From Pseudomonas monteilii (GTDB lineage: Bacteria > Pseudomonadota > Gammaproteobacteria > Pseudomonadales > Pseudomonadaceae): DNA of 64,000 bases. Each line of letters starts with the position of its first letter. Position 1 is the first letter of the stretch. A program made the translations under genes and the position numbers. The stretch is taken from NCBI GenBank assembly GCA_001534745.1, contig CP013997.1, positions 2,170,001-2,234,000 of the forward strand. The letters run 5' to 3'. The notes under the pieces were generated by a model that made no database searches, had not been told where the DNA came from, and worked only from the letters and a program-made list of their open reading frames with translations. Of this stretch, positions 1-64,000 are shown one piece after another.

Positions 1-1354
1 TGCTGTTCAGCAGCGCGGTCATGGCCTGGTCGAAGGCGGGGTTCTTCCAGCCCAACGGGCCCCATTCGGCGCCGCCATGGCCGAAGTCGCCGTACAGGGT
101 CACCAGCGGGTCCGGCACCAGGGCGTAATTGCGCGAGAACAGCGCCAGTTGCAGGCTGCCGTCGTGATAGGCCGCCGGAATGGCGCTGAGGTTCTCCACC
201 GCCACCTCGACCTCCACGCCCACCTCCTTGAGCTGGGCCTGCAAGGCGGTGGCGATCAGCGCCAGTTCAGGGCGATCGCCGAAGGTCAGCAGCTTGAGGT
301 GCAGACGCTCGCCGTTCTTTTCCAGGATGCCGTCGGAGCCGGGAGTCCAACCTTGGGTCTTGAGCAAGGCCTTGGCCGCCTCGGGGTCATGGTGCAACGG
401 GGGCAGGCTGGGGTCGTGCCAGGCCGTGACGTTGGCGGCGAACATCTGCGTGGCGGCGGTGCCCGGGGCGCGCAACACGGCTGCTGCGATGCCCTCGCGC
501 TGCATCGCCAGGCTCAGGGCGCGACGCACCTCGACGGAGCCCGTGGCACCTGCGCCTGCGTTGACCGCCAGCATCACCACCCGGGGCACCGGGCCGGTCA
601 GCACCTGCACGTTCTGCGCACGGGACAGCCGGGCGATGCTGGGTGGATCGAGCTGGAAGACCAGCTCGGCGCCACCGCTTTCAGCCATCAGCGTACGCGT
701 CTCGCCACGGCCCGCGCCCAGGTAGGTGGCCTTCTCGATCACCGGCCGGGCACCCCAGTACTGCTCGAAGCGCTCGGTCTTCAGGCGTTGCGGCGGCTCG
801 ATCAGGGTGGCGCGGTAGGGGCCGGTGGCGATGATCGCTTTCACCGCGTCCTGGGCATCGTAGGCGGCCGGCGCCAGGATGCTGGTGGAGGAGTGGGCCA
901 ACAGCGACAGCAGGGGCGCAAAGGGCTGGTCGAGCTGGATGACCACGTCAGCACCCTCGGCGGTGATGGCACTGATCGCCGCATTGCGCAGGATGCCGGG
1001 CTTGCTGCGCGCCACGTTCAGGGCATGGGCGGCGGCAGCGGCGGTCAGGGCGCTGCCGTCATGGAAGGTGACGCCCTGACGCAGCGTCAGGTGCCAGGTC
1101 TTGCCATCCTCGGACACCCGCCAGCGCTCGGCCAAAGCCGGGATCGGCTGCCCGTCGGCATCGGCTTCGAGCAGGGTTTCGGTGACTTGCATGCGCTGGA
1201 AGATGAAACCGGACACCGAGGGGTCCAGGCCGACGATCTCGAACGGCGCCACGACGTCGAAGACGCGGTCTTCGGCGACCACGGAGGCGGACGAGACGGC
1301 GGCCCAGGCGGCGAACGAGGCCGCGAGCAGGTTCAGGCGGAGCTTGGTGACCAC
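1..1354 (-). CDS. ABC transporter periplasmic solute-binding protein, family 5 (partial, 3' end outside window)
   Basis: Reading the minus strand from GTG at 1354 gives about 450 uninterrupted codons that run off the window. The N-terminus is a Sec signal peptide (KLRLNLLAASFAAWAAVSSASVVA), followed by the family-5 solute-binding pattern: LAERWRVSEDGKTWHLTLR, QGVTFHDGSALTA, ATGPYR, VRRALSLAMQR. This family delivers peptides, nickel or metal-opine complexes to ABC permeases. The GTG start is preferred because AAGGA lies ten bases upstream; the nearby ATG is in another frame. A Zur-like box about 130 bp upstream hints at a metal (zinc/nickel-metallophore) substrate, but that is inference. The permease and ATPase genes would lie beyond the left edge. 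Confidence 0.85.
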   Translation of the reverse strand, partial: MVTKLRLNLLAASFAAWAAVSSASVVAEDRVFDVVAPFEIVGLDPSVSGFIFQRMQVTETLLEADADGQPIPALAERWRVSEDGKTWHLTLRQGVTFHDGSALTAAAAAHALNVARSKPGILRNAAISAITAEGADVVIQLDQPFAPLLSLLAHSSTSILAPAAYDAQDAVKAIIATGPYRATLIEPPQRLKTERFEQYWGARPVIEKATYLGAGRGETRTLMAESGGAELVFQLDPPSIARLSRAQNVQVLTGPVPRVVMLAVNAGAGATGSVEVRRALSLAMQREGIAAAVLRAPGTAATQMFAANVTAWHDPSLPPLHHDPEAAKALLKTQGWTPGSDGILEKNGERLHLKLLTFGDRPELALIATALQAQLKEVGVEVEVAVENLSAIPAAYHDGSLQLALFSRNYALVPDPLVTLYGDFGHGGAEWGPLGWKNPAFDQAMTALLNS

Positions 1355-1439
1355 GGGGAGGCATTCCTTCTGGTTGACGACCGAGGGCAAGGTCGGCGTC
1401 GCCCGCGAAGCGCGCGGTAGGGCCGTCCCTGCCACCGAG

Positions 1440-1457
1440 GATGAACAATCGTTCATC
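1440..1457. promoter_or_regulatory. Perfect dyad in the leader of the solute-binding protein gene
   Basis: GATGAACAATCGTTCATC has 7-bp arms around AATC. It lies between the Zur-like box and the GTG start, inside the probable transcript leader. It may be an operator or a small hairpin. Confidence 0.35.
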
Positions 1458-1483
1458 GAATGAAGAGGTTGGCCATGATATGT

Positions 1484-1500
1484 AATGTGATTATATAACG
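1484..1500 (-). promoter_or_regulatory. Candidate Zur-type operator
   Basis: AATGTGATTATATAACG in a local AT-rich island matches the gammaproteobacterial Zur box core (AATGTTATANTATAAC) at all but two defined positions. The arms are GTGAT and ATAAC. It lies upstream of the metal/peptide-type binding protein. This is consensus matching by eye only. Confidence 0.4.
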
Positions 1501-1669
1501 TCTATATCTGAAACACATTGTTACATCCGTCCGAAACGCGCCCCAAAACGGATCGCGGCCAGCCCGATGAGGCGTGACAAGGGGTGACAGGTGAACAACC
1601 CCGGGGAAACACTGGCCAGCCGCCACTGTCCATCTTCAGACAAGCCACCTTGACCTGAGAGACCCCTAG

Positions 1670-2200
1670 ATGAAGATTGCTTGCCTTGGCTGGGGCTCCC
1701 TGCTGTGGAAATCCGGCCCCCTGCGCGTGCGTGGCGACTGGCGTGCCGACGGCCCGGAGGTGTCGGTAGAGTTCTGCCGCGTGGCCGATGGTGGCGAGCT
1801 GTCCACCGCTTTGTGCCTGAATGCACCCGTACTCCCGGTCTTCTGGAGCCTGCTGGACACCGATGACCTCGACGATGCCTGCCGCATGCTGCGTGCACGC
1901 GAGCAGATCCCCGAACAGCGCACCGACGGCATCGGTACCCTGCTGGTCAAGCAGGGCCATGGGGGTCACCTGATCCCATGGGCGGCAGCACGCGGCCTGG
2001 ATGCGGTCATCTGGACAGGCTTGCCGCCGCGTTTCGCCGGGGTAGAGAACCGCCTCCCGTCCCAGGAGGACGCGGTCCGCTACCTTGACGGGTTGCAGGG
2101 CGAGATGGGCGAGCATGCACGCCACTACATCCAGCAGGTCCCCCGGCAGTTGGACACACCGTACCGCGCGGCGATTCGTCGTGAACTGGGCTGGCAGTGA
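1670..2200 (+). CDS. Hypothetical protein with GGCT-like N-terminal motif
   Basis: A 176-residue soluble protein starting MKIACLGWGSLLW, preceded by GAGAG eight bases before the ATG. The opening LGWGSLLW resembles the YGSLL motif of gamma-glutamylcyclotransferase-like folds, but I cannot confirm the fold or a catalytic glutamate, so no function is assigned. There is no signal peptide or membrane segment. It overlaps the start of the next gene by about 20 bp, suggesting they are co-transcribed. Confidence 0.7.
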   Translation: MKIACLGWGSLLWKSGPLRVRGDWRADGPEVSVEFCRVADGGELSTALCLNAPVLPVFWSLLDTDDLDDACRMLRAREQIPEQRTDGIGTLLVKQGHGGHLIPWAAARGLDAVIWTGLPPRFAGVENRLPSQEDAVRYLDGLQGEMGEHARHYIQQVPRQLDTPYRAAIRRELGWQ

Positions 2201-2504
2201 GCCGGAGACGTTCGAGGGCCTGCGCGCTGCTGGCGTGCTGGCCGATGCGCGCACCTTGCGCGGTACCGGGCATCGGCAGCTGGTCACGTTGCTGGGGCAG
2301 GGCGGGTATGCCCGTTACGACGAATCCACGGCCCGGCGCCTGCATGCGCTTGCCCTGCGACTCGAGCAGGCGCACGCGGGCGAGGTCGATCGGTTGCTCC
2401 ACGACCCGGCACCGCTGATGCCCAAGCTGCTGGCCTTCGAAGGCATAGGCCCCAAGACGGCAGCCATCTTCATCGAAGGGCTGGGCTTGAACGACAGGCC
2501 ATAG
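2181..2504 (+). CDS. Helix-hairpin-helix (endonuclease III-like) protein, probably N-terminally truncated
   Basis: From GTG at 2181 the frame gives 107 residues with LRGTGHRQLVTLLGQGGY, ARYDESTARRLHALA and, near the C-terminus, LLAFEGIGPKTAAIFIEGL, a helix-hairpin-helix motif typical of the HhH-GPD DNA glycosylase/endonuclease III fold. Full-length relatives carry roughly 70 further N-terminal residues (the LLVLAMLLSARIS region), which I do not find upstream in any frame. The gene overlaps the previous one. It may be a decayed remnant rather than an active enzyme. Confidence 0.55.
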   Translation: MNWAGSEPETFEGLRAAGVLADARTLRGTGHRQLVTLLGQGGYARYDESTARRLHALALRLEQAHAGEVDRLLHDPAPLMPKLLAFEGIGPKTAAIFIEGLGLNDRP

Positions 2505-2598
2505 CGGTACTGACTGCACGATCAACCCTCGTTGACGAGCCAGCGCCCACACAGACCTCTGCAGACCGTCGGTGTAGGCAGGGCTGCGCAAGCAGGTT

Positions 2599-2670
2599 GT
2601 GGGAGCGGGCTTGCCCGCGATGCAGGCGGCGACGGCCCGGACGCTATCGCGGGCAAGCCCGCTCCCACAG
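2599..2670. repeat. Paired REP sequences (BIME-like hairpin)
   Basis: GTGGGAGCGGGCTTGCCCGC is followed after about 30 bp by its inverse, GCGGGCAAGCCCGCTCCCAC. This is the standard P. putida-type REP pair. The rest of 2505-2769 is AT-rich spacer plus a second REP type (GGGCCCTGCGGGCC) that forms the IS110 target. Confidence 0.85.
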
Positions 2671-2784
2671 AAAATAAATATCCTATTGATTTTAAAGGGA
2701 ATAATTTCAGAATTTTGTGGGCCCTGCGGGCCTAATTGCGGCCGGTCCGGCGCCCCGGCAGGGGCCGCTTGTATGGTAGGACTT

Positions 2785-2931
2785 GAAGGGAGGAGGAGGG
2801 ACTAGATCCGCTTCTGACTGTTCGCGCAGTACAGACCGTGGGAGATTTCGCCCCTCCTCCCTTCACCCAAGCGCCGATAAGGAATGCTTCCGGTTTTGAC
2901 CGACGAAAGTACAAGCCTGCGCCTCTGGGTG
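2785..2931 (+). ncRNA. Candidate bridge RNA of IS110 copy 1
   Basis: Two consecutive stem-loops lie in the 5' leader. Stem 1 pairs 2785-2796 (GAAGGGAGGAGG) with 2853-2864, 12 bp perfect. Its internal loop holds CCGCT (2808-2812), identical to the left target side, and GTGGGAG (2838-2844), complementary to the right target side CTCCCAC; these flank a small hairpin (CTGACTG/CAGTACAG). Stem 2 pairs CACCCA (2864-2869) with TGGGTG (2926-2931), extended by GCGC/GCGC. Its loop holds GGAATGCT (like the right IS end GAATCT) and TACAAG (2910-2915), the complement of the left end CTTGTA. This is the target-loop/donor-loop layout of IS621-type bridge RNAs. Pairing was done by eye. Confidence 0.7.
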
Positions 2932-2971
2932 GCCCTTCAAGCCCTTAGACCTTACCTGCGGAGACGCGCTC

Positions 2972-3919
2972 ATGGCAATGCCATCATCCGAACACAGCAC
3001 GATCATAGGCGTCGACGTTGCTAAGGCTGAGCTCGTCATTTACGAAGACAGCTCCGGACAGTTGAGCACTATTGCCAACAACAAGACGGCTATTAAACAA
3101 TGGATCAAGGCATTGCACGGCAAGGTCTCGATTGCAATCGAGGCCACCAATGTCTATCACCTGCTGTTTACCGATATGGTCCATGAAGCAGGACATACCC
3201 TTTACTTGATGGATGGTTATGCCCTGAGTCACTACCGAAAAGGTATTGGCTCACGCGCCAAGACCGACCCGATCGATGCAAGGGTACTGGCCCGGTACCT
3301 CAAGAACGAAGGCGCTAATCTTACCCCCTGGATCCCCCCTTCGACACTCTATCGCGACCTTGTCAGCCTGTTTCGCAGGCGCGCGATGCTCGTCCAGACG
3401 CGTACAGCGCTGAGACTGAGCTGGGAGGGTGAGCCGCTGCTCAAGAACCTTTTGAAGTCCCAGCTCACCTCGATGAAGCGCCTTGAAGACCTCATTGAAA
3501 ACATGATCAAGAAGCTGCTCGACCAGGCAGGACTGATGCCGTTAGTAAAGCAGTGTATGAAAGTTGAAGGTATTGGTTTTCTTACCGCTGCGCGTTTGGT
3601 CGCCACCTACCAGCGAGGCGAGTTCAAGAGTGCCGATGCCTTCATCGCCTTTTTAGGAATGGACCTGCGAGTGGCTCAGTCGGGCAAGAAAAAAGAACGC
3701 TCGACGTTGACCAAACGAGGCGATCCAGAGGTCCGTCGTTTGCTGCACAACGCGGCGATGTCAGCAGGCAGGACAGCTGCTTGGAAAACGTTTTACGAAG
3801 ACAAGCAGAGCCGCGGTTTTAAAAAGACTCAAGTCCTGGTCATGCTGGCCCGCAAGCTGGCTCGAGTGGTCTTTGCCCTGATCAGAAGCGGAGAGGAATA
3901 TCGCCCCAAAGCCGCTTAA
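2972..3919 (+). CDS. IS110-family transposase (RuvC-like DEDD recombinase), copy 1
   Basis: 315 residues. The N-terminal RuvC-like domain carries the acidic tetrad D15 (IGVDVAKAE), E57 (IAIEATN) and D99/D102 (KTDPIDARVLARY). The C-terminal Tnp domain has an HhH-like KVEGIGFLTAARLVA and the block FLGMDLRVAQSGKKKERST, where S237 is the candidate nucleophilic serine. These enzymes recombine element ends and target guided by the element-encoded RNA. All signature residues are present, so the copy looks functional. It differs from copy 2 at only two residues (I121/V and N159/S). Confidence 0.95.
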   Translation: MAMPSSEHSTIIGVDVAKAELVIYEDSSGQLSTIANNKTAIKQWIKALHGKVSIAIEATNVYHLLFTDMVHEAGHTLYLMDGYALSHYRKGIGSRAKTDPIDARVLARYLKNEGANLTPWIPPSTLYRDLVSLFRRRAMLVQTRTALRLSWEGEPLLKNLLKSQLTSMKRLEDLIENMIKKLLDQAGLMPLVKQCMKVEGIGFLTAARLVATYQRGEFKSADAFIAFLGMDLRVAQSGKKKERSTLTKRGDPEVRRLLHNAAMSAGRTAAWKTFYEDKQSRGFKKTQVLVMLARKLARVVFALIRSGEEYRPKAA

Positions 3920-3944
3920 GCGCTTGGCAATTACCATAGAATCT

Positions 3945-4307
3945 CCCACAGGTGACCGCGATAGCCTGCAACACCGCGGTGGGGCTACGGGTGTAGGAGC
4001 GGCCCCTGTGCCGCGATGGGCCGCAAAGCGGCCCCAGAAACCGATCAGAAATAAAGCCTCTGCACCAGGGAAGCTATCGCCATGTTCTCTGCGCGACAGC
4101 GCGGCGCCAAGGCGGCGGGCGGACTCCCACAGGTGACCGCGATAGCCTGCAACGCTGCGGTGGGGCTACGGGTGTAGGAGCGGCCCCTGTGCCGCGATGG
4201 GCCGCAAAGCGGCCCTAAATCGATCAGCAATAAAGCCCGGATCCTGCTAGCCACCGTCATGTTCTCTGCGCGACATCGCGACGCCAAGGCGGCGGGCTGA
4301 ACTCCCA
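3945..4307. repeat. Two tandem ~182-bp REP-containing units
   Basis: Each unit begins CCCACAGGTGACCGCGATAG, continues with a GGGGCTACGGGTGTAGGAGC segment and CCGCAAAGCGGCC, and ends with an ATGTTCTCTGCGCGACA block. The first unit directly abuts the IS110 right end. No gene is seen between 3945 and 4464. Confidence 0.8.
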
Positions 4308-4464
4308 CAGGATCCCGCGACAGCCTGCCACGCCACGGTGCGGCCACGTATGTGAGGCCCCCCGCCAGGGCCCACAGAACAGCAACAGCATCGTCTCGAA
4401 AAAGCGAAGGCCTAGCGCCCGGCTAATCGCACCAGCCCCCGCTCAACCGCCCCGGCATCTCGCC

Positions 4465-5244
4465 TCAGACCCCCACCATCCACCGCGTCAACCCACGCCG
4501 CCCACTCACCCCCAGCTTGGCCGTCGCGCGCTTGAGGTAGGTTTCCACCGAACTGCCCTTGACCTTCAACCGCTCGGCCAGCTCCGGCACGGTGACGCCG
4601 GTCAGCAGCCCCAGGCACACTTCCTGTTCCCGCGCCGACAGGGTCACCGCCTGGTGTGCCAGGCGCCCGGCGAAGGCCGAGCGCAGCGATCCCGGATCGA
4701 CCGCAGCCGTCTCCGCGCCGTCCGTGCGCGCAGGCAGCGGGGTCAGCTGAGCATGCTGCTCCACCAGCGGCAGCAGGGTGTCGGACAGCACCTTGAGCAG
4801 CGACAGCTCGCTCAAGCTGAACCCCCGCAGTTGCGCCGAGCGGTGAAAGCCGATTACCCAGCGCAGTGGGCCTCGGCACGACACCACCGAGCAGGCATGC
4901 CCGATGCGAGCCGAGCGTGGCAGGTCCTGGGCCGCCCGGTACTGCACCAGCAGCGGCGCTTCCATGTCCAGCACGCTGTCGAGCATCGACGCGGCCAGCG
5001 CCTCGGGCGGCCGAGGCGGATGCTCGGGGGTCGCCTGGCCCAGGGCGCGCGAGACCTGTACCCGACGAGGGTCGGCCTGTACCGACCACTCCTGCAGGTC
5101 CAGGCCCTGGATCGGGACCTGGGCGCCGACGAAGGCGAACAGCTGCTCGGCGAAGGACGGCTCGCCCGCGCTGGCGATCAACTCGCCTAGACGCAGGTAC
5201 AGCGCTGGATCGGGGTCATGGGTGCTGCAGTGGCTGAGTTTCAT
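4465..5244 (-). CDS. LuxR-family transcriptional regulator (lipopeptide cluster)
   Basis: 259 residues with a C-terminal LuxR/GerE helix-turn-helix: VTLSAREQEVCLGLLTG, then VPELAERLKVKGSSVETYLK and RATAKLGVSGRRGLTRWM. The N-terminal ~190 residues have no recognised acyl-homoserine-lactone-binding signature, as in other LuxR-type regulators flanking Pseudomonas lipopeptide NRPS genes. It is divergent from the NRPS operon across a 291-bp gap, so it probably activates that operon. It is similar in build to the second LuxR gene at 34589-35365. Confidence 0.88.
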   Translation of the reverse strand: MKLSHCSTHDPDPALYLRLGELIASAGEPSFAEQLFAFVGAQVPIQGLDLQEWSVQADPRRVQVSRALGQATPEHPPRPPEALAASMLDSVLDMEAPLLVQYRAAQDLPRSARIGHACSVVSCRGPLRWVIGFHRSAQLRGFSLSELSLLKVLSDTLLPLVEQHAQLTPLPARTDGAETAAVDPGSLRSAFAGRLAHQAVTLSAREQEVCLGLLTGVTVPELAERLKVKGSSVETYLKRATAKLGVSGRRGLTRWMVGV

Positions 5245-5535
5245 GCCGTCATCATCCTGGATTGGTTCGTCTAGGGCATCCGTGCCGTGCGTGACCGGAC
5301 GGTCGGTCGGCAGTCAAGACGCCGATTCAAGCCCGAACGCCGCCCTGTGTCTGTACCGAAAAAAGGGGACAGTTAACCATCAGGCCCCACTGACAGACCA
5401 ATGGTAGGGCAGTGGTGGCATGTTGACACCTTGACCTGGGACAGTGCCATCCGGTGTCCGGGTTTGGGGGGACATACAGGCCCAGACCGCGGTGCTTGAA
5501 TCCCCGGCTCATTCGCCAGGAAGGACCTTGCCGCC
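5245..5535. promoter_or_regulatory. Divergent control region between LuxR gene and NRPS operon
   Basis: 291 bp without a gene. GGGGACA (5365-5371) and GGGACA (5438-5443) are followed 11 bp later by TGTCCG, giving a loose inverted repeat reminiscent of the syr-syp box half-sites bound by LuxR-type lipopeptide regulators; order and spacing differ, so the match is weak. AGGAAGGA at 5518-5525 is the ribosome-binding site of the NRPS. Confidence 0.35.
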
Positions 5536-8500
5536 ATGTCTGTTACCGAAGTTTTGCCGTTGACCGCGGCTCAGCGTGACATCTGGCTGGATCAGATCGG
5601 ACACGGCGATTCGCCGCTCTACACCATCGGCGGTTACGTCGATCTTCAGGGCCCCTTGCGGCCTGAACTGCTGGAGCGCGCGCTGGTCGACCTGCTGCGC
5701 GCCCACGAGGCCCTGCGCACGGTGCTGGTGCCCCCTGCACCCGGCAGCGACGCGCGCCTGCCCGGCCAGCGCTTCGTCGCCGACCTGTCGGTGGACCTGC
5801 CGCTGCATGACCTGAGCGAGGCCTGCGACCCGGTCGCCGCCGCACAGGCACAGGTGCGCACCGCCCTGCAGCACCACCACGCCCTGGACGGCGGCCCGCT
5901 GCTGCACTTCAGCCTGGTGCGTCTGGGCGCCGACCGGCACTGGCTGATCACCCACGCCCATCACCTGATCCTCGACGGCTGGGGCTTCGGCCAGATGCTC
6001 AAGGCCCTGGGCGAGCACTACACTGCGCTGAGCCAGCACCAGCCATTGCCCGGCACTGCCTCGTCGTATGCCGCGTTCGTCGCGGACGACCAGCGCTACC
6101 AGGCCTCCGAGCGCTACCAGCGCGACAAGGCCTATTGGCTGGACAAGTATCGCCACCTGCCCGCGCCGCTGCTCACGCCACGCCGTCAGCTGCGCCGCGC
6201 CAGCGACCCTTCACCGGCCGGCAACTGGACCCAGGCCTTCCCGGCCGAACTGCACACGCGCATGCAGCGCTTCGCCGATGCCCAGGGCGCCTCGGCGTTC
6301 CATGTCCTACTGGCGGCGCTGCACCTCTACGTCTGCCGCGTCTGGCAGCGCCAGGAGTGGGTGGTCGGGGTGCCGATGCTCAACCGCAGCGGGCGCTTCA
6401 AGGCCACCCTCGGGCACTTCGCCCAGGTCAGTGCCGTGCACCTGGCCACCCCCGACGACCTGACCTTCGAGGCGCTGGTCAGGCACGTGCGCGACACCCT
6501 GCGTCGCGACCTGCGCCACCAGCGTTTCCCCTTGAGCGACCTCAACCGCCACCTGGGCCTGGCCCGCGAGGAACGCGCGCAGCTGTTCGAGGTGTCGCTG
6601 TCCTACGAGCAGGACAACCACCGCTACGCCTATGGCCAGGCCCAGGCCGACACGGTCAAGGTCTGCAATGGCCATGAAGCCACGCCCCTGGCGATCCACG
6701 TGCGCAGCAACCGGCAGACCGACGGCGCCTGGCTGCACCTGGTGCACCACCGCGGCTGGCTCGACGACGACGAAGCCCAGGCCCTGGCCGCGCGCCTGCT
6801 GCAGGTCCTCGACCAAGGCCTGGCTGCCCCCGAGACACGCCTGTCGCAGTTCGAGCTGCTCACGCCGGCCGAACAGCGTCAGCTGGCGCAATGGAACCGC
6901 ACTGAGCTGCCCGCCGCCGGCAGCCGGCAGGTCCATCGGCGCATCGAGCGCCAGGCCCAGGTGCGCCCGCAGCAGGTGGCTGCCGTGCACGAAGGCGCGC
7001 AACTGACCTACGCCGAACTCGACCAGCGCGCCAGCGACCTGGCTCACCGGCTGCGCGCCCACGGCGCCGGCCCCGAGCAGCGAGTGGCCGTGCTGCTCGA
7101 GCGTGGCCTGGACCTGATGGTCGGGCTGCTGGCCATCTTCAAGGCCGGGGCCGCCTACGTGCCGATCGATCCGGCCTTGCCCGCCGAACGCATCGCCTAC
7201 CTGCTCGAAGACAGCACCCCCTGCCTGCTGCTGAGTCGCTCGGGCCTGCGTGCTCGCCGTCCCGACGGCACGCTGCCGGTGATCGAACTGGACGCACGGC
7301 CGCCGACCGGTGTCCAGGCGGGCACGCACGCGCCGGCCGCCACTGACGATGCCGATCTGGCCTACGTGATCTACACCTCCGGCTCCACCGGACTGCCCAA
7401 GGGCGTGATGATCGAGCAGCGCATGCTCGCCAACCTGGTCGACTGGCACCTGCAGGCCTTCGACCTGGGGCCGGGCAGCCACACCTCCTGCCTGGCCGGG
7501 CTGAGCTTCGATGCCATGGCCTGGGAGGTCTGGCCCGCGTTGTGCGCCGGCGCCACCCTGCACCTGGCCCCGGCCCAGCCCCAGGGCGAGAACATCGACG
7601 CACTGCTGCGCTGGTGGCGTGCGCAACCGTTGGACGTAAGCTTCCTGCCGACCCCGGTCGCCGAGTACGCCTTCGGCCTGGCCGAAGACCATCCGACCTT
7701 GCGCGTGCTGCTGATCGGCGGCGACCGTCTGCGCCAGCCGCCGAGCCCACGGCGTTACCGGGTGATCAACAACTACGGGCCGACCGAAACCACGGTGGTG
7801 GCCAGCTCCGGCCAGGTCGGCGCCGGCCGTGCCCTGCACATCGGCGCACCGGTGGCCAATACCCAGCTGCACGTGCTCGATGCCCAAGGGCGCCCGCTGC
7901 CGATCGGTGCGGTGGGTGAGCTGTACATCGGCGGCGTCGGGGTGGCGCGCGGCTACCTGGGTCGTCCCGACCTGACCGCCGAACGCTTCGTCGCCGACCC
8001 GTTCAGCGACCGTCCCGAGGCGCGCCTGTACCGCAGTGGCGACCTGGTGCGCTGGTTACCCGACGGCACCCTGGAGTACCTGGGGCGCAACGACGACCAG
8101 GTCAAGGTGCGCGGCATGCGCATCGAGCTGGGTGAAATCGAAGCGGCGCTCAGCGCCCAGCCCGGCCTGCAGGATGCCGTGGTGCTGGTGCGCGATGGCC
8201 GCCTGCTGGCCTGGTACACCGCCACCGCCGAAGACACCTCGCCCGACCCGCAGACGCTGCGCCAGGCCCTGCGTCAACGGCTGCCGGCGCACATGGTCCC
8301 GATGGCCTTCACCGCCCTGGCGAACTGGCCGCTCACCGCCAATGGCAAGCTCGATCGTCGCGCCTTGCCGGCCCCGGATCCGGCGCAGATGAGCGGCCAG
8401 GCCCACGAGCCCCCGCAAGGCCCGCTGGAAATCGCCATGGCCGCGCTGTGGTGCGAGGTGCTGCAGGTGACGAAGGTCGGTCGACACGACAACTTCTTCG

Positions 8501-8625
8501 AACTGGGCGGACACTCGCTGCTGGCGGTCACGTTGATCGACCGACTGCGCCAGGCCGGCCTGCCTGGCAGCGTGCACCAGTTGCTCAGCCACCCGACCCT
8601 CGCCGAGCTGGCGGCCCTCGACCCA
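5536..8625 (+). other. NRPS module 1: starter C - A(Leu) - T
   Basis: The A-domain pocket read against GrsA/EntF numbering is D235 A236 W239 F278 L299 G301 N322 V330 V331, the classic Leu code DAWFLGNVV(K). The T domain has [14 protein letters not shown]. The following C domain is dual C/E, so this Leu should become D. Confidence 0.85.
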
Positions 8626-11600
8626 CAAGCCGCGTCCGTCGTCGAGGTGCCGGCCAACCGGGTGCCGCCGGGGGCCGAGCGCATCACGCCGGCCATGCTC
8701 AGCCTGGCCTCGCTCGAGCAGACGGCCATCGACCGCATCGTCGCCACGGTACCCGGTGGCGCCGCCAACGTGCAGGAGATCTACCCGTTGGCGCCCGTGC
8801 AGGCGGGGATCGTCTACCACCACCTGCGCGCCACCCAGGGCGACCCCTACCTGCTGCGCTGGCGCCTGGCCTTCGACAGCCTGGCGCGACTGACCCGTTG
8901 GGCCGCGGCATTGCAGCAGGTCATCGACCGCCACGACATCCTGCGCAGCGCCATCTGCCACGAAGGCCTGGCGCAGCCGCACCAGGTGGTGTGGCGGCAG
9001 GCGCCGTTGACGGTGGAAGCCGTCGAGCTGCCGGGCGCAACCGCCGGTGATACCCCCCTGGCGCAGTTGCACGCCCATGTGCAGGCCCACAGTGCCCGCC
9101 TGCCTCTGCACCAGGCCCCCCTGATGCGCCTGTATCGTGCCCAGGATCGGCACACCGGCGAGACCGTGGCGATCCTGCTGTTCCACCACCTGATCCTCGA
9201 CAATCAGGCCATGGTCCGGGTCGCCCAGGAACTGACGAGCCTGCTCGCGCAGCCTGGCGTCGCCTTGCCCGAAACGGTGCCTTACCGCCAGTACATCGCA
9301 CAGGTCGAACGCGCCGATCAGGCGGCGCAGACGGCGTTCTTCGAGGCCATGCTCGGCGACGTCGATGAGCCGACCTTGCCGTGCGGCCTGACCGTGCTCG
9401 AGGACGAGACCCCGCTGGAAGAATGCCGCCGGACCCTGTCCCCCGCGTTGAACCAGGCCCTGCGCGAGCAGGCCCGGTGCCAGGGCGTCAGCGTGGCCAG
9501 CCTGGTGCACCTGGCCTGGGCGCGGGTGGTCGGGGTGCTCGCCGGGCGTGACGACGTGGTATTCGGCACGGTGCTGCTCGGGCGCATGCAAGGGGGCGAT
9601 GCCCGCCAGGCCCTGGGCGTGTTCATCAACACGCTGCCGCTGCGCATCGACACCGCCCAGCCGGCGCGTCAGGCCCTGCGCGACGTGCACGGTCGGCTCA
9701 ACGCGCTGCTGGCCCACGAGGACGCACCCTTGGCCCTGGCCCAACGCTGCGCCGACCTACCCAAGGGCGCCACGCTGTTCAGCGCGCTGCTCAATTACCG
9801 GCACAGCGCCGAGGCCCGGCCGCAGGACGGCGAGGGCGCCTGGGCCGGAGTGCGCGTGCTCGACGGCGAAGTGCGCAGCCATTACCCGCTGACCTTGAGC
9901 GTCGATGACCTGGAGACCCACTTCGACGTCCAGGTCCTGGCCGTGCCGACCCTGGGCGCTGCCCGCGTGACCGACTGGGTCGAGACGACCCTGGCGCGCC
10001 TGCTCGAGCGCCTGGCCCAGCCTGCGCCTGGGCGTGTCGATCAGTTGTCGATCCTGGACGACGCGGCCCAGGCGAGCCTGATGGACCTTGGCCGCCTGCC
10101 GCGTGCCTATCCGCGTGGACAGACCGTGCACGCCCTGGTCGAAGCCCAGGCGGCGCGCCAACCGTCGGCGCCCGCGCTGCGCCAGGGCGAGGTTTGCCTG
10201 AGCTACGCCCAGCTCAACCAGCAGGCCAATCGCCTGGCGCACACGCTGCTGGCCCACGGCGTGCGTCCCGAAGACCGGGTCGCGGTCTGCCTGGGCAACA
10301 CGCCGAACCGTGTGGTGGCCTTGCTCGCCGTCCTCAAGGCCGGTGCCGGCTACGTGCCGGTCGATCCCGGCTACCCCGCCGAACGCCTGGCCTACCTGCT
10401 CGGCGATGCCGCGCCGCGGCTGGTGCTGACCGAGGACGGCACCCAGGCCCGGGTCGGTGGCTGTGCGCAGTTGAACCTCGACCGTTTCGACGGCCACGGG
10501 CAGTCGACGCAGAACCCGCGTCTGCCGGGCCTGGACGACCGACACCTGGCCTACGTGATCTACACCTCCGGCTCCACCGGCCAGCCCAAGGGGGTGATGG
10601 TCGAGCACGCCAGCCTGGTCAACCTGGTGCACTGGCACGCCGAGGCCTTCGACCTGGGAGCGGGCAGCCAGACCGCCAGCGTTGCCGGTTTCAGCTTCGA
10701 CGCCGCGGCCTGGGAAACCTGGCCGGCCCTGTGCCAGGGCGCGGTGCTGCACCTACCGCCGCGCGAGGTGGCCAGCGAGGCGCTGGACGACCTGCTGGCC
10801 TGGTGGCAGCGCACGCCGATCGAGGTGGGCTTCCTGCCCACTCCGGTGGCCGAACACTGGTTGCGCGGCGCTCCACGTCACCCCACCTTGCGCACTTTGC
10901 TCATCGGCGGCGACCGCCTGCGCCAGTTCGACCGCGACCCCGGCTTTGCCGTGATCAACAACTACGGTCCGACCGAGACCACGGTGGTGGCGACCTCGGG
11001 GCAGATGCAGCCAGGCGGCGCCCTGCACATCGGTGGGCCGATCGCCAACGCCTGTCTCTACGTGCTCGATGCCGGTCGCCAGCCGGTGCCAGTGGGCGTG
11101 GTCGGTGAGCTGTACATCGGTGGCGAAGGCGTGGCGCGCGGCTACCTGGGGCAATCCGCGCTGAGCGCCGAGCGCTTCCTGGACGATCCCTTCGCCGCCG
11201 GACCGGGCGCACGGATGTACCGCAGCGGCGACCGCGTGCGTTGGCGCGAAGACGGCACCCTGGACTACCTGGGGCGGGTCGATGCCCAGGTCAAGCTACG
11301 CGGCATGCGCATCGAGCCGGGCGAGATCGAAGCGGCGTTGCTGGCCCAGCCAGGTGTCGAGAGCGCCGTGGTGCTGGTCCGCGACGGGCGTCTGTTGGCC
11401 TGGTTCACCGGCGCCGTGGACGTCACGCCCGCTGCGCTGCGCGACGCCCTGCAACAGCGCCTGCCGGGTCACATGGTGCCGTCGGCATTCACCGCCCTGG
11501 CTGCGCTGCCGTTGACCCGCAACGGCAAGCTCGACCCGGCGGCCTTGCCTGAGCCGACGCCGGACAGCCTCATTGGGCAAGACTTCGAGGCGCCGCAAGG

Positions 11601-14600
11601 CACCCTGGAAACCGCCATTGCCGCGGTTTGGGCCGAGGTCCTGGGCCTGGCCCAGGTCGGGCGGCACGACGACTTCTTCGAGTTGGGCGGCCATTCGCTG
11701 CTGGCCGTGAGCCTGGTCGAGCGGCTGCGCGAGCGCGGCCTGGGCATCGACGTGCGGGTGCTGCTGGCACGGCCCACCGTGGCCGCCCTGGCCAGCGGCA
11801 TGAGGGCGCACGCCACCCACGCCACGCCGCCCAACCGTGTACCGGACGGCTGCACGCACATCACCCCGGCACTGCTGGCGCTGGCCGAACTGGACCAGGC
11901 GAGCATCGACCACATCGTTGCCCAGGTGCCGGGCGGCGCGGCCAACGTGCAGGAAATCTACCCGCTGGCGCCTTTGCAGCAGGGCATTCTCTACCACCAC
12001 TTCAGCACGCCCGAGCGTGACCCCTACCTGCTGCACCTGCCGCTGCGCTTCGACAGCCTGGCGCGTCTGCAACAGGTGGCTGCGGTCTTGCAGCGCAGCA
12101 TCACGCGCCACGACAGCCTGCGCACGGCGATCGTCTGGGAAGGCCTGGAAACCGCGCACCAGGTGGTCCTGCGCGAAGCCCCGCTGCGGGTCGAGCAGGT
12201 GCCGGTCGCGCAGTTGGGCGACGCCCACGCCGCTCGTCCCCTGGCCCTCGACCAGGCCCCGCTGATCGAGCTGTGGCACGCAGCGCCGAAGGCCGAGGGC
12301 GCGGTGCAGGCGATCCTGCGCTTCCACCACGTGGTGCTCGATGCCCTGGCCCTGGAAGTGCTGCGCGAGGAGTGGCTCGACGATCTGGCCGGGCAGGGGA
12401 TACCCCGCGCCCCGGCGGTACCGTACCGCAACTACGTGGCCCAGGCCTGCCAAGGCGCGGCACAGGCCGAGCACGAGGCGTTCTTCCGCGAGCAACTGGG
12501 CGACATCGACACCCCGACCCTGGCCTTCGACACGCCGGGCGTCGCCGCCGGGCCGGCCGAGCAGGCCCGACGCGCGTTGCCCGAGGCCTTGGTCGTGCGG
12601 CTGCGGCGCCAGGCCCAGGCCGCCGGCGTCAGCCTGGCCAGCCTGTTCCACCTGGCCTGGGCGCGGGTACTGGGCGTGGCCTGCGACAACGAGCGCGTGG
12701 TGTTCGGCACCGTGCTGCTCGGCCGTCTGCAAGGCGGGCAGGGCGCCGACCGTGGCATCGGCATGTTCATCAATACCCTGCCGCTGCGGGTCGAGCTGGG
12801 CGATCGCAGCGTGCACCAGGCACTGCGCGACACCCATGCCCGGCTGCTGGCCTTGCTCGCCCACGAGCAGGCACCGCTGGCCCTGGCGCAACGCTGGAGC
12901 GGCGTGCCCGCGCCCCTGCCGCTGTTCAACGCCATGCTCAACTACCGTCATGCGGCCGGTCAGGCCCGCCAGGACGCGCGCCAGGCCGCCTGGGAGGGCA
13001 TCGACTTCGAACCGATCCAGGGGCCGGGCACCTACGCCCTGACGCTGGACGTGGACGACTTCGGCAGCGCCGTGCAGGTGGGAATCAGCGCCCCCGACAC
13101 CGTAGGCGCCGCACGCCTGGCCGGGCTGGTCGAGCAGACGCTGGTGAGCCTGGCCGAGGCGCTGGACGATGCCCCGAGCGGCCGCTGCAGCAGGTCGTGG
13201 TGCTGGACGCCGAGGCCCAGCGACGTTTGCTGGCGACGGCCAACGACACCGCGCAGGATCACGACCTGACCCAGACCCTCCCGGCGCTGTTCGCCGAGCA
13301 GGTCCGGCGTCATCCAGAAGCCATCGCGCTGTACGCCGACGGTGTCGCGCTGCGTTACCGTGACCTCGACGCCCAGGCCAACGCGCTGGCGCATCACCTG
13401 CTGGCCCACGGCCTGGACCGCGATGACCGCGTGGCCCTGTGCGTCGAGCGCGGCCCGGCGATGGTGGTGGGCCTGCTGGCCATCCTCAAGGCCGGGGGTG
13501 CCTACGTGCCGCTCGACCCCGGCTACCCGGCCGAACGCCTGCGCACGTTGCTCGACGGCAGCACCCCGCGCGCGGTGCTGGTGCACGGCGCTACCCGCGA
13601 TCGTCTGGCGCTGGCCGGGCAGGTGGTGATCGACCTGGATGCCCTCGAGCACCTGACCACGCGCACCGACGCGCCTCCCGTGTGCCGCCCGAGCGCCCAG
13701 GACCTGGCCTACGTGATCCACACCTCCGGTTCCACCGGCGTGCCCAAGGGCGTGATGGTCGAGCACCGCCAGGTGGCCAACCTGGTGCACTGGGCCCGGC
13801 GCATCTGGCCCCAGACGCCCGGGCGCGTGGTCCTGCACAAGACCCCGATCAGCTTCGACGCCTCGGTCTGGGAACTGCTCTGGCCCTTGTGCAGCGGCAT
13901 CCCGCTGGTGCTGGCGCGCCCCGACGGGCAGCGCGACCCGGCCTACCTGACCGCGCTGGTCCGCCAGCACCGGGTCAGCGTGGCGCAGTTCGTGCCGGCC
14001 TTGTTGGCGCAGTTCCTCGACGACGACGGCTGCCTGGCCTGCACCAGCCTGGTGGACATCGTCTGCGGCGGCGGCGAGTTGACCGCAGCGCTGGCTGCCC
14101 AGGTCCGCCGCCGCATGCCGTGGGCGCGGCTGCACAACGTCTATGGGCCGACCGAGACCACCGTCGATTGCAGCCTGTTCACCCTGCACCCCGAGCAACC
14201 GGTGCCGGCCACGGCACTGCCGATCGGCCAGCCGATCGACAATACCCGGCTCTACGTGCTCGACGCCCAGCTGCAACCGGTCCCCGAGGGCGTGCCGGGC
14301 CAGCTGTACATCGGCGGCGCCGGGGTGACCCGCGGGTACCTCAATCGCTCCGAGGAGCAGGCCGAGCGCTTCATCGACAGCCCCTTCACCCCGGGTGAGC
14401 GGCTGTACGTCAGCGGCGACCGGGTCCAGCGACGCCTCGACGGCCAGCTGATGTTCCTCGGGCGCAACGACGACCAGCTCAAGCTCAACGGCCTGCGGGT
14501 CGAACCCGGCGACATCGAGCACAGCCTGCTGCGCGTGCCAGGCATCGCGCAGGCGGTGGTGCTGGCACGGCCCGACGCCCTCGGCGCCCAGCGCCTGGTG

Positions 14601-15022
14601 GCCTGGTACAGCGGCACGGCCTACACCACGGCCGAGCTGCGCGCCGCCTTGCGCGAGCAGTTGCCGGACTACCTGGTGCCGGCGCTGTTCATGCACCTGA
14701 CGCACTGGCCCCTGAGCCCCAACGGCAAGCTCGACCGGCGCGGCTTGCCCACGCCGGAGGGCCAGGCACTGCCAGGCCGTACCTTCGAGGCGCCGGACGG
14801 CGAGGTCGAGGTCCTGCTGGCGCAGGTCTGGGCCGAACTGCTGGGCGTCGAGCGGGTAGGCCGACACGACAATTTCTTCGAACTGGGCGGCCATTCGCTG
14901 CTGGCGGTGAACCTCATCGCCCGGCTTCGCCAGGAAGGCCTGGAAGCCGACGTCCGCGCCCTGTTCGAGCACCCCACGCTGGCGGGTTATGCCGCCATCA
15001 CAGAGAGCATGGAGATCATCCT

Positions 15023-15026
<4 letters not shown>
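5536..15026 (+). CDS. cifA: Trimodular lipopeptide NRPS (Leu-Leu-Gln), CifA/SyfA-type, interrupted by a frameshift
   Basis: Starts [18 protein letters not shown] after AGGAAGGA. Domains: starter condensation (HHLILDG, residue ~142), A1, T1, dual C/E, A2, T2, dual C/E, then A3 and T3 in the next frame. The uninterrupted frame ends at 13269. From 13176 the +1 frame continues the same protein exactly ([13 protein letters not shown] onward) to the stop at 15026. One missing C in the run at 13172-13175 explains the break; repaired length is about 3163 residues, the size of CifA/SyfA. The starter C domain would acylate the first residue with a 3-hydroxy fatty acid. The end overlaps the next NRPS by GTGA. 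Whether the frameshift is real or a base-calling error is not decidable here. Confidence 0.9.
8645..11800 (+). other. NRPS module 2: dual C/E - A(Leu) - T
   Basis: The C domain opens with the dual C/E signature [33 protein letters not shown] and HHLILDN. The A pocket is DAWFLGNVV, Leu. The T domain has [14 protein letters not shown]. The next C domain is also dual, so D-Leu is predicted at position 2. Confidence 0.85.
11825..15026 (+). other. NRPS module 3: dual C/E - A(Gln/Glu) - T, split by the frameshift
   Basis: The dual C/E domain ([26 protein letters not shown]) is in the first frame; A3 ([16 protein letters not shown]) and T3 ([14 protein letters not shown]) are in the second. The pocket reads D A W Q V G V V D, a Gln-like code (compare tyrocidine Gln DAWQFGLID); Glu cannot be excluded. 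The first domain of the next protein is dual C/E, so this residue should be D. Confidence 0.8.
13172..13175 (+). other. Frameshift site in the first NRPS gene
   Basis: The frame changes within GATGCCCCGAGCGG between the third C domain and A3. Adding one C restores continuous homologous sequence ([15 protein letters not shown]). No slippery heptamer or pseudoknot typical of programmed shifting is obvious. Confidence 0.85.
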
Positions 15027-32794
<17,768 letters not shown>

Positions 32795-32934
32795 ACGGGG
32801 TCGCGGACGTGCACGCGGTCGATGGCGCGGCAGAGACGGGCAGGGCAGACGCGCTTCGGCGCTCGGCCCAGGGGCCGTGACGGTGGCCTTGAAGGGGACG
32901 TTTTGCCGGTGATGAGGCGGGTGAATGCACCGCC

Positions 32935-32963
32935 GCCATCGCCGGCAAGCCGGCTCCCACAGG
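32935..32963. repeat. REP sequence downstream of the NRPS operon
   Basis: ATCGCCGGCAAGCCGGCTCC followed by CACAG. The 230 bp between the NRPS stop and the IS110 hold this and a second REP type at 32987-33024 that is the insertion target; no gene is seen. Confidence 0.7.
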
Positions 32964-33039
32964 GAACGATCGTGTCGACGGTTTTTGTGGCCCCTGCGGG
33001 CCCAATCGCGGCACAGGGGCCGCTTGTATGGTAGGACTT

Positions 33040-33186
33040 GAAGGGAGGAGGAGGGACTAGATCCGCTTCTGACTGTTCGCGCAGTACAGACCGTGGGAGA
33101 TTTCGCCCCTCCTCCCTTCACCCAAGCGCCGATAAGGAATGCTTCCGGTTTTGACCGACGAAAGTACAAGCCTGCGCCTCTGGGTG
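33040..33186 (+). ncRNA. Candidate bridge RNA of IS110 copy 2
   Basis: Identical in sequence to the leader RNA of copy 1, including the 12-bp first stem, the CCGCT and GTGGGAG target-matching segments and the TACAAG donor-matching segment. Preservation alongside a drifting transposase gene is consistent with functional constraint or with recent gene conversion. Confidence 0.68.
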
Positions 33187-33226
33187 GCCCTTCAAGCCCT
33201 TAGACCTTACCTGCGGAGACGCGCTC

Positions 33227-34174
33227 ATGGCAATGCCATCATCCGAACACAGCACGATCATAGGCGTCGACGTTGCTAAGGCTGAGCTCGTCATTTACGA
33301 AGACAGCTCCGGACAGTTGAGCACTATTGCCAACAACAAGACGGCCATCAAGCAATGGATCAAGGCATTGCACGGCAAGGTCTCGATTGCAATCGAGGCC
33401 ACCAATGTCTATCACCTGCTGTTTACCGATATGGTCCATGAAGCAGGACATACCCTTTACTTGATGGATGGTTATGCCCTGAGTCACTACCGAAAAGGTA
33501 TTGGTTCACGCGCCAAGACTGACCCGATCGATGCAAGGGTACTGGCCCGGTACCTCAAGAACGAAGGCGCTAATCTTACCCCCTGGGTCCCACCTTCGAC
33601 GCTCTATCGCGACCTTGTCAGCCTGTTTCGCAGGCGCGCGATGCTCGTCCAGACGCGTACAGCGCTGAGACTGAGCTGGGAGGGTGAGCCGCTGCTCAAG
33701 AGCCTTTTGAAGTCCCAGCTCACCTCGATGAAGCGCCTTGAAGACCTCATTGAAAACATGATCAAGAAGCTGCTCGACCAGGCAGGACTGATGCCGTTAG
33801 TAAAGCAGTGTATGAAAGTTGAAGGTATTGGTTTTCTTACCGCTGCGCGTTTGGTCGCCACCTACCAGCGAGGCGAGTTCAAGAGTGCCGATGCCTTTAT
33901 CGCCTTTCTAGGAATGGACCTGCGAGTGGCTCAGTCGGGCAAGAAAAAAGAACGCTCGACGTTGACCAAACGAGGCGATCCAGAGGTCCGTCGTTTGCTG
34001 CACAACGCGGCGATGTCAGCAGGTAGGACAGCTGCTTGGAAAACGTTTTACGAAGACAAGCAGAGCCGCGGTTTTAAAAAGACTCAAGTCCTGGTCATGC
34101 TGGCCCGCAAGCTGGCTCGAGTGGTCTTTGCCCTGATCAGAAGCGGAGAGGAATATCGTCCCAAAGCCGCTTAA
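33227..34174 (+). CDS. IS110-family transposase, copy 2
   Basis: 315 residues, two differences from copy 1 (V121 and S159). D15, E57, D99, D102 and S237 are all retained, so it appears intact. Its stop lies 25 bp from the right end of the element. Confidence 0.95.
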   Translation: MAMPSSEHSTIIGVDVAKAELVIYEDSSGQLSTIANNKTAIKQWIKALHGKVSIAIEATNVYHLLFTDMVHEAGHTLYLMDGYALSHYRKGIGSRAKTDPIDARVLARYLKNEGANLTPWVPPSTLYRDLVSLFRRRAMLVQTRTALRLSWEGEPLLKSLLKSQLTSMKRLEDLIENMIKKLLDQAGLMPLVKQCMKVEGIGFLTAARLVATYQRGEFKSADAFIAFLGMDLRVAQSGKKKERSTLTKRGDPEVRRLLHNAAMSAGRTAAWKTFYEDKQSRGFKKTQVLVMLARKLARVVFALIRSGEEYRPKAA

Positions 34175-34199
34175 GCGCTTGGCAATTACCATAGAATCT

Positions 34200-34588
34200 C
34201 CCACAGGTGACCGCGATAGCCTGCAATTCCGCGATGGAGCTACGGGTGCAGGAGCAGCCCAGTGCCGCGATGAGCTGCATCACCGCGGTGGGGCTACGGG
34301 TGTAGGAGCGGCCCCTGCCGGGGCGCCGGACCGGCCGCGATTGGGCCCGCAGGGCCCACATTCGCACTTGGCAGAACCCTAGAATCCCTCACATGGACCG
34401 CAATCACCTGTACCACTACGGCAGGTGAGCGGCCACGAAATCGATCAGTCATTCGACGGTTTTGTAGCGCGCAGACCTACGAAATTAACCAGGGTCTGTA
34501 TCACCACCCTGTGGGAGCGGGCTTGCCCGCGATGACGGCAGCCCAGGCACCGACCCAAAAAGGCCGGTGAGGCGTCAGGCCAGGCGCT
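34200..34588. repeat. REP-rich intergenic stretch
   Basis: Right of IS110 copy 2 are two degenerate copies of the GGGCTACGGGTGTAGGAGCG-type repeat (34240-34345) and a classical REP at 34511-34533 (GTGGGAGCGGGCTTGCCCGC). No coding frame with support is present. Confidence 0.7.
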
Positions 34589-35365
34589 TCAGCGAAAGCC
34601 GCCCGCAGGCTTCCAGGTGGATGCCGGGGCAGGTAGCTCGACATGACGGCCGTACCGTGCCGGCAGATCCAGCCAGCAGGCGACAGGTACCGGCTGGCCC
34701 GTCGCGAGCAGTCGAGGCGACGGCGCCTGCTCGACGTGCTCGCCTTCGGCATCCGCATACAGCCAGCGCATCAGCGAATGCCGTCCCCGGATGTTCAGTT
34801 TGACCGCCGCCCGCCGCTGGTAGCTGTCCACCGTGTTGACCGTCAACTGCAAGGCTTCGGCCTGCTGCGCGGCGGTACGCCCGGCCAGCAGTCCCAGGCA
34901 GACCTGTGTCTCGCGTTCGGACAGGCTCAGCCCGCTCTGCTGCAGGCGTTGGTGGAAGCGGCTTTCCAGGCTCTGTGCGGGCCGGTTGGCTTCGGCCAGC
35001 GGCAGGGCCAGGCGCTGGTGCTGGCCAAGCAACGAGAACAGCAACGGCGCGATGGCATGCAGGCGTTCGCGCTCCTGCTCGGAAAAAACCTGCCCAGGCG
35101 CCAGACGCTGGACGGTCAGGTGACGCGCCGCATCGTTCTGCGCCCGCAGGTTCAACGTGCGTCCGGCACGGGTTTCACAAGAACGAGCGTCGGCCCGCTC
35201 AGTGAACGGATCCCGGGCCGACGGCGGCGCGATCGGCTGCCAGTCGAGGCGGTCCACCGGTGCGGCGAGGTGGGCCTCGACCAGGGCGTGGAACGTGCGT
35301 GCGAAGTGTCGACTGCCCAGGCTGGCGATGACCTTGCCGATGTCGGCGAATGAGGTGGCGGTCAT
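34589..35365 (-). CDS. LuxR-family transcriptional regulator, second copy
   Basis: 258 residues preceded by GGAGGAC five bases before the ATG. The HTH lies at about residues 145-205: LSLSERETQVCLGLLAGRTA, then AEALQLTVNTVDSYQRRAAV. A C-terminal tail of ~50 residues follows the HTH, unusual for the family. The N-terminal half resembles the LuxR protein upstream of the NRPS genes. It sits just outside the right IS110 copy, where lipopeptide clusters often carry their downstream luxR gene, so it may be the separated second regulator. It could instead serve the Rid/indigoidine genes; the Rid gene is 64 bp upstream on the same strand. Confidence 0.85.
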   Translation of the reverse strand: MTATSFADIGKVIASLGSRHFARTFHALVEAHLAAPVDRLDWQPIAPPSARDPFTERADARSCETRAGRTLNLRAQNDAARHLTVQRLAPGQVFSEQERERLHAIAPLLFSLLGQHQRLALPLAEANRPAQSLESRFHQRLQQSGLSLSERETQVCLGLLAGRTAAQQAEALQLTVNTVDSYQRRAAVKLNIRGRHSLMRWLYADAEGEHVEQAPSPRLLATGQPVPVACWLDLPARYGRHVELPAPASTWKPAGGFR

Positions 35366-35429
35366 TGTGTCCTCCGTGACTCGACGAACGCGGGGCCTGG
35401 TCGTTCACCAGGCCTCGTCTTGATACGGT

Positions 35430-35861
35430 TCAAGGGTGCGCCGCGACCACGTCGACTTCCACCAACGTGCCGGGCAAGGGCAGGGCCACCACCTGGATCG
35501 CCGTGCGGGTCGGCTTGGCGGCCAGGTCGGGATCGTCGAAGAACGTCGCGTAGGCGCGCTGAAAACCGGCGAAGTCCAGACGTCCGCCGTGCTCCGGCGT
35601 GCCGACCAGAAACGCCCGCAACTGCACGATGTGACGCATCTGCAGGTCGTGCTGGGCCAGGATCGCCTGGATCTTGCCCAGTACCGACGTTGCCTGGGTC
35701 TGGGTATCACCATAGGCGGCAGGTGTCCCTGGCACCGCGTCGCCGTCCGCGACGTCGGCCAGGATGCCGCTGACATAGACCAGCTTGGCTTCGGCGGGCA
35801 GGGCGATGGATTCGGCGTAAGGCGCCTGGGGGTTGCCGGTGCGCAGGAGGGTGTTGGACAT
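35430..35861 (-). CDS. Rid-family (RidA/YjgF-like) protein
   Basis: 143 residues from the ATG at 35861, preceded by GGAAAGGAAGC. A longer in-frame start exists but lacks family similarity. The Rid fold is indicated by LVYVSGILADVADGD, TQTQATSVLGKIQAILAQ, HIVQLRAFLVG and TRTAIQVVALPLPGTLVEVD; the arginine in PTRTAIQV is the usual imine-binding residue. Rid enzymes hydrolyse reactive enamines/imines. It is divergent from the TetR gene, with a perfect 18-bp palindrome about 50 bp upstream. A role in handling imine intermediates made by the neighbouring oxidoreductase or indigoidine synthetase is speculative. Confidence 0.88.
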   Translation of the reverse strand: MSNTLLRTGNPQAPYAESIALPAEAKLVYVSGILADVADGDAVPGTPAAYGDTQTQATSVLGKIQAILAQHDLQMRHIVQLRAFLVGTPEHGGRLDFAGFQRAYATFFDDPDLAAKPTRTAIQVVALPLPGTLVEVDVVAAHP

Positions 35862-35910
35862 GAAACGCTGCTTCCTTTCCAGATACATGGGGTGAGCGCC
35901 TGCCCTCCGA

Positions 35911-35928
35911 CTGGAACGATCGTTCCAG
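35911..35928. promoter_or_regulatory. Perfect 18-bp palindrome, probable TetR operator 1
   Basis: CTGGAACGATCGTTCCAG is its own reverse complement and lies in the Rid-TetR intergenic region, 50 bp from the Rid start. Confidence 0.7.
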
Positions 35929-36066
35929 AATTTGGCGGAGTGAGTCGTGGCGAGGCGTTCTTTTTTCAAGCTGCATCATCTGGACGAAGGGTGCAAGCAC
36001 CAGATTTAGGCAAGAAACAAATAAAATTTGAACCATTGACGGTCCGCTCGGTCGGGTGGTACGTTC

Positions 36067-36082
36067 TGTACCGTTCGTTCCA
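36067..36082. promoter_or_regulatory. Probable TetR operator 2
   Basis: TGTACCGTTCGTTCCA matches the core of operator 1 (TGGAACGATCGTTCCA) at 13 of 16 positions and ends 14 bp before the TetR start codon, suggesting autoregulation. Confidence 0.55.
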
Positions 36083-36096
36083 CAACCGGTGCAGAG

Positions 36097-36678
36097 ATGA
36101 GATCCAGAGAATTCGATCCCGATGCCATCGCCGAGGCCGCTATGCGTGTGTTCTGGCAGCGCGGCTATGCCGGGACTAGCATCCAGGACCTGGTCGAAGG
36201 CACGGGCCTGGGACGCGGCAGCCTGTACAACGCCTTCGGCAGCAAGCAGGGCTTGTACGAATTCGCCCTGAGCCGCTACTACGACATGACCGCCTTCAAC
36301 GTCGCCCTGCTGGCCGAAGAAGGCCCGGTCAAGGAGCTGATTCGCCGCCTGCTGCACAAGATCGTCGCCGAAGAGCTGCACGACACCGAGAACCTGGGTT
36401 GCATGGTTGCCAACGCTTCCCTGGAAGTGGCCCGTCACGACAGTGGCATCGCCGAGCTGGTGGCCAAGAACTTCAGCCGCATGGAGCGGGCGCTGACCGC
36501 GCTGTTCCTGCGCGGGCAGGCCGCCGGCGAGATCGAGGCTGGCCGTCGCCCCGAAGCCTTGGCCCGGTTCGTGGTCAGCACCATCCAGGGCATCCGGGTG
36601 ATCGGCAAGGGCGGTGCCCGCGAGGACCGCTCCGAGCGACTGGCCGACATCGTCGAGGTGGCCGTCGGTGCGTTGTGA
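36097..36678 (+). CDS. TetR-family transcriptional regulator
   Basis: 193 residues. The N-terminal HTH is AIAEAAMRVFWQRGYAGTSI, QDLVEGTGLGRGSLYNAFGS, KQGLYEFALSRYYD, the AcrR/TetR signature. The C-terminal helices contain LGCMVANASLEVARHDSGIA, as in YxaF/LmrA-like TetR proteins. It is divergent from the Rid gene with two related palindromes between, and co-directional with the oxidoreductase, isomerase, indigoidine synthetase and exporter genes that follow. The effector is unknown. Confidence 0.92.
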   Translation: MRSREFDPDAIAEAAMRVFWQRGYAGTSIQDLVEGTGLGRGSLYNAFGSKQGLYEFALSRYYDMTAFNVALLAEEGPVKELIRRLLHKIVAEELHDTENLGCMVANASLEVARHDSGIAELVAKNFSRMERALTALFLRGQAAGEIEAGRRPEALARFVVSTIQGIRVIGKGGAREDRSERLADIVEVAVGAL

Positions 36679-36830
36679 TCCCCCGGGCTGCCGGACACGC
36701 TGTTTCGTTTCGTCATGATCGGTCAAGGTCCCGGCGCCTGCGTCGGGCCTGACCGCACACGCTTCAACCGCGCGGCCTCGTCGCGCCCCCGACATTTTCG
36801 TCTTCAACGCTTCACTAAAAGGACGTTCAC

Positions 36831-37706
36831 ATGACCCAGGTCGAACACGCAGACACCCGCTCCATCGCCGTTCTCGGCACCGGCATCATGGGCGCTGCCA
36901 TCGCCCGCAACCTGCAGAAGAACGGTTTCCAGACCCGCGCCTGGAACCGCACCTTCGAAAAGGCCTCGGCCCTGGCCGACAACGGCGTGCAGGTCCATGA
37001 GCTGGCGGCCAACGCCGTGCAGGGCGCCGGTATCGTGCTGACCATGCTCAAGGATGGCCCTGCCGTGCTCGACGCCATGCGCGCCGCGCTGCCCGGCCTG
37101 GCCAAGGGCACCGTGTGGATCCAGGCGAGCACCGTCGGCGTGCCGGCCACCGAGAAACTGCAGGCCTTTGCCCAGGAACACGGTCTGGCCTTCTACGATG
37201 CGCCTGTACAAGGCACCAAGGGCCCGGCCGAACAGGGCAAGCTGGTGATCATCGCCTCCGGCGCCGAGGCCCAGCGCGACGTGGTCCAGCCGGTCTTCGA
37301 CGCCATCGGCCAACGCACCGTGTGGGTGTCGGAGCAGCCCGGCGTCAGCAGCAAGCTCAAGCTCGCGCTCAACAGCTGGGTGCTGGCCCTGACCCATGGC
37401 GTGGCCGAGAGCCTGTCGATCGCCGAGGCCCTGGGCGTGGACCCTGCCCTGGTGGTCGACGTGGTCAAGGGTGGTCCGCTGGACAACATGTACTTCCAGC
37501 TCAAGTCCGCCGCGATCATGGCCGACGACTACAGCACCACCTTCTCGGTGGCCAACGCCGCCAAGGATGCCGAGCTGGTGATCGAGGCCGCCCGTGAGGC
37601 CGGCGTCAAGGTCGACAGCGTCGAAGCGGGCCTGCAGCGCTTCAAGCGCGCCCTGGAAGCCGGGCACGCCGAGAAGGACATGGCCGCCTCGTTCCTGGCC
37701 AAGTAG
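36831..37706 (+). CDS. NAD(P)-binding oxidoreductase, 3-hydroxyisobutyrate dehydrogenase/imine reductase-like
   Basis: 291 residues with an N-terminal Rossmann motif IAVLGTGIMGAAIARNLQKN and AWNRT, which favours an NADP-type beta-2 loop. The substrate segment DAPVQGTKGPAEQGKL replaces the usual DAPVSGG of beta-hydroxyacid dehydrogenases, and the conserved lysine region is SSKLKLALNSW. The C-terminal helical domain contains ESLSIAEALGVDPALVVDVV. The family reduces or oxidises beta-hydroxyacids, succinic semialdehyde/glyoxylate or imines; the altered substrate loop leaves the substrate open. It lies 152 bp after the TetR gene and 72 bp before the isomerase-like gene. Confidence 0.85.
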   Translation: MTQVEHADTRSIAVLGTGIMGAAIARNLQKNGFQTRAWNRTFEKASALADNGVQVHELAANAVQGAGIVLTMLKDGPAVLDAMRAALPGLAKGTVWIQASTVGVPATEKLQAFAQEHGLAFYDAPVQGTKGPAEQGKLVIIASGAEAQRDVVQPVFDAIGQRTVWVSEQPGVSSKLKLALNSWVLALTHGVAESLSIAEALGVDPALVVDVVKGGPLDNMYFQLKSAAIMADDYSTTFSVANAAKDAELVIEAAREAGVKVDSVEAGLQRFKRALEAGHAEKDMAASFLAK

Positions 37707-37778
37707 TCCCTGCGCTGCGTAGAGCGTGTGTTTCCCGTTCGGGGGTCGATGCTACTGCCGTCGACCTTGAGAGCCGTC

Positions 37779-38528
37779 ATGACCGATTCACTTGGCAATC
37801 GCCTGAAGATGGGCATCATCCTGCCCTCGACCAACACTTCGATGCAGCCTGAGACCGATGCCCTGCGGCCCTACGGCGTGACCAATCACGCCAGCCGCAT
37901 GCTGATCCAGGACGAGTCGATGGACCAGCGTCCTGGCTTCATGAACGTCTTGAACAACATCCGGCTGTCGACCTCCGATGCGATCCATGGGCTGCTGACC
38001 TGCAAGCCCGACCGGATCATCGTCGGCGTGTCCCCGGAAAGCTACTGGGACGGCCCCGGCAGCCACGAGATGGTCACCGAGTCGTTCCTCGACATGAGCG
38101 GCGGCGTGCCGGTCACCACCAGCCCGGACGCGTACCGCGCGGCCCTGGAGGCACTGGGCGGGATCCGCCGGATCGCCGTGCTGACCCCCTACCTGCCATT
38201 GGGCGACGAGACGGTCAGCCACTTCTTCACCGACAACGATTACCAGGTGCTCGCCGTTCGCGGCCTCGGGGCGTCCAGCCCGGCGAACATCGCGCACATC
38301 ACCGAGCGGCAGATCTTCGACGCCATTCGCGCCGTGGACGGCCCGCAGGTCGAAGCCATCGTCCAGGTCGGCACCAACGTGGCCATGGCCCGCGCGGCGA
38401 TGATCGCCGAGGCGTGGCTGGGCAAGCCGGTGCTGTCCAACAACGTGGTGCTGTACTGGCATGCCTTGCGCGCCAGCGGTATCGCCGACCGCGTCGGCGG
38501 TCACGGCAGTCTGCTGGAACGACACTGA
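37779..38528 (+). CDS. Asp/Glu racemase superfamily protein, maleate isomerase/arylmalonate decarboxylase-like
   Basis: 249 residues from the ATG at 37779, which has GAGAG just upstream; longer starts extend into the intergenic gap. The opening KMGIILPSTNTSMQPETDAL is the maleate isomerase/AMDase motif, with PSTNT binding the carboxylate. Other landmarks are VTTSPDAYRAALEALG, RRIAVLTPYLPLGDETVSHF, VQVGTNVAMARAAMIAEAWL and GKPVLSNNVVLYW. The usual catalytic cysteines are not both evident: C80 region (LLTCKPDRIIVGVSPES) is present but the second expected Cys position holds VQVGTN. The activity is therefore uncertain. It precedes the indigoidine synthetase by 152 bp on the same strand. Confidence 0.78.
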   Translation: MTDSLGNRLKMGIILPSTNTSMQPETDALRPYGVTNHASRMLIQDESMDQRPGFMNVLNNIRLSTSDAIHGLLTCKPDRIIVGVSPESYWDGPGSHEMVTESFLDMSGGVPVTTSPDAYRAALEALGGIRRIAVLTPYLPLGDETVSHFFTDNDYQVLAVRGLGASSPANIAHITERQIFDAIRAVDGPQVEAIVQVGTNVAMARAAMIAEAWLGKPVLSNNVVLYWHALRASGIADRVGGHGSLLERH

Positions 38529-38680
38529 CCCTATCGCCTGACCGGTCAGTCCGCCGTGCCGGACACGCTTCGGCCACGGCCTCATCGATTCGACACAACG
38601 CCTTTTTGCAGCCGGTGCCGGCGTCGCTCGCGACCCGAGCGTGGGCAGGCTGCGCCTATCGATCACACGGGAGCGCGCTC

Positions 38681-41600
38681 ATGGATGCGGTGAGTTCAGG
38701 AACACCACGGATGTCGGCTGACGGCACACAGGAAGCAGGGCCGTCGACAGACGCGCCGGCACGTACGCTCATCGAGCTGTTCGCCCGCCAGGCCGAGGCG
38801 TCGCCCGGTTGCATTGCCGTCAGCAGTCCGCAAGGCCTGCTGAGCTTCGCGCAGTTGCGTCGACGCAGCCAGCAGGCCGCCTGGCGCCTGCGTGATGCCG
38901 GCGTGCAGCCGGGGCAATGCGTGGGCCTGTTCGTCGACCCGTCCCTGGACATGATGATCGGCACCTGGGGCATCCTGGAGGCCGGCTGCGCCTACCTGCC
39001 GCTGGCCCCGGAATACCCTCGCGAGCGCATCCGCTACATGATCGAGGACGCGGGCATCACCGTGATCTACACCCAGCCGGCGTTGCTGCCGAGCCTGCGC
39101 GCCCTGGCCCTCGACGGCGTGCGCCTGGTCTGCGACGACGGCGCCGCGCGCCCGGCGGCCAATGACGCACGCACCCAGGCACCCGTGCTGGTCGAGGCGC
39201 ACAGCCTGGCCTACGTCATCTACACCTCGGGGACCACGGGCCAGCCCAAAGGGGTGGAGATCACCCACGCCAACCTGATCCATCAGCTCGGCTGGCTGCG
39301 TGACGTCCATGGCGTGGATGCGCGCCAGACGCTGCTGCGCAAGACCCCCATGAGCTTCGATGCCGCGCAGTGGGAACTGCTGTCGGTGGCCAACGGCACC
39401 CATGTGGTCATCGGCGCCCCCGGCATCCACCGTGATCCCGAGGCGCTGGTCGCCGCCCTGATCGAACACCGCATCAGCGTGCTGCAAGGGGTGCCGACCC
39501 TGCTGCAGGCACTGGTCAACGAACCTGGCTTCGCCGACTGCCAGACGCTCACGCACCTCTACAGCGGCGGCGAACCCCTGACCCGCAAGCTGGCCCAGGC
39601 CTGCCTGGACTGCCTGCCACAGGTGCGCCTGGTCAACCTCTACGGGCCGACCGAGTGCACCATCAACGCCTCGTCGCGCCTGGTCGACGCGGCCTGCCTG
39701 GCGGACACCGCGCAGATCGTCTCGCTCGGCTTTGCGGCCCGTGGCACCACCTTCCACCTGTTCGATCCGGTCACCGGCGCGCCCATCGACGCGCCCGAGA
39801 CGCCCGGCGAGCTCTACATCGGAGGCTGCCAACTGGCCCGTGGTTACCGGGGCCGCCCGGAACAGACCGCCGAACGTTTCGTCGAGCGCCAGCTGCCCGG
39901 CCAGGCGCACCCCGTACGCCTCTATCGCACCGGTGACCTGGCCAGCTGGAACGCCGATGGCAGCGTGCAGTTCATCGGTCGCGCCGACAACCAGGTCAAG
40001 CTGCGCGGGCATCGCATCGAACTGGACGAAGTGCGTGTGGCGATCGAGAACCATGCCTGGGTCAAGAGCGCTGCCGTGTTCGTCAACGCCGACGCCGAAG
40101 GTCAACGCCAGAGCCTGGTGGCCTGCGTAGCGCTCAACCCGCGCGAGGCGATCCTGATGGATCAGGGCCAGCATGGCGCGCATCACCTGTCCAAATCCAG
40201 CAAGGTCCAGGTCAAGGCCCAGCTCGGGCAACTGGGCGAGCGCGAGCCCAGCCGCGACCAGGGCAGGGCGGTGCTGCGTCTGCCAGGCGCCACGGCCAGC
40301 GCCGACCAGCGCGCCCGTGCCTTCGCGCGCAAGACCTACCGCCTGTTCGAAGGCGGTCGGGTGGACCGGCAGACGATTCTCGAGCTGCTGAGCCACCGGC
40401 CCACCCGGCCGTCGGGCGCCAGCGGTGACCTGACGCTCGATACCCTGGGTACGCTGCTGCGCAACCTGGGGCCGTTCCACAGTCAGGAGCGATTGCTGCC
40501 CAAGTACGCCTACGCGTCCCCGGGGGCCTTGTATGCCCATCAGCTGTACCTGGACGTCGAGGGCGTGGAAGGGCTGGCCGACGGCATCCATTATTTCGCG
40601 CCCACTGCCCATGAACTGGTCCTGATCCAGGCGCGACCGTCCTCGGGGCAGCCTCGCGTCGTGCTGCACCTGGTCGGCCGTGCGCGGGCCATCGAGGCGG
40701 TGTACCAGACCAACGTCGACGAAGTGCTGGAGATGGAAGCAGGTCACGTGCTGGGCCTGCTCGACCAGGTCCTGCCCGAGCAGGGCCTGGGCCTGGGTGC
40801 CGGCACGCATCGGCCTGAGGTGCTCGAGCATCTGGCCGTCGAAGAGGGCGACCGTTACCTGGGCAGCTACCCGCTGGTGCGCGCCGATCAGGCCACCGCA
40901 GACAACTCCGTGCAGGTCTACGTGCAGGCCCATGGCGAGCAGGTCGACGACTTGCCGGCCGGGCTCTATGCCGTGCGCGGTCAGCGTCTGGAACGCCTAG
41001 GCACCCGGGTGATCGAGAAGAACCAGGTGATCGCGATCAACCAGCGGTCCTACGCCCAATCGAGCTTCGCCTTGTCGCTGGTGGTCGGTCAGGCGCCGGC
41101 CTGGGAGCACTACATCAGCCTGGGCCGACGCCTGCAGGCCTTGCAGATGAACGACCTGCGCCTGGGCCTGATGTCGTCGGGCTACAGCTCGCGCAGTGGT
41201 CACGACCTGGCCACGGCCACGCGGCTGCGACAACTGCTGGGCCCGGCGCACCCGGTCGAGGCCTGCTATTTCGCACTCGCAGGCCGCGTCAGCGACAGCC
41301 AGGTGCGCAGCGAAGGCATGAAGGAAGACGCCGTACACATCCAGGGCCCTGCCGAGCTGCTCAAGCAGGAGCTGGAGAACCTGTTGCCCGAATACATGGT
41401 CCCGGACCAGTTCCTGGTGCTCGACGAGCTGCCGCTGACCGCCAATGGCAAGGTCGATGTGCAGACCCTCAAGGCGACGGTGCAGACGGCCCGCCAGGCG
41501 CGAACGCTGATCGCCCCCCGCACGGCGGGTGAACAGGCGGTCGCGGCGGTCTGGTGCCAGGTGATGCAGTGCGAGGCGGTGTCGGTCACCGACGATTTCT

Positions 41601-42583
41601 TCGAGGCCGGCGGCAACTCGCTGCTGGCCGTCGTACTGATCAACCGCCTCAACCGTGAGCTGGGCGCGCGGCTGCCCTTGCAGGCCATCTTCAGCCACCC
41701 GAGCGTCGAGGCCCTGGCGGCCGAGGTGCAGACGGCATCGCGGCAGACACACTCGCGGTTGGTGGACCTCAATGCCGTGCGCACGCGCCAGCGTCCGATC
41801 TTCTGCTGGCCGGGCCTGGGCGGCTACCCGATGAACCTGCGCGGCCTGGCCCTGAAAAGCGACCCCGACCGTCCGTTCTACGGGGTGCAGGCCATGGGCA
41901 TCAACCCCGGTGAAGTGCCCCATGGCACCTTGGTCGAGATGGCCCGCGCCGACGTCGCCCTGTTGCGCGAGCGTCAGCCGGACGGCCCCTACACGCTGTG
42001 GGGCTACTCCTTCGGCGCGCGGGTGGCCTTCGAAGTGGCCCGCCAGCTCGAAGCGCTGGGCGAACAGGTCGAATCGCTGGTGCTGATCGCGCCGGGCAAT
42101 CCACGTACCCGTCGCCCGGCCTACCGCCTGGCCGGTCAGCCCCGTTACGCCGGGCCGGCCTTCCTGTGCATTCTCTATTCGGTGTTCGCCGGTGTGCTGC
42201 CCACGGCCGAGGTCGAGGGCGCGCTGGAGCGCCTGCGCGACCGCGAGGATTTCGTGCGCTTCATCCAGGCGCGGTTCGACGGGCTGGACCAAGGCCTGAT
42301 CGAGCGGATCACCGAGGTGGTCGAGCTGACCTACGAGTTCCGCTACAGCGTCGACGCGTTGCTCGAGCGCCGTATCAATGCCCCGGTCAGCGTGCTCAAG
42401 GCCACGGGTGACGACGCTTCGTTCATCGAGCAGGCGCTCGGGCAACTGCCCTGGACGCCGGTGCTGCTCGACAGCGTGGCCGATCACTATCAATTGCTCA
42501 AACCGACCGGGCTCGACGAACTGCTGGCGCTGATCCGGCAGGCCGAGGCCCTGCATCGTCCAGGCCGGCAGCGCCTGGCCTGA
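38681..42583 (+). CDS. indC: Indigoidine (blue pigment) synthetase, single-module NRPS A-Ox-T-TE
   Basis: About 1300 residues from the ATG at 38681 (GGAG upstream); BpsA is ~1280. The A domain (~30-470) has YVIYTSGTTGQPKG and a pocket read as D A W Q L S L I N, a glutamine code. Between motifs A8 and A10 sits the flavin-dependent oxidase insert (~490-890), recognised by MDQGQHGAHHLSKSSK, ARKTYRLFEGG, LLPKYAYASPGALYAHQLY and LMSSGYSSRSG, which match IndC/BpsA closely. Then T (DDFFEAGGNSLLAV, ~978) and TE (CWPGLGGYPMNL, GYSFG at ~1109). The enzyme cyclises and oxidises two L-Gln to blue indigoidine after phosphopantetheinylation. The classical partners IndA/IndB are absent; an MFS exporter follows at 79 bp. 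Confidence 0.93.
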   Translation: MDAVSSGTPRMSADGTQEAGPSTDAPARTLIELFARQAEASPGCIAVSSPQGLLSFAQLRRRSQQAAWRLRDAGVQPGQCVGLFVDPSLDMMIGTWGILEAGCAYLPLAPEYPRERIRYMIEDAGITVIYTQPALLPSLRALALDGVRLVCDDGAARPAANDARTQAPVLVEAHSLAYVIYTSGTTGQPKGVEITHANLIHQLGWLRDVHGVDARQTLLRKTPMSFDAAQWELLSVANGTHVVIGAPGIHRDPEALVAALIEHRISVLQGVPTLLQALVNEPGFADCQTLTHLYSGGEPLTRKLAQACLDCLPQVRLVNLYGPTECTINASSRLVDAACLADTAQIVSLGFAARGTTFHLFDPVTGAPIDAPETPGELYIGGCQLARGYRGRPEQTAERFVERQLPGQAHPVRLYRTGDLASWNADGSVQFIGRADNQVKLRGHRIELDEVRVAIENHAWVKSAAVFVNADAEGQRQSLVACVALNPREAILMDQGQHGAHHLSKSSKVQVKAQLGQLGEREPSRDQGRAVLRLPGATASADQRARAFARKTYRLFEGGRVDRQTILELLSHRPTRPSGASGDLTLDTLGTLLRNLGPFHSQERLLPKYAYASPGALYAHQLYLDVEGVEGLADGIHYFAPTAHELVLIQARPSSGQPRVVLHLVGRARAIEAVYQTNVDEVLEMEAGHVLGLLDQVLPEQGLGLGAGTHRPEVLEHLAVEEGDRYLGSYPLVRADQATADNSVQVYVQAHGEQVDDLPAGLYAVRGQRLERLGTRVIEKNQVIAINQRSYAQSSFALSLVVGQAPAWEHYISLGRRLQALQMNDLRLGLMSSGYSSRSGHDLATATRLRQLLGPAHPVEACYFALAGRVSDSQVRSEGMKEDAVHIQGPAELLKQELENLLPEYMVPDQFLVLDELPLTANGKVDVQTLKATVQTARQARTLIAPRTAGEQAVAAVWCQVMQCEAVSVTDDFFEAGGNSLLAVVLINRLNRELGARLPLQAIFSHPSVEALAAEVQTASRQTHSRLVDLNAVRTRQRPIFCWPGLGGYPMNLRGLALKSDPDRPFYGVQAMGINPGEVPHGTLVEMARADVALLRERQPDGPYTLWGYSFGARVAFEVARQLEALGEQVESLVLIAPGNPRTRRPAYRLAGQPRYAGPAFLCILYSVFAGVLPTAEVEGALERLRDREDFVRFIQARFDGLDQGLIERITEVVELTYEFRYSVDALLERRINAPVSVLKATGDDASFIEQALGQLPWTPVLLDSVADHYQLLKPTGLDELLALIRQAEALHRPGRQRLA

Positions 42584-42662
42584 CCCTTCATCACCGCGCA
42601 CCTGCCCGCGCTCCGGTCATCACGGGGCGTGGGTGTTTTTTGTCACCGAAAGGACGCAGACC

Positions 42663-43877
42663 ATGACACATCCTTCTTCCGCCACGGCCGATCCGGCCCC
42701 GCTCGAGGCGGCCCCCGAAACGACCCGTTTGCCGCTGGCCCAGCTGCTGGCCCTGACCCTGGCCGGGTTCATCGCCATCATGACCGAGACCTTGCCCGCC
42801 GGCCTGCTGCCGCAGATCAGTGCCGGGCTGGGGATTTCCCAGTCCCTGGCCGGCCAGTTGGTCTCGGTGTACGCGCTGGGCTCGGTGCTCGCCGCCATCC
42901 CCATCGTCGCCGCCACCCGCAGCTGGTCGCGTCGGCCGCTGCTGCTGCTGGCCATCGTCGCGCTGCTGGTGTTCAACGGCATCACCGCGCTGTCTTCCAG
43001 CTATGCCGTGATCCTCGGTTCGCGCCTGGTGGCCGGCATGGCCGCCGGGATCGTCTGGGGCGTGCTGGCCGGTTATGCCCGACGCCTGGTGCCCAGCGCC
43101 CAGCAGGGGCGGGCACTGGCCGTGGTCGGGGTCGGCCAGCCGATCGCCCTGTGCCTGGGTGTGCCCCTGGGCACCTGGCTCGGCGGGCTGACCGACTGGC
43201 GCGGGGTGTTCTGGATCATGTCCGCCCTGGCGCTGGTGCTGGCGGTGTGGGTGCGCTGGGGCTTGCCGAACTTCGCCGGCCAGCCGGCCGAACGGCGGCA
43301 GTCGCTGCGCGCCATCTTCCTGCTGCCGGGCATCCGTTCGGTGCTGGCCGTGATCCTGGTGTGGATCCTGGCGCACAACATGCTCTACACCTTCATCGCG
43401 CCGTACCTGGCCTCGGTCGGGCTGGGCGAGCGGGTCGACCTGGTGCTGTTGCTGTTCGGTGCATCGTCGATCCTGGGCGTGTGGGCGACCGGTCTGTGGG
43501 TGGATCGCGCCCTGCGCCGCGTGACCCTGCTCAGCCTGGCCGGCTTCGCCATAGCGGCGCTGGTGCTGGGCCTGGCCGGTGCGCACACCAGTGTGGTGCT
43601 GGCCGGGGTGGTGCTGTGGGGCATGACCTTCGGCGGCGCACCGACTCTGTTGCAGACGGCCATTGCCGACACCGCCGGGGAGGCGGGCGATGTGGCGCAG
43701 TCGATGCTGGTGACGGTATTCAACCTGGCGGTGGCCCTGGGCGGGATCGGCGGCGGGGTGCTGCTGCAGCAGTATGGCGCATCGGCTCTGCCGGCGGCCT
43801 TGCTGGGGTTGGCGGTGATCGGCGCGGCAGTGGTCTGGCGAGCGGACCGGGCGGGGTTCACGCCAGGAGCGCGGTAG
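42663..43877 (+). CDS. MFS efflux transporter (DHA1/SotB-like, 12 TM)
   Basis: 404 residues from the ATG at 42663 with AAGGAC upstream. About twelve hydrophobic segments are visible, including LLALTLAGFIAIMTETLPAG in TM1, the conserved ETLPAG of drug/sugar:H+ antiporters. The MFS loop 2-3 motif A is weak (ATRSWSRRPLL). It lies directly behind the indigoidine synthetase gene and probably in the same transcript, so export of the pigment or a related metabolite is a reasonable guess, not shown by the sequence. Confidence 0.88.
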   Translation: MTHPSSATADPAPLEAAPETTRLPLAQLLALTLAGFIAIMTETLPAGLLPQISAGLGISQSLAGQLVSVYALGSVLAAIPIVAATRSWSRRPLLLLAIVALLVFNGITALSSSYAVILGSRLVAGMAAGIVWGVLAGYARRLVPSAQQGRALAVVGVGQPIALCLGVPLGTWLGGLTDWRGVFWIMSALALVLAVWVRWGLPNFAGQPAERRQSLRAIFLLPGIRSVLAVILVWILAHNMLYTFIAPYLASVGLGERVDLVLLLFGASSILGVWATGLWVDRALRRVTLLSLAGFAIAALVLGLAGAHTSVVLAGVVLWGMTFGGAPTLLQTAIADTAGEAGDVAQSMLVTVFNLAVALGGIGGGVLLQQYGASALPAALLGLAVIGAAVVWRADRAGFTPGAR

Positions 43878-44095
43878 GGCGCGGATGGGCGTGAAGCGGT
43901 AAGCTGCACGCTGTTGATGTGTGGCGGCGCCATCGTGAAGGGTCGATGGACAGGCGTGGCTGACTCCATGAGTCCGTGGGCCCATTGCGGTCTCTGGGCG
44001 TCCGCCCGCCGCCTAGGCACCATGCTGTAGCCTTATCGCTGCCACGGGTGGCTCACGACCCTGCGGCCCAGTCGACCCAACCCTGAGGATTTGAT

Positions 44096-44647
44096 GTGAG
44101 CGACCTCTCGACCGTACAGGCGATCATAGCCGGCGACCCTGTCCGGCGGCGGTTGCTCGAGCTCGTGGCGTCTCTCGGGCTACCCGATTGTTGGATTGGG
44201 GCAGGCTTCGTTCGCAATGCCGTGTGGGACGCCTTGCACGGGCGTGACGTCTCGCCGATTTCAACCGATGTGGACGTCATCTGGTTCGATCCCGAACGGT
44301 GTAGCCCCGAGCAGGACAGTGCCCTGGAGCGTATCCTCGGCGAACACTGCCCAACGGTGACGTGGTCCGTGAAGAACCAGGCCAGGATGCACATTCGAAA
44401 TGGCGACGAACCCTATCACTCGGCGACCGACGCCATGCGCTTCTGGCCCGAGACCGCAACGGCGGTGGCGGTCAGGTGGCGGGAGGGCGACGTCTGCGAG
44501 GTCGCCGCACCCCTGGGGCTCGAGGATCTGCTGGGGTTGAGGGTCAGGCCCGCAGGGCAGTTCGCCACGTCCAAACGACACCTTTATCGACAGCGTATCG
44601 CGTCCAAGCACTGGATCACCACATGGCCTCTGCTGACAGTGTCATGA
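44096..44647 (+). CDS. Nucleotidyltransferase family protein (COG3575/DUF925-like)
   Basis: 183 residues from GTG at 44096, preceded by TGAGGA. Features: WIGAGFVRNAVWDALHG, STDVDVIWFD (the DxD nucleotidyltransferase motif), WSVKNQARMHIRNGDEPY, DAMRFWPETATAVAVRW. This is the stand-alone nucleotidyltransferase-like family with unknown substrate. The upstream 218 bp (43878-44095) show no gene. It stands alone, next to an IS3 element. Confidence 0.8.
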   Translation: MSDLSTVQAIIAGDPVRRRLLELVASLGLPDCWIGAGFVRNAVWDALHGRDVSPISTDVDVIWFDPERCSPEQDSALERILGEHCPTVTWSVKNQARMHIRNGDEPYHSATDAMRFWPETATAVAVRWREGDVCEVAAPLGLEDLLGLRVRPAGQFATSKRHLYRQRIASKHWITTWPLLTVS

Positions 44648-44872
44648 ACACATGCAGGGTGCGTCATATCCTCCTCACCGGTGCTGTCGGCGTCGGCACG
44701 ATGATTTGAGCGTGGGCGTAGGCCAAAGCGTTGGGCGTCACGCACCGGCAAGGGGCGAATTCAGAGCGGGTCTGGCGAGCCGGCGCAATCCCATTGTGTG
44801 GGCTTGCTCGCGATGCCGGTGGTGACGGAGCTGCGGTGGTCAACTTTTTCCGGACACCTTGATCGGTGATTT

Positions 44873-46029
<1,157 letters not shown>

Positions 46030-46077
46030 TCAGTAGGGGTAGTTTCACCTATTGAGGTGTCCGGGGCCATTAGACCA

Positions 46078-46821
46078 GCTCAGAGCGGACGCTATCGCGG
46101 GCAAGCCCGCTCCCACAAGCTGCTTGCGCAGCCATGCCGACACTGAGCTGACAGGCTGCAGCGATCTGGGTGGGTGGGCTTGCCAGCGATAGGGCCTTGT
46201 CAGGCGCCGCCTGCATCGCGGGCAAGCCCGCTCCCACAAACTGCTTGCGCAGCCATGCCGACACTGAGCTGACAGGCTGCAGCGATCTGGGTGGGAGCTG
46301 GCTTGCCAGCGATAGGGCCTTGTCAGGCGCCGCCTGCATCGCGGGCAAGCCCGCTCCCACAAGCTGCTTGCGCAGCCATGCCGACACTGAGCTGACAGGC
46401 TGCAGCGATCTGGGTGGGAGCTGGCTTGCCGGCGATAGGGCTCTGTCAGGCGCCGTCTGCATCGCGGGCAAGCCCACAAGCTGCTTGCGCAGCCATGCCG
46501 ACACTGAGCTGACAGGCTGCAGCGATCTGGGTGGGAGCTGGCTTGCCGGCGATAGGGCTCTGTCAGGCGCCGTCTGCATCGCGGGCAAGCCCACAAGCTG
46601 CTTGCGCAGCCATGCCGAGACTGAGCTGACAGGCTGCCGAGATCTGGGTAGGAGCTGGCTTGCCGGCGATAGGGCTCTGTCAGGCGCCGTCTGCATCGCG
46701 GGCAAGCTCCACAGATCCGTAATGATCGGTCTCTGCTGCCGTATCGGCTGATCGGCGCAAGGCACATTCACCGCACGCTTCCCTAGCCCCCTGTCCATAG
46801 CGCTGTTGCGCAATAGAAGGA
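46078..46821. repeat. Array of five 117-122-bp tandem repeats with embedded REP sequences
   Basis: A lone REP (46085-46117) is followed by units starting at 46118, 46240, 46362, 46479 and 46596. Each unit contains CTGCTTGCGCAGCCATGCCG, ACTGAGCTGACAGGCTGCAG, a GGCTTGCCRGCGATAGGGC half and a REP half CATCGCGGGCAAGCCC. Units 1-2 carry GCTCCCACA in full; the REP halves ending units 3 and 4 lost GCTC and are 5 bp shorter. The open frames here are by-products of the repeat. About 100 bp before the chemoreceptor stop hold nothing recognisable. Confidence 0.9.
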
Positions 46822-48447
46822 TCACGTGCGAAAGCGCGCCACCATGTGGTTGAGGTTGACCGCCAGCTGGGACAATTCCCCGCTGGCGATCAGGGTCTGT
46901 CGCGTGCCTTCGCTGCTTTGCAGTGCCAGGTCGCGGATGCTGACCAGGGCGCGGTCTATTTCACGGGCCACGTAGGCCTGCTCTTCGGAGGCCGTCGCGA
47001 TCTGCTGGTTGCGGTCGTCGATCATCTGCGCGGCGTGGGTGATCACGTGCAGCGATTGCCCGGCATCGTCTGCGGTGCCTTGGGTCGTGTCCACTTCACG
47101 CAGGCTGTCGCCCATGGCCGTGACCACGGCGGTGCTGTTTGCCTGGATCGACGCGATCATGGTCTTGATTTCGCCGGTCGAGGCTTGGGTGCGGTGCGCC
47201 AGGGCGCGCACTTCATCAGCCACCACCGCGAAGCCGCGCCCTTGTTCGCCTGCACGGGCCGCCTCGATGGCGGCGTTCAGGGCCAGCAGGTTGGTTTGTT
47301 CGGCAATGGCCCCGATCACCCCCAGCACTTGGCTGATGTCCTGGGTTTGCCCGGCCAATGCCTGCACCTGCCCGGCGGTGAGGTCGACGCGGTCCTTGAG
47401 GCTGCGCATGGCCACCAGGGTTTGCGTCACCTTCTGGTTACCCGCTTGGGCCGCGGCGGTCGAATCCTTGGCTGCTTGCGAGGTGGAGGTGGCGTTGCGC
47501 GCCACTTCCTCGACGGCCGTGCTCATCTGGTTCACCGCTGTCGCGGCTTGTTCGATCTCGCTGTTCTGCTGGTGCAGCGTGCGGCTGGCGCTTTCGGTAA
47601 TGGCCGTCATCTCGACCGCAGCGGCACTCAATTGCGCCGAGGCATCAGAAATTTCGCCGATGGTGGTGCGCAAGTTGCCTTGCATGGCATTCAGCGCGGT
47701 CATCAGCCGGCTGGCCTCATCGGCACCCACCACGGCCATGGACGCACGCAAATCGCCCTGGGCGATGTGCTCGGCCATCGACAGCGAGGCGGCAAGCGGC
47801 ACCACGATGCTGCGCGTGAGCAGCACGGCGAGCACGAGGGTGAGCAACAGTGCGGCGGCCACCACCACGGCAATCACGACGTTGCTCTGGGTATACACGT
47901 CAGCGGCCTCCGCACCCGCTGCGGCAGCGCCTTTCACGTTATGTTCGCGCAGGCGGGTGAGCTCGGCCTGGTAGGCCTCGGCATTCACCTTTTGTTCGGT
48001 GTTGGCGTACGCCACCGCCTGGTCATGGTCAGTGGCATCCAGCGTGACGATGTGCGCCAGGCCGTCCAGGAAGGTAGCCATGCGCGCGGCAGCCGCTTCG
48101 AAGGTCTGGCGCTCCTGTTCGCTCGACAGCAGGTGCTGACGGTAATGATCGGTGCGGTCGTTGAGTACGTCGCGGGCGCTGTTCAATTGGGCGATGGCGG
48201 CTGTGCGGTCTTCCGGCCGGATGGCGGCCAGCAGGCGAATGCTCTCCAGCCGCGCCTTCAGCACCGCGATCTGGATATCGTCAGCGGTCTGGGTGCTGGC
48301 CAGCCAGTTGTTTTCGATGTCCTGTTCGGTACCGCGCAGCTTGCCCAGCTGCAGGTAGGCAAACCCGCCCAAGGCAATCACCAGCAGGGTGATCAGGCCG
48401 AAACACAGGGAGGCCCGAGGGGCAATGTTCAGTGAGCGAAGGTTCAT
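46822..48447 (-). CDS. Methyl-accepting chemotaxis protein with four-helix-bundle sensor
   Basis: 541 residues from the ATG at 48447; the longer frame has no family support. TM1 is about residues 12-32 ([19 protein letters not shown]), the periplasmic region ~33-187 (about 155 residues, the size of a 4HB_MCP sensor, smaller than the HBM domain of McpS), TM2 ~188-212 ([20 protein letters not shown]), then HAMP and a methylation/signalling domain with the hairpin tip [20 protein letters not shown] and [19 protein letters not shown]. It senses an unknown small ligand and feeds CheA/CheW. No CheR-tethering pentapeptide is seen at the C-terminus. Confidence 0.93.
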
Positions 48448-48595
48448 CAGCGCGATTCCGGCAGTGGTCTCGCCTGCCGAGACCCTGCCGAAGTATCGGC
48501 CGCTTGAAGGGGAACATGAGCGCAGATGAAAGAGGAATACATTCAGGCGCCTTGCACGCTGAAATCCGCTGTTCCAGAGAGGTGAAGCGCAAGAG

Positions 48596-48631
48596 AGCGG
48601 CCTGTATCGCCCAGGCGAACGACAGGCCGCT
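48596..48631 (-). terminator. Stem-loop after the RND efflux operon
   Basis: AGCGGCCTGT (48596-48605) pairs perfectly with ACAGGCCGCT (48622-48631), ten bases after the outer-membrane-protein stop. There is no U-tract, so intrinsic termination would be weak. Confidence 0.45.
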
Positions 48632-48640
48632 TGCCCCTTA

Positions 48641-50068
48641 CTACCGCGCCGCGAGCGTACCGGGCGAGCCGCTGGCCACGTCCCAACCACCGCCCAGCGC
48701 CTTGTAGATCGCCACGACCCCACGGTACAGCTCGACTTCGCCCAGGGCCTGGGCGTCTTCGGCGGCCAGGCGTTCGCGTTCGGCGTCGAGCAGCACCAGG
48801 TAGTCGACGGTGCCTTCGCGGTAGCGGATCGATGCCAGGTCGGCGGCCTTGCGGCTGGCCTCGCTCTGGCGCATCAGGGCGCGCACGCGCTGCTGGCGCT
48901 TACCGTAGTCGCTGAAGGCGTTCGACGACTCTTCCAGGGCCAGCAGCACCTGCTGCTCGTAGGTGGCCAGTGCGCCTTCGGCCTCGGCCTTGGCGCCGCG
49001 CAGGCGGGCCCGCACGCTGCCCAGGTCGAAAGCCGGCCAGGTGATGCTGGGCGCCAGTGCCCAGGCATTGGCCGCCGAGCTGCCGATCTGCGACCCGCGT
49101 CCAGCGGTGAAGCCCAGGAAACCGCTGAGGCTGACCCGTGGGAACAGGTCGGCCGTGGCCACGCCGACCTCGGCCGTGGCGGCGGCCAACTGCCGTTCCG
49201 CGCTGCGGATGTCCGGACGGCGGCGCAGCAACTGGCCCGGGTCGCCCACCGGCAGCGCTTTGGCGATCGCCGGCAGGTGCTGGGGCGACAGGTCGATGCT
49301 CAGTTGCTCGGGGCGCTGACCGAGCAGGGTGGCGATGCGGTTGCGTGCGCGGACCTGCTCGGCCTGCAGTTGCGGCAGGCTGGCTTCGACGGCGGCCAGG
49401 CGCGCCTCGGCGCGGACCACGTCCAGTTCGTTGCCCACCCCGGCGTCGCGCAGGGTCTCGGTGATCCGGCGTGAGTCCTGCTGGGTCTTGAGGTTGTCAG
49501 CGGCGATGCGCTCGCGCAGTTGGGCGCCCCGCAGTTGACCGTAGGCATCCACCAGTTCGGCGATCAGGCTGACCTGCAACTGGCGTAGGTCGGCCTGGGC
49601 GGCGTCTTCACGGGCCTGGCTGGCTTCCAGCTGGCGCTGGATGCGGCCGAACAGGTCCAGCTCCCAGGCCATGTCCAGGCCCAGGTCGTAGCGTTCGCTG
49701 TTGACCCGCTGCTCGGTCTGACCCGGAATCTGACCCTTGCCCAGCGTGCTGCTGGCGCCACTGGTCACCACCGGCAGCGCGTCGTTGGCCACGTCCTCGC
49801 GGATGGACCGCGCCGCCTTGAGCCGGGCGAAGGCCACCCGCAGGTCGCGGTTGCCGGTCAGCGAGGCCTGCACCAGGCGATCCAGGGTCGGGTCCTCGAA
49901 CTGGTGCCACCAGGCGCTTTCGAAACGCGTCGAGTCGAACACGACCGCGCCCTGCGTGGCATCCAGGCGCGCCGGCTCGGGCTGGGGCGCGCGGTAGTCG
50001 GGGCCGACGGCGCAGGCCGACAGGGCCAGCACCAGCAGACTCGGAAGAAAAGGGGTGAACCGCATCAT
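48641..50068 (-). CDS. oprN: Outer-membrane channel of RND efflux system (OprN-like, NodT family)
   Basis: 475 residues from the ATG at 50068, overlapping the pump stop by ATGA. A lipoprotein signal ends in [12 protein letters not shown] (Cys at about 19). Two OEP/TolC-type repeats are visible: [39 protein letters not shown] in the first and [35 protein letters not shown] in the second. It forms the trimeric exit duct for the MexF-like pump encoded upstream. Confidence 0.92.
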
Positions 50069-53000
50069 GCCTGGGTCTCCTGCAGCGGGGTGTGAGCGAT
50101 GCGACGCGCCTGACGACGTTCGACATGGCGGCGGATCAGGACGAAGAACACCGGCGTCAGGAACAGGCCGAACACGGTCACGCCGATCATCCCGGAGAAC
50201 ACCGCCACGCCCATCGCATGGCGCATCTCGGCGCCGGCGCCGGAGGAGAACACCAGCGGCACCACGCCCATGATGAAGGCGATCGAGGTCATCAGGATCG
50301 GGCGCAGACGCAGGCGGCACGCCTCCAGCACCGCGGCCAGCGGGTCGAGCCCCTCGGCCTGTTTGTCCTTGGCGAACTCGACGATCAGGATGGCGTTCTT
50401 GCAGGCCAGCCCGACCAGCACGATCAGGCCGATCTGGGTGAAGATGTTGTTGTCACCGCCGGTGAGGATCACCCCGGTGATCGCCGACAGCAGCGTCATC
50501 GGCACGATCAGGATCACCGCCAGCGGCAGGCTCCAGCTCTCGTACTGCGCCGCCAGCACCAGGAAGGCCAGCAGCACGCACAGCGGGAAGACCAGCAGCG
50601 CGGTATTGCCCGCCAGGATCTGCTGGTAGGTCAGCTCGGTCCACTCGAAGGTCATGCCGTTGGGCAGCTCGGCGGTCAACAGCCGCGCCATGGCCGCCTC
50701 GGCCTGGCCGGAGCTGTAGCCGGGCGCCGCCGCACCGTTGATCTCGGCGGTGATGAAGCCGTTGTAGTGCATGACCCGGTCCGGCCCGGAGGTGTCGCTG
50801 ACCTTGAGGAAGGTCGCCAGCGGGATCATCTCGCCACGGTCGTTGCGCACCTTGAGCTGGCCGATCTGCTCGGCGTCCAGGCGGAACTGCTGCTCGGCCT
50901 GCACGTTGACCTGGTAGGTCCGACCGAAGCGGTTGAAGTCGTTGGTGTACAGCGAGCCCAGGTAGATCTGCAGGGTGTCGAAGATGTCATTGATCGCCAC
51001 CCCGTGGGTCTTGGCCTTTTCCCGGTCGATGGCGGCATCGACCTGTGGCACGTTGACCTGGTAGCTGGTGAACAGCCCCGCCAGTTCCGGCACCTGCTGG
51101 CTCTTGGCGATGATGTTCTGGGTTTCGCGGTACAGCGCCTCGTAGCCCAGGTTGCCGCGGTCTTCGACCTGCACGCGGAACCCGCCGATGGTGCCCAGGC
51201 CTTGCACGGGCGGCGGCGGGAAGATCGCGATGTAGGCGTCCTGGATGTCGGCGAACTGGGCGTTGAGCGCGGCGGCGATGGCTTGCGCCGACTGGCTCGG
51301 GTCCTTGCGCTGGTCGAACGGCTTGAGCGGGGTGAACACGATGCCGCTGTTGGGGCTGTTGGTGAAGCCGTTGATCGACAGGCCCGGGAAGGCCACCGAA
51401 TCGGCCACGCCCGGTTGTGCCAGGGCGATCTCGCTCATGCGCTTGATCACCGCCTCGGTGCGGTCCAGGCTGGCGGCATCGGGCAGTTGCGCGAAGGCCA
51501 CCAGGTACTGCTTGTCCTGGGCCGGGACGAACCCGGTCGGCGTCGAGGCGAAGCCCATGTAGGTCAGGCCCATGAGCCCGGCGTAGATGAACAGCGCGAT
51601 GCCGCTGGAGCGGATCACCCGGCGCACGCCGCCGACGTAGCGATGGCTGGCGCGGTCGAAGAAGCGGTTGAACGGCGCGAACAGCCAGCCGCCCAGCAGC
51701 CGTTCGAGCAGGCGCGAGAAACGGTCCTGGGGCGCGTGATGGTCCTTGAGCAGCACGGCGGCCAGGGCCGGCGACAGGGTCAGCGAGTTGAACGCGGAGA
51801 TCACCGTGGAAATGGCGATGGTCAAGGCGAACTGCTTGTAGAACTGCCCGGTCAGCCCCGAGATGAAGGCGGCCGGCACGAACACCGCGCACAGCACCAG
51901 CGCCGTGGCGACGATCGGACCGGTCACTTCGCCCATGGCCTTCTGCGTGGCGGGCACCGGCGCCAGGCCCAGGCCGATGTTGCGCTCGACGTTCTCCACC
52001 ACCACGATGGCGTCGTCGACCACGATGCCGATGGCCAGCACCAGCCCGAACAGCGACAGGGCGTTGAGCGAGAAGCCGAATAGGTGCATCACCGCGAAGG
52101 TGCCGATCAGCGAGACCGGTACGGCCAGCAGCGGGATGATCGAGGCACGCCACGTCTGCAGGAACAGGATCACCACCAGCACCACCAGCACCAGGGCTTC
52201 GAACAGGGTGTGCACCACCGCTTCGATGGAACCGCGGACGAACACCGTCGGGTCGTAGACGATGCTGTAGTCCATACCTTCGGGGAAGTCCTTCTTCAGC
52301 TCGGCCATCTTGGCGCGCACGTCATTGGAGATGTCGATGGCGTTGGAGCCTGGGCGCTGGAAGATCGGCAGGGCCACCGCCGGCTGGTTGTTCAGCAGCG
52401 AGCGCAGGGCGTACTGGCTCGACCCCAGCTCGACCCGGGCGATGTCCTTCAGGCGGGTGATCTCGCCGTCGGCGCCGGCGCGGATGATGATGTTCTCGAA
52501 TTCTTCCTCGGTGACCAGACGGCCCTGGGTGTTGATCGACAACTGGAAGCTGGAAGCCCCCGGCGCGGGCGGGGCGCCGAGTTGGCCCGCGGCGACCTGG
52601 CGGTTCTGCTCACGGATCGCCGCGACCACGTCGCTGGCGGTCAGGTTGCGCGAAGCGGTCTTGTTCGGGTCGAGCCAGACCCGCAGCGAGTAGTCGCCCA
52701 TGCCGAACAGCTGCACGTCACCCACGCCGCCCAGGCGCGCCAACTCATCCTTGATGTTGAGAATGGCGTAGTTGGACAGGTAGAGCATGTCGTAGCGGTT
52801 GTCCGGCGAGGTCAGGTGCACGACCATGGTCAGGTCCGGCGAGGCCTTGTCCACGGTGATACCGATGCGCGTGACTTCCTCCGGCAACTTGGGCTGGGTG
52901 CGGGTGACGCGGTTCTGCACCTGGACCTGGGCATTGTCCAGGTCGGTGCCCAGGGCGAAGGTGATGGTCAGGGTCAGCTTGCCATCGGCCGTGGATTGCG

Positions 53001-53244
53001 AGGACATGTAGAGCATGTTCTCGACCCCGGTGATGGCCTGTTCCAGGGGCGCGGCGACGGTTTCACCGATGACCTTGGGGTTGGCGCCGGGGAAGTTGGC
53101 GCGCACCACCACGGTGGGCGGCACCACCTCGGGGTATTCGCTGATCGGCAACTGGAACAGCGCGATGCTGCCGGCGATCAGCAGAAGCAGGGAAAGTACC
53201 GCGGCGAAGATCGGCCGGGTGATGAAGAAGCGTGAGAAGTTCAT
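50065..53244 (-). CDS. mexF: RND efflux pump inner-membrane transporter, MexF-like
   Basis: 1059 residues from the ATG at 53244 (AAGGATCG upstream); the first residues MNFSRFFITRPIFAAVLSLL match MexF closely. Twelve TM helices and two large periplasmic loops are present. TM4 has GLVLAIGIVVDDAIVVVENV, with the two aspartates of the proton relay. It is a proton-driven exporter; MexEF-OprN handles chloramphenicol, quinolones, trimethoprim and quinolone-signal precursors. The gene sits 13 bp after mexE and overlaps oprN. A LysR regulator (mexT) is not in the window, so control must come from elsewhere. Confidence 0.94.
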   Translation of the reverse strand: MNFSRFFITRPIFAAVLSLLLLIAGSIALFQLPISEYPEVVPPTVVVRANFPGANPKVIGETVAAPLEQAITGVENMLYMSSQSTADGKLTLTITFALGTDLDNAQVQVQNRVTRTQPKLPEEVTRIGITVDKASPDLTMVVHLTSPDNRYDMLYLSNYAILNIKDELARLGGVGDVQLFGMGDYSLRVWLDPNKTASRNLTASDVVAAIREQNRQVAAGQLGAPPAPGASSFQLSINTQGRLVTEEEFENIIIRAGADGEITRLKDIARVELGSSQYALRSLLNNQPAVALPIFQRPGSNAIDISNDVRAKMAELKKDFPEGMDYSIVYDPTVFVRGSIEAVVHTLFEALVLVVLVVILFLQTWRASIIPLLAVPVSLIGTFAVMHLFGFSLNALSLFGLVLAIGIVVDDAIVVVENVERNIGLGLAPVPATQKAMGEVTGPIVATALVLCAVFVPAAFISGLTGQFYKQFALTIAISTVISAFNSLTLSPALAAVLLKDHHAPQDRFSRLLERLLGGWLFAPFNRFFDRASHRYVGGVRRVIRSSGIALFIYAGLMGLTYMGFASTPTGFVPAQDKQYLVAFAQLPDAASLDRTEAVIKRMSEIALAQPGVADSVAFPGLSINGFTNSPNSGIVFTPLKPFDQRKDPSQSAQAIAAALNAQFADIQDAYIAIFPPPPVQGLGTIGGFRVQVEDRGNLGYEALYRETQNIIAKSQQVPELAGLFTSYQVNVPQVDAAIDREKAKTHGVAINDIFDTLQIYLGSLYTNDFNRFGRTYQVNVQAEQQFRLDAEQIGQLKVRNDRGEMIPLATFLKVSDTSGPDRVMHYNGFITAEINGAAAPGYSSGQAEAAMARLLTAELPNGMTFEWTELTYQQILAGNTALLVFPLCVLLAFLVLAAQYESWSLPLAVILIVPMTLLSAITGVILTGGDNNIFTQIGLIVLVGLACKNAILIVEFAKDKQAEGLDPLAAVLEACRLRLRPILMTSIAFIMGVVPLVFSSGAGAEMRHAMGVAVFSGMIGVTVFGLFLTPVFFVLIRRHVERRQARRIAHTPLQETQA

Positions 53245-53257
53245 GGGGTTCGATCCT

Positions 53258-54493
53258 TCAGCCGCGCGGTGCCGGGGCACTGGCGAGTTTCACGGCAGCG
53301 GCGGGTTGCCCGGCCTGACTGGCTTGCAACGCCTGACGTTGACGGGCGAGCGCGGCCAGGGTCTCGTCGCTGGCCATCGGCGTGTCCTGGGGTGTGACCA
53401 CCGCGCCGGGGCGGACCCGCTGCAGGCCCTTGACCACGATGCGGTCACCCTTGTGCAGGCCTTCGCGGACGATGCGCAGGCCTTCGAGCTTGGGCCCGAG
53501 TTCGACGGTGCGGTAGCTGGCCTTGTTGTCGGCGTCCATCACCAGCACGAACTTCTTGCCCAGGTCGGTGCCGACCGCTTCGTCGTTGATCAGCGTCGCC
53601 GAGTAGGTGGCGCTGCCGACCAGCTTGAGCCGCGCGTACAGGCCGGGGGTGAACTGGCCGTCGCGGTTGTCGAACACCGCACGCCCACGGATGGTGCCGG
53701 TGCGCGGGTTGACCTGGTTGTCGACGAAGTTCATCTGGCCCAGGTGCGGGGTGCCGGCCTCGTTGGACAGGCCCAGGTACACGGGCGTGGACTGACCGCG
53801 CTGGCCATTGCGGGCCAGTTGCGTGTACTTGAGGTAGACGCGCTCGTCGGCATCGAAGTAGGCATACACCTTGTCGGTGGAGACCACGCTGGTCAACGGC
53901 GTAACGTCGGCGGTGACGATGTTGCCGGCGGTGAACTGGGCCCGGCTGACGCGGCCGCTGATCGGTGCGGTGACGCGGGTGAAGCTCAGGTTCAGGCGCG
54001 CCAAGTCCAGTTGCGCCTGGATCGCCGCCACGCCCGCGCGCGCTTCGGCGGCCGCGCTGCTGCGCGACTCGGCCAGCTCGGCGGAAATGGCGTTGCTGCT
54101 GCGCAGGCGCTGACCGCGCTGGGCTTCGTTCTCGCTGCGGCTGGCCGAGGCGCGGGCCTGTTGCAGTTGCGCCTCGAGCTGGCGGACCTGGGCCTGGAAC
54201 GGGCGGGGGTCGATCTGGAACAGCAGGTCGCCCTTGTTGACCTGGGCGCCTTCGGTGAACGCGACGCGGTCGATCTGCCCGGACACGCGCGGGCGCACCT
54301 CGACGGTCTCCGGCGCCTCGAGGCGGCCGGTGAACTCGTCCCATTCGTTGATCGGCTGTTCCAGCACCTGGGCCACGCTGACCGTCGGTGCGCTGGCGGG
54401 CCGGGCGGTCTCCGGTGCCTGGCCGCATGCGCTGATCACCACGGCCGCCAGGGCGGCCAGGGGAAAGCGCAGGGATGTGAGTGAATGTTCCAT
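53258..54493 (-). CDS. mexE: RND efflux periplasmic adaptor (membrane fusion protein), MexE-like
   Basis: 411 residues. Lipoprotein signal with AAVVISACGQAPETA. The barrel-sandwich halves are FTGRLEAPETVEVRPRVSGQ and TRVTAPISGRVSRAQFTAGN, separated by a coiled-coil hairpin rich in Gln/Ala/Ser. The beta-barrel and membrane-proximal domains follow (VYAYFDADERVYLKY, RTGTIRGRAVFDNRDGQFTP). First gene of the mexE-mexF-oprN operon. A 5-bp inverted repeat ATCAC/GTGAT at 54578-54592 lies about 85 bp upstream and may be an operator. Confidence 0.93.
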   Translation of the reverse strand: MEHSLTSLRFPLAALAAVVISACGQAPETARPASAPTVSVAQVLEQPINEWDEFTGRLEAPETVEVRPRVSGQIDRVAFTEGAQVNKGDLLFQIDPRPFQAQVRQLEAQLQQARASASRSENEAQRGQRLRSSNAISAELAESRSSAAAEARAGVAAIQAQLDLARLNLSFTRVTAPISGRVSRAQFTAGNIVTADVTPLTSVVSTDKVYAYFDADERVYLKYTQLARNGQRGQSTPVYLGLSNEAGTPHLGQMNFVDNQVNPRTGTIRGRAVFDNRDGQFTPGLYARLKLVGSATYSATLINDEAVGTDLGKKFVLVMDADNKASYRTVELGPKLEGLRIVREGLHKGDRIVVKGLQRVRPGAVVTPQDTPMASDETLAALARQRQALQASQAGQPAAAVKLASAPAPRG

Positions 54494-54939
54494 GGAAAAA
54501 TCCGCCAGAGTGAAGAAAGTGGGCGGATTCTGCGCGGCGCGCGCGGGGGGAACGAATCGAATGGGGCGAAGGTTATTATCACCCGGAGTGATGGGTGGGT
54601 AGGCAGGTAGGCCTGGCGGTCAGGATGGTGTCCTGTGTGCTCTGCCAGATCCCAAAGCCAGACTTCTAAAATCCGTCTCAAACTCGAGGGGCATGATCCC
54701 GAAGCGCCATAAGTCCATCGAATGCCTGCCAATTCGTTTCAACGCGCCTCGCAGGTCTACGGCGTATCCAAGAATCAGGAAAAACACTGTGTTGACGACG
54801 TAGATGCTTTCGTAGGCACGCGCCTATATGACAGCCAGAAGCGTCTGGCAGACAGATGAAAACTGCCGCTGATAACGTTTGATTGTCTCGAGGCGGATAA
54901 CGCTCACGCGTGTTCATCTATCATCAAGGAGAGCAGGCG
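54494..54939. other. Intergenic region with a possible gene remnant
   Basis: 446 bp of lower GC than the surroundings. ATCACCCGGAGTGAT (54578-54592) is an operator-like dyad near the mexE promoter. On the minus strand, roughly 54620-54811, an open frame reads YVVNTVFFLILGYAVDLRGA, then LKRIGRHSMDLWRFGIMPLE, ending at TGA 54622. It has a membrane-like segment but no good start or RBS and begins after a TAG, so it is more likely a decayed fragment than a gene. Confidence 0.4.
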
Positions 54940-55545
54940 ATGTACACAGGCATCATCAAGGAAGTTGGCGTATTGGCGGACATTGCCCAGCGCAAGGGTG
55001 TGGACGGTATCAGGGTCAGGACAACACGCGAGTTTCTTCGAGGTCTGGAGATCGGAGGCAGTATCGCCTTGAACGGAATCTGCCTCAGTGTGACGCGTCT
55101 GTACGAAGATGGCTTTGGTGCGGACGTGACGAACGCTACCGCCAAGGCAACCACCTTTCAGTTCTTGAACCCGCAGGATTCCGTGAATCTGGAGCGGTCT
55201 GCATCGCATGGGCAGGAGATAGGAGGGCATTTGACGGCAGGGCATGTGGACGGAATGGCGACTGTCACCCGTGTTGAATGGCTTGGCGAGGCGATGAGGC
55301 TGGGCGTCAAGGTTGCGCCTGAGCTTGTTCGGTATGTATTTGCCAAAGGGTTCCTCGCACTCGATGGGGCAAGCCTGACCGTTTCCAACGTCGTGTTGGA
55401 TGCCGGGGAACTGGGGTTCAATCTGACGCCGGAAACCCTTCGGCAGACAACGTTTTCCAACATTGAGGTGGGGGACGTGCTGAACGTCGAAGTGGAGCCG
55501 ACGACGCGGGTATTGGTCGATACGATGTTGAGAAGTCAGCGCTGA
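54940..55545 (+). CDS. Riboflavin synthase alpha-chain-like (lumazine-binding) protein, paralog
   Basis: 201 residues from the ATG at 54940, preceded by AAGGAGAG; an upstream in-frame ATG lacks such a site. Two lumazine-binding barrels: MYTGIIKEVG, NGICLSVTRL and GGHLTAGHVDGMA in the first; ALDGASLTVSNV and TPETLRQTTFSNIEVGD in the second. The second barrel lacks the IPHT histidine usual in riboflavin synthases (TPET instead), which hints at a binding or antenna-like role similar to LumP rather than full catalysis. GC content is visibly lower than its neighbours and no other rib genes are adjacent. Likely acquired separately from the housekeeping ribE. Confidence 0.85.
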   Translation: MYTGIIKEVGVLADIAQRKGVDGIRVRTTREFLRGLEIGGSIALNGICLSVTRLYEDGFGADVTNATAKATTFQFLNPQDSVNLERSASHGQEIGGHLTAGHVDGMATVTRVEWLGEAMRLGVKVAPELVRYVFAKGFLALDGASLTVSNVVLDAGELGFNLTPETLRQTTFSNIEVGDVLNVEVEPTTRVLVDTMLRSQR

Positions 55546-55660
55546 CATGAGTCAGTTGTCTATGAGGTGAGTCATGTCGCGAGGGCAAGTTTTGGTAAAA
55601 GCCTCTTGTAAATGAACGACGCTGAATTAATAGACCTTTCAGGGCAGGCGGTGATGGACC

Positions 55661-55903
55661 GGACGCTATCGCGGGCAAGCCCGCTCCCACAGGCTCTGTG
55701 AAAACGCTTTCGTCGCCAAATTTCACACAGCCTGCACAGGTGGCGTTGCCATCGTGCTACTGCCTGCTTGAAATGAGTACCTGTGGGAGCTGGCTTGCCA
55801 GCGATAGGGCCTGTGCATTCACCTCAGGACTGCCAGGCCAGTGTTCAATCTGTCGGCCAGGGTAGGGTTCAGCACCGCTATCGCGGGCAAGCCCGCTCCC
55901 ACA
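55661..55903. repeat. Three REP sequences
   Basis: REPs at 55661-55691 (CGCTATCGCGGGCAAGCCCG), 55780-55811 (inverse variant GTGGGAGCTGGCTTGCCAGC) and 55875-55903. The 380 bp between the riboflavin-synthase-like gene and the small ORF hold nothing else. Confidence 0.85.
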
Positions 55904-55925
55904 AAGTCCTGTGACACCCAGTCCC

Positions 55926-56096
55926 TCAGCCGCTGGACTGATCCTCCGGTGCCACCTGGCCTTCCGGCCAGTCGGGCCCTTTCTTGTGGGGTGGGTCGTC
56001 GGGGTGGGGTACGTAATTGCCCGGTTCCTTTTCGTCGTAATCGTCGACATAGGGATCCAGCGGGTAATCCGGCTCCGGCTCGGTGGGGTCTGACAT
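55926..56096 (-). CDS. Small acidic proline-rich protein (56 aa)
   Basis: ATG at 56096 with GGAG eight bases upstream gives 56 residues ending in TGA at 55926. The composition is striking: about a quarter Asp/Glu and nearly a quarter Pro, with PEPDYPLDPYVDDYDEKEPG and HPDDPPHKKGPDWPEGQ. There is no signal peptide or membrane segment; it is probably intrinsically disordered. It is divergent from crtZ, 142 bp away. I do not recognise the family. The clean RBS and biased composition argue that it is a real gene. Confidence 0.65.
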   Translation of the reverse strand: MSDPTEPEPDYPLDPYVDDYDEKEPGNYVPHPDDPPHKKGPDWPEGQVAPEDQSSG

Positions 56097-56238
56097 GGCT
56101 GCTCTCCATCAATGAATGAATGGCTTGCTTGCATTAGGCTACAGACACGTCAAGCTGTTCACTCCCATTGCGGGCATAGGGAACCGTCGCCCCCGACAGG
56201 CACTCCATTTCTGCAACCGTTCGCGCCACCGAGGCCTC

Positions 56239-56775
56239 ATGCTGATCAATACCTTGACCTTTCTGGTATCGCTGGCCGCCATGGAAGGCATCGCCTACCT
56301 GGCCCACAAGTACCTCATGCATGGCCCCGGCTGGGGCTGGCACCGCTCGCACCATGAGCCGCGCCAGGGCTGGTTCGAGAAGAACGACCTGTTCGCGGTG
56401 GTGTTCGCCGGGCTGGCCATCGTGCTGATCGCGTTGGGCAACGCAGGCTGGAACCCGCTGGAGTGGGTCGGTGCCGGGATGACCGCCTACGGGCTGCTGT
56501 ACTTCGTCGCCCATGACGGCCTAGTCCATCGCCGCTGGCCGTTTCGCTACGTGCCGCGGCGTGGCTACTTCAAGCGCCTCTACCAGGCCCACCTGATGCA
56601 CCACGCCGTGCAGGGCCGCGAGAACTGCGTGTCCTTCGGCTTCCTCTACGCGCCGCCTATCGATCGCCTGCGGGCAGAACTGCGGACGCGCCAGGGCGGT
56701 CCGTTGCGTCGCCCAGCGCGGGACGCTGCCACAGCCGAGCCGCGCGCTGCTTCGCCGGCCGTAGCCGAGAAATGA
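56239..56775 (+). CDS. crtZ: Beta-carotene hydroxylase CrtZ
   Basis: 178 residues starting MLINTLTFLVSLAAMEGIAY; the ATG at 56239 is chosen because family similarity begins there. The four histidine clusters of the fatty-acid-hydroxylase-type di-iron enzyme are present: HKYLMHGPGWGWHRSHH, HDGLVHRRW and HLMHH. It hydroxylates both beta rings of beta-carotene to zeaxanthin at the inner membrane. It converges on crtB; the two coding regions overlap by 119 bp at their 3' ends, as in Pantoea clusters. The C-terminal ~25 residues (RRPARDAATAEP) are a variable tail. Confidence 0.92.
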   Translation: MLINTLTFLVSLAAMEGIAYLAHKYLMHGPGWGWHRSHHEPRQGWFEKNDLFAVVFAGLAIVLIALGNAGWNPLEWVGAGMTAYGLLYFVAHDGLVHRRWPFRYVPRRGYFKRLYQAHLMHHAVQGRENCVSFGFLYAPPIDRLRAELRTRQGGPLRRPARDAATAEPRAASPAVAEK

Positions 56776-57649
56776 GCGCCTGGCCCAGGCCGACCGCGCA
56801 GGCGCCGAGCTTTTCCGCCTTCGAGGTGCTCAGCCGTCCATCCCAGGCCTGGGCACCCGCGGCCTTGACCTTCAGCCCGATCCGCCGGTAGACCCGCGCC
56901 GCCGTGGCCACGGCCCAGGCCGAACGCCAGGGCAGGGCGCCCATGCCGTCCCGAGCGCTGGCGTAGTACGGCTCGGCCTGCTCGACCAGGCGAACCGCCA
57001 GTTGCGCCAGCGCGGCGCGGTGCTCCGGCGCGGCCAGGCGGTCGGGCGGGATGCCGGCGGCTTCCAGCCATTGGCGGGGCAGGTAGCACCGCCCGACCTT
57101 GGCATCCTCGACGATGTCGCGCGCGATGTTGGTCAGTTGCATGCCCAGCCCCAGATCGCAGGCATGGTCGAGCACCCGTTCATCGCGCACACCCATGATC
57201 CGCGCCATCATCAGGCCGACCACCCCTGCGACGTGGTAGCAGTAGCGCAGGGTGTCGTCGAACGTGAGGTAGGCGTGGCCCTGCACGTCCATCGCAAACC
57301 CCTCGAGCAGGTCGAACGCTTCGCGCCGGCGGATGCCATGGCGCCGGGCGACGTACTGGAAGGCGGCGAAGGCCGGTTCGTGCATCGGCGCCTCGCCGTA
57401 GGCCGCCAGGGTCTGTTCGCGCAGGTGTACCAGGCGTCGCGCCGCCTCGGCCGGGTCGACCGGTTGCGCGTCGTGCCCGGCTTCCTGGCCATCGATCACG
57501 TCATCGCAGTGCCGGCACCAGGCGTAGAGCATCACCGCGCTGCGCCGGGTCGACGGCGCGAACAGCCGCGCCGCCGCCGCGAAGCTCTTGGAGCCGACGG
57601 CGATGCTGCGCTCGGCATGGGTCAGTAGCGCGTCGTCGCCTGTCGTCAT
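56657..57649 (-). CDS. crtB: Phytoene synthase CrtB
   Basis: 330 residues. Squalene/phytoene synthase motifs: SIAVGSKSFAAAARLF, YAWCRHCDDVIDG (first Asp-rich motif), HVAGVVGLMMARIMG and LGLGMQLTNIARDIVEDAKV (second Asp-rich motif), CYLPRQWL. It condenses two GGPP to phytoene. Its start overlaps the crtI stop (ATGA), and it is last in the idi-X-Y-I-B operon. The C-terminus reaches into crtZ on the opposite strand. Confidence 0.94.
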   Translation of the reverse strand: MTTGDDALLTHAERSIAVGSKSFAAAARLFAPSTRRSAVMLYAWCRHCDDVIDGQEAGHDAQPVDPAEAARRLVHLREQTLAAYGEAPMHEPAFAAFQYVARRHGIRRREAFDLLEGFAMDVQGHAYLTFDDTLRYCYHVAGVVGLMMARIMGVRDERVLDHACDLGLGMQLTNIARDIVEDAKVGRCYLPRQWLEAAGIPPDRLAAPEHRAALAQLAVRLVEQAEPYYASARDGMGALPWRSAWAVATAARVYRRIGLKVKAAGAQAWDGRLSTSKAEKLGACAVGLGQALISRLRPAKQRAARLWQRPALGDATDRPGASAVLPAGDR

Positions 57650-59136
57650 CGGTGCAGGTCCTCGATCATCAGCCCGGCGGTGGCCTTGGCCGAGGCGATC
57701 ACGCCAGGCACACCGGCGCCCGGGTGAGTGCCGGCGCCCACCAGGTAGAGGTTCTCGACCCGCGCATCGCGGTTGTGCGGGCGGAACCAGGCGCTCTGCT
57801 GCAGCACCGGTTCCAGCGAGAAGGCCGAGCCCAGGTGCGCGTTGAGGGTGTCGCGAAAGTCCAGCGGGGTGAAGATGCGGCTGGTCACCAGGTCACGCCG
57901 CAGCCCTGGCATGTAGTGGCGCTCGAGGTAGTCGAAGATCCGGTCGCGGTAGGCGGGCCCTTCCACCGACCAGTCGACCTCGGCGTTGCCCAGGTGCGGC
58001 ACCGGTGCCAGCACGTAGTGCGCCGAACAGCCGGGCGGCGCCAGGCTCGGGTCGGTGGCGCATGGCGAATGCAGGTAGAGGGAGAAGTCCTCGGCCAGGT
58101 CCGGGCCATTGAAGATCGTGTCGATCAAGCCCTTGTAGCGCGCGCCGAAGCACACCGTGTGGTGCTCCAGCTGGGGTTGCGGGCGTGACAGGCCGAAGTG
58201 GATGACGAACAGCGAGTTGCTGAAGCGCTTGCCCTGCAGGCGTTGGCCTTCGGCGCGCCCGCGCGGGTGATGGCCCAGCAGGTGCTGGTAGGTGTGGACC
58301 ACATCGGCGTTGGACGCCACCGCATCGGCCTGCCAGTGACGGCCGTCGTGGGTGCGCACGCCGGTCAGGCGATCGCCCTGGGTTTCCAGCGCCGCGACGT
58401 CGGCGTTGAGAGCCAGCTCGCCGCCCAGGTCCTGGAACAGGCGGACCATGCCATCGATCAGGGCGCCCGTACCGCCTTTGGGGAACCACACGCCCCACTG
58501 GCGTTCCAGGGCATGGATCAGCGTATAGATCGACGAGGTGGCGAACGGGTTGCCGCCGACCAGCAGCGCATGGAACGAGAACGCCTGGCGCAGCTTGTCG
58601 TTGCGGATGAAGCGCGACACCATGCCGTACACGCTGCGCCAGGCCTGCAGGCGCATCAGCTGCGGCCCGGCCTGGAGCATGTCGCGCAGGGACAGGAACG
58701 GCACCGCGCCCAGCTTCACGTAGCCTTCGTCGAACACCGCGCGCGAGTAATCCAGAAAGCGCCGGTAGCCGTCCACGTCGGCCGGGTCCAGGGCCTGGAT
58801 CTGCCGCTCGAGGATGGCCTGGTCGTTGTTGTAGTTGAACACCGTGCCGTCTTCCCAGCACAGGCGGTAGAACGGATCGACCGGCAGCAGCTCGACGTAG
58901 TCTTCCAGGCGCTTGCCGGACACCTCGAACAACGCCTCGATGGCGCTCGGGTCGGTGATCACGGTGGGGCCGGCATCGAAGGTGAACCCTTCGTCCTTGT
59001 ACACGTAGGCGCGCCCACCGGGCTTGTCGCGGCGTTCCAGCAGCGTGGTCCGTACGCCGGCGGCCTGCAGGCGGATGGCCAACGCCAGACCGCCGAAGCC
59101 TGCGCCGATGACGATTGCCGATTTGCCAGGGTTCAT
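57646..59136 (-). CDS. crtI: Phytoene desaturase CrtI (lycopene-forming)
   Basis: 496 residues from the ATG at 59136, coupled to crtY by ATGA; the longer upstream extension is rejected. The N-terminal FAD Rossmann motif is SAIVIGAGFGGLALAIRLQA; DKPGGRAYVYKDEGFTFDAG follows, and the C-terminal carotenoid-desaturase signature is NLYLVGAGTHPGAGVPGVIA. Bacterial CrtI of this type performs four desaturations of phytoene to all-trans lycopene. Confidence 0.95.
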   Translation of the reverse strand: MNPGKSAIVIGAGFGGLALAIRLQAAGVRTTLLERRDKPGGRAYVYKDEGFTFDAGPTVITDPSAIEALFEVSGKRLEDYVELLPVDPFYRLCWEDGTVFNYNNDQAILERQIQALDPADVDGYRRFLDYSRAVFDEGYVKLGAVPFLSLRDMLQAGPQLMRLQAWRSVYGMVSRFIRNDKLRQAFSFHALLVGGNPFATSSIYTLIHALERQWGVWFPKGGTGALIDGMVRLFQDLGGELALNADVAALETQGDRLTGVRTHDGRHWQADAVASNADVVHTYQHLLGHHPRGRAEGQRLQGKRFSNSLFVIHFGLSRPQPQLEHHTVCFGARYKGLIDTIFNGPDLAEDFSLYLHSPCATDPSLAPPGCSAHYVLAPVPHLGNAEVDWSVEGPAYRDRIFDYLERHYMPGLRRDLVTSRIFTPLDFRDTLNAHLGSAFSLEPVLQQSAWFRPHNRDARVENLYLVGAGTHPGAGVPGVIASAKATAGLMIEDLHR

Positions 59137-60299
59137 CGATGCTCCTTGAAATGCCTTGGGGAATGTCGCCACGCGGCGACGACGGCTTCACCGACCGGAA
59201 CCGGTGGCTTGCCCATGAGAATCCGACTGCGGTCGCGCCAGGTGTTGCGACCCGCGTAGAAGCGTTCGATCAGCCCGTCGGGCAACTGGTAGAAGCGCTG
59301 CATCACCTGCCAGCGCTGCTCGGGCCGCCCGGCCAGGAACAGCATGCGGTTGAGTAGACGGTAAAAACCCTGGGTCCGCCAGTGCTCATGTGCATAGGCC
59401 CGCAGGTCGGCACCGAGTGCGGCGGCGTCGTCCAGGGGCTGGGTGACCAGCCAATCGGCCAGACGCACGGCGTCGGGCAGCGAGTAGCCGGTGGTGCTGT
59501 GGTACAGCCCGGCGCGCAGGCCGCTCAAGGGGTGCCCCTTGGCAGCGTTCCAGAACGCCTCGACGTCGCCGGCCAGGGTGATCGGCAGCACGCCGTGTTC
59601 CTCGCGCAGGCAGTCGACGATGGTCCAGCCCTGTTGCTGGGCGTACTCGGCGATGTGCGCACGCAGCTGCTCGGCGCTGGTGCGGTGCTGGTCCACGTAG
59701 TGGGTGTCCTCGATCAGCACGGTGTCGGCCGAGAACGGCAGTACGTAGACGAAGCGGTAGCCGTCGTGCTGGGCGACCCGGGCGTCCATGATGATCGGCG
59801 CGGTCAACCCGTGGGGGCGTTCCAGGCGCACCAGCTGGCCGAGGAAGGCCTGATGGCCCAGCACCAGGTGCGGGCTGCGCGGCGCGCCGCGACCATCGAT
59901 GACTACCTTGGCGCGCAGGTGGCGGCCGTCGGCCAGGCGCACCTCGGTCGGGGTCAGCGAATGGATCGGCTGGTTCAGCCAGAGGGCGTCGCCCAGCGCA
60001 TCGGTCAGGACCTGGGCAAACCGCTCGCCGGTGATGCTGGCATAGCCGCTGGGCAAGGTGCGGCTGTAGGCCGGGAAGTGCACCCGGTAGCTCGACCAGC
60101 GCTGGGCCACGAAGGGCGCGATCCACTGCTGCTGGTGCGGGGTCAGGTCGGTCGTGTGGAACGACCAGGTGTGGCTGCCGCCCAGTGCGTCGGCCTGGTC
60201 CAGGCACAGGATGTTCAGCTCGGGACGGCACTGGCGCAACCGCCAGGCGATCAGGCCGTTGGCCAGGCCGGTGCCGGCGAGAATCAGGTCATAGGTCAT
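59133..60299 (-). CDS. crtY: Lycopene beta-cyclase CrtY
   Basis: 388 residues with N-terminal dinucleotide-binding [20 protein letters not shown], then SHTWSFHTTDLTPHQQQWI and VIDGRGAP. The IEDTHY motif (residues ~195-200) is characteristic of CrtY-type cyclases. It converts both ends of lycopene to beta rings. It overlaps crtX by 11 bp and crtI by 4 bp. Confidence 0.94.
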   Translation of the reverse strand: MTYDLILAGTGLANGLIAWRLRQCRPELNILCLDQADALGGSHTWSFHTTDLTPHQQQWIAPFVAQRWSSYRVHFPAYSRTLPSGYASITGERFAQVLTDALGDALWLNQPIHSLTPTEVRLADGRHLRAKVVIDGRGAPRSPHLVLGHQAFLGQLVRLERPHGLTAPIIMDARVAQHDGYRFVYVLPFSADTVLIEDTHYVDQHRTSAEQLRAHIAEYAQQQGWTIVDCLREEHGVLPITLAGDVEAFWNAAKGHPLSGLRAGLYHSTTGYSLPDAVRLADWLVTQPLDDAAALGADLRAYAHEHWRTQGFYRLLNRMLFLAGRPEQRWQVMQRFYQLPDGLIERFYAGRNTWRDRSRILMGKPPVPVGEAVVAAWRHSPRHFKEHR

Positions 60300-61569
60300 C
60301 GACGGTTTCCAAAGGTGAGGACGCAGGCACGCCCAGGGCGGCCTCGATCAGGTCCGCCGCGCGCGCCGCGCCACCACTGGCAGCCAGGGCCTCGGCCTGC
60401 CGGGCATGGGCCTGGGTCGGCAACGCGAGCACCTGGCGCAGGGCGTCGGCAATACGCCGGGTACTGGCGCGGCGCGACAGGCTCAGGCCCAGGCGGTGGT
60501 GCGCGACCCGGGCGGCGACGCCGTGCTGGTCGAAGGCAATCGGCATCACCAGCATCGGCGTATGCGCGACGATGGCGTCCAGCACGGTATTCAGGCCACC
60601 ATGGGTCACCACGGCATCGGCCTGTTCCAGGATCCAGCGCTGCGGCGCGAAGTCGGTGACCCAAGTGGCGCCGCAGCGCTGCAAGGTCGCCTCCTGGGCA
60701 GGGTCGAGACCCCCGCAGTGGGCCACCAGCAACTGGACGTCCAGGGCGCGGCAGGCGCGGGCGATGCGCTGGAACTGGCGCAGACGCCCGCCTTGCAGCG
60801 TCCCCAGGCTGGCGAACACCAACGGCCGGTTCGGGTCGATGGGCCAGGCGCCAGGGCGATCGGGTGTGGCGCGGCGCAGCGGCCCGACCGGGTGGAAATG
60901 CGCCGGCAAGCTCTGGCGTGGAAAGTCCAGCGCGGCCGGTGTCTGGCTCAACTGCAGCCAGGGCGACAGGTAGGCGTGCAGGCCACGGCGCGGTGGCACG
61001 CCCAGGCGCCGGGCGCCCTGCATCAACGCGGCGTCCACCGGTTTCATCAGCCAGTCGTAGACCTGCGTGCTGGCGTGGCAACGTCGCAGGCTGTAGGGGG
61101 CCTGGCCGGGGGCGAAGGGCATCACCGGCAGGGGCAGGCCGTCTTCCCGATTGACCGGCAAGGCGCAGGCCAGCGACACGAAGGGCAGGCCCAGTGCTTC
61201 GGCCACCAGGCCACCGGCGCCCTCCATCTGGTCGCAGAGCACCGCCTCAATGTGCTGGGCGGCGAAGGCGGCGGGCAGGTGCTCGATGAACAAGCGACTG
61301 GTATCGGCCAGCTGGCGGATCAGTCGGTGCAAGGCCCACGGCGTGGAGGGCGACGCGGCCAGGCGCAACTGGGCGTCCAGGGTGCCGGGTGGGCGACTGT
61401 CCACACCGATCGGCTGGAAGCCGATACGCCGGTCCTGAAGCCAACGCGCGGCGTCGACCTGGTGAAAGAAGGTGACGCGGTGGCCACGGTCGAGCAGGGC
61501 GCCGGACAGCACCTCGAACGCCTGGAAGTGGCTGGCATAGGCGGGCGCCACCACGGCGAAATGGGTCAT
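60289..61569 (-). CDS. crtX: Zeaxanthin glucosyltransferase CrtX
   Basis: 426 residues, GT1/UGT fold. N-terminal [21 protein letters not shown]-terminal UDP-sugar signature [52 protein letters not shown] and DQHGVAARV. It glucosylates zeaxanthin hydroxyls with UDP-glucose to make the polar diglucoside. Coupled to idi by ATGA overlap. Confidence 0.93.
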
Positions 61570-62594
61570 GGCAGCAGAGGCGCCTGACGCAAGGCGGCCA
61601 GATCGGCCGAGCCGGTGCAGAAGCAGGCGATGCGCAGCTGCTGCAGGAGGATACGGAAATGCTCGACCACCGCCTCGGTGGAATCCGTGGCGGCGACCAG
61701 CACCCCGGCGGCCTGGCCGACCAGGTCGGCGCCCAGGCGGATCGCCTTGGCGGCGTCCAGGCCAGTGGCGATGCCGCCCGAGGCGATCAGTGGCGTTTCG
61801 GGCAAGGCTTCGCGCACCTGGCGCACACAGGTGGCCGCCGGAATGCCCCAGCCGGCGAAGGCGTCGGCCACGGCACGGTCACTGGCCGACACGGCGCGCT
61901 CGGCTTCCACCGCCGCCCAGCTGGTGCCGCCGGCACCGGCCACGTCGATCACCTGCACCCCGGCCTCCACCAGTTGCCGTGCGACCGCCGCCGAGATCCC
62001 GGCGCCGACCTCTTTTGCGATCACCGGCACCGGCAAGCGCTGGGTCAAGCGCTCCAGATGCGCCAGCACCCCGCGCCAGTCGCGATCGCCTTCCGGCTGT
62101 ACGGCTTCCTGCAAGGGGTTGAAGTGGATGATCAGGCCATTGGCCTCGAGGCTGTCGACCGCGCGTTGCGCCAGGTCCAGGCCATCGGGCTGGAGCAACT
62201 GCGCCGCGCCCAGGTTGCCCAGCAGGGGGATGCGCGGGGCCAGTCGGCGCAGTTCGCGGGTCAGGCCATGGTCATGCACCGAGGTCAGGCTGACCCGCTG
62301 CGAGCCTACGCCCATGGCGATGCCCAGTTCCTGCGCCGCTTCGGCCAGGTGCCGGTTGATGTGGGTCGCGCGACGCGCCCCGCCGGTCATGGAGCTGATC
62401 AGCAGGGGGGCGTCCAGCGCGATGCCCAGCAGTTGGCTGCGCAGGTCGATCTGGCGCAGGTCCAGCTCTGGCAGGGCGCAGTGTTCGAAACGGATCGCCG
62501 ACCAGCCGGCATCGACGTCGACGGTCGCGCGGCGGGGGTCCAGCACGATGTCCAGGTGTTCATCCTTGCGACGGGTCAGGTCGGGTTCGCGCAT
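61566..62594 (-). CDS. idi: Isopentenyl-diphosphate delta-isomerase, type 2 (FMN-dependent)
   Basis: 342 residues, start preceded by GGAGC. Type 2 landmarks: [12 protein letters not shown] at the N-terminus, [52 protein letters not shown] and [20 protein letters not shown] (FMN phosphate site). It interconverts IPP and DMAPP to feed CrtE. First gene of the minus-strand carotenoid operon, an arrangement also seen in Pantoea. Confidence 0.94.
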
Positions 62595-62839
62595 GCTTGC
62601 TCCAGGTAGCCAGGAATCATCGGTACGGCGTGTTGTCAGTGCACATGGGTGTTGTACAAGATCGGTAGGGCTGTACAGCTTTGAGTCGCATCAAGGCTCA
62701 GGCAACGCCGCATTGCAGACGTTCCCGACAGGCCGAAAAACCTTGGGCTACGCTCAACACGTGAGCGACAGGTCCGTTTCGACGCCGTACATTCACCACC
62801 TGGCCCGCCGAAGGCCTGATAACAAGCACAGAGGGAACG
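62595..62839. promoter_or_regulatory. Divergent control region idi-crtXYIB / crtE
   Basis: Two TGTACA motifs at 62653-62658 and 62672-62677 (13-bp spacer) lie 60-85 bp before idi. From memory, TGTACA pairs with 12-bp-class spacing are reported for class II LitR (PplR) light-responsive promoters of P. putida; the spacing here differs by one. A separate dyad CGCTCA-ACACG-TGAGCG (62751-62767) lies on the crtE side. Confidence 0.5.
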
Positions 62840-63739
62840 ATGGCCGCACACTTGTCCGCAACTATAGACACAGGGATCGACATTCACCTGCAGCAGCTGC
62901 GCGAGGGCTTGGAGCGTCGGCTCGACAGCCTGTTGCCGGTGGCGGGCAACGAGCGTGACCTGGTGGCGCTGGCGATGCGTGACGGCACCTTGGCGCCGGG
63001 CAAGCGCCTGCGTCCGCTGCTGCTGATGCTCGCCACCGAAGGCCTGGGTGGCCCGGCGCAGGCGGCCCTGGACCTGGGCTGCGCCGTGGAGATGGTGCAT
63101 GCCGCCTCGCTGGTGCTGGACGACCTGCCGTGCATGGACGATGCGTTGATGCGCCGTGGCCGTCCGACCGTGCACCTGACGTTCGGCCAGGACGTGGCCA
63201 TTCTGGCGGCGATCGCGCTGCTGTCGCGGGCCTTCGCGGTGATCGCGGCGATCGAGGACGTCCCGGCCCTGGCGCGTACCCAGTTGGTGACCCGGTTGTC
63301 CGAGGCCGTGGGTAGTCAGGGGTTGGTGCAGGGGCAGTTCCAGGACCTGCACGACGGCACCCAGGCGCGCACCGCTGCGCAGATCGCCACCACCAACCAG
63401 CTCAAGACGGGGGTGCTGTTCAGTTCCATCCTGGACATGGCCTGCATCATCAGCGACGCCTCGCCCCATTGCCGGGCGCTGCTCGGGCAGTTCGCCCAGG
63501 ACCTGGGCCAGGCCTTCCAGCTGCATGACGACCTGTGTGATTGTGACCCGGCCAGTGGCAAGGACCTCGGTAAGGATGCCGGCAAGTCGACGCTGGTGGC
63601 GCTGTGTGGCGAGGCCGAGGTACGTGAGCGGCTGTTGGAGCACTTGGCACGGGCGGATGACTGTCTGGCGCAGAGTTTGGGGGGGAGCGATACCTTGGGG
63701 CGGTATGTGCAGGCGATGTTTGCCAAGATGCGGGGGTGA
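62840..63739 (+). CDS. crtE: Geranylgeranyl diphosphate synthase CrtE
   Basis: 299 residues. Trans-isoprenyl-diphosphate synthase motifs: GKRLRPLLLMLATEGLGG, first Asp-rich motif LVLDDLPCMDDALMRRGRPT, KTGVLFSSILDMA, second Asp-rich motif QLHDDLCDCDPASGKDLGKD. The two residues between the first aspartates (DDLPCMDD) and the small side chains upstream fit FPP/GGPP synthases of bacterial type; the carotenoid context indicates GGPP. It is transcribed divergently from idi-crtXYIB, unlike the co-directional crtE of Pantoea. Confidence 0.9.
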   Translation: MAAHLSATIDTGIDIHLQQLREGLERRLDSLLPVAGNERDLVALAMRDGTLAPGKRLRPLLLMLATEGLGGPAQAALDLGCAVEMVHAASLVLDDLPCMDDALMRRGRPTVHLTFGQDVAILAAIALLSRAFAVIAAIEDVPALARTQLVTRLSEAVGSQGLVQGQFQDLHDGTQARTAAQIATTNQLKTGVLFSSILDMACIISDASPHCRALLGQFAQDLGQAFQLHDDLCDCDPASGKDLGKDAGKSTLVALCGEAEVRERLLEHLARADDCLAQSLGGSDTLGRYVQAMFAKMRG

Positions 63740-64000
63740 GGCCAGTGTCTGGCTTGGCTGGTGAAGCCTGGGTTGTCTGACACATTGATGTTGCTGATTT
63801 TACGGGCCCTGCGGGCCCGATCGCGGCACTGGGGCCGCTCCCACACCCGTAGCTCCACCGCGGCGTTGCAGACTATGGCGGTTCCTGTAGGAGTGGCCCC
63901 TGCCGGGGCGCCATACCGACCGCGATAGGGCCCGCAGGACCGGTAAAGTCGACAGTGCGACGCCAATGGGGTAGGCGGACTCTTACAAGAAGCGCAATGG
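63740..64000. repeat. REP-type sequences after crtE
   Basis: GGGCCCTGCGGGCCC hairpin (63804-63818) followed by GGGGCCGCTCCCACA (63831-63845), an uninterrupted version of the IS110 target, then a second degenerate inverse copy near 63890-63940. No gene is seen up to the window edge. Confidence 0.75.

Follow-up and report, generated by a model that had tools for sequence, protein, structure and literature searches.

The IS110-group insertion sequence that is present twice in the window, a stretch of 64,000 nucleotides from Pseudomonas monteilii, is very probably a REP-targeting recombinase element with a bridge RNA encoded in its leader. A sequence-only reading had proposed a naturally REP-programmed bridge-RNA recombinase, and this proposal is supported by the recombinase profiles, the geometry of the two RNA loops and the covariation of guide and target among relatives. 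The features of the element and their coordinates are listed in Table 1.

Table 1. Features of the IS110-group element in the window, numbered from the first nucleotide of the window
Feature	Position	Strand	Remark
IS110-group insertion sequence, copy 1	2770..3944	+	1175 bp including the right core CT (3943-3944)
Copy 2 of the same element	33025..34199	+	Identical leader, same REP class
IS110 recombinase gene	2972..3919	+	315 aa
Left target half of REP, GGGGCCGCT	2761..2769	+	Ends in CT core 2768-2769
Right core CT and right target half CTCCCAC	3943..3949	+	
Second candidate target sequence, AAGCCCGCTCCCAC			Named beside GGGGCCGCTCCCAC
Circle-promoter -35, TTGGCA	3924..3929	+	17 bp to TATGGT across the joined ends
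Circle-promoter -10, TATGGT	2772..2777	+	Putative activity
Predicted bridge RNA	2784..2941	+	Start predicted from the circle promoter, end from P1
Outer helix P1, 5' arm	2782..2790	+	Pairs with 2933-2941
Target-loop stem P2, 5' arm	2792..2802	+	Pairs with 2850-2860
Left target guide, AGATCCGCT	2804..2812	+	CCGCT (2808-2812) matches the target
Inner hairpin within the target loop	2813-2820/2827-2835		
Right target guide, GTGGGAG	2838..2844	+	Reverse complement of CTCCCAC
Donor-loop stems P3 (2864-2869) and P4 (2871-2874), 5' arms	2864..2874	+	Partners 2926-2931 and 2919-2922
Left donor guide, GGAATGCT	2881..2888	+	Resembles right end GAAT-CT; match only
Hairpin within the donor loop	2891-2894/2899-2902		
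Right donor guide, TACAAG	2910..2915	+	Reverse complement of CTTGTA (core and left end); match only
Antisense -10-like TAAGGT	2949..2954	-	Putative function; predicted RNA start near 2942
Antisense -35-like TTGCCA	2973..2978	-	On recombinase codons 1-3; putative function

Nine copies of the element with 97-100% identity over the query including flanks were found in the genome (4.71 Mb, one contig). The left end preceding the ATG comprises 202 bp versus 23 bp from the stop codon to the right core, which is the long-left and short-right layout of the IS110 group, opposite of IS1111, and the short subterminal repeat of the group is present as ATA (3936-3938) and TAT (2772-2774). The recombinase scored 77.6 bits with PF01548 (cut-off 29), 71.9 bits with PF02371 (cut-off 21.3) and 187.4 bits with NF033542, named 'IS110 family RNA-guided transposase' (cut-off 140), and by these three profiles, all above cut-off, the protein is an IS110 recombinase. 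Its residues 10-310 are homologous to IS621 and ISCro4. The best match among solved structures was the ISCro4 transposase (9t56; E 8e-22), compared at the protein level only, and D15, E57, D99, D102, and S237 of the recombinase align with identical ISCro4 residues; we take these five to be the catalytic residues. The DEDD RuvC-like domain and the C-terminal domain with a conserved serine, by which the IS110 group is recognized, are both present. A catalytic role of such D/E/D/D and S residues is also given in the description in PMC11208160.

Gene fragments in Pseudomonas entomophila 6C6 (identities of 97 and 94%) and 4A7 (96-98%) are the closest named relatives, another protein with 95% identity came from a short contig, and the remaining relatives share about 37-70% identity. 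The search of plasmid DNA with the element gave no match, and all 3404 records obtained by tblastn against plasmids were below 60% identity. Two other features of the window were recorded. The region separating the IS copies (5536-31000) holds very long genes in which segments are repeated at intervals of about 3.2 kb and which, by their motifs, resemble non-ribosomal peptide synthetase modules, and at positions 46056-46656 there are five direct repeats of about 123 bp with a spacing of 117-123 bp.

The insertion junctions are uniform. All nine own copies have CT at both ends and CTCCCAC to the right, and their flanks, ...CCGCT and CTCCCAC..., constitute the head of a REP. The full target is GGGGCCGCT and CTCCCAC fused at the CT core, and the genome contains 74 sites with the resulting 14-mer GGGGCCGCTCCCAC. 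Classified by left target, seven copies lie in GGGGCCGCT and two in AAGCCCGCT. In paralogous repeats without an insertion (e.g., G000:C1:3221127-3221252), the sequences flanking the element on either side adjoin with an overlap of exactly 2 bp in the four flank pairs inspected by eye, and the empty site is thus represented in these repeats; the matches listed for copy 1 included no orthologous empty site.

The leader is predicted to form two stem-loops, as the sequence-only reading had claimed, the first closed by P2 with 10 of 11 standard pairs and the second by P3 and P4 with 6 and 4 bp, and the fold beats all of 200 shuffles (z -3.4). When the leader of the window and those of 23 relatives were folded singly, P2 and P3 formed in 24/24, and P1, the complete P4, and the inner hairpin each in 23/24. 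The sixth pair of P2 from the loop is A-U in 14 leaders, U-A in 3, C-G in 3 and non-standard in 4, and P3 is CACCC/GGGUG in some leaders and CUACC/GGUAG in others; by these counts, the pairing of P2 and P3 is kept through base changes among the 24 leaders. The RNA alignment (A2) consisted of the same 24 leaders, the one from the window included, with L179, L190, and L191 excluded. RNAalifold lost the long P2 stem in this alignment because the arms shift between subgroups, and pairs were therefore counted from anchors, with L047 mis-anchored (GAC inside the guide) and L049 containing one extra base. The Rfam scan of positions 2400-4400 gave seven weak matches, none of them close to its gathering score.

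The extent of the RNA and the state of its guides differ in part from what had been read from the sequence. The bridge RNA was originally placed at 2785..2931 and all guides do lie within this interval, but the outer helix P1, absent from the earlier reading, makes an RNA of approximately 2784-2941 more likely. With regard to internal pairing of the matching segments, the stems P2 and P3 stand in every leader, but in the minimum-energy fold the left and right target guides of the window are paired together (8 pairs, 8.5 kcal/mol to open), and some left-right pairing of the target guides is predicted for the free RNA in 22/24 leaders. This pairing, which the recombinase would have to open, is unlikely to be the selected feature, given a variable left guide and a nearly constant right guide. 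The leaders of the two window copies are indeed identical over 202 bp; given the 13 differences found in the remaining 973 bp, zero differences in the leader would arise by chance with a probability of about 0.09, so this identity says little.

All four guide segments, CCGCT, GTGGGAG, GGAATGCT, and TACAAG, were located where they had been claimed. Among 20,000 dinucleotide-shuffled leaders, the target guides in order were present in 24, the donor guides in 6, and both in none, the patterns for this comparison having been picked after the leader had been seen. The loop geometry of the window leader agrees with the published layout of IS110 bridge RNAs, in which the 5' side of the target loop carries the left target in sense, the 3' side carries the reverse complement of the right target, and the core is contained in both (description in PMC11208160). 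The second loop is predicted to be the donor loop for the joined ends of the element (GAAT-CT and CTTGTA); the donor ends are almost invariant across the set, in part since they were used to find the loci, and this assignment therefore comes from the sequence matches.

Covariation of guide and target was analyzed in elements delimited by CTTGTAT and ATAGAATCT, with 166 loci representing 132 distinct insertions, own copies included. The 21 distinct left-guide strings, corresponding to 19 distinct seven-base guides, match the commonest left target in 121 of 147 positions when the seven non-core positions are compared. Permutation of the targets gave a mean of 89.6 (sd 4.3) and none of 100,000 permutations reached 121, and the excess is confined to one diagonal. 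The same direction was observed in the recombinase tree, which was built from 76 rows by a quick method and had long branches flagged. At target position -8, six independent pairs changed the same way 5.0 times on average and the opposite way 0.0 times, and at position -5 the values for seven pairs were 5.6 and 0.6. The other positions gave 1.4 and 0.0 (-7, three pairs), 2.0 and 0.0 (-6, four pairs), 1.0 and 0.1 (-4, two pairs), and 1.0 and 0.0 (-3, one pair); no position was below 0.05 in the median, and the positions partly change jointly. Judged by both comparisons, the left guide and the left target change together across relatives, and loop-target covariation among homologs, a check proposed with the sequence-only reading, was thereby found.

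At the level of individual guides, AAGCCGG, AAGCCAG, AGGCTCG, and AGCCGCC have the identical seven letters as their commonest target, and guide TAGTTCG pairs off with target AAGTTCG. Counter-examples in the fixed register are the guide of the window element (4/7) and the guides of genomes G128 and G005 (2/7, shifted by one base). Many relatives show AT or CA in the left guide opposite the core CT. The right guide GTGGGAG accompanies CTCCCAC in 114 of 115 rows with the right end read, and GTAGGAG accompanies CTCCTAC in 7/7 cases from two lineages, six G094 copies and the Nevskiaceae element L178. In the six copies of G080, the right guide GTGAGAG is one base off the target CTCCCAC in all.

Several loci of this set have structures of their own. 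The fragmentary copy from P. entomophila 6C6 (L118) has a non-REP left junction ending in ACTACGACT, and its right flank is lost at the contig end. The same letters, CCCACATTTGGTAGCT, stand on both sides of the elements L034 and L155, as if the flank had been duplicated, the right copy being of full length in L034 and represented by the first 10 bases in L155. A relic in P. mandelii (L151) without left end and right end is surrounded by the same REP-bearing repeat on either side, and the G080 copies (L050 and L102-L106) have a long right end holding a REP-like sequence of its own. Outside Pseudomonas, the Methyloversatilis relatives (L179, L181, L183, L184, and L189-L191) are at CTCCCAC heads in 7/7 cases with their own left guides, and the Nevskiaceae relative is inserted at a CTCCTAC head, also with its own left guide.

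Choice of insertion site was compared with REP abundance by counting five REP classes in 20 genomes, 13 of which were used for the guided-choice count. The guide equals one class in 12 of them and is one base off in G094 (TAGTTCG, AAGTTCG); omitted were the own genome, the guide of which spells no class, and G011, G066, G018, G091, G080, and G128. Insertions with an identical left junction were merged before counting (e.g., one of three in G160). In the 13 genomes, 36 of 41 insertions were in the REP class of the guide versus 24.5 expected from abundance, with P 4e-7 on the presumption of independent insertions and of these five classes only. The 12 exact-guide genomes gave 30/35 versus 20.9 expected (P 6e-6), and with G011 added, the guide of which is one base off, the count was 40/45 (P 3e-7). 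Much of the signal comes from genome G125 alone, where five of six insertions are in the class of its guide AAGCTCG, which has 106 of the 1074 sites; the copies in G125 are partly broken, several with stops or cut. After removal of G125 the count was 31/35 versus 23.9 (P 0.0009), and after removal of both G125 and G094 it was 25/29 versus 20.3 (P 0.01). Guided choice is contradicted by G139 (0/1, with three more insertions in an uncounted class) and G100 (1/3). Both misses in G100 are C for T, and the guide U could wobble with G. Four insertions fell outside all five REP classes. The counts are evidence that the guide, beyond mere abundance, decides the insertion site. A separate rule, according to which the guide equals the commonest REP class, was broken by G039, G100, and G125.

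Alternatively, the recombinase protein itself might read the REP, the loop matches being by-products. The almost constant right half CTCCCAC makes protein reading of that half possible, and the own left guide of the window element is imperfect. The guide AGATCCGCT matches GGGGCCGCT and AAGCCCGCT alike in 6/9 positions, and pairing as drawn therefore predicts no class preference. Of the nine own copies, seven are in the rarer class (74 sites) and two in the class with 251 sites (P 0.0007, tested post hoc; 0.001 with occupied sites added), and this 7-to-2 preference is left unexplained by the pairing as drawn. Among 194 genomes, six, the own one included, had matches at E 1e-120 or better, all already known, and none of them provided a closer relative to account for the mismatches of the left guide. 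Protein reading is nevertheless given very little probability, since the left guide and the left target covary and insertions follow the REP class of the guide beyond its abundance, and guidance by the leader RNA is preferred.

A promoter-like sequence, TTGGCA-17 bp-TATGGT, with 9/12 matches (-35 alone 5/6) is predicted to form across the joined ends of the excised circle, and its position points to a start of the bridge RNA near 2784. The best -35 in three own integrated copies has 1-2 of 6 matches. In a set of 139 loci that includes own copies and repeats, the average for the best -35 was 3.5/6 matches in the circle versus 1.8 integrated, and the circle -35 had 3/6 or fewer in 87 of the 139. 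Excision would thus join the ends and create the promoter, from which the bridge RNA and then the recombinase mRNA would be transcribed. The recombinase would recognize the two halves of the REP head (CCG/CT/CCCAC) through pairing with the first loop and the joined element ends through pairing with the second loop, and strand exchange would take place at CT. The right guide would stay near-fixed on the constant REP head GTGGGAG, and the left guide would shift with the REP stem of the host.

On the opposite strand, 51 of 53 distinct start regions carry a promoter-like motif, TTG[CT]CA-17/18-TANNNT, over the ribosome-binding site (RBS) and the first three recombinase codons, the two misses being L188 (partial gene, start extrapolated) and L189 (37% relative, longer spacing). 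The motif is present in all 29 chosen and aligned lineages, in which the start codon, ATG in 26 and GTG in L035, L179, and L190, begins one base ahead of it. The letters of the motif restrict codon 2 to GCA or ACA and require codon 3 to begin with A. Codon 2 is GCA in 38 and ACA in 13 start regions, and codon 3 is ATG, ATC, AGT, AAC, ACT, or ATA; within the same genes, GCA accounts for 262 of 1930 alanine codons and ACA for 93 of 737 threonine codons, and the motif has no occurrence elsewhere in those genes (47,851 bp). A-rich codons are favored just after the start codon, and such codons together with fixed RBS spacing could be a partial explanation of the conservation. Individual matches are weak, with 8 or 9 of 12 positions where the motif scores best, and the standard promoter scan with a threshold of 9/12 did not list the motif. 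An antisense RNA is predicted by this motif from about 2942 leftwards, i.e., from the end of P1 across the entire bridge RNA.

It is a tentative suggestion, rather less probable than its opposite, that the bridge RNA is faced by a conserved antisense RNA from integrated copies and that the circle alone makes the bridge RNA. Integrated copies, which are without the circle promoter, would transcribe the antisense RNA by means of a promoter embedded in the first recombinase codons. This RNA would begin at the end of the bridge RNA and span all of it, including the guides, and the guide and anti-guide RNAs would set when, and from which copies, the recombinase becomes armed.

A comparable arrangement is described for ISPpu9 of Pseudomonas putida KT2440, an IS110 element likewise located in REPs with a long structured 5'-UTR (PMC8450116), which was compared by description; its 5'-UTR has 244 nt versus the 202-bp left end here. 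According to the same description, the antisense RNA Asr9 of ISPpu9 is about 180 nt long and very stable, and its promoter overlaps the RBS and early codons, like the motif found here. The -35 of Asr9 was absent from a two-codon fusion and present in one with eight codons (PMC8450116) and is thus past codon 2, so the layout is similar to that of the motif here on codons 1-3, not identical. The downstream RNA Ssr9 and A/B boxes are also described for ISPpu9 (PMC8450116).

The ISPpu9 data on the 5'-UTR and Asr9 (PMC8450116) and the conserved antisense promoter-like motif in this clade would equally suit a leader that acts as a structured 5'-UTR controlling recombinase translation, with an antisense RNA as in ISPpu9 and with no guiding. 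Covariation with the target is not predicted by a UTR role, and a leader without any guiding is very unlikely; because UTR and guide roles are compatible, translational control is more an addition to the bridge RNA than a rival of it. Another arrangement would derive the guide RNA from the opposite strand, by the antisense promoter over the start codon, with the sense leader not loaded. The frequency of the motif and its predicted start at the end of P1 would fit such an arrangement, and the antisense fold is lower in energy in 46 of 52 leaders, with z lower in 17 of 24. Moreover, an additional supply of Asr9 is described to have increased the transposition of ISPpu9 two- to fourfold, the twofold increase being non-significant (PMC8450116). 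The energy difference is, however, mostly base composition (mean z of the difference -0.69), the helix counts of G-U versus A-C (35 versus 24) do not favor the antisense strand, and the sense strand alone agrees with the published IS110 geometry, in which the left-target sense is on the 5' side of the loop. Guiding by the opposite strand is accordingly regarded as highly improbable, and the sense leader is retained as the putative bridge RNA.

The recombinase of IS621 from Escherichia coli (IS110 group; structures 8wt6 and others) is homologous, only distantly (E 2e-21). In the description in PMC11208160, IS621 has in common with the element a left-end bridge RNA with target and donor loops, the CT core, a REP target, short ATA/TAT subterminal repeats, and a promoter formed in the circle. 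The REP family and the guides are different, and the right target guide has 7 nt including the core in the window element versus four in IS621. ISPpu10 of P. putida KT2440, also of the IS110 family, has 7/7 copies in REPs with a 2-bp direct repeat (as described in PMC1525189) and is one of six elements for which the Extended Data Fig. 10 legend names a predicted bridge RNA (PMC11208160). IS110 bridge RNAs, the REP targeting of IS621, and the predicted bridge RNA of ISPpu10 are in print (PMC11208160, PMC11208158, PMC11187229, PMC1525189), and since IS621 and ISPpu10 are already REP-targeting and linked to bridge RNAs (PMC11208160), the term 'naturally REP-programmed' is right, not new. In titles and abstract starts of the open-licence PMC literature, no report of guides tracking REP classes was found, nor any link between Asr9 and a bridge RNA beyond the citation of ISPpu9 RNAs in PMC11208160. 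The tracking of host REP classes by the guide across Pseudomonas and the conserved antisense motif may thus be new.

Bridge-RNA recombinases attract interest as tools for programmable recombination, and this clade would represent a natural reprogramming experiment, in which a near-fixed right guide is combined with 21 left-guide strings following the repeat stem of the host. Many ready guide-target pairs, tolerated mismatches too, would be available from it for specificity rules. If the antisense reading were true, Asr9 of ISPpu9 would already represent a known example of an RNA that is antisense to a bridge RNA. A real antisense partner would add an extra layer of control to these elements, and the existing ISPpu9 experiments would be reinterpreted.
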